In this document: in pieces, positions 1 through 34,049 of the stretch
How positions within the stretch are numbered: the first letter of the stretch is position 1
How the letters are laid out: the number at the start of each line of letters is the position of its first letter
Assembly (NCBI GenBank): GCA_023356605.1
Contig: JAKQYE010000037.1
Coordinates: forward strand, 781 to 34,829
Direction: 5' to 3'
From: Trichodesmium sp. MAG_R02
GTDB taxonomy: Bacteria > Cyanobacteriota > Cyanobacteriia > Cyanobacteriales > Microcoleaceae
DNA: 34,049 bases
Notes under the pieces: generated by a model
Database searches by the model: none
Seen by the model: only the letters and a program-made list of their open reading frames with translations
Told to the model about the DNA's origin: nothing
Translations under genes and position numbers: made by a program

Positions 1-2298
1 CAAGCATTAGATATGAGAAAGAAGCTCCTTGGTGCTGAACATCCTGATGTTGCCACCTCCCTCAACAATTTGGCTTTACTGTACAAAACTCAAGGAAGGT
101 ATACAGAAGCGGAACCTTTGTTTATACAAGCATTAGATATGAGAAAGAAGCTCCTTGGTGCTGAACATCCTGATGTTGCCACCTCCCTCAACAATTTGGC
201 TTTACTGTACAAAACTCAAGGAAGGTATACAGAAGCGGAACCTTTGTATATACAAGCATTAGAGATGTTGAAGAAGCTCCTTGGTGCTGAACATCCTGAT
301 GTTGCCACCAGCCTCAACAATTTGGCAGAACTTTACTCAGATCAAGGAAGGTATACAGAAGCGGAACCATTGTATAGACAAGCATTGGAAATGTATAAGA
401 AGCTCCTTGGTGCTGAACATCCTTATCTTGCCACCTTCCTCAACAATTTGGCAGGACTTTACTCTTCTCAAGGAAGGTATACAGAAGCTGAACCTTTGTA
501 TATACAAGCATTAGATATGAGAAAGAAGCTCCTTGGTGCTGAACATCCTTATGTTGCCTCCTCCCTCAACAATTTGGCAGGACTTTACTCAACTCAAGGT
601 AACATTGCCTCAGCAGTGCAATACCTTAAACGCGGCTTAGAAATTCAAGAAAAAAACCTAACTTACAACTTAGCCGCCGGTGCTGAACCTCAAAAAGACA
701 AATATCTCAAAACCATCTCAGGAGCCAAGGGTCTAGCCATCTCTCTCCATCTGCAAACAGCACCAAATAATCCAGCAGCCACAACTCTAGCATTCACAAC
801 CATCCTACGCCGCAAAGGTCGCCTCCTCCAATTCTTCACCACCAGCAGACAAATACTCCGACAACAACTCGACTCTCAAGGACTACAATGGCTAGATGAA
901 CTTAATAATATTTATAGTGAACTTTCCACTCTGCTCTATAACCGACCAAAAAATCTTCCTCTAGAAACCTACAAGGAAAATTTTGCCTTCTTAGAACAAC
1001 AGGCAAAAGAACTAGAAGACAAAATTGGTCGTCGCAGTAGCGAGTTTCGGGCAGCCACCCAACCTGTAACCTTAGAAGCTATTCAGGAGTTGATACCCGT
1101 TAACGCTGCTTTAGTAGAATTTGTACAGTATTCTCCTTTTGACCCCAAGACAAGAACATGGGAAGAGCCACGCTATGGAGTTTACGTTCTAAGTAGAGAG
1201 GGAGAACCCCAAGGCGTCGACCTGGGAACAGTTGAAGAAATTGAATCAGCTATAACATACTTTCGATTTTCTCTACGAGACAAAAAAACTCCCCTAAAAC
1301 AGCTTAAAGATGCAGCCAGAGAGGTTGAAAAAAAGCTGATGGAACCTGTACGTAAACTACTGGGGTCACAGAAACAAATTCTGATTTCTCCTGATGGCGA
1401 TCTTAATTTAATTCCTTTTGAAGCATTAGTGGATGAGAATAAGCGCTTTCTAGTAGAAAACTATAGCTTCACCTATCTAAGCTCAGGACGGGACTTACTC
1501 ACATTTACCTCTACCTCTAGAAACACATCACCAGCGGTATTGCTAGGGGACCCCAAATATGATGAAACAGGAAAAGTAGCTATTAAGCCTCAGGGTAGCT
1601 TCGACGATGCCTCAGAATTAGTATTTCCAAGATTAAAAGGAAGCGGTGAGGAAGTCAAAGCCATTGGTGAGTTGCTTGGAGTTGAACCTTTACTACGGGC
1701 GGAAGCGACTGAAGCAGCGGTCAAACAAGTTAAAAATCCTTTCATATTGCACATTGCTACTCATGGTTTATTTAGAACAGATGGAGATCCTGAAAAATCT
1801 CCCACGATAAATAAAGATTCCCTACTACGGTCAAGTTTAGCTCTGGCTGGGGTTAAGGAGGAACAAATAGATGGGGATAATGGTTTATTGACAGCTTTAG
1901 AAGCTGCCGGACTGAATTTGCTAGGCACAGAGCTAGTGGTATTATCCGCCTGCGACACAGGGTTGGGGGGAATTAGTCCCGGAGAGGGAGTTTATGGATT
2001 TAGACGAGCATTCGCGATCGCAGGTTCCCAGAGTCAAGTCATTAGTTTATGGAAAGTTGATGATCAAGGGACAAAAGACTTAATGGTGAAGTATTATCAA
2101 CGGTTGTTGGATGGGAAAATAGGACGAACAGAAGCCTTAAGGCAAACTCAACTGGAGATGCTGAGGGGAGAAGCCGGGGAAAAGTACACTCATCCTTATT
2201 TTTGGGCGAGTTTTATTCCCTCTGGAAATTGGCTGCCGATCCCTTCCAGGAAAAGTCAACCTTCCCCTTTATCCCCTGCCTCCAAGGGGGGAAATTAA
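1..2298 (+). CDS. TPR-CHAT caspase-like protease, 5'-partial
   Basis: The reading frame is open from base 1, so the gene starts outside the window; the ATG at 13 lies inside a repeat. The N-terminal part is five tandem 42-residue kinesin-light-chain-type TPRs (126-bp units starting at 13, 139, 265, 391 and 517) with the core LNNLALLY and GRYTEAEPLY. A linker follows (about 215-340), then a C-terminal CHAT domain (peptidase clan CD, caspase-like). The catalytic pair is visible: His in HIATHG (codon 1762-1764) and Cys in LSACDTG (codon 1951-1953). Such proteins are thought to be cytosolic proteases switched on through TPR-bound partners; substrate and trigger are unknown. The domain ends normally at FIPSGNWLP, but about 17 Ser/Pro/Lys/Gly residues follow that look like read-through into an intergenic C/G-run repeat. 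No partner gene is adjacent in the window. Confidence 0.9.
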   Translation, partial: QALDMRKKLLGAEHPDVATSLNNLALLYKTQGRYTEAEPLFIQALDMRKKLLGAEHPDVATSLNNLALLYKTQGRYTEAEPLYIQALEMLKKLLGAEHPDVATSLNNLAELYSDQGRYTEAEPLYRQALEMYKKLLGAEHPYLATFLNNLAGLYSSQGRYTEAEPLYIQALDMRKKLLGAEHPYVASSLNNLAGLYSTQGNIASAVQYLKRGLEIQEKNLTYNLAAGAEPQKDKYLKTISGAKGLAISLHLQTAPNNPAATTLAFTTILRRKGRLLQFFTTSRQILRQQLDSQGLQWLDELNNIYSELSTLLYNRPKNLPLETYKENFAFLEQQAKELEDKIGRRSSEFRAATQPVTLEAIQELIPVNAALVEFVQYSPFDPKTRTWEEPRYGVYVLSREGEPQGVDLGTVEEIESAITYFRFSLRDKKTPLKQLKDAAREVEKKLMEPVRKLLGSQKQILISPDGDLNLIPFEALVDENKRFLVENYSFTYLSSGRDLLTFTSTSRNTSPAVLLGDPKYDETGKVAIKPQGSFDDASELVFPRLKGSGEEVKAIGELLGVEPLLRAEATEAAVKQVKNPFILHIATHGLFRTDGDPEKSPTINKDSLLRSSLALAGVKEEQIDGDNGLLTALEAAGLNLLGTELVVLSACDTGLGGISPGEGVYGFRRAFAIAGSQSQVISLWKVDDQGTKDLMVKYYQRLLDGKIGRTEALRQTQLEMLRGEAGEKYTHPYFWASFIPSGNWLPIPSRKSQPSPLSPASKGGN
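13..642 (+). repeat. 126-bp tandem coding repeats (TPR units)
   Basis: Five head-to-tail 126-bp units encode TPRs. Units 1 and 2 are almost identical at nucleotide level; the visible protein change is Phe to Tyr near the unit end. Units 3-5 differ at a few positions in helix A. Identity at silent positions points to recent expansion or gene conversion. More units probably lie upstream of the window. Confidence 0.9.
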
Positions 2299-2620
2299 AA
2301 GTCAGATTTTATCAGCTCACAATAATACAGCGCTTTTAAAATTGATCAACTACATCGCCATAACCAAAACCTTGTAGGGACCTTCCATGCAACCTCCCTA
2401 CAGTGGTCTACCGACATGAAAACTGCTGTAATAAATATGACCATAGTATTGTTAGGAATAAAATACTAGGCTTTTCTTGAATAGGCGATCGCCACAATAA
2501 ATCTAGAATATTCTATTGATCAAAATATAAGAAAAATGAGTAAACTATATGCAGCGTAGTTGTATAAATCCTGTATAATTAATAATATTAATTTCAGCAA
2601 AAATTAATCAAAGAAAAATT
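2299..2620. other. Spacer with one family A element and a HIP1-containing repeat
   Basis: No gene is seen. The spacer holds a family A palindromic element (2326-2430) and, around 2470-2530, a HIP1-containing stretch (AATAGGCGATCGCC, then TAGAATATTCT). The same stretch recurs at about 3418, 3703 and in part at 3988. Confidence 0.6.
2326..2430 (+). repeat. Palindromic element family A, copy 1
   Basis: A 105-bp element starts TACAGCGCTTTT and ends AACTGCTGTA, so the ends form an imperfect inverted repeat. Internally GTAGGGAC and CCCTAC arms form a second stem. Other copies lie at 3466-3570, 3751-3855, 11819-11933 and (reversed) 14145-14252. It has no coding capacity and is MITE-like; the family is described from this window only. 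Confidence 0.8.
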
Positions 2621-3286
2621 ATGATGTCTTCATCAGTTCTAAACTACAATTCAGATCTAAGAAACTATCTCTGGTCAGTAGGGATCAGAGAACCAGAAAT
2701 ACTGAAAAAACTCAGGATAGAAACATTAAAAGACAAAAGTGCGCTTATGCAAATATGCCCTGAGCAAGGTGCTTTTATGGCTAATTTAGTTCGTATAATG
2801 GGAGTAAATAAAGCAATTGAGGTAGGCACATATACTGGTTACAGTTCTTTAGCCGTTGCTTTAGCTCTTCCGGAAAAAGGAACCTTAGTAGCTTGCGATG
2901 TATCTGAAGAATGGACTTCAGTAGCAAAGAGGTTCTGGGAAGAAGCAGGAGTAGCACATAAAATTCAGTTGTTCTTAGCCCCCGCTCAAGAAACCTTACA
3001 AGTAAAAATAGATTCGGGAGAGTCGGGCACCTTTGATTTTATGTTTATCGATGCGGATAAAACTAACTATGAAATTTATTATGAGAAAGGACTTCAACTA
3101 TTAAGAAAAGGGGGTTTAATCATAATAGACAATGTCTTATGGTCTGGAGCAGTTATTAATAATAAAATCAATGATCAAAGTACTGTGGCTTTGAGAAATC
3201 TCAACGATTTAATTTGTAAAGACGAAAGAGTAGATATCTCTATGCTACCTATAGGTGATGGATTAACCTTGGCTGTCAAGAGATAA
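2621..3286 (+). CDS. SAM-dependent O-methyltransferase (COMT/Methyltransf_3 type)
   Basis: A 221-residue class I methyltransferase of the cation-dependent caffeoyl-CoA/catechol O-methyltransferase family, normal in length. Visible motifs: SAM-binding motif I EVGTYTGYSS (67-76); acidic motif ACDVSEEW (91-98) for the SAM ribose; FIDADK (142-147) with metal-binding Asp144; and DNVLWSG (170-176) supplying Asp170/Asn171. It is predicted to methylate a catechol-like hydroxyl in the cytoplasm. Cyanobacterial relatives (Slr0095 type) act on phenolic acids in vitro, but the natural substrate is unknown. Two ATGs stand in tandem at 2621 and 2624, with only a weak purine-rich stretch upstream, so either may be used. 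The gene is isolated on both sides by repeat-filled spacers, so no operon partner suggests a pathway. Confidence 0.88.
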   Translation: MMSSSVLNYNSDLRNYLWSVGIREPEILKKLRIETLKDKSALMQICPEQGAFMANLVRIMGVNKAIEVGTYTGYSSLAVALALPEKGTLVACDVSEEWTSVAKRFWEEAGVAHKIQLFLAPAQETLQVKIDSGESGTFDFMFIDADKTNYEIYYEKGLQLLRKGGLIIIDNVLWSGAVINNKINDQSTVALRNLNDLICKDERVDISMLPIGDGLTLAVKR

Positions 3287-3465
3287 ATTATTAAATTCTA
3301 CAGTAAATCTAACAGGACTTATAAGAGAAGTCAAAAGTCAAAAGTAAACCGTACGAAAAAAACTCTAGAAAATCGTAAAAGCTTTTATCTTGATATTGGA
3401 TTAACCAATATTTCTTAAATAGGCGATCGCCACAATAAATCTAGAATATTCTATTGCTCAAAATA

Positions 3466-3570
3466 TACAGCGCTTTTCAAATTGATGAACTACATCCCCA
3501 TAACCAAAATCTTGTAGGGACCTTGCATGAAATGTCCCTACTGTGGTCGACCGACATGAAAAATGCTGTA
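3466..3570 (+). repeat. Palindromic element family A, copy 2
   Basis: Ends TACAGCGCTTTTCA and TGAAAAATGCTGTA form an imperfect inverted repeat. The internal stem is GTAGGGAC/GTCCCTAC. Its length is 105 bp, identical to copy 3. Confidence 0.85.
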
Positions 3571-3750
3571 GTATTATCAGGTCAGGACTTACACAGAAAC
3601 CCTATATCTAGTAGGGGCTTTCTGGCATTTCCCCTCTACAGATAGATTATCAGCTACCAGCCATGGCTAAGTCTGGTAAGTAAAAATACTAGGCTTTTCT
3701 TAAATAGGCGATCGCCACAATAAATCTAGAATATTCTATTGCTCAAAATA

Positions 3751-3855
3751 TACAGCGCTTTTCAAATTGATGAACTACATCCCCATAACCAAAATCTTGT
3801 AGGGACCTTGCATGAAATGTCCCTACTGTGGTCGACCGACATGAAAAATGCTGTA
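3751..3855 (+). repeat. Palindromic element family A, copy 3
   Basis: Identical to copy 2 because it lies in the second unit of the 285-bp tandem duplication. Confidence 0.85.
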
Positions 3856-4240
3856 GTATTATCAGGTCAGGACTTACACAGAAACCCTATATCTAGTAGG
3901 GGCTTTCTGGCATTTCCCCTCTACAGATAGATTATCAGCTACCAGCCATGGCTAAGTCTGGTAAGTAAAAATACTAGGCTTTTCTTAAATAGGCGATCGC
4001 ACAGTAAACCCAGAATATTCTCTTCTTTTTATATTTACCAGAATCTTCAGCATAACCTATTTGGCCCAAACTTAGCTAACAGTCATTGTTCTCATCAATG
4101 ACCTGGGAGGGGTGGTTGTACCATCAGGATGGGCACAGACCTCTGTCCCTTAACAGCAGCTATCAACCAAGCAACTCAAGAGCTGATAATTAATCCCACT
4201 CTCAATCAAAATAGTAAAAAGTCAGAAAATGATGGGATAG

Positions 4241-4511
4241 GACTTACGCAGTACATATATATAGTTAATTTTTGGTAATTATTTCAGATATAATAACTTT
4301 AATTTAGATTGAGACATTTTTTTATTTCTATAACTAAGTTTCAGCAAGAAAAAGTTTTCTATTCTTATTTAAAACGACTATAAAAATACCACAATCACAA
4401 GACTTACGTATTGCTTCTATATATAGTGTATTTCTGATAATTATTTCCAATATTTACACTACAATTAGTGTCTTTGGGTAAGTCCTGAATCAATGCCTTT
4501 ACCTAAGTCCT
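4241..4511. repeat. Nested cluster: family B element carrying a family C and a second family B element
   Basis: The outer family B left end AGGACTTACGCAG is at 4241 and a matching right end CTAAGTCCT finishes at 4511. Inside lie a family C element (about 4290-4382) and a complete family B element (about 4399-4487). The order suggests successive insertions into an older element; this nesting is inferred from end matching only. Confidence 0.6.
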
Positions 4512-4627
4512 ATTTTTAGTCATTTCTAGTTTTGTTCGATGAAGTTAACTGTTTAGCCTTGACAAAAAAATATAGAGTGAGTAAAGATAATGGCAATACT
4601 AAATCTTATCAATTTGTAAGGATATCT

Positions 4628-5605
4628 ATGAACACAAGACTTGCTTCAAATGCCCCTGCCAGTGCAGATACCGTTTTATATTCACAGACAGTAGCTACAA
4701 ATCAGGAATTAGCTCCAGACTTAGTTCGTGACTCAAAATTGAACCTTAGAATAGATTATGTCAACAATATGCCATTTGTGTTGGGGGCTGGTTACTTTAG
4801 TGAAACTCCAAATTTAGCCTCCCCAGTACCTGTGGGAGAACAACTATTATTGGTGGATCAGAATGAGGGAATTTATCGCTTTGAAGGTAATAGTGTGTCT
4901 GAGGTTTTTAACATTGATGACGCGCCAGTAGGACTGACACTCGATAATCCACAATTAATTCCTAACCGACAACCAATTCTCAATATTGCTGGGAATGCAG
5001 TTGGTGACAAAGTTATCGTAGTCTATATGTCTTCTACCCTTCCAAAGGAAGAATTAGTTGAGCAAAATTCTTACACCCTTCCAGAGGCTCTCCCCGGAGA
5101 AACAGCTGAGGGGCCTGTGCCTAATTTGTATCAGCTGTCCCCGACATATTATCAGGTGATGTACGAATACCAATTTGACGGAGAAAAACTTTCTAATCCG
5201 AAAGCTATTGCCTCCTTTGAAACGCAAGCTCAACACCACCATGGGGGAGCATTAGAAGTATTGCCAAATGGTGATATTTTATATGCGACTGGAGATGGGC
5301 TGCCATTTGGTTTAGATGGTAGATATGCTCCACAAGATGATAACTCTCACCTGAGCAAAATTCTAATTGTGGACCCTGCCGATGGATCATTTGAAGTTGC
5401 AGCAAAAGGCGTGAGGAATGTCCAACACTTCCAAATTCTTGATTCACCCCAAGATGAACTTAATTTACTTGTTTTTACCGATATCGGAGGGGTGACCGCT
5501 GAGGAAATTAACTCCATATCTTTGTCAGATCTATACAATACAGACGAAATTGAGAATTGTCGGCCTAAATTTTGTGAATATGGTCTGGCCATTTTTGTGG
5601 TTTAG
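4628..5605 (+). CDS. Glucose/sorbosone-dehydrogenase-like beta-propeller protein, probably C-terminally shortened
   Basis: The ATG at 4628 is chosen because AAGGA lies just upstream; the frame extends to a TTG at 4532, but those 32 residues look non-coding. The protein is about 325 residues. The stretch QHHHGGALEVLPNGDILYA, then TGDG and, about 20 residues on, SKILIVDP, matches the H-GG...G.LY..TGD...G.ilr.d signature of PQQ-type sugar dehydrogenase (GSDH) propellers. PQQ binding or enzyme activity cannot be shown. No signal peptide is visible. The protein ends in an odd Cys-containing tail (IENCRPKFCEYGLAIFVV) right before a HIP1 site and a family B element. Full-length GSDH proteins continue further, so the 3' end was probably lost to a frameshift or repeat insertion. 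It could be a non-enzymatic propeller or a dying gene. Confidence 0.6.
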   Translation: MNTRLASNAPASADTVLYSQTVATNQELAPDLVRDSKLNLRIDYVNNMPFVLGAGYFSETPNLASPVPVGEQLLLVDQNEGIYRFEGNSVSEVFNIDDAPVGLTLDNPQLIPNRQPILNIAGNAVGDKVIVVYMSSTLPKEELVEQNSYTLPEALPGETAEGPVPNLYQLSPTYYQVMYEYQFDGEKLSNPKAIASFETQAQHHHGGALEVLPNGDILYATGDGLPFGLDGRYAPQDDNSHLSKILIVDPADGSFEVAAKGVRNVQHFQILDSPQDELNLLVFTDIGGVTAEEINSISLSDLYNTDEIENCRPKFCEYGLAIFVV

Positions 5606-5626
5606 CGATCGCTCTAGATAACTATC

Positions 5627-5717
5627 AGGACTTACGTAGAACAACTATATCTAGTAGGGGTTAACGGCCGTTAACCCCTACAGATGGTGTATATTTTCAT
5701 ATTTGGCGTAAGTCCTG
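5627..5717. repeat. Palindromic element family B carrying a 28-bp perfect palindrome
   Basis: Ends AGGACTTACG (5627) and CGTAAGTCCT (about 5716) are inverted. Inside, 5654-5681 is a perfect palindrome with arm GTAGGGGTTAACGG. The element lies 21 bp after the stop of the propeller gene and could end transcription. Confidence 0.8.
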
Positions 5718-5971
5718 AACTATTTTGGTATGAAGTCACATTTTAAACTTTTGTGGTTCATTCATATGAAAACCGTTGTAACCCTACCTACAAGAGAGGA
5801 AATTATGAAATACTAAATTAATTATCGCTCTTAGCGGTAATATTTTAGACAAAAATAAAATAGGATTGCTATAGATAGATTATTTGTATGGGGTTGCGCT
5901 GCCACTCAACCCAATCTACAAAAGAGGCTAGCAAATATAGCCATTGGGAGTATTTCCCGTTCCCTGTATTG
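5718..5971. other. Short spacer between convergent genes
   Basis: No gene seen. It contains a D-type end (AGGATTGCTATAG, about 5862) and, about 5887-5921, an imperfect hairpin with arms GGGTTG and CAACCC, a possible terminator region between convergent transcription units. Confidence 0.4.
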
Positions 5972-8518
5972 CTATAACCAATTACCAACAATAATAAATG
6001 GTGACCAATAATAAGGTATATTGTAATTTGAATTTGGTTCAATCTCTCCTTTGATAAATTTAATTTGAACCTGACGTAGTGCTTCTGCTTTTCTCAGTTG
6101 CGAACTCTTAGACTGCAATAATTGTTGATAAAATTGTTTCATTAATTCTGTTGTAGAGGCATCATGTACCCTCCATAAACTCCCTAAAACACTACGAGCA
6201 CCTGCCCGAACTGCAACTCCAGCCAAACCCAATGCTGCTCGTTGATCTCCAACTGCTGTCTGGCAAGCACTTAAAACTAATAATTCTATAGCTCGATCCG
6301 ATCGCTGCAAATTCTCACTCTGGAGGAGTTTATCGAAATCTCTAACATTAATAGGTTTATCCCATGCTAAAATGAAAGTATCATCAGGATTAGAACTAAA
6401 TTGTCCATGAGAGGCAATATGGACAATGTTAAAGGGCTCAGAATTAATTTTGTCTTGAATATTAATTTCTGTGAATTTTTCATCTATTAATTGCTCAGAT
6501 TGTGGTACCGTTCTGTTAATAGCTTCTATTTCCCGTTTAACGTTAGTTAAACGATGATAGCCTCTCTCTCTATAACTTGGTGCTTCTTTGTCTGTTCCAG
6601 TAGTTAATACTCGCGCTTGCTCTTTTAATAAGGGTTTGGGAGCCAGCAATTCCAAACTCGGAGCCACAACGATCGCGTATCGTTCCACAAGATATCGTGC
6701 CTGTTCACTATCATATAAAACGGACATAGGAATATTTCTTAGTTCTCCTTCCAAAACAAAAACCAGGGTTTTTATTTGACTCGTATCATGTTTGAGATTC
6801 GTTTCCAAATCCGCTTCAAAAGGCTTAATTAACAACTGATAAAGTTGATTTGACTGGGATTTTGTTTTACTTATTAGTTCTGGTCTTATTGGACTCAGTG
6901 TAATATTAACCCTGAGGGACTGCAATAGGTGATTCTCAAATTGGGCTTTAAAGTCACTTTCACTCACGGCAGCATAACGAAAATTATCAGTACCAGGCAA
7001 TTTTAGAATAATACTTAATTGATCCTTAAATAAGATTGGATAAATAACAGCTGCATTCTCATCAATTTGATCAATATTAATATCCTGAGTATTCACACAA
7101 GCATCTTGGAAAAAGTTATCCAATTCTGCTAATTTTAGAGATTCAATTACTCTAACAGCAGTTTTAATATTTGCCACATTAGGTTGATTTGAGTCTAGTT
7201 CAGGCCGGAGTAATAAGTATAGCAATTTTCTATACAAAGGTTCAATAGTAGCACGAAAATCAAACTGAATATCTTGATTTAATCCTACTAAATCCCGTCT
7301 TAAAACTTGGAGGCTATTAAAAGCAGATTTTTCAGCTAAGAGTGCTTCTGAATAATTTCCTTGCTGAATCAAAATATCTCCTAATTGTTCTTGGAGTTTA
7401 TAAGCAATATCAGAAGCAGATATTTTTTGAGCAATAACTAATGCTTTATTTGTCAATTTTAGTGCTTTTTCCAGTCGTTTTTGATTGAGAATAAATTTTG
7501 CCTTAGTGGCAATTCCATCAGCTTCTAAACGGGAATCATTAATATCTTTTGCTTGTTGAATTCCCTGATTTAATAATGCATAAACTGGAATCAAATCAGT
7601 CAAATTTATTTTAAGTTGAGCCCAAGTTGATTGAGGATCTATTTCCTCAAGATCTATGAATATTTTGGCTAAGTTAATTATGATTTTAATTGATTCATGA
7701 GTAGGATTAATTTGATTTAAATAATGAACAATTTTTGGTAGAGTATCAATCTGAAATTCCACATAAGGCTGCAGTAAATTACTCCTGAATACTTGAACCA
7801 ACTGGCTAGATTTAACTAGTAAATTAAGATTATTAATAGTTCCTTGAATTTGAAATAATTTGTCATTAGAAATACTTACAGCTTCTTGATAATTAGATAA
7901 ACTTTGATTAACTAGTTTTTGAAGTTTTTCTTCATCTTGACTACTTCTACGATTAGGATCAAGATTAGCAATATTTTGGGCTTGAGAAAGCATATTATTA
8001 CCTAAATTAATCAACAATTGAGCTTTAGTATTGTTAGAATATACCCACTTCCTACTTGCTTCTAATACCTTTTCAGATAACTCTAATTTACCGACCGCTC
8101 GCAGTCCATTTCCTAAACTTTGTAATCCCTGAAAATTTAGGCTAGTATTTGATGTTTGAAACTTTAGCAGAATATTTTCTAAGTCATTTTCGGTTAAGCG
8201 AAGGCATTTTAAATCATTGCCGAATGCTTCCAAGACAGTATTACAGGAACGTCGATAAAAGCCTAAACTGGTTAAAGCCTTAGCTTGATTAATTTGAGTG
8301 CCGATAATACCAGTTTGATTTTGATTTTGGCGATAGAGTTCTTCTGCTTCTTGCCAAATTTCTAATGCTGCTTCTGCCTTTCCTTGTTGTAATAATTGAG
8401 TTCCTTTTTGAACTAGATTAGCTGCAGAAGATTGAGCTAAAGTAGGAGATAAAATATTAATTCCCACAGTGAAACATAAACTTAATAGGGTAATGGCGAG
8501 CAATTTTATAATCTTCAT
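5972..8518 (-). CDS. Secreted or periplasmic CHAT-domain protease with N-terminal helical repeats
   Basis: I use the ATG at 8518 (about 848 residues). It begins MKIIKLLAITLLSL and gives a good signal peptide ending near PTLAQ; the longer frame from 8560 adds 14 residues ahead of it and overlaps the upstream gene by 19 bp. TPR-like helices run from about 30 to 450 (for example NLVQKGTQLLQQGKAEAAL). The CHAT domain occupies about 560-848, with the catalytic pair His704 in HIASHGQF (codon 6407-6409) and Cys752 in LSACQTAVG (codon 6263-6265), and ends in the typical YYWSPFIIVGNWL. The signal peptide implies that this protease works outside the cytoplasm. It lies just downstream of the haemagglutinin-like gene on the same strand, as is common in cyanobacteria, so the two are probably co-transcribed and functionally linked; the link is inference. 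Confidence 0.87.
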   Translation of the reverse strand: MKIIKLLAITLLSLCFTVGINILSPTLAQSSAANLVQKGTQLLQQGKAEAALEIWQEAEELYRQNQNQTGIIGTQINQAKALTSLGFYRRSCNTVLEAFGNDLKCLRLTENDLENILLKFQTSNTSLNFQGLQSLGNGLRAVGKLELSEKVLEASRKWVYSNNTKAQLLINLGNNMLSQAQNIANLDPNRRSSQDEEKLQKLVNQSLSNYQEAVSISNDKLFQIQGTINNLNLLVKSSQLVQVFRSNLLQPYVEFQIDTLPKIVHYLNQINPTHESIKIIINLAKIFIDLEEIDPQSTWAQLKINLTDLIPVYALLNQGIQQAKDINDSRLEADGIATKAKFILNQKRLEKALKLTNKALVIAQKISASDIAYKLQEQLGDILIQQGNYSEALLAEKSAFNSLQVLRRDLVGLNQDIQFDFRATIEPLYRKLLYLLLRPELDSNQPNVANIKTAVRVIESLKLAELDNFFQDACVNTQDINIDQIDENAAVIYPILFKDQLSIILKLPGTDNFRYAAVSESDFKAQFENHLLQSLRVNITLSPIRPELISKTKSQSNQLYQLLIKPFEADLETNLKHDTSQIKTLVFVLEGELRNIPMSVLYDSEQARYLVERYAIVVAPSLELLAPKPLLKEQARVLTTGTDKEAPSYRERGYHRLTNVKREIEAINRTVPQSEQLIDEKFTEINIQDKINSEPFNIVHIASHGQFSSNPDDTFILAWDKPINVRDFDKLLQSENLQRSDRAIELLVLSACQTAVGDQRAALGLAGVAVRAGARSVLGSLWRVHDASTTELMKQFYQQLLQSKSSQLRKAEALRQVQIKFIKGEIEPNSNYNIPYYWSPFIIVGNWL

Positions 8519-8541
8519 AAATATATAAATTTCATATAAAA

Positions 8542-10284
8542 TTAGATCATACAATAACATATTATGTTGCTTGTAGCATTAGTGGTAATGTTACTGTTTT
8601 TACGCAGGATAAAGTCTTTGTTATTATTGATCGTAATGCTGCCTTGATCCCCAGCTGTGGTTTCAGCTTTTAGCTGTGCTTTATTTTTGATGCGGATGTT
8701 GTTACTGTTGATTATTAGATCACCTGGAGGTTTTTGGGTGGTGGAACTGACTGCAATTTGTGCTTGGTTGCGGAGGTTTAGGCTTTCGGTATAGATAGTT
8801 ATGTTTCCTGCTGCTCCTGTTGCTATGTTACCTCGCACTCGAGCCAATAAACCACTGTTATCCATTTCTATGTTTCTAGCAGAGATTGTTAAATCCCCTG
8901 CATTTCCCTGACCCAAACTAGAGGTAGAAATCAGCGCTCCATTTCCCAGGGTTAAACTTTCTGCAACTTCCACTGTCAACTTCCCTCCATTACCTTTTCC
9001 TATAGTCACTGCCAACAAACCAGTCAAATCCAAATCCCCCCCACCAATTATTTCTATGTCTCTGGCAGAGACCATTAAATTCCCTGCATTTCCCTGACCA
9101 AAGGTAGTGGTAGAAATCAGTGCATCTTGCAGCGTTAAACTTTCTGCTTCTACCGTCAAATCACCAACATCTCCCTTACCAAAAGTATTCACAATAATAA
9201 TACTCGGAATCTTCTTAAAAGAACGGGTAGTCCCACCAATACCACCAATATTTAATGTCAATGAAATATTGTTTTCAAGAGGTTTTGTAGCTTCTACTTT
9301 AATAGACTCAGATGCTTTAATAATTGAAGTCCCTCCATCCTTATCCCCCGAGCTTTGTCCTGTAATTATTGAATTATCTTGCACTTTTATCTGTTCTCCT
9401 CGAATTTGAAATTCTACTCTTCCATTTCCACTCACATCTATAGAACTCTCTTCAGATAGTAGAATTTGGCCAAATTTCAGGTTTTGATCATAGCTAAGGG
9501 TGCCATCGGTAGTTATTCTTACTGCCCCATTCTGAACACTTCCCAACTCAACACGTCCTCCTAGTGATGTGAGATTTCCCCCCCTGAAGAATATATCACC
9601 ACCAAGTAATCCTAAGATTTGGCCTTGAGAAACTTTCAAGCCTAGATTCCGGTTCTCTTTTCCTTCCTCAGTGAAGCTTCTTATGTATTTTGACATATTT
9701 ATATTATGACCTCGACCTTCAACTTGAATACTGCCTGGGTTTTCGGGCAACCTCAACCCAATGGGAACATTAACTGTAAGTAGTGGGGGTGCTTGAGGGT
9801 CTGAAGTGGTAAATTCAAATCCCTTGTTAAATAAGACACTATCGGCAGTAGATCCATAGAAGGAACCTTGGACATCTAGTTTAGCTTCTGACCCAAAGAT
9901 TATGCCTTTAGGGTTAATGAAAAATAAGTCAGCTTTTCCATCTACACCCAAGGTTCCTAATATGTTAGAGGTATTGTCTCCTGTGACGCGAGTCAGGATG
10001 TTTGTAACTCCATCAGGGTTGCTAAAGTAAACCTGTCCTCCCTGTTGAATGTTGAATTCTTGAAAACTGTGGAATAAGTTTGTCCCTCTTTTGGCCCCGC
10101 CATCTATACGATCGCCTTCTATTCCTTTAATATTTATATTCGGTGTGACCACTGAATTTTCTTCTCCTAAAGTATTATCAGGTAAAAGTTGGGCGATCGC
10201 TGGTGAGATATCCACTCTAAAATATCCCAGACTCAAAGATAGGGGAAAAATTATGAGGAATAAATTTTTGTAAAAATGCAGCAT
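8542..10284 (-). CDS. Filamentous haemagglutinin N-terminal (TPS) domain protein, short form
   Basis: A 580-residue exported protein. The signal peptide is residues 1-32, ending at SPAIAQ. It is followed by a TpsA-type secretion domain (about 33-160) with NLFHSFQEFNI, NILTRVTG and the NPNG-box equivalent FFINPKGIIFGS. After that come degenerate parallel beta-helix repeats with recurring GNAGNLMVSARDIEI and GKLTVEVAESLTL cores (about 250-560). Proteins of this type cross the outer membrane through a TpsB/Omp85 partner, which is not in the window. The C-terminus stops abruptly (ITTNATSNIICYCMI), where relatives continue as NATG.GG.I.I repeats, so a frameshift or truncation is likely. The CHAT protease gene follows directly. 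The start ATG at 10284 is the first that includes the signal peptide. Confidence 0.85.
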   Translation of the reverse strand: MLHFYKNLFLIIFPLSLSLGYFRVDISPAIAQLLPDNTLGEENSVVTPNINIKGIEGDRIDGGAKRGTNLFHSFQEFNIQQGGQVYFSNPDGVTNILTRVTGDNTSNILGTLGVDGKADLFFINPKGIIFGSEAKLDVQGSFYGSTADSVLFNKGFEFTTSDPQAPPLLTVNVPIGLRLPENPGSIQVEGRGHNINMSKYIRSFTEEGKENRNLGLKVSQGQILGLLGGDIFFRGGNLTSLGGRVELGSVQNGAVRITTDGTLSYDQNLKFGQILLSEESSIDVSGNGRVEFQIRGEQIKVQDNSIITGQSSGDKDGGTSIIKASESIKVEATKPLENNISLTLNIGGIGGTTRSFKKIPSIIIVNTFGKGDVGDLTVEAESLTLQDALISTTTFGQGNAGNLMVSARDIEIIGGGDLDLTGLLAVTIGKGNGGKLTVEVAESLTLGNGALISTSSLGQGNAGDLTISARNIEMDNSGLLARVRGNIATGAAGNITIYTESLNLRNQAQIAVSSTTQKPPGDLIINSNNIRIKNKAQLKAETTAGDQGSITINNNKDFILRKNSNITTNATSNIICYCMI

Positions 10285-10375
10285 TGATCTAAGACAAAAA
10301 AATCAAACATTATTTATTAGGACTTACACACCCAAACAAAAAACTGGCTTTACTACCCTTTATAATAATAATGTC

Positions 10376-10582
10376 AGGACTTACCCAGGTACGCTATATA
10401 TAGCGTACTTTCAACTAGGGAATTGTCAATTACTTAAATTAGTTTTTTTTCGGATAGATATTATTTTTAATATATATTAAAATCAAGTGAAAAATTATTA
10501 AATTAATTTGCTGAAAATATTTAACTATTAGACAATAATAACATGATCATATTAGTTGCAAAAAAACATGGATTATAATCCA
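10376..10582. repeat. Repeat family E, copy 1
   Basis: About 200 bp starting AGGACTTACCCAGGTACG and TATATAGC. It is closely similar along its length to 33274-33474, sharing for example TCAACTAGGGAATTGT, TTTTTTTTCGGATAGATATTA and AAACATGGATT. No reading frame. It ends where a family B element begins. Confidence 0.7.
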
Positions 10583-10586
10583 TGTC

Positions 10587-10674
10587 AGGACTTACGAAAC
10601 GGCACTAATTGTAGTAGCAATATCTTGAAAAATACAAATTCATGCGCCATATATAGCGGTACTGCCTAAGTCCT
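10587..10674. repeat. Palindromic element family B
   Basis: AGGACTTACGAAACGGCACTA at the left and GTACTGCCTAAGTCCT at the right are inverted. It is closely related to 12207-12294. Confidence 0.8.
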
Positions 10675-10776
10675 GTATGTTATAACTATTCAATATTTAC
10701 TTATAGTTGTTTTAATTAAGATTGAAACAAAAATTGAGTATAATAAAATTAAGTCAACTAGAAACTATTTTAAACT

Positions 10777-10899
10777 ATCCCTTACAGTTTAGACTTAAGA
10801 CAAAAAGTAATAAATTTTGTAGAAAATGGCGGTACGATTACCAAAGCAGCTCATACATTTGGGATAGGAAGAGCTTCGATATATAGATGGTTATCTCGC
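10777..10899 (+). pseudogene. IS630-family transposase, N-terminal HTH fragment
   Basis: The frame reads PYSLDLRQKVINFVENGG, then TITKAAHTFGIGRASIYRWLSR, the N-terminal helix-turn-helix of cyanobacterial IS630 transposases. The expected ATG has become ATC, and the frame breaks off at 10899, where a family D repeat is fused. The upstream TTATAGTTGTTTTAATTAAG (about 10702) looks like the IS terminal repeat. The same piece occurs on the other strand at 27826-28035. Confidence 0.8.
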
Positions 10900-11020
10900 C
10901 TTGTGGCAAAAATCCTACTGCTTTTCAGGGAACAAGGAAAAGGGAACAGAGAATAGGCAAGAGTTTTAAAAGTTTTATTTACTTTTGGATTTGTCGGAAC
11001 CTATGGGCGGACTGCTATAT
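10900..11020. repeat. Family D element lacking its left end
   Basis: It matches 24532-24670 and 24998-25138 (GGCAAAAAT, ACTGCTTTT, AAGGGAACAGAGA, TTGTCG.AACCTATG) and ends GGGCGGACTGCTATAT. The left about 20 bp are missing at the junction with the transposase fragment. Confidence 0.7.
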
Positions 11021-11250
11021 AAAAATATCTAACCGATCAATTAGAAACATCCTTCAATTAAAATGAAGGTTATTTAACTTGAATTACTATTGGTTTTTTG
11101 AATAAAAATAGTTAGGCGTTCGCGGAGCGTGGCATTAGCCGTATCCCATGAAGCAAAGCGTGAAGATAGTTAAAATTGTCATGCACTATATGTAGCACCT
11201 TTGCATAAGTCCTGAATATTATAAACAATAATAAAGTCCCATTTAAAACA

Positions 11251-11765
11251 GTATTAATGAATAGTTGTTATGCAACACAAAGATTAATAGCATTAATAGA
11301 TAATGATAGAAAAATTTATTATTGTCCTTTAAAAAAGAATTGCGCCCGTTGATGAGATAGGTGGTATAGAAAAATACAAAAATGTTCAAAAATTAAATTT
11401 GAATGAGACTGAAAAATTATCGGGAAAAAGAATTAAAATTAAAAGCTTTCCATGAGACAAAAAAGTAAAAATATTTTGGTAATAGTGTTTCTCTCAATTT
11501 CACCAGAATATATTGTCACTAACTACCTAAATCAATCATGGCGCTTATGATGTATAATTTGAATCTATTGCCTAGATGGAAAATTGAAGAATTTCACGGC
11601 AGAATTAAGGAATTAAGAGGTTTAGGACCCTTGCCAATGTCGTCTGTGAATAATTCAAAATAATCATATTACTTGTGCAATATTAGTATGGAACTTCTTA
11701 AAAAAATTTGCTTTTAAAATAGGAAAAATCATTGCTCAAGAACAGCCATGAATTATTATCAAATT
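11251..11765 (+). pseudogene. IS4/IS701-like transposase, C-terminal remnant with stops and frameshifts
   Basis: Pieces in changing frames read VLMNSCYATQRLIALIDN, KIYYCPLKKN, then (after a stop and shift) DEIGGIEKYKNVQKLNLNET, then RWKIEEFHGRIKELRGL. The last pieces read NHITCAILVWNFLKKFAFK. This is the YREK-region order (Y...WKIEEFHRE.K) and tail of cyanobacterial IS701/IS4-type DDE transposases. At least two stops and two frame changes make it inactive. The N-terminal half is absent. Confidence 0.7.
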
Positions 11766-11818
11766 GGTCTGAGCGACCAATTGAAATATCCTTCAATTAA
11801 ATAAAATGAAGAAAATTT

Positions 11819-11933
11819 TACAGCGCTTTTCAAATTGATGAACTACATCGCCACAACCAAAACCTTGTAGGGACGTTGCATGACAAAAATGGTTTGGTCC
11901 CTACTGTGCTCTACGGACATAAAAACTGCTATA
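11819..11933 (+). repeat. Palindromic element family A, copy 4, inserted in another repeat
   Basis: It begins TACAGCGCTTTTCA and ends ACTGCTATA, about 10 bp longer than other copies because of extra bases in the central loop. Flanking bases (CCTTCAATTAA...ATGAAG before; GAAGGTTTTTTGAA after) match the uninterrupted sequence at 11050-11110, so it sits inside an older repeat. Confidence 0.7.
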
Positions 11934-11966
11934 ACTCGAATAACTGAAGGTTTTTTGAACAAAAAT

Positions 11967-12054
11967 AGGACTTACATAATACCGCTATATATGGTGTATT
12001 GTTGATGAATATTTCATATGTTTGCTGTACAATTAACGTCTTTGCATAAGTCCT
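11967..12054. repeat. Palindromic element family B
   Basis: AGGACTTACATAATACCGC at the left, GTCTTTGCATAAGTCCT at the right. It is similar to 4399-4487 and 33161-33249. Confidence 0.8.
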
Positions 12055-12206
12055 GATACTAATATAACAACCATAGTAGTCTCCACGCTACGGGTATCAT
12101 AAGTTGCCAATGCCTTTGCTGAAGATACCAGTAGAAAAGTTTTTGGGAAATATTATAATTAAATCTATTTAACTACTGAAAATTCTATGCCTGACTTTAA
12201 ATTTAC

Positions 12207-12294
12207 AGGACTTACGCAACGGCACTATGTATAGTGGCAATATCTTAAAAATGATAATTTTTGGCACCATATATAGCGTTACTGCGTAAGTCCT
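12207..12294. repeat. Palindromic element family B abutting a gene end
   Basis: Outer inverted ends are AGGACTTACGCA and TGCGTAAGTCCT, a perfect 12-bp pair. It lies 3 bp beyond the stop of the IMPase gene (minus strand) and could form a strong hairpin in that transcript. Confidence 0.85.
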
Positions 12295-12297
12295 GAT

Positions 12298-13116
12298 TTA
12301 TTTTCTTAAAGGTTCCACTATCGGCAAAAAATAGGGGACTAATTTTTCGTTTCCCACAACCAAAGCAGGAAAAGGATGATTCAAATAATCTTTACCTATT
12401 TTTAAAGGAAAAATATCTCCCGATCCCAATGGTATCCAAATTGCTCCTGCTGCTTTTGCAATCACCCAAGATCCAGCAATATCCCAAATTTTCGGAGTAG
12501 CTTCCACCCCACCAATAGACGCACCAGAAGCTACAAGTAAAAAGTTATAACTTGCCATTCCTAACATTCTAATTTTTGTTGGCAGTTGGGGTAAAATTTT
12601 TGTACTTCGAGAGCAAAGATTAAATAAATGATTACCACTAATTATGTCTTGAATTGGGTTAATTTGTCGATTATTTAAAAATGCTCTAGTGATAGGTGGA
12701 TTATTTAAATAGGTTTGATTTTCCTGATAATAAAAACCATAATAAGATTGACGTAATGGTGGCAAATTTACATAACCAAACATAGGAGTACCCCGATAGA
12801 ATAATCCCATAGAAGTTCCCCAAATTGGCACACCGTTAGTAAAGTTTGTTGTCCCATCTAAAGGATCGATAATCCAACACCATTCATTACTAGGAAATAT
12901 CTGTTGGCTTTCTTCTGTTAATATTCCGTGGCTGGGAAAAGTCGAGGCGATCGCTTCTCTAATTGTCCTATCTGCCCATCGATCAGATTTAGTAACTAAA
13001 CTACCATCAGCTTTTTCGTCTGCTTTCACATTTCCAAAGTCTTTTAAAAGTTGATTTCCGACTCTGAAAGTAGTTGTTTCTGCAAATTTTAAAACCTGGT
13101 TCCATAAGTCTGCCAT
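12298..13116 (-). CDS. Inositol-monophosphatase-family phosphatase
   Basis: A 272-residue protein of the Li+-sensitive, Mg2+-dependent IMPase/FBPase superfamily, full length. Metal-site motifs are present: Glu68-Glu69 (LTEES), DPLDGT at 84-89 within WIIDPLDGTTNF, and WD at 211-212 in WDIAGS. It is predicted to dephosphorylate myo-inositol phosphates or another small sugar phosphate in the cytosol. Cyanobacterial members have mixed specificities (IMPase, histidinol phosphatase, PAP phosphatase), and this one cannot be assigned further. The start ATG at 13116 has AGGA about 13 bases upstream. The gene is monocistronic between repeats; a family B palindrome directly follows the stop. Confidence 0.9.
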   Translation of the reverse strand: MADLWNQVLKFAETTTFRVGNQLLKDFGNVKADEKADGSLVTKSDRWADRTIREAIASTFPSHGILTEESQQIFPSNEWCWIIDPLDGTTNFTNGVPIWGTSMGLFYRGTPMFGYVNLPPLRQSYYGFYYQENQTYLNNPPITRAFLNNRQINPIQDIISGNHLFNLCSRSTKILPQLPTKIRMLGMASYNFLLVASGASIGGVEATPKIWDIAGSWVIAKAAGAIWIPLGSGDIFPLKIGKDYLNHPFPALVVGNEKLVPYFLPIVEPLRK

Positions 13117-13612
13117 TTTGATTTTTTATCCTACTTATTTTTGGTGCAAAAATTATTAATTAACTTACTAGTAAACCTAAATAATTAGGTTAATTATAAA
13201 TCTCGAAATAAAATACAACTTAATTGATATCCTTTATTGAGCAGTCCTTTGAAAACCCTCATTTAGGGTCAAATTGGGAAACACTTTAACAAACAACAGA
13301 AAACTACTCCAATTAACTAATTTATAAAAAATAGGATTTAATTGTCTACTTTACTTTTCTTGAGAATATTACTACTTGTACCTATACAAACCCTAACCCA
13401 CCAGAGAACAAGATTTTTCCCTTAAGATTTACTTGCTCAACCCTTTCTTACTTCTATAATTAAATTATATGGCAATCCTAAATGATATTAGAGAAGGTAT
13501 CATGTGTCATTAAATCAGTTCCCCTATACAATTCTACTTTTCCATGATGCCTCATTTATTTTCAAAACCACTTAGGATTAGTATAAACCATCTGTGTATC
13601 CATATTATATTA
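13117..13612. other. Spacer without recognisable features
   Basis: About 500 bp of AT-rich DNA; no frame, repeat family or RNA gene recognised. It presumably contains the promoter of the IMPase gene. Confidence 0.5.
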
Positions 13613-14144
13613 GCTTCAAAAGTTATTAATTATTTCAATTAATTCTTGTGTTTTTTTAACTAAAGCATCTGGCTGATATTTAGATAAAACTTCTCTATAA
13701 TTAAAACCTAAAGTCACAGCTATTGCCCTAACTTTAGTTTCTTTAGCAGCATTAATCTCCCTAATTTCATCTGCAAGATAAACTATTTATTCTGGCTGAA
13801 TATTCTTGAATTTTAATTTTTTTTGATCGACCTATGTTTACCAAAAAGTGTTGTCCCTGAAGCCATAAAATCAAAAATTAACAAATCATGTTTTTGTAAA
13901 ACATCTTCTACATTTTCTTGAGTATTAGAAGTAATTATTCCTATTTTATAACCTTGAAGTTTTAGGGCTAACAAAATTTCTTTAATTCCAGTAAATAATT
14001 CTATATCATTAATTTCTTTTTGAAAATATGTTCTAATTCTTCTCAGGAAAAAAGGTACCTGAAAAATGGATATTCTTGACTGTCTAATAAATTCTTGGCT
14101 GCTTAACTTTTCAATTTCTGTTATTTCCTCTTTTGCAGCTTGTT
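13613..14144 (-). pseudogene. HAD-family hydrolase (phosphatase-like), disrupted
   Basis: Read on the minus strand, the remnant gives EITEIEKLSSQEFIR, then LRRIRTYFQKEINDIELF, GIKEILLALKLQGYKIGIITSN (motif II Thr/Ser), DLLIFDFMASGTTLFGK (motif III Lys region), and after a frame change VYLADEIREINAAKET (motif IV acidic pair) and IAVTLGFN. This is the domain order of a phosphoglycolate-phosphatase-like HAD hydrolase. Three defects are visible: a frameshift near 13825, an in-frame TAA just before VYLADE (about 13785), and loss of the N-terminal DxDxT part, where a family A element begins at 14145. No N-terminal HAD sequence was found beyond the element. Confidence 0.8.
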
Positions 14145-14252
14145 TACAGCGGCTTTCATTTTATTATACCACGGTAGGAAGGTTCCATGGAAGGGGTCCA
14201 TACAAGGTTTTGGTTGTGAGGATGTAGTTTATCAATCTGAAGAGCATTGTAT
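14145..14252 (-). repeat. Palindromic element family A, copy 5 (reverse), interrupting the HAD gene
   Basis: It starts TACAGCGGCTTTCAT and ends AGAGCATTGTA. Read in reverse it follows the other copies (ATTGATAAACTACATC, AACCAAAACCTTGTA). It is the most diverged copy, as expected for an old insertion. Confidence 0.75.
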
Positions 14253-14428
14253 ATCCAAATTTAACTAAGAGATGGTTTGTGATAATAAAAACCAGATTGA
14301 AAGTATCTGCATGATATAATAACTCCTAATTGCCGTTTAATTCTATTATGAATTATTGGCGTTTTTGGGGATTAATGTAATACAATATAAACCAATAACT
14401 ATATAGGAATAGATACTTAATTTAATAC

Positions 14429-15355
14429 TTATTCAAGATTAGCGCGAGCATTGCGTTGCAGCATTTCCGGCTTAATACGTCGCAATGCAGAGGCCGGAAA
14501 CTGTCTATTCCAATCCTCTTCTGATATTTCTGCTAGTTTTGTTAACTCAGGTGCTAAATTATCAGGATATGGCTGAAACTCATCAATATTTGTCTGTTGA
14601 GCAAATCTTTGATTCCAAGGACAAACATCTTGACAAATATCACAACCTGCAACCCACCCTTTTAAATTTGACTTAATATCTGTAGGCAGTTCCGGATTTC
14701 TATTTTCAATAGTATGATAAGCAATACAAAGATTTGCATCAATAACAAAAGATTCTACAATTGCATTAGTCGGACAGGCTTCAATACAGCGAGTACAAGT
14801 ACCACAATGTTCAGTATGGGGGCGATCGCTGATCAATTCTAGGTTCGTCAGCACTTCCCCCAAAAATACCCATGAACCATATTCTCTAGTAATCAGATTA
14901 CCATTTTTAGCTATCCAACCTAATCCAGCTTGTTCCGCCAATGGTTTTTCCATAATAGGGCCAGTATCTACATAATACCGAGTCAAAATCTCCTTGTCTT
15001 GCTCTTGTAGCCAATTTGCCAGAATTTTTAACTTTTTGTACATCACTTTGTGATAATCCCTGCCCCACCCATAACGAGAAATTTTCCCAATCTCACTATT
15101 TTCAGAGTGTTGATATGGCGTGTAATAATTGAGTCCAACGCAAATAATAGACTGTACCTCTGGCATCACTCCCTTCAAATCTTGACGTTTGGGGTTAGCC
15201 ATCCATTCTAAATCTGCCTGATAACCCTTATTCAACCACTTTTGTAATCTATTTATTTCTGAGCCGAATTCATTAGCTGAAGCTATACCAACCTTGTGAA
15301 ACCCCAATTCTAGGGTTTTCTGTTTGATTTGACTACTGCTAATAGGGGATTTCAT
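14429..15355 (-). CDS. queG: Epoxyqueuosine reductase
   Basis: A 308-residue cobalamin- and Fe-S-dependent enzyme that reduces epoxyqueuosine to queuosine at tRNA position 34, the last step of queuosine synthesis. Two [4Fe-4S] motifs are present: CGTCTRCIEACP (Cys184, 187, 190, 194) and CDICQDVCP (Cys238, 241, 245), with a further Cys210 in between. The conserved YYVDTGP has the catalytic-type Asp130, and EQAGLGWIAKNGNLI is the family signature. Length is typical of short QueG proteins without the C-terminal HEAT repeats. It appears monocistronic, and no other queuosine gene is in the window. Confidence 0.95.
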   Translation of the reverse strand: MKSPISSSQIKQKTLELGFHKVGIASANEFGSEINRLQKWLNKGYQADLEWMANPKRQDLKGVMPEVQSIICVGLNYYTPYQHSENSEIGKISRYGWGRDYHKVMYKKLKILANWLQEQDKEILTRYYVDTGPIMEKPLAEQAGLGWIAKNGNLITREYGSWVFLGEVLTNLELISDRPHTEHCGTCTRCIEACPTNAIVESFVIDANLCIAYHTIENRNPELPTDIKSNLKGWVAGCDICQDVCPWNQRFAQQTNIDEFQPYPDNLAPELTKLAEISEEDWNRQFPASALRRIKPEMLQRNARANLE

Positions 15356-15887
15356 TGATCTACTAAAAATAACTACAAATACTTAACTGTTGTCTTAAGT
15401 GGGACTTTTAAAATCTTATTATTTGTATAACGGCAACCGCATCATACCTCAATACACAAGCTTAGAGCAAATGTATAAAGATAATCTAAAGAAGGTTTAT
15501 TTCCTGTAAAACTATGTGTTAACTTGGGGTGTAACTTAATCTGATACTCGTTCGACTAAATCAATCTATTTAATTGTGTAGAGAATTTCTAAAATCAGGA
15601 TCCATTCTGACATCCTCTAGAACTTAAACGCAATAAGACCTTTACATAGCTATTTTCTTAGGTGGGTTGAGGTTGTATTCGGTGCTGCTATTTGATTAAG
15701 CAAAAAGAAGAGTTTAAAATTAGGCCTAAAAGAGTGAACCTTGAGATTCAATCTTTCTCATAAATGTCCAAACACATTAATAATAGCATGTTTAAGTATT
15801 AATTCAACTGACCCCAGCCATTTATACCCAGCTGTATAGGGGTTAGTTTTCCACTTACAGGATATATTTAACAATCAGACAAATACC
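15356..15887. other. Spacer without recognisable features
   Basis: About 530 bp; no frame, RNA gene or listed repeat recognised. It holds the queG promoter side and the end of the signalling operon. Confidence 0.45.
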
Positions 15888-16313
15888 TTATTGCATTTCT
15901 TCAGGCATACTTGCTTCCAACTTTAGACAATTTCTACCATCTATTTGCAATTTATACTCTACACGATCCATTAGTCTATTCATAATTAACCATCCATAAC
16001 CACTTTCTTGTTTAGCATCTGGCGTAGGTGGGCTATAATCGCCTGTATCGTAACCTTCACCATAGTCCCAAATTTCCAAAGCAATATCATTATCTTTTAC
16101 TTCTAAGCGTATTAGCACTGGTAAGTGAGGCTTGTCTTTATGAGCATGACGAATCACATTGGAATAGGCCTCTGCAAGTACCAAACGCAAACGGTTCGAT
16201 TGATGAGGCCAATCAATATGTTCTCCCAGCTCTACTTTCAAACTGCTTAATAACCATTGTTCGGCAATAGTTAAAAAAATTAGGTTGCTTGGTACCTGAA
16301 GCTCAGTTTTCAT
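15888..16313 (-). CDS. RsbW-like anti-sigma-factor/ATPase kinase
   Basis: A 141-residue HATPase_c protein. The ATG at 16313 is chosen over the longer frame (16352) because GGAGG lies about 11 bases upstream and it gives 4-bp spacing to the preceding gene instead of an overlap. GHKL motifs: N box LAEAYSNVIRHAH with Glu48 and Asn52, G1 box IWDYGEGYD (83-87), G2-like SGYGW (104-108). It has no dimerisation or transmembrane part, as in RsbW/SpoIIAB-type serine kinases that bind a sigma factor or an anti-sigma-factor antagonist. It is encoded directly after an RsbU-like phosphatase, so it is probably the kinase of a partner-switching module. The antagonist (STAS protein) and the target are not in the window. 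Confidence 0.85.
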   Translation of the reverse strand: MKTELQVPSNLIFLTIAEQWLLSSLKVELGEHIDWPHQSNRLRLVLAEAYSNVIRHAHKDKPHLPVLIRLEVKDNDIALEIWDYGEGYDTGDYSPPTPDAKQESGYGWLIMNRLMDRVEYKLQIDGRNCLKLEASMPEEMQ

Positions 16314-16317
16314 AAAT

Positions 16318-17988
16318 TCACAGAACCTCCAGAGATAATATAGTTTGGTCATCTTCCTGAACTTGATTATCAGCTCGGATATAAGCCAATAAACTATTCA
16401 GGTCTAGTTGGCTTTTATGTTGCTTGAGGAGTTTCCATAAACCTTCTTGTTGCAACATTACACGAGTTTCTACCCCACTATCAGTAAGTTCTTGAACTAC
16501 TGTAGCTTCAGTAATGCCATCACTGGTCAGCAGAAATACGTCTCCTGAGTCCAAGTCTACAGTACCTGCTTTGCCTCTCCATATTGGCAATATTCCTAGG
16601 GGGATACCACGATCTTTAAGGAAATTGGGTACTTGCTCAGAACCTGTGTTTCCACTGGTTGGCAATGCGGTTCTAGACCAGACTAGGGGATATATATGGC
16701 CAGCATTAGCATAGGCTAATGAGCCAGTTTCTGGCGTATAACGAGCCAATACCATTGTAATGAAACAATTATTACTAATTAGATCGTCTGAAAGACTACT
16801 GTTAAGATTTTGCATGACTTCGTAGGGTTCTGCGGGATTTTCTTGAGAAAGTTCTCGTCGCATCACAGAAATAGCACTAGCCATGAATAAGGCAGCAGGC
16901 ACTCCCTTGCCAGAAACATCACCCAATGCTAGCCATATTTCCCCTTGAGGGTGAGTATAAACTTCAAAAAAATCACCTCCTACTTCTCTGGCTGGATAGC
17001 AACAAGCCTGTATCCTGAACCTATCAAAATCTGGCCAACTTTGGCGCAATAAGTTGCTTTGTATCTGACGAGCTACTTCTAACTCATTACTCATTTGTTC
17101 AGCAAGTTCCCTGGTACGCTGATATAGCCTGGCTTGGGATAATGCTAAGGCTGCTTGCTGTAAGACACTTTTTATAAACTCTATATCTTCTGAAGACCAG
17201 AAGTTATTTCTGTTTTCTTGATTAAGGGCTAAAACTGCTAATAGATCTTTCTGGTAAATTAGAGGGACTATTAATTTGCAACTGTTTTTATTTGAACCTT
17301 CTTCAAAGTAGGTTTCACTACTTTGTACTACTTGCAATAATAATTCTTCTAGTTTTTTATTGATGGGAAAGTTGTTCTCTGCACTCTCAGGGCTTTGATA
17401 AGAAACAGGTTTAGATATTAGGTGATCGCCTGATACTGGCCATAATATTCCTTCTGTTGCTCTAAAAGTTCGTCCTACTGCCTGAACTATCGTTGATAAC
17501 ATACTAGAGTAATCCAATGATTCTCTAATCGCACTCATTACTTCATTCACAATAGACTCACGTCGCAGAGCCAGAGTCAAAGCATCTGTTCTTTGCTTCA
17601 CCATTTTGTAGGTTTCTGAAGCTTGTTTAACTACTACTTTTAATTCTTCTGGATTCCATGGTTTTGTGATATACTTAAATACTTTACCTGAGTTAATTGC
17701 TTCTACTAAATCCTCTACATCTGTGTAGCCTGTAAGTAGAATCCTAACTGTGTTTGGAAATATTTCAAAGGTTTTGCCTAAAAACTCTGTACCATTCATT
17801 TCTGGCATTCTTTGGTCAGAGATAATCAGTGCCATTTCTCCTTCTGCTTCTAAAACGTCCATTGCAGTGAAGGCACTATCAGCTTTATACACTTTAAAGT
17901 CTCGCCGAAACGTCCTGTACAACAAATCTAGGTTATCTGGTTCGTCATCGACAACCAGCAATTTGAGTTTCTTGTCTTCCCAACTCAT
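16318..17988 (-). CDS. Response regulator with GAF and PP2C-type (SpoIIE) phosphatase domains, RsbU-like
   Basis: A 556-residue cytosolic protein. An N-terminal receiver domain (about 8-125) has the acidic pocket Asp14-Asp15, phospho-acceptor Asp58 in IISDQRMP and Lys109 in ITKPW. A helical linker leads to a GAF domain (about 150-290). The coiled-coil EVARQIQSNLL (about 304-314) leads into a C-terminal PP2C/SpoIIE phosphatase (about 315-556) with metal-binding GGDFFEV (337-343), GDVSGKG (356-362) and LLTSDGITEA. The likely role is dephosphorylation of a STAS antagonist when a sensor kinase phosphorylates Asp58 or the GAF ligand binds. It forms an operon with the RsbW-like gene, 4 bp downstream. 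No cognate histidine kinase is nearby. Confidence 0.92.
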   Translation of the reverse strand: MSWEDKKLKLLVVDDEPDNLDLLYRTFRRDFKVYKADSAFTAMDVLEAEGEMALIISDQRMPEMNGTEFLGKTFEIFPNTVRILLTGYTDVEDLVEAINSGKVFKYITKPWNPEELKVVVKQASETYKMVKQRTDALTLALRRESIVNEVMSAIRESLDYSSMLSTIVQAVGRTFRATEGILWPVSGDHLISKPVSYQSPESAENNFPINKKLEELLLQVVQSSETYFEEGSNKNSCKLIVPLIYQKDLLAVLALNQENRNNFWSSEDIEFIKSVLQQAALALSQARLYQRTRELAEQMSNELEVARQIQSNLLRQSWPDFDRFRIQACCYPAREVGGDFFEVYTHPQGEIWLALGDVSGKGVPAALFMASAISVMRRELSQENPAEPYEVMQNLNSSLSDDLISNNCFITMVLARYTPETGSLAYANAGHIYPLVWSRTALPTSGNTGSEQVPNFLKDRGIPLGILPIWRGKAGTVDLDSGDVFLLTSDGITEATVVQELTDSGVETRVMLQQEGLWKLLKQHKSQLDLNSLLAYIRADNQVQEDDQTILSLEVL

Positions 17989-18441
17989 GCTATACCTTGG
18001 CTCCCAGAGAATTTTTTAGATATGACACTCTGATTTTTGCAGTATGAGTATTTTATAGTAGAATATTTCAGCTTTGTCACACCAACACAATAATAGTTTA
18101 ATAAGTCAACTTTGATAAATCTAGGCTTAAGTTTTTATGGCCATCACAAATTAAGGTTCAATAAAATTTCCACCTTTAGAAATGATTTAAAAATTGAAGC
18201 CCAACTCCATGATAAATATGCATTTAGGTTGTGCTCAAATTTACTCATCTCTAACTTCTAGAAGTAAAATGTAACTCTAATTCAGGGTCTTAATATTTAC
18301 CTAACTGATTAGCTATATAATAGAGGAAGTCGTTTCTGTCTATTAGTTTAACTATTTAAATCAGATCTCTATGCTTTTAGTGATTATCGTAGATAATACC
18401 AGAGAATTAGAACTAACAGCCCACTTTCCCTCATCTACGAG
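17989..18441. other. Spacer without recognisable features
   Basis: About 450 bp between two minus-strand genes; no gene or repeat recognised. It should carry the promoter for the signalling operon. Confidence 0.45.
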
Positions 18442-19293
18442 TTAGCTTAACCTTTCGGCCAATCTAAGTTTAGCAGAGCGCGCCCGTGGATTTGTTGCTA
18501 CTTCATTGTCTTGAGGTTGTATGGGTTTTTTTGTCAACACCTTTAAAAGGTAGGAGTCTCTCAGGCCATGTTTGACTAAACGATCCTCTAAACTATGAAA
18601 GCTAATAATCCCTATCCTACCTCCAATTTTTAACCATTCAGGAGCATTCTTAAGGAAAGTTTCCAGGCTAGAAAGTTCCTGATTTACTTCTATTCTGAGA
18701 GCTTGAAAGACACGAGTAGCCGGATGTATCCTACCATAACGGTACTTGGGAGGTACACAATGGGCGATCGCTTCGGCCAACTCAGTTGTTGTTTCAAAAG
18801 GACGACTTTCTACTATTCTTCTGGCAATGCGCCGGGACAGACGTTCTTCTCCATAGGTATAAAAAATATTTGCTAACTTGGCCTCTTCCCAATGATTAAT
18901 TATTTCGGCTGCTGTTATTTTTTGTTGCTGGTTCATCCGCATATCTAACTTACCTTGATGTCGGAAACTAAAACCTCGTTTTGGGGTATCTAACTGTACA
19001 GAATTTATACCTAGATCCGCTATTATACCATCAAATTTGGCATTTTGGGGTTCATAATCAGCAAAATTACTATGGCAAAATTGGATGTTAGAGTTGTGAG
19101 AGGCAAGTAAAGTTTGAGAACAGACAATTGCTTGTTCATCTTGGTCAATAGCTACTATTCTCACCCCTGAGGCAGCAGCTAGAATTAACTGAGTATGGCC
19201 ACCAAATCCCAATGTTGCATCTAAGTAGAGGCCTCCTGGACGAATTTCTAAACCGGAAATCAACTCACTACTTAGAACTGGTACATGGTTCAT
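18442..19293 (-). CDS. rsmH: 16S rRNA (cytosine(1402)-N4)-methyltransferase
   Basis: Formerly MraW. It methylates N4 of C1402 in 16S rRNA at the ribosomal P site, using SAM. The ATG at 19293 starts the family hallmark [11 protein letters not shown] (283 residues); the longer frame begins with TTG inside an AAAAGTCAAAAGT simple repeat and is not used. SAM motif [22 protein letters not shown] and [14 protein letters not shown], plus C-terminal [12 protein letters not shown], are all present. The end [13 protein letters not shown] is canonical. In many bacteria it heads the dcw cluster; here, as in cyanobacteria, it stands alone, divergent from ndhH. Confidence 0.96.
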
Positions 19294-19465
19294 AAAGTCA
19301 AAAGTCAAAAGTTAAGTATTTGCTTAATTCTATCTGTTTCCACTCACCTGCTCTCTCTATAATTGTCTAAGTCTACGCCACAAAACATGATAACATTTAG
19401 CCTCGAAAAAAAGGCCTAGTGATTGGACATAAACATTAAATAGCACTCATAGGAGAATAGTCAAG
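19294..19465. promoter_or_regulatory. Divergent rsmH/ndhH intergenic region
   Basis: The 172 bp must carry both promoters. The ndhH ribosome binding site AGGAG (19451-19455) is 10 bases ahead of its ATG. I do not assign -10/-35 boxes. Confidence 0.4.
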
Positions 19466-20650
19466 ATGAGTCAAATTCAAACTAGAACCGAACCCATGGT
19501 CATCAATATGGGGCCTCATCATCCCTCAATGCACGGGGTGTTAAGGTTAATTGTAACTTTAGATGGAGAAGATGTAATTGACTGTGAACCTGTAATTGGT
19601 TACTTACACAGGGGCATGGAAAAGATTGCGGAGAATCGGACTAATACAATGTTTGTCCCTTACGTTAGTCGTTGGGATTATGCTGCGGGAATGTTTAACG
19701 AGGCCATAACAGTTAATGCCCCAGAACAATTAGCGGATATCGAAGTTCCTAAAAGGGCCAGTTATATCCGGGTAATTATGTTGGAACTAAACCGAATTGC
19801 TAATCATTTGTTATGGCTTGGCCCATTCTTGGCGGATGTGGGGGCACAAACTCCTTTCTTCTACATCTTCCGGGAAAGGGAAATGATTTATGACTTATGG
19901 GAAGCTGCTACGGGTTATCGGATGGTAAATAATAATTATTTTCGTATTGGTGGGGTAGCTGCTGATTTGCCTTATGGTTGGGTGGATAAGTGCGAAGATT
20001 TTTGTGATTATTTTTTGCCCAAGGTTGATGAGTATGAGCGTCTAATTACTAATAACCCAATTTTCCGACGCCGGATTATGGGATTAGGTGTAATCAGTCG
20101 GGAAGAGGCTATTAATTGGGGACTTTCTGGCCCTATGTTGCGAGCTTCTGGCGTTAAGTGGGATTTACGGAAGGTTGACCACTATGAATGTTATGACGAT
20201 TTTGATTGGGAAGTTCACTGGGAAAAAGATGGAGATTGTTTGGCGCGATATCTCGTGCGGATTCGAGAAATGCGGGAGTCAGTTAAGATTATTCGTCAAG
20301 CTATTCAGGGACTTCCTGGTGGACCTTATGAAAATCTAGAAGCTAAACGGATGGTTGGTGGGCCTAAGTCCGAGTGGAATGATTTTGATTACCAATTTTT
20401 AGGTAAAAAAATTCCTCCGACTTTTAAGATTCCTAAAGGTGAGCATTATGTTCGGATTGAAAGTGGTAAGGGGGAGATTGGAATTTATATTATTGGTGAT
20501 AATAATATTTTCCCTTGGCGTTTTAAGATTCGGGCGGCAGATTTTGTGAATTTGCAGATTTTTCCTCATATTTTGCAGGGTGCAAAAGTGGCTGATCTTG
20601 TGGCTATTTTAGGTAGCATTGACATTATTATGGGTTCTGTGGATAGATAG
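19466..20650 (+). CDS. ndhH: NAD(P)H-quinone oxidoreductase (NDH-1) subunit H
   Basis: A 394-residue homologue of the complex I 49-kDa subunit (NuoD/Nqo4/NDUFS2). It lies in the thylakoid NDH-1 complex at the quinone site next to cluster N2 and serves respiration and cyclic electron flow around photosystem I. Signatures: [14 protein letters not shown] (15-28), the complex I 49-kDa signature [13 protein letters not shown] (47-59), and the C-terminal DIIMGSVDR. Arg69 in PYVSRWDY aligns with the conserved Arg near N2 (Thermus Nqo4 Arg84). It is full length with a strong ribosome binding site, transcribed alone, divergent from rsmH, and followed by a terminator. Confidence 0.97.
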
Positions 20651-20687
20651 GTAAAATTAAAAGTAAGAAAAATAAGCATTTAAAGCC

Positions 20688-20713
20688 TCGCCCATAAGCG
20701 GGCGACTTTTTTT
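20688..20713 (+). terminator. Rho-independent terminator of ndhH
   Basis: Arms TCGCCC (20688-20693) and GGGCGA (20700-20705), with loop ATAAGC, are followed by C and seven T residues. It lies 37 bp after the ndhH stop. Confidence 0.85.
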
Positions 20714-20752
20714 AGTCGTTTTTTTTGAATAAATATGTTATCCCTTGGTTAA

Positions 20753-20938
20753 TTAATTAGTCCCAGGCGGACAGTGGAGGTGCCGTCACATTGCTATGAA
20801 CAGTTTTTCCAACTTTTACCGGGAATTGCCGTGGTTGATGTATTTGGAGGTAAGCATAAGACTAGTGATGTGACACGAGAACCAGCAGCCTATAAAATCT
20901 CAATATATCAAGGAGCTCGCTTCAGTGGGAATCTCTAA
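20753..20938 (+). pseudogene. Unrecognised open stretch, possible gene remnant
   Basis: A 61-codon frame without a start codon reads PRRTVEVPSHCYEQFFQLL, then PGIAVVDVFGGKHKTSD and REPAAYKISIYQGARFSGNL before a TAA. Its amino acid composition looks protein-like, but I do not recognise the family. It could be a degraded gene piece downstream of ndhH. Confidence 0.3.
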
Positions 20939-20979
20939 GTTTTTAAGTCGCCAAGAGTGTCAAGAAAAAAATGTTATGA

Positions 20980-21172
20980 CTTACATTCCGCACGTAAAAA
21001 TGTAGTATATCAGACATGAGATTGAAAGCCTTGCCTGATAATAACTCTGAAGTTTGTAAGTAAAGATACATACTACAATAGCTATTGATAGTTATTAGCA
21101 ATAATAGAGGCTATAATCTACCTTCTTCCTTAAAAATACCCTTGTAGTATACTTGAAGTGCGGAAAGTGGGT
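20980..21172. repeat. Possible MITE with TTCCGCAC/GTGCGGAA ends
   Basis: ACATTCCGCACGT (from 20983) and AAGTGCGGAAAGTG (to about 21170) are inverted, and TGTAGTATA occurs near both ends. About 190 bp, no coding capacity. Only one copy in the window. Confidence 0.45.
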
Positions 21173-21235
21173 TATGAAGATCCAAAAGTCAGAAAGATTT
21201 TTTCAACTTCAGATTTGGACCTTTTTTATTTTTTG

Positions 21236-21417
21236 AGGACTTACCCACCAAGGGCCATATATATTAGGGTTAGAAGGCATTTGGCCCATACAGATAGGGT
21301 ATTATCTACGAGTTTGCGTATAGTCATTTCAAATTATATTGGAAAACTTTTTCTGCTGAAACTTAGTTATGGCAATAAATACTTGTCTCAATCTAAATTA
21401 AAACAACTATAAGTCCT
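21236..21417. repeat. Family B element carrying a family C element
   Basis: Left end AGGACTTACCCACC at 21236 and right end TAAGTCCT at 21417. A reversed family C element (21319-21411) sits directly against the right end. The 84-codon frame over this region is not a gene. Confidence 0.55.
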
Positions 21418-21829
21418 GTTTTTGCTCCAGAGAAAAGAGCGATCACTTATAGCTAAAGTCAGAAGTTATACTAAGGGTAATAAATGTTTACTACACTTTC
21501 AAGAGTGGCTAGAGGAGGACCACCCCTAGCCCCTCGTAATAATTGGGTCTAAAACCATGGCTTTTAAGGTCAAATATTTTGGGGAGGTTTGCTCGCTCCC
21601 AGGCCGTCACAAAAACAACTTCATTAAAACCTACATTTTGCACTACATTTTGCAGTACAAAAGAGGGGAAAGTTGAATAAGTATTTATACTTATAATATG
21701 GGGTAGGAGACAGTCGCTTTCTCAATAAAACGGTATCAGTTGCCGGAATTTACCAATGACCAATTAAAAATTTGCCAAAGTTCCTCTATCACGCTTAGCG
21801 AAAGAAATAAAAAGAGCCAAGACACGTCA
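21418..21829. other. Spacer without recognised gene
   Basis: About 400 bp, including a C/G-rich patch (21515-21535, CACCCCTAGCCCCTCG) and nothing identifiable. Confidence 0.4.
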
Positions 21830-22746
21830 AAATGATTTTTTCGGGAAAATCCTACCGTGAAATTAAAGAATTATTAAATGTAACTCGGCAGTTTTATTAG
21901 TGAATGGAAAAATTAAGTAATGTTTCATGGTGTAGAAAGTTTAAAACTTCAATTATATTGGAACAAAAGGTTACTTAAAGGCGGTCGAAAAAGAGCAAAT
22001 AATTGAGTATATGAAGGCACAAAGTTACCTAAGATTATCAGATTTACAAGAAGATTTAAAGAAGCAATATGATGTAGTTTTTGATCGATTACAAAGTTAT
22101 TATAAGTTACTCAAAGAAGTGGGAATAACTTGGAAGAAAACTCAAAAAATAAATCCACCTAAAAATGAGGAATTAGTGGAAGCAAAAAAAGTTAGGGAGA
22201 AACTATTGGTAAAATGGCAATTCATTAATAGAAGCTGGAAAGCTTGCAGTGTTTATGGTTGACAATGTCATTTATTATGGGGTAATCTCAATAGCTATAC
22301 TTGGGGCTTAACAGATAAACGAATAGAAATTCCTATTAAAAATGAAAGATAAAGACAAACTTATTATGCTGCCTATTATTATAAAACTAAGGAATTTATT
22401 GCGCAAGAATTAAAGAAGTGGAAATACTGAAAATACTATGGAATTTGTTAAATATTTAAAAGAGCAAAGACCGGGAAAAAGATTGGCAATATTTGGGGAC
22501 GGTGCAAGTTATCATAACTCTCAAGAGTTTCGAGAATTATTGAAGTTAATTAATCAAGAAAAACCCGAAGAAAAATGGTGGATAAATTGTCTAAAATTTG
22601 CTCCGAATGCCCCAGAACAAAACCCTGTAGAAGATATTTGGTTACAAAGGAAAAATTTTATGATTGCATTTTATCATCTTTGCAGTTCTTTTCAAATAGT
22701 TAAGTGGCTATTTAAATTTTTTGCAGATGGTCAAATATTTATTTAA
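21830..22746 (+). pseudogene. IS630-family transposase, nearly full length but broken
   Basis: Pieces read FSGKSYREIKELLNVTRQFY, then (after stops) EQIIEYMKAQSYLRLSDLQ, VVFDRLQSYYKLLKEVGITWKK, and LNSYTWGLTDKRIEIPIKNE. The end is intact: KRLAIFGDGASYHNS (second Asp of the DDE triad) and PNAPEQNPVEDIWLQ (the Glu). The first Asp region (VDE.H) is degraded near 22257. Several stops and frame breaks (about 21900, 22000, 22260, 22350 and 22428) make it inactive. The two open pieces, 22011-22262 and 22438-22746, are parts of this one old gene. Confidence 0.85.
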
Positions 22747-23116
22747 TTTTCCCAAACTTTTTCAGTATGGAATTTTGCCACAACCACCCAGAGGATTGCT
22801 ATATATTTTTTTTGATGTAATAAAAAGTATTGAGGATAGGTTTGGAAAAAATCATAAATATTACAAAATGATTTGACAAAATTTTAGTTATATTGTGGGA
22901 TGGTAAGTGGAAGGTCAAGCAAAATATTATAATGATCTAGATTTTACTTTAAATACACCTATCGATCATTTATCTGTTTCATGATGTGTGAAATTTAAAG
23001 TGGAAAAATTTGTAGTGGAAGTTTTGCGAATTTTTTTTTAATCTCATTAATAATTGTTTACTTCATTCAGGAAAGTTCTATCTTAAGCCGCGCCATAAAA
23101 AATCAATAGAAAATAG
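22747..23116. other. Spacer with a family D-like end
   Basis: GAGGATTGCTATATA (about 22792) resembles a family D right end. Otherwise AT-rich DNA without recognised features. Confidence 0.4.
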
Positions 23117-23400
23117 CATCAAGTTATCCAAGGCGATATTGTTCAACAGAAAGTTGATGGTATTATTAATTCTACAGACCACGCTCTTTCTACAGGTTTG
23201 AAAGTATCTCATAATGTTCATAAAATAACTGGATTAGAATTTAAAGAACCTTGTCGAAAATTAAATACTTGTAAATATGTAGAAGCCAAAATTACCAGGG
23301 GTTATAATTCATATGCATAGTGGGTTATTAATACAGTTGTATTACTTAATAATTTAAGTTTTACTCTTAGTCTAAAGCTCGCTTACTTGCTAAAATAATT
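23117..23400 (+). pseudogene. Macro-domain (ADP-ribose-binding) protein remnant
   Basis: The frame reads HQVIQGDIVQQKVDGIINST, then HKITGLEFKEPCRKLNTCKY, VEAKITRGYNSYA, a TAG, then WVINTVV. This follows the order of macro domains (I.V..GDIT...VDAIVNAAN...G.EL..EC..L..C..GEAKIT.GYNLPA..VIHTVGP). The NAAN loop is degraded to NSTD, the glycine-rich loop is lost and stops interrupt the frame, so it is a pseudogene. Family members remove ADP-ribose or hydrolyse its derivatives. Confidence 0.65.
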
Positions 23401-23434
23401 CCATCAAAGTTATGGAGGTTTTTCTCAGAGAAAG

Positions 23435-24187
23435 ATGAGTAGAATACTAGCATTTATCTATGGCGTAGTTTGTTATTTAATATCATTGATAGCTTTTCTG
23501 TACACAATTGGTTTCGTGGGCAACTTAATAGTGCCAAAAACACTAGATTCCAACTTAGATGGTCCTCTAATTAAGGGGTTATTAATTGATATTTTATTAA
23601 TCTGTTTATTTGCTATTCAACATAGTCTTATGGCACGTCAAAGTTTCAAAAAATGGTGGACTAAAATAATTCCAAAACCTATAGAACGTAGCACTTATGT
23701 TTTGATTTCAAGTCTAGCATTATTACTGTTATTTTGGCAATGGTCCTCTCTTGGTGGAATTATTTGGAATATACAAAACCCAATAGAATTTAATATTATT
23801 TATGGCATCTTTATCTGGGGATGGTTAATTGTTTTCGCCAGTACTTTTATGATTAATCATTTTGATTTATTTGGCTTGCGACAAGTATATTTATATTTGC
23901 GTGGTCAAGAATATGAGAATTTAGAATTTAGAAATCTAGGGCTTTATAAATATATTCGTCATCCAATTATGTTGGGTTTTGTTATTGCTTTTTGGGCAAC
24001 CCCATTGATGACAGTTTCTCATCTAGTTTTTGCTATAGGTACAACGATCTATATGCTAGTAGGTATTAAATTAGAAGAGATGGATATGATTGATATTTAC
24101 GGAAATTTATATCAGGAATATCGACAACAAGTTTCTATGTTAATTCCGCTGCCAAGAATAAATTGGCTAAATGGCAACCATAAATAG
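23435..24187 (+). CDS. mddA: MddA-like methanethiol S-methyltransferase, membrane protein
   Basis: A 250-residue integral membrane protein with about five to six hydrophobic segments (6-33, 45-66, 85-103, 119-143, 178-211). It has the isoprenylcysteine-methyltransferase/NnrU-type C-terminal SAM site: Arg175-His176-Pro177 in YIRHPIMLG and Glu214-Glu215 in IKLEEMD. The pattern NHFDLFGLRQVYLYLRG, then RHP.MLGF..AFWATP.MTVSHL, is the one I associate with MddA, which methylates methanethiol with SAM to dimethylsulfide. A purine stretch (GAGAAAG) lies directly before the ATG. The gene is intact while both neighbours are dead IS copies or pseudogenes, suggesting selection. The alternative is another ICMT-family methyltransferase. 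Confidence 0.7.
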   Translation: MSRILAFIYGVVCYLISLIAFLYTIGFVGNLIVPKTLDSNLDGPLIKGLLIDILLICLFAIQHSLMARQSFKKWWTKIIPKPIERSTYVLISSLALLLLFWQWSSLGGIIWNIQNPIEFNIIYGIFIWGWLIVFASTFMINHFDLFGLRQVYLYLRGQEYENLEFRNLGLYKYIRHPIMLGFVIAFWATPLMTVSHLVFAIGTTIYMLVGIKLEEMDMIDIYGNLYQEYRQQVSMLIPLPRINWLNGNHK

Positions 24188-24189
24188 AA

Positions 24190-24837
24190 GCTGAAAACTT
24201 AGTAGTGTTTATGATTGATGAGTTCATTTACTATGTCTAAATATATTAAGTTATGCTTTGGTCAAAACGGATAAAATCAGAAAAATTCCGATTAAAAGTG
24301 ATTGGGGTATACAGACATATTATGGAGTATATTATTATCAAAACAAGGAACTTGTAGTTAAAGATTATCAAAGCCTAAAGACTGAAAATACTATTAAATT
24401 GATTAAATATTTGCAACAACAAAGGCCGGAGAAAAAATTGGCAATATTTGAGGATTGAGTAACTAATCATACTTCTCAAAAATTTCCAGAATATTTGATT
24501 ACAATTGATTAAGAAAAAACCCAAATAGGAATATAGCAATCCTATGAGTGTTCGTGGCAAAAATATTACTGCTTTTTAGGAAAAAAGGTACTGGTAACAT
24601 AGAAGAGGTAAGAGTTTCAAAAGTCTTATTTACTTTTTAATTTGTCGCAACCTATGCGCGGATTGCTATAGTTTATAAATTGTAAAAAATTTCCCTAAAA
24701 TTACCAGGAAAAAACTCCGTAGAAGACATTTTGTTACAAGTCAAAAATTTCATCAGACAATTTGATCGTTTTTGCAGTTTTTTGAAAATAGTTAAGTGGC
24801 TATTTAAGTTTTTTACCCTATGCTCAAATATTTGATT
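24190..24837 (+). pseudogene. Second IS630-family transposase remnant, split by a family D element
   Basis: Left part: ENLVVFMIDEFIYYV (first Asp-Glu region), then RKIPIKSDWGIQTYYGVYYY, ENTIKLIKYLQQQRPEKKLA, then IFED and a stop. The family D element 24532-24670 follows. Right part: EKTPVEDILLQVKNFIRQF, then KIVKWLFKFF. The two halves line up with one transposase (compare 22250-22740) around the insertion, apart from lost bases. Frameshifts and stops occur in both halves. Confidence 0.8.
24532..24670. repeat. Family D element inside the IS630 remnant
   Basis: It starts TATAGCAATCCTATGAG and ends GCGCGGATTGCTATA, an inverted pair (TATAGCAATCC/GGATTGCTATA). About 139 bp. Confidence 0.8.
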
Positions 24838-24847
24838 TGACCAACAT

Positions 24848-24997
24848 ATAATATGGTAATCCTATCTGATTTGTGAGAGAAACGGGTGACTATAAGGGTG
24901 ACTATAAGGTAGGAGTTACTTATGCTGAAGTAACATGAGTTGGAGCTATTTTTCAGAAGGTATGTGATTTTAGATAATGATTTAGGATTGCCATATA
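24848..24997. repeat. Related element with ATGGTAATCCTA/TAGGATTGCCAT ends
   Basis: Its inverted ends are near-identical to family D ends, but the inside differs and includes a short direct repeat GGGTGACTATAAG (about 24885-24910). It abuts the next family D element. Confidence 0.5.
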
Positions 24998-25138
24998 TAT
25001 AGCAATCCTACGGGTGTTCGCGGCAAAAATCATACTGCTTTTTAAGGAATAGGGAAAAGGGAACAGAGAGTAGGTAAGAGAATTAAGCAGTTTTATTTAC
25101 TTTTTGATTTGTCGCAACCTATGGGCGGACTGCTATAT
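24998..25138. repeat. Family D element, complete copy
   Basis: It starts TATAGCAATCCTACGGG and ends GGGCGGACTGCTATA, colinear with 24532-24670. Confidence 0.8.
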
Positions 25139-25244
25139 AGAAAAAAATATCAACTTAAAAAAATTACAAATGCCACATACAGTTAGAGAATAAAACTAAT
25201 ATTTCCTATCTATAGCACATAAAAAATCTTAATTTTTCTGACTT

Positions 25245-25336
25245 ATAGTAATTTTAATTTAGATTGAGGTAAGTATTTATTTCTATAACTAAGTTTCAGG
25301 AGAAAAAGTTTTCCAATATAATTTGAAATGACTATA
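25245..25336. repeat. Family C element
   Basis: TATAGTAATTTTAATTTAG at the left and AATTTGAAATGACTATA at the right. The inside, TAACTAAGTTTCAGGAG then AAAAAGTTTTCC, is shared with copies at about 4290-4382, 21319-21411 (reversed) and 26619-26714. The ends resemble those of the IS630 remnants. Confidence 0.75.
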
Positions 25337-25356
25337 TTACTTATTATTTAAAATTT

Positions 25357-26550
25357 ATGAATAAACCACAAATAACTATCAACAATAACAATGGAAAATT
25401 GTGTGAAATAATATATAAACACATCTCTGAATCTCAAAAAAAACGGATTACTTTTGCTGAATATATGGATTTAGTTTTATACCATCCCCAACATGGTTAT
25501 TATGCAACTCATCCTGTAAATATTGGCAAACAAGGAGACTTTTTAACTTCTCCTCATTGGGGTGGTTACTTTGGAGAATTATTAGCAGAACAATTTCTGG
25601 AAATGTGGCATATTCTCCAAAGACCTAATAATTTTACTATGGTAGAAATGGGTGCTGGTCAAGGAATTTTAGCCGAGCAAATTTTAGGTTATCTCAAACA
25701 AAAACATTTAGATTTTTTCCAAACAATTGAATATCTAATAGTTGAAAAATCGGAAGTTTTAAAAGCACAACAAAAACAAAGACTACAGTCATATCAAGTG
25801 AGGTGGAGTGATTGGGATGAAATTTACTATAGCTCAATTACAGGTTGTTTATTTTCTAATGAGTTGGTAGATGCTTTTCCAGTGCACAAATTTATCATAA
25901 AAAATCTCGAAATTCGAGAAATTTATGTCACTTCTGACTCTCAGGGAAACTTTGTAGAAATAACTGATCAAATTTCTACCCCTGAGATTGCTGAATATTT
26001 TAAGTTAGTGGATATAGATTTACTCTCATTTGCTGATATCGAGGGTTATCAAAGTGAAGTAAATTTACAAGCTTTAGATTGGGTAAAAGTTGTTAGTGAT
26101 AAGTTGCTGAAAGGTTATGTATTAACTATTGATTATGGTTATCAAGCAGCACGTTATTATAATCCCGTTAGAAGAGAGGGAACTCTACAATGTTATTATC
26201 AACATCATCGAAATAATGACCCATATTGGAATGTTGGACGACAAGATATTACTGCTCATGTTGATTTTACTGCTTTGGAAAAACAGGGTAATTTATCAGA
26301 ATTAGAAACTCTAGGTTTTACTCAACAAGGTTTATTTTTAATGGCGTTAGGTTTGGGAGATAGATTAAATGAATTATCAAATAATCAAGGGTTTTCTGTT
26401 GAAGAAGTTTTCCGACGTAGGGAAGCATTACATTCATTAATAGACCCAATGGGGTTAGGAAATTTTGGGGTTTTGGTGCAGAGTAAAAGTCTAAGTGAGG
26501 AGGAAAAAAAGGAAACTTTAAAAGGTTTAAGTATGCCTTCTATGGGTTAA
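25357..26550 (+). CDS. NDUFAF7/MidA-type (DUF185) SAM-dependent methyltransferase
   Basis: A 397-residue class I methyltransferase. Family marks: ITFAEYMDLVLYHPQHGYYA (31-50), GDFLTSPHWGGYFGELLA (60-77), motif I VEMGAGQG (96-103), LFSNELVDAFPVHKF, and DYGYQAARYY followed by RR.GTLQCYYQHH. The mitochondrial relative NDUFAF7 dimethylates an arginine of complex I subunit NDUFS2. Bacterial members are common, with unproven substrates. The gene stands alone between repeats. ndhH, the NDUFS2 homologue, is encoded about 4.7 kb upstream on the same strand, but not in an operon. No good ribosome binding site is seen before the ATG at 25357. Confidence 0.88.
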   Translation: MNKPQITINNNNGKLCEIIYKHISESQKKRITFAEYMDLVLYHPQHGYYATHPVNIGKQGDFLTSPHWGGYFGELLAEQFLEMWHILQRPNNFTMVEMGAGQGILAEQILGYLKQKHLDFFQTIEYLIVEKSEVLKAQQKQRLQSYQVRWSDWDEIYYSSITGCLFSNELVDAFPVHKFIIKNLEIREIYVTSDSQGNFVEITDQISTPEIAEYFKLVDIDLLSFADIEGYQSEVNLQALDWVKVVSDKLLKGYVLTIDYGYQAARYYNPVRREGTLQCYYQHHRNNDPYWNVGRQDITAHVDFTALEKQGNLSELETLGFTQQGLFLMALGLGDRLNELSNNQGFSVEEVFRRREALHSLIDPMGLGNFGVLVQSKSLSEEEKKETLKGLSMPSMG

Positions 26551-26618
26551 TGATGTTAGAAGTTATAAGCTGTTTTTCTAATTGGGGCTTTGGCCAAGCT
26601 TCCAAAAATATTTCGCCT

Positions 26619-26714
26619 TATAGTCATTTTAATAAAGAATTGAGACAAGTATTTATTGCTATAACCCGCGTTTGGTGCAGAAAAAGTTTTCCAATATAAT
26701 TTGAAACGAGTATA
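26619..26714. repeat. Family C element
   Basis: TATAGTCATTTTAATAAAG at the left and AATTTGAAACGAGTATA at the right; inner AGAAAAAGTTTTCCAATATA is shared with 25245-25336. Confidence 0.75.
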
Positions 26715-27224
26715 ACTGAAGTTTAGACTAAATTCTGGGTTATTCAAATAATCTACTTAGAAGGAAAGAAAACTTGAAACTTAGAACCAATTTATAATAT
26801 GATTTTTGGCCATAAAATAAGTGATAGATATTATTTGTCTTTTTTTGTGAGTTTGAGTTAGGTTTGCATTATTCAAACTCTTCCTAAACTCTTGCGATCG
26901 CTTGATTAACCAACAGCATAGACTCAGGAAAACTGACTTAAAAGTCATTACAATGTTTATGAGTGAAGGGTTTTAGTAAATTTAGCTAATACTCCTATTC
27001 TCCCTCGGCCAATTTCAGGCCAACTATAATTAGTCTAAACTCCAGGTTAAAAGAGGAAAAAAGAAAACTACTGTGACCTAGATTTAGCTGTAAAAAGTTG
27101 CTAAGCATTTAAACGACGTATTGTAAATTTTACCAAAATAGCCAAATGCTATCTTTACAAGATTTTTGCCTGAATTGGTTGTTATTAGAATAGGCAATCT
27201 AAATGGTTAACAGCTCACTTTAGA

Positions 27225-27455
27225 CTTATGGAGATATAAAGAAACTAAAAATGGATATTTTAGCCCAATTACTCCTTCAAATACTGGTCCAAAAATTAAA
27301 ATTAAGGATGACAATAAATTCCAAAAATTTATCTTAGAAAATTATCAGAAAACCTAAGACTAAATAGCTAAAAAGTGGGAATATAATTTAACTAAACATA
27401 ATCTTAGTGACCCTTGTAAAAGATTTGAGATTAGTAGATGGAGCATTTAAAAATT
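27225..27455 (+). pseudogene. Possible IS630 transposase N-terminal remnant
   Basis: A frame with stops reads LWRYKETKNGYFSPITPS, then KFQKFILENYQKT, stop, stop, IAKKWEYNLT. This resembles the helix-turn-helix linker of IS630 proteins (W...G.......KF..FVEE.P..T..E.A..W...). The similarity is weak. Confidence 0.4.
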
Positions 27456-27825
27456 GTCCTAACGTGTTTGAATAATGCTATAAATCCTAAGTCCTAACTC
27501 TCAGGGATATAATAATTAATTACTCGGATTTTATATGAGACCTAATTAAATAAATTTAAGCTTTAGTAGATTTTCATTTGTAATAAATTAGCTGTCCAAT
27601 ACCAAAATATATAAACTAATGTAAATAATAAAATAATCAACTGATTAACCATATTTTTGGTTTTATACAGAAAGGTAAAAATATAGATAGCAATAAACCT
27701 AAATAAGTAAACTATTTAAGATAATACCTTTTTTATTAGTCATTCTATTATATAGGTGATTAAATTTGCCAAAGTAGTAGGTGACAAAGTAAGTTTAATG
27801 TCCCTAATCAGAATTAATATAGCGA

Positions 27826-28035
27826 TTCTGGATTTTGTTTTACATCTTTTCCTAATTATTTCCAATCTAATTTTCTTGAACGACTTTTTACCTTAGTTGC
27901 TGACAATTTTGGGCGAGATAACCATCTATATATCGAAGCTCTTCCTATCCCAAATGTATGAGCTGCTTTGGTAATCGTACCGCCATTTTCTACAAAATTT
28001 ATTACTTTTTGTCTTAAGTATAAACTGTAAGGCAT
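27826..28035 (-). pseudogene. IS630-family transposase N-terminal fragment
   Basis: Starting at an ATG (28035), it reads MPYSLYLRQKVINFVENGG, TITKAAHTFGIGRASIYRWL, then SRPKLSATKVKSRSRKLDWK, a TAA, and LGKDVKQNPES, where it is cut. It is almost identical to 10777-10899 over the shared part. The IS end TATAGTCGTTTTAATTAAG lies at about 28112. The C-terminal DDE domain is missing. Confidence 0.85.
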
Positions 28036-28127
28036 AGTCCAAAATAGTTTCTAGTTGACTTAATTTTATTATACTCAATTTTTGTTTCAATCTTAATTAA
28101 AACGACTATATTACTTTCATGCATCTT

Positions 28128-28313
28128 TTAGCCCAGTATAAATAAGGAAAAGCCCTCGAGCTGAATGCTTACAATATATTCTTGATATTGTTTTACTGTA
28201 ATTTCCGAAGTATAACCAGATGCAATAGTAACAGAATTAGCTGATTTAAAAAGATTTCTAAGTTGATCACCAAAAGCACCTCCAAAATCTGGATGATTAG
28301 TATAAATAGCCAT
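28128..28313 (-). pseudogene. Stump of a PLD-type restriction endonuclease gene
   Basis: 61 residues, starting MAIYTNHPDFGGAFGDQLRN, then LFKSANSVTIASGYTSEITV, resemble the N-terminus of phospholipase-D-fold restriction enzymes (NgoFVII-like). The HxK catalytic motifs that should follow are absent: the frame ends at 28128, and an IS630 end begins at about 28113. The gene starts 17 bp after the C5 methyltransferase stop on the same strand, the usual place for the cognate nuclease. The family call rests on a short stretch. Confidence 0.55.
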
Positions 28314-28330
28314 AATATTAATCTCAAAAA

Positions 28331-29470
28331 TTAGAGTAAACTTAACTGTATTGGTTGTTCATCTAGTTCTGATTCTGCTAATTTTAATCTTTCTTTGATT
28401 GACATAGCTTGTAAATGCTTACTGAGATTGTATAAATCTATTTTATTATAATCATTTTTGAATAGTGGAATCAAAGATTCAACAATAGAAACAATTCCAT
28501 CTGGAGGTACAGCATTACCAATTTGTCGCCTAATTTCACTAAAAGAACCTTCAAAAATAAAATCATCAGGAAATGTTTGTAACCTTGCTCTTTCTCTATT
28601 TGTTAAAGACCTTGGTTCCGGATAATGATAACCCCATGTCCCTCCACCTCCACCAGCAATGATCGTTGCCGCAGGTTTGCTTGGATCAATTCGTCGATAA
28701 ACATGACTAATCATTCCTTTTACATAGTACGGACTATCTTTAGGAATGTCTGTAAAATTACCTCCTGCTTTTATCCTTTTCAATATTTCAATTGTTCGAG
28801 GTTGAATTTTTTGATGTTCATTATTGTTGGGAACTTTTTCTACATTTTTAAGTGCTTCACCAGCAGTTATATAGGTATATTTCCGACCAATACCATATTC
28901 TGGTGAAGGATGAATAAAATTAAAACCAGTGTCCATTCTAATGCCTACCAAAATGACTCTTTCTCTAAATTGAGGTACTCCATAATCGGCAAAATTATAT
29001 AGTTTAGGTTTGACTAAATAACCTGGAGATATACTTTCAAAATCTGACATTATTCGTTTAATTGCTTGGTATTTATTAGCACTTAATAAACCTTTGACAT
29101 TTTCTGCGATGAATACCTTTGGTTGTTTACGTTTAACAAATTCTAAGAAGTAGGTATATAAATTGCCTCTAATACCTTCTAAGCCTGGACGTTTCCAAAT
29201 CATTGAGAAATCTTGACAAGGGAAACCTCCTATGATTAAGTCCGCTTCTGGAACTTGAGCAATATTTATGTTTTCTATTTGATTATTCTCGATAATATTA
29301 GAAATATTTCTTCTAAAAGTTCTACAAGCATAAAAGTCAGAATCAATGGCCCACACTAACTTAAATCCTGTATAGTGAAATGGTAAATCCATTCCTCCAC
29401 AACCAGAAAATAAAGATATGATTTTTGGTACTTGATTCCAATGTATTTTTTCTAAACGTTTAATCAACAT
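28331..29470 (-). CDS. DNA (cytosine-5-)-methyltransferase
   Basis: A 379-residue C5 methyltransferase with all main motifs in order. Motif I: IISLFSGCGGMDLPF (17-31). Motif IV: GGFPCQDFS with catalytic Cys85. Motif VI: ENV (123-125). Motif VIII: QFRERVILVG. A target-recognition region follows, then motif IX (RLQTFPDDF region) and motif X (QIGNAVPP). It transfers methyl groups from SAM to C5 of cytosine in a DNA site that cannot be told from sequence alone. It precedes a truncated restriction-enzyme-like gene, so it now looks like an orphan methylase from a type II system. Start is the ATG at 29470. Confidence 0.93.
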   Translation of the reverse strand: MLIKRLEKIHWNQVPKIISLFSGCGGMDLPFHYTGFKLVWAIDSDFYACRTFRRNISNIIENNQIENINIAQVPEADLIIGGFPCQDFSMIWKRPGLEGIRGNLYTYFLEFVKRKQPKVFIAENVKGLLSANKYQAIKRIMSDFESISPGYLVKPKLYNFADYGVPQFRERVILVGIRMDTGFNFIHPSPEYGIGRKYTYITAGEALKNVEKVPNNNEHQKIQPRTIEILKRIKAGGNFTDIPKDSPYYVKGMISHVYRRIDPSKPAATIIAGGGGGTWGYHYPEPRSLTNRERARLQTFPDDFIFEGSFSEIRRQIGNAVPPDGIVSIVESLIPLFKNDYNKIDLYNLSKHLQAMSIKERLKLAESELDEQPIQLSLL

Positions 29471-29821
29471 TTTATTATCTAAAAATAGAACTCTTGTACT
29501 TAGTAATCTAAATTATAGTATAACAAAAAAAATAATACCTTAAGCCTTTCCTTTTAAGGAAATAAAAAAAATTGCCATAGGTATTTCCAGGCTATGAATG
29601 AGGGGGGTCCGTACTGATAACTGATAACTGAGATTACTTCTTGATAACCAATATTTTGTATCTGCAAAGTCTCAACAAAATATACTAACTTTTTCGATTA
29701 TAAACATTTATAGACAAAATTGAAAATTTAAGATATATTAATAAAGTTAAAAGAAATGACAAAATACTAAAATTATCAAAATACCTACCAAATCATATTT
29801 TTTTTGCAAGGAGATTAATCA
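29471..29821. promoter_or_regulatory. Divergent spacer before the Ca2+-ATPase gene
   Basis: 350 bp between divergent genes. It has a CTGATAACTGATAACTGA simple repeat (about 29614), a poly-purine run, and AAGGAG (29808-29813), a good ribosome binding site 8 bases before the ATG. Promoters are not assigned. Confidence 0.45.
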
Positions 29822-32746
29822 ATGAAAACAACTCAAGAAATACGTCGAAAACACAGCCGTAATCGGGGAATGACAGAGGTTGAGGTTGAGGCAAGTAGGC
29901 AAAAATATGGTTGCAATTTATTAACGCCACCCAAGAGATCGCCCTGGTGGAAATTATGGTTAGAAAAGTTTGAGGACCCAGTAATTCGGATTTTAATAAT
30001 TGCTGCTGTTATTGCAATTACTGTCGGAATTTTTGAAGGTAATTATATAGAAGGTTTAGGTATTATTGTTGCTATCCTTCTAGCTACAACTGTGGCTTTT
30101 TTTAATGAATATAAAGCTAATCAAAAATTCGATATTTTGAACCAAGTAAATGATGAAATACCAATCACAGTAATTCGGGATAATAACGTTACAACTATTC
30201 CAAAAAAAGACTTAGTAGTGGGGGATTTGGTACTAATAGAAACGGGAGACGAAATACCAGCAGATGGTCAAGTAATAGAAGCAGTTTCTCTACAAGTTAA
30301 TGAAGCTAGTTTAACTGGGGAAGCCGTGCCAGTAACTAAAACAGTGGAGACAAATTTATCCTCTAACAGTCATACCAATGATGCTTACCCTCCAAACCAA
30401 GTTTTACGAGACACTGTAGTGAATGATGGACATGGAATCATCGAGATAATAGCGGTTGGTGATAATACAGAAATTGGTAAAACTGCTAGATGTATTCTGG
30501 ATATTACAGATGTAGAAACTCCTCTAAATCTGCAACTTGAACGCCTCAGTAATCTAATTGGTATCCTTGGTTTAGGTGTAGCAGTCTTAATAGATATCGC
30601 CTTAGTAATACGGGGCATCCTTACAGGAGAACTTGACCTCACCTTTAGACAATGGTACATTATCGGAGTCCTTGCCACTAGTTTAATTATTGCCTTAACT
30701 AAAGTATGGTTGCCAATAATTATAGATGGATTAGAATCAATAGGTAAAGAAATAGAAGCTCCAGAATGGTTAGAAGATGAGAGTGCGATCGCATGGTTGA
30801 AAAATATTTTGAGCGCCCTGGCAGTATGTGGCATCGGTATCGGAGTCGGGTACTATTTAGGATGGGTTCCTGTTTCTCCCATTGACTGGATAGCTGGGGA
30901 TATCGCCTTCAACTTCCTAACATACTTTATGATTGCGGTTGCAGTTATTGTTGTTGCTGTACCTGAAGGGTTAGCTCTAAGTGTTACCCTCAGTCTTGCC
31001 TACAGTATGCAGAAAATGACTAAGCAAAATAATTTAGTTCGCAGGATGCACGCTTGTGAAACTATTGGTGCTACAACGGTGATTTGTTCTGATAAAACAG
31101 GTACGTTGACTGAAAACGAAATGCAGGTCAGTGATGTACAGTTTCCTAGCTTATTGAATAGCACTCTCAATGGTGAGAATATTATAGTTGAAGCTATCTG
31201 TGCAAACAGTACAGCTAACTTAGAACACATAAAAGGGGAAAAGCCTATCCCTTTGGGAGATCATACAGAAGCAGCTTTACTATTGTGGTTAGAGTCAAAC
31301 AAAATTGACTATATTGACAAACGAGAAGATTTTCAAATTATTAATCAGTTAACTTTTTCTTCAGACAGAAAGTATATGGCAACTCTCGGAGTTTCTACCA
31401 CCACAGGGGAAAAAATACTCCATATTAAAGGTGCGCCAGAACTATTGTTGGGGAGTTGCCATCAGATTCTAACCTCAGATGGAGTCAAACCTTTTGTAGA
31501 TTCTCAAAGAGCATTTATCGCAGCAGACTTAAATAAGTATGAAACTATTGGCAGACGGACTTTAGGATTTGCCTATATTCGAGATCCTCAAAACTATCAA
31601 GAAGGACATGAACTTGAACAATATCATGATTTGATTTGGTTAGGTTTTGTAGCGATCGCCGATCCAGTGCGAGAAGAAGTACCCCTAGCAGTAGAAATCT
31701 GTCAAAAAGCTGGTGTGAAAGTGAAGATGATTACTGGAGATAGTCCTTTGACTGCCATTGAAATTGCCCGGGAAATTGGAATTGTAACTGAAGATGAGAA
31801 TAATGATTGTTGTATTACTGGTAATAAACTCCGTAACCTTGATGATGAAGCAGCTTTAGCAGTAGTTAAAACAGCTAAGGTGATTGCTAGAGCACGACCC
31901 CAGGATAAGCAACGTATTGTACAACTGCTACAAGGTAGTGGGGAAGTGGTGGCAGTTACAGGAGATGGCACCAACGATGCACCCGCTTTAAACCAAGCGC
32001 AGGTAGGTTTGTCAATGGGTAGTGGTACTTCTGTTGCTAAGGAAGCTAGTGATATTATAATTTTAAATGATTCTTTTGGTAGTATCGAGAATGCAGTTAT
32101 GTGGGGGCGATCGCTGTACCAAAATATTCAAAAGTTTATCCTTTTCCAGTTAACAATAAATGTTGCTGCTTGCGGAATAGCTTTATTAGGTCCGTTTATT
32201 GGAATTAATTTGCCGTTTACTGTGATTCAACTATTATGGGTGAATTTAATTATGGATACTTTTGCTGCATTAGCTTTGGCAACGGAACCACCTAATGAAA
32301 AAGTCATGGATAAAGCACCAAGAAATCCCCAAGAATTTATAATTTCCCAACCAATGATGGTGAGTATTTTCTCTGTAGGGTCAATCTTTTTAGTATTTTT
32401 TGTCAGTTTCTTGTTATATATCCAAAAAGATCAGGTAGTAAGTCCTTATGAACTATCTCTATTTTTCACTACATTTGTCATGTTGCAGTTTTGGAATATG
32501 TTTAATGCTAAATGTTTTGGTTTAAAGGAATCCGTATTTTCTAGTATTAGTAAAAATGGTAGTTTTATAGCGATCGCTGGATTGATTTTCCTAGGGCAAG
32601 TTTTGATGGTGCAATATGGTGGAGCTGTGTTTAGAACAGTGCCTTTATCTTTAAGAGATTGGTTAATAATTATTGGTGGTACTTCTATTGTGTTGTGGGT
32701 TGGAGAAATTTGGCGGATGATTCAAATACGGTTTAAGGTTTCTTAA
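29822..32746 (+). CDS. P-type Ca2+-transporting ATPase (P2B/PMCA-like)
   Basis: A 974-residue membrane pump predicted to export Ca2+ at the cost of ATP. In order: N-terminal cation-ATPase domain (GMTEVEVEASRQKYG), M1-M2 (about 55-95), actuator loop with Thr165-Gly-Glu167-Ala (the usual TGES has Ser), and M3/M4 with the ion-binding VVAVPEGLALS. Next come phosphorylation site Asp424 in CSDKTGTLT, the nucleotide domain with KGAPE, the hinge TGDGTNDAPA (713-722), and a C-terminal bundle with LLWVNLIMDTFAALALATEP (M6). Between M3 and M4 there are about 60 extra residues with two more hydrophobic stretches (about 274-297 and 324-345). I recall similar inserts in cyanobacterial PMCA-type pumps, but cannot check. 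A HIP1 site lies in this insert. Confidence 0.93.
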   Translation: MKTTQEIRRKHSRNRGMTEVEVEASRQKYGCNLLTPPKRSPWWKLWLEKFEDPVIRILIIAAVIAITVGIFEGNYIEGLGIIVAILLATTVAFFNEYKANQKFDILNQVNDEIPITVIRDNNVTTIPKKDLVVGDLVLIETGDEIPADGQVIEAVSLQVNEASLTGEAVPVTKTVETNLSSNSHTNDAYPPNQVLRDTVVNDGHGIIEIIAVGDNTEIGKTARCILDITDVETPLNLQLERLSNLIGILGLGVAVLIDIALVIRGILTGELDLTFRQWYIIGVLATSLIIALTKVWLPIIIDGLESIGKEIEAPEWLEDESAIAWLKNILSALAVCGIGIGVGYYLGWVPVSPIDWIAGDIAFNFLTYFMIAVAVIVVAVPEGLALSVTLSLAYSMQKMTKQNNLVRRMHACETIGATTVICSDKTGTLTENEMQVSDVQFPSLLNSTLNGENIIVEAICANSTANLEHIKGEKPIPLGDHTEAALLLWLESNKIDYIDKREDFQIINQLTFSSDRKYMATLGVSTTTGEKILHIKGAPELLLGSCHQILTSDGVKPFVDSQRAFIAADLNKYETIGRRTLGFAYIRDPQNYQEGHELEQYHDLIWLGFVAIADPVREEVPLAVEICQKAGVKVKMITGDSPLTAIEIAREIGIVTEDENNDCCITGNKLRNLDDEAALAVVKTAKVIARARPQDKQRIVQLLQGSGEVVAVTGDGTNDAPALNQAQVGLSMGSGTSVAKEASDIIILNDSFGSIENAVMWGRSLYQNIQKFILFQLTINVAACGIALLGPFIGINLPFTVIQLLWVNLIMDTFAALALATEPPNEKVMDKAPRNPQEFIISQPMMVSIFSVGSIFLVFFVSFLLYIQKDQVVSPYELSLFFTTFVMLQFWNMFNAKCFGLKESVFSSISKNGSFIAIAGLIFLGQVLMVQYGGAVFRTVPLSLRDWLIIIGGTSIVLWVGEIWRMIQIRFKVS

Positions 32747-33014
32747 AAAGTTGTAGCTCGTCTAGACTAAAATTGTGGCTAAAAAAAATCTAACCCCCCA
32801 ACTCCCTTCCCTACCAGGGAAAGGGGAGGAAAACCACCTCTCTCCTGCAAGGAGAGGAGTTGGGGGAGAGGTCTTCATTGACTCAAATTTACCCACAAAA
32901 GAAATCTAGACACCCAACTAGGGTGTCTAGCCGAATAATGTTGTATTGGGAAAATGGCAAAAACAATACATAGATTAGATTTTGCCATTTTCCTATTACC
33001 CTATTTTAAGCTTG
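32747..33014. repeat. Compound hairpin repeat after the ATPase gene
   Basis: CCCCCAACTCC (32795-32805) and GGAGTTGGGGG (32856-32866) are perfect inverted arms. Nested inside are a CCTTCCC/GGGAAAGG pair and a CTCTCCT/AGGAGAG pair (32840-32856). A separate perfect 10-bp stem CTAGACACCC/GGGTGTCTAG sits at 32906-32930. Neither has a following T run; both could still slow or end transcription. Confidence 0.7.
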
Positions 33015-33140
33015 ATGCGCCACTACTATAGACTAATAATAGCTGAATACTTACAGTCAGAAAATCATAAAAATAGACTATTAGAAGCAATTAAAAATGT
33101 TCAAGGGCGTCAAAATTTAGTTGAAGTAAACTTAGAATAA
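33015..33140 (+). CDS. Small ORF, 41 codons, uncertain
   Basis: ATG at 33015 to TAA at 33140: MRHYYRLIIAEYLQSENHKN, then RLLEAIKNVQGRQNLVEVNLE. The composition is protein-like (amphipathic, charged), but there is no clear ribosome binding site and no recognised family. It may be the tail of a lost gene. Confidence 0.2.
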   Translation: MRHYYRLIIAEYLQSENHKNRLLEAIKNVQGRQNLVEVNLE

Positions 33141-33160
33141 ATCTAGTGTCCGAACTAATC

Positions 33161-33249
33161 AGGACTTACGTATTGCTTCTATATCTGGTGTATTTTTGAT
33201 AATCCTGATCCGATATTTACACTTACATAAGTGTCTTTGCGTAAGTCCT
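33161..33249. repeat. Palindromic element family B flanked by direct repeats
   Basis: AGGACTTACGTATTGCTTC at the left, GTCTTTGCGTAAGTCCT at the right; close to 4399-4487. The sequence AAATCTAGTGTCCGAACTAA occurs both before (33139) and after it (33252). Confidence 0.8.
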
Positions 33250-33273
33250 GTAAATCTAGTGTCCGAACTAATC

Positions 33274-33474
33274 AGGACTTACGCAGGTACGCTATATTAA
33301 GCCTACTATCAACTAGGGAATTGTAAATACTATAATTAGTTTTTTTTCGGATAGATATTACTTTTAATGTATATTCAAAAAAGGTTACAAAATATTAAAT
33401 TTATTTCCTAAAAGTCTTTAATTATTAGATGATAATGATATGATTCTATTAGTTGAAAAACATGGATTTTAATT
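33274..33474. repeat. Repeat family E, copy 2
   Basis: Colinear with 10376-10582 over about 200 bp, starting AGGACTTACGCAGGTACG. No reading frame. Confidence 0.7.
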
Positions 33475-34049
33475 GTGTTGTAACTCGTTAATATTTACTT
33501 AAATCTCACACAAACTTTACAATAACGCTACGCCGCACTCCCCAGATCGAAAATATTAGCCATGATATAATAAACCTTGATTTAAGATATTAGTCTTTAG
33601 GTTCACAAGATTTATGGCGAAATGTTTGCTTCCTACATAAAAAAGCAAGAGAAAACATATACAAATATTTTTAAATTTAAAGGAGTTAAGCTTACCTTTA
33701 TTCTGGCTTTCTAAAGTTTAAGATTATGCTCCAAAATTTATTCAAATTTGACTCAGAATTAGTATTAATAATAGATAGGAATAAGTTGCAAGATACTAAT
33801 ATATTAATGATTAGTGTGGCTTAGAATCAAAGGGCTTAGGAGTTACGCATTGACAAATTATGCGAAATATGATCCACCTGAGATAGATAAAGCGATCGCT
33901 ATAAATTAGAGTTCTGAAAATTGACTTGATAATAACAACAACTAATCAATAAATTAGAAAAAAATTAGCTTAAATGCTCTCAAATAAAATGGCGATTAAC
34001 TTGAAGAGATATTTCTCTTTGCAGTTGATACCAATTATCAATCAACTCT
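33475..34049. other. End of window, no gene recognised
   Basis: AT-rich DNA with one HIP1 site (33892-33899) and TTAGGAGTTACGCA (about 33837), which resembles insertion-element ends in other cyanobacteria. No frame of note. Confidence 0.4.

What the first reader, a model, noticed from the sequence alone, without database searches (positions are those of the whole stretch)
5972..10284. Haemagglutinin-CHAT cassette: an exported adhesin-like protein paired with an exported caspase-like protease
Two adjacent minus-strand genes each begin with a signal peptide. The first has a TpsA-type secretion domain; the second is a CHAT protease with an intact His704/Cys752 pair. The end of the first overlaps or nearly touches the start of the second. 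CHAT proteases are usually thought of as cytosolic, so a periplasmic or outer-membrane one next to a TPS protein suggests proteolytic processing of the adhesin or a cell-surface death or defence module. No TpsB transporter is nearby.
Basis: partly seen in the sequence, partly recalled or inferred. Interest (0 to 1): 0.6.

Follow-up and report, generated by a model that had tools for sequence, protein, structure and literature searches.

The report
Surface adhesin with partner caspase-like protease
In this marine cyanobacterium a gene for a surface-secreted adhesin sits directly before a gene for an exported caspase-like protease; the same pair recurs, sometimes fused into one protein, in many cyanobacteria, so the protease probably works on or with the adhesin, although the adhesin copy here has lost its tail and its export pore.

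Summary
In detail: a TpsA-type protein (8542-10284, minus) precedes a TPR-CHAT protein (5972-8518, minus) that has its own signal-like N terminus and an intact His704/Cys752 dyad. The pairing is recurrent. In 87 TPS-centred regions from 31 related genomes, CHAT is fused to or follows the TPS unit on the same strand in 41 of 73 usable units, against 2 of 73 upstream and 4 of 88 on the other strand. Eleven CHAT ORFs are continuous with TPS; the dyad is kept in 66 of 66 complete linked or fused domains. The window copy, from a Trichodesmium genome, is a deletion derivative: in paralogue C235 and in Okeania, TPS and TpsB are one polypeptide before CHAT, whereas here about 2.2 kb (TpsA C terminus plus TpsB) is gone, which explains the missing TpsB. 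Other loci often add DUF928 and a CHASE2 sensor. Best reading: an exported clan-CD protease dedicated to processing, release or quality control of its own TpsA, possibly feeding a sensor. Activity, substrate and location are untested. New variant of type Vb secretion.

The parts
8542..10284 (-). TpsA-type exoprotein gene (580 aa), C-terminally truncated
9472..10194 (-). TPS secretion domain (residues 31-271)
   Evidence: PF05860 183 bits; TIGR01901 91 bits
8575..9471 (-). region after the TPS domain (residues 272-570); the whole protein up to here is 55% identical (383 of 700 alignment columns, gaps included) to the C235 TPS-TpsB fusion
8545..8574 (-). out-of-family tail TSNIICYCMI; DNA matches the inside of the C235 gene down to about 8568 and the DNA before the C327 CHAT gene from about 8561, so the deletion junction lies between
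8519..8541 (-). spacer between the TPS stop and the likely CHAT start
5972..8518 (-). exported-type TPR-CHAT protease gene (848 aa from ATG 8518)
8435..8518 (-). signal-like N terminus, 28 residues, LSPTLA|QS
   Evidence: heuristic
7079..8428 (-). helical TPR-like solenoid (about residues 31-480)
   Evidence: AlphaFold model; TPR_12; LGN TPR domains Z 22-24
5981..6853 (-). CHAT domain (residues 556-846)
   Evidence: PF12770
6407..6409 (-). catalytic His704 codon
   Evidence: invariant in 33 of 33 aligned proteins; 66 of 66 complete linked or fused domains
6263..6265 (-). catalytic Cys752 codon
   Evidence: invariant in 33 of 33; 66 of 66

Best explanation
The pair belongs to a recurrent cyanobacterial variant of two-partner (type Vb) secretion with a third, dedicated partner: an exported TPR-CHAT clan-CD cysteine protease. 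Proposed mechanism: Sec exports TpsA, TpsB and CHAT; TpsB moves TpsA across the outer membrane; the CHAT protein, in the periplasm or at the surface, recognises its own TpsA through the TPR solenoid and cuts it, to free it from TpsB (where both are one polypeptide), to trim or release it, or to remove stalled chains. Shown here: the genes, the order- and strand-specific pairing, the fusions, the dyad, the signal-like N termini (crude rule), the deletion in the window copy. Inferred: compartment, protease activity, that TpsA is the substrate, the purpose of cutting. In the window, TpsB and the TpsA C terminus are lost; the CHAT gene is intact and has no more private amino-acid changes than its closest paralogue, so it may act on the paralogous fusion protein (contig C235), or the stub may use another TpsB in trans.
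For: TPS-centred sample: CHAT fused or downstream on the same strand in 41 of 73 usable units (41 of all 88; 'usable' means at least 2 kb of sequence downstream or a CHAT found, which favours hits slightly) versus upstream 2 of 73 and opposite 4 of 88. With a slightly wider limit, 42 of the 87 regions, from 19 of 31 sampled genomes, have such a CHAT. CHAT-centred named loci (close relatives of P0002 only): 22 of 28 with at least 3 kb upstream have TPS or TpsB upstream or fused; the near-duplicates L150/L166 and L139/L144 are all in this count. Eleven fused ORFs, e.g. L152 TPS-repeats-TPR-CHAT and L017 TPS-repeats-linker-CHAT without an internal signal peptide that I could see. All nine TPS-TpsB fusion ORFs found have a same-strand CHAT after them: L041 in the same ORF, L020 as a gene start at the contig edge (87% identical to P0002 residues 1-99), L084 3,057 bp away, the other six within about 1.6 kb; three of the nine (L137, L139, L144) came from the CHAT-centred scan and are biased. 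Dyad in 66 of 66 complete linked or fused domains (the linked CHAT of L034 is broken into two ORFs and was dropped for length). Signal-like N terminus in 50 of 56 separate linked CHAT ORFs versus 5 of 13 own-genome CHAT ORFs with complete 5' end by the same rule, the window protein counted in both. The model (mean pLDDT 82.7) matches Craspase TPR-CHAT (Z 29.4, 578 aligned, rmsd 7.9) and separase (5fby Z 23.7, 320 aligned, rmsd 3.6). dN/dS (mean dN over mean dS of ten pairs) is 0.44 in the CHAT domain and 0.76 in residues 31-330; private changes 61 in the window copy, 65 in C327. Annotated plasmids show a hemagglutinin gene before the CHAT gene in 5 of the 6 regions opened, in Nostoc C052 with an opposite-strand gene between.
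Against: No activity, substrate or localisation data. 32 of 73 usable TPS units have no CHAT fused or downstream, so CHAT is not needed for TPS secretion in general. Six of 28 CHAT-centred loci lack TPS/TpsB upstream, as does one of the six plasmid loci opened (H8). A candidate cut site, the conserved TpsA C-terminal T-G-x-G-G-L-P motif, is as common in unlinked TpsA (37 of 47) as in linked (30 of 40) and its residue before GG is not always basic. The enrichment of CHAT next to TPS-TpsB fusions over unfused TPS is not significant (5 of 6 versus 41 of 90, p = 0.10). dN/dS of the whole CHAT protein is high for an enzyme (0.49-0.67 between pairs). In the window itself TpsB is gone and the TpsA is truncated, so this copy may not work as a pair.
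Confidence: 0.5

Rival explanations
1. The module is mainly a surface sensor: CHAT cutting of TpsA (or of an incoming ligand) makes a signal read by the neighbouring CHASE2 receptor, whose outputs (kinase, SpoIIE phosphatase, GGDEF, cyclase, CHAT or C14 caspase) and the DUF1822/sigma-like genes change expression.
For: DUF928 or CHASE2 in 23 of 42 TPS regions with CHAT versus 7 of 31 regions of 12 kb or more without (Fisher p 0.008) and 4 of 14 shorter ones without. Own genome has only 3 DUF928 and 4 CHASE2 matches (one of these broken), and one adjacent pair stands beside TpsB-TPS-CHAT on C457. CHASE2 outputs by Pfam. DUF928 ORFs signal-like in 41 of 51 (near-copies not removed).
Against: 19 of 42 TPS-CHAT regions show neither gene, although flanks are limited; the window has none; two of the three own-genome DUF928-CHASE2 pairs (C155, C76) have no TPS or CHAT match nearby; three of six plasmid regions lack both. 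Direction of information flow is inferred only.
Confidence: 0.2
2. CHAT is the effector: a C-terminal toxic protease delivered by TpsA to other cells or to grazers, as CdiA delivers toxins.
For: In the fusions CHAT is the C-terminal domain of a TPS protein; caspase-like domains are described both as releasing peptidases and as toxins in polymorphic toxins (PMC3482391, passages).
Against: In most linked loci (56 of 67) CHAT is a separate protein, usually with its own signal-like N terminus; the domain is conserved, not polymorphic; no PADLOC hit. Immunity genes were not searched for.
Confidence: 0.12
3. The window pair is a non-functional remnant: after the deletion the TpsA stub is not secreted and the CHAT gene merely persists.
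For: Truncation and TpsB loss; broken CHAT gene in T. erythraeum GBRTRLIN201 (L121/L171).
Against: CHAT ORF full-length with intact dyad; the window lineage shows no excess of amino-acid changes (61 versus 65); dN/dS between the window and C235 TPS parts 0.33, although that measures mostly the time before the deletion.
Confidence: 0.35
4. The deletion is an assembly error and the real locus has the full TPS-TpsB fusion before CHAT.
For: The genome is in 537 contigs and the cassette is repeated (C235, C327).
Against: No N in the window; by my reading the two joined points share only a few bases in the related copies, less than an assembler overlap (inference).
Confidence: 0.12

Closest known systems
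LapG and the TpsA adhesin CdrA of Pseudomonas aeruginosa
   Same: A periplasmic protease cuts the C-terminal tail of a TpsA protein to release it (PMC5422565, passages).
   Different: That LapG is a cysteine peptidase of another fold is recalled, not from a call. The review says maturation-protease genes appear not to be part of TPS operons, whereas here the protease gene follows, or is fused to, the TpsA gene.
FhaB processing by DegP, CtpA and SphB1 in Bordetella
   Same: Stepwise proteolysis of a TpsA prodomain in the periplasm and at the surface (PMC8263021, abstract).
   Different: Other protease families; for SphB1 the review places the gene outside the fhaB-fhaC locus (PMC5422565, passages). 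No CHAT.
Csx29/Craspase TPR-CHAT and separase
   Same: TPR or helical solenoid followed by a CHAT/separase-type domain (Z 29.4 and about 23-24).
   Different: NF041237 27.6 bits against a cut-off of 300; exported type; a CRISPR link was not searched for beyond the window's Pfam scans.
HetF and other cyanobacterial CHAT proteins
   Same: Same Pfam domain; PMC10811720 (passages) places HetF and all2170 in pfam12770.
   Different: Not compared directly here. all2170 was tied to heterocyst loss in a double mutant; an FHA-domain gene was hit in another phage-resistant substrain; whether those two are neighbours is unknown to me.
Caspase-like processing domains in polymorphic toxins
   Same: Clan-CD domain acting on the secreted polypeptide that carries it (PMC3482391, passages).
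   Different: In that paper's Table 1 the T5SS row lists only HINT as processing protease; the word CHAT does not occur in the held text (first 300,000 of 357,715 characters).

Membership tests
Two-partner secretion TpsA (type Vb) | TPS secretion domain after a signal peptide | tested here: met
   PF05860 183 bits, residues 31-271; signal-like N terminus read by eye, no SignalP
Two-partner secretion TpsA (type Vb) | cognate TpsB in the same locus | tested here: not met
   No TpsB in the window; fused in paralogue C235; a TpsB end before CHAT in two MAG_R03 contigs and one MAG_R04 contig and TpsB before CHAT in Okeania
Two-partner secretion TpsA (type Vb) | C-terminal module common in cyanobacterial TpsA | tested here: not met
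   T-G/S-R/K-G-G motif absent; alignment to C235 ends at residue 570. The module is common, not universal
CHAT clan-CD cysteine peptidase | CHAT domain above cut-off | tested here: met
   210 bits, cut-off 24
CHAT clan-CD cysteine peptidase | His-Cys dyad | tested here: met
   His704/Cys752
CHAT clan-CD cysteine peptidase | proteolytic activity | not testable with these tools
   needs an assay
Csx29 Craspase protease | NCBIfam family cut-off | tested here: not met
   NF041237 27.6 bits versus cut-off 300
Csx29 Craspase protease | TPR-CHAT fold | tested here: met
   Z 29.4 to 7y84_C
Known anti-phage defence protein | PADLOC profile match | tested here: not met
   0 families at E 0.01 for both proteins
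CDI / polymorphic toxin | variable C-terminal toxin plus adjacent immunity gene | tested here: inconclusive
   CHAT conserved; immunity genes not searched for

The most novel reading that the evidence does not exclude
Cyanobacteria have a tripartite type Vb system in which a caspase/separase-like exported protease is the third partner of TpsA/TpsB, and whose full form (TpsB-TpsA-CHAT-DUF928-CHASE2 sensor, sometimes DUF1822 and a sigma-like factor) is an outside-in pathway: surface proteolysis of the adhesin is read by the CHASE2 receptor and turned into kinase, cyclase, phosphatase or intracellular caspase output.
Probability: 0.25. Interest if true: 0.82.

Novelty: new variant of a known kind. 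Interest (0 to 1): 0.6.

Why it matters
Maturation-protease genes of two-partner systems are described as apparently lying outside their operons (PMC5422565, passages). A recurrent TPS-CHAT pair with fusions gives a caspase-like family, known in cyanobacteria for heterocyst regulation (HetF; PMC10811720, passages) and, as I recall, for cell death and defence, a concrete candidate substrate and a place outside the cytoplasm. It also makes many cyanobacterial CHAT genes testable: matches at E <= 1e-100 to the Prochloron TPS-TPR-CHAT fusion, nearly all over its TPR-CHAT part, occur in 49 of 194 genomes drawn across the phylum, the own genome included.

Tried and rejected
Candidate cleavage site: a conserved T-G-R/K-G-G-L-P motif near the TpsA C terminus, at the boundary to TpsB or CHAT in some fusions, looked like a basic P1 site. 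Rejected: as common in TpsA without linked CHAT (37 of 47) as with it (30 of 40), 2 of 10 in CHAT fusions, and the residue is also T, S, G, H, Y, Q or P.

Idea that TPS-TpsB fusions need CHAT more than unfused TPS: all nine found have a same-strand CHAT after them, but the controlled comparison (5 of 6 versus 41 of 90) gives p = 0.10; not claimed.

Triple fusion TPS-TpsB-CHAT in L041 (2363 aa): the TpsB-CHAT joint holds an internal methionine and a signal-peptide-like stretch, so it may be a lost stop codon; not used for topology.

'open_frame_aa' of the genome search as a count of fusions: rejected after a check showed 1764 reported where the stop-to-stop frame is 858. Fusion counts come from my scripts only.

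Regex count of the dyad (55 of 67) was replaced by the alignment count on complete domains (66 of 66); the regex misses variants. One free CHAT in this genome (L022, contig C4) has lost the dyad.

Tree of 101 CHAT domains: linked domains are clustered beyond shuffles but not one clade (22 changes, 17 forced by well-supported branches, shuffled mean 33.7; fused 7), so neither a single origin nor a number of gains is claimed.

DUF928 fold: the model (mean pLDDT 74.2) is a beta-sandwich plus helices, best match MtxA C-terminal domain (Z 10.6, rmsd 3.9, 150 aligned); no function inferred.

Literature: no paper on a TPS-CHAT pair was seen in searches (20 of 32 hits listed; 12 of 22 listed) and 71 of a library that holds only openly licensed PMC papers; I read listings and, for ten papers, passages or an abstract. 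Absence there is weak evidence.
Full report
What is there. The window is contig C301 (bases 781-34829) of a 6.77 Mb, 537-contig genome. The nearest named relatives of its CHAT protein are Trichodesmium MAGs, Okeania and T. erythraeum, and a T. erythraeum contig matches the window's O-methyltransferase region (2581-3313) at 94% DNA identity and then the CHAT gene, in which that contig ends (L117); so I take the source to be a Trichodesmium. The TPS ORF 8542-10284 and the CHAT ORF 5972-8560 are as described. The likely CHAT start is 8518, giving 848 aa with His704 and Cys752.

The window copy is a deletion derivative. Contig C235 of the same genome holds a 1408-aa ORF with a TPS domain at the N end and a TpsB at the C end, followed at the contig edge by the start of a CHAT gene (87% identical to residues 1-99 of the window CHAT). 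The window TPS protein aligns to it (55%) until NSNITTN and then reads on as TSNIICYCMI and stops. At DNA level the window matches the interior of the C235 gene down to about 8568, and from about 8561 it matches the DNA just before the CHAT gene of C327. In three contigs of Trichodesmium MAG_R03 and MAG_R04 the stop codon of TpsB lies about 60 bp before the CHAT start; these contigs begin inside TpsB, so their TPS part is not seen. In Okeania SIO2C9 a 1684-aa TPS-TpsB ORF ends 1.6 kb before CHAT (L137). Relative to C235 about 2.2 kb, the TpsA C terminus and TpsB, are missing from the window, and no TpsB remnant is detectable by tblastn. C327 itself has no TPS or TpsB in the 530 bp upstream of its CHAT gene before the contig ends.

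The genome has three TpsB matches, five TPS matches and 32 CHAT matches, 30 over the cut-off. All five TPS matches lie in or beside a CHAT context: C301 (this pair), C235 (CHAT start at the contig edge), C457 (TpsB-TPS-CHAT), C35 (one 1758-aa ORF, TPS to CHAT) and C49 (TPS and CHAT in line with a run of N between).

Is the pairing more than chance? TPS was searched in 40 genomes, the own one included, 39 with a match. I fetched 87 regions from 31 relatives. In 88 TPS units, CHAT is fused in 6 and follows on the same strand within 3 kb in 35. Counting units with at least 2 kb of downstream sequence or with a CHAT found, this is 41 of 73; counting all, 41 of 88. Controls from the same regions: a same-strand CHAT upstream 2 of 73, an opposite-strand CHAT 4 of 88. 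With a slightly wider limit, 42 regions from 19 of the 31 genomes have such a CHAT. From the other side, a scan for close relatives of the window CHAT gave 43 named loci, all cyanobacterial by title. Of 28 with an intact CHAT and at least 3 kb upstream, 19 have TPS or TpsB upstream, 3 are fused, 6 have none; L150/L166 and L139/L144 are near-duplicates within this count. Of the six, L157 and L158 have a CHASE2 gene and L163 and L169 a DUF928 gene near CHAT, L135 a TPS fragment farther upstream, L149 nothing that my profiles see. Public plasmid annotation shows a hemagglutinin gene before the CHAT gene in five of the six regions that I opened of 66 records with a match (Nostoc C052, with an opposite-strand gene between; Pseudanabaena ABRG5-3; Anabaena cylindrica PCC 7122; Trichormus variabilis ATCC 29413; Calothrix brevissima NIES-22); Pseudanabaena PCC 7367 has none beside it.

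Fusions. Eleven CHAT ORFs are continuous with TPS. I read four long ORFs. L152 (Prochloron) is TPS, repeats, TPR, CHAT, and L017 (own genome) is TPS, repeats, a long Ser/Gln/Glu-rich linker, CHAT; in neither did I see an internal signal peptide. L041 is TPS-TpsB-CHAT but carries a signal-like stretch at the TpsB-CHAT joint and may be a lost stop. L137 (Okeania) is TPS-TpsB. In a tree of 101 CHAT domains the fused label needs seven changes, so fusion is scattered.

The protease. The dyad is invariant in 33 of 33 relatives aligned and in 66 of 66 complete linked or fused domains, 17 of 17 of unknown context and 17 of 18 free. A crude signal-peptide rule fires in 50 of 56 separate linked CHAT ORFs and in 5 of 13 CHAT ORFs from this genome used as a control (16 recognised, 13 with complete 5' end), the window protein being in both sets. 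The AlphaFold model (33 sequences, mean pLDDT 82.7, pTM 0.76) is a helical solenoid followed by a CHAT domain; best matches are Craspase TPR-CHAT (Z 29.4, 578 residues, rmsd 7.9) and separase (5fby Z 23.7, 320 residues, rmsd 3.6). Among five Trichodesmium copies the ratio of mean dN to mean dS is 0.44 in the CHAT domain and 0.76 in residues 31-330; for the whole protein single pairs give 0.49-0.67, which is high. With Okeania as outgroup the window copy has 61 private changes and C327 65. The catalytic part is thus better kept than the solenoid, and the window copy is not decaying faster than C327.

Surroundings of other loci. In many regions the pair stands with DUF928, a CHASE2 protein, sometimes DUF1822 and a sigma-like protein (of four scanned, one exceeds TIGR02937's cut-off, two fall below it and one, annotated as sigma-70 by NCBI, has no match). 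DUF928 or CHASE2 occur in 23 of 42 TPS regions with CHAT, in 7 of 31 regions of 12 kb or more without and in 4 of 14 shorter ones without; of the six plasmid regions three have both. CHASE2 proteins have different outputs: CHAT at the N end (e.g. L063, L150, L170), Peptidase_C14 at the N end (L019, L102), histidine kinase (L028, L048, L097), SpoIIE (L036), adenylate cyclase (L052, L157) or GGDEF (L062); L106 and L167 show CHASE2 alone; L110 and L189, found with my profile, have no Pfam CHASE2. The window has none of these neighbours.

Mechanism. Order, fusion and export type argue that CHAT works with its own TpsA outside the cytoplasm. The nearest working models are LapG on CdrA and DegP/CtpA/SphB1 on FhaB (PMC5422565, passages; PMC8263021, abstract). 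[quoted passage not shown] here the protease gene is. What CHAT cuts, and why, is open; processing or release is my first choice, sensing the second, a delivered effector the third. A motif-based guess at the cut site failed.

Known or new? CHAT, TPS and TPR-CHAT are known families. I saw no description of the pair in the searches made of an openly licensed library. A survey of polymorphic toxins lists only HINT as processing protease for type V and does not mention CHAT in the held text (PMC3482391, passages). One suggestive fact: phage-resistant Nostoc 7120 substrains carried a mutation in an FHA-domain gene (RD5) and, in a double mutant, in a CHAT gene (all2170) (PMC10811720, passages); whether those genes form a pair I could not check. 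I file the finding as a new variant of type Vb secretion, with the window itself as a degraded copy.

Noticed in passing
window 13-2298 (+): A second, different CHAT gene about 3.7 kb away on the other strand: TPR_10 repeats plus CHAT (271 bits), no signal-like N terminus by my rule, far from the exported group in the tree.
   Followed up: partly
window, 17 places, e.g. 5625, 5708, 10317, 10374, 10585: A dispersed short repeat GTAAGTCCTGA (17 matches with up to 1 mismatch, 0.33 expected) lies on both sides of the cassette, one near a CGCTATATATAGCG palindrome; perhaps MITE-like.
   Followed up: partly
L020 (own contig C235) 436-4662 (-): TpsA and TpsB encoded as one 1408-aa polypeptide; the same kind of TPS-TpsB fusion in L041, L046, L057, L070, L084, L137, L139 and L144.
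   Followed up: partly
L019, L028, L036, L052, L062, L150, L193 and others: CHASE2 sensors with six kinds of output beside TPS-CHAT loci, including C14 caspase-CHASE2 and CHAT-CHASE2.
   Followed up: partly
L189 (own contig C323): A CHAT-bearing protein, DUF1822 and a sigma-like gene in a row without a TPS match: the regulatory part alone.
   Followed up: no
L022 (own contig C4) 3867-6797 (+): A CHAT protein with a signal-like N terminus that has lost both catalytic residues.
   Followed up: no
window 15888-17988 (-): HATPase_c_2 gene (15888-16352) overlapping a response regulator-GAF-SpoIIE phosphatase gene (16318-17988): looks like a partner-switch pair.
   Followed up: no
window 4532-5605 (+): 357-aa TTG-start ORF without any Pfam match between the two CHAT genes.
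   Followed up: no
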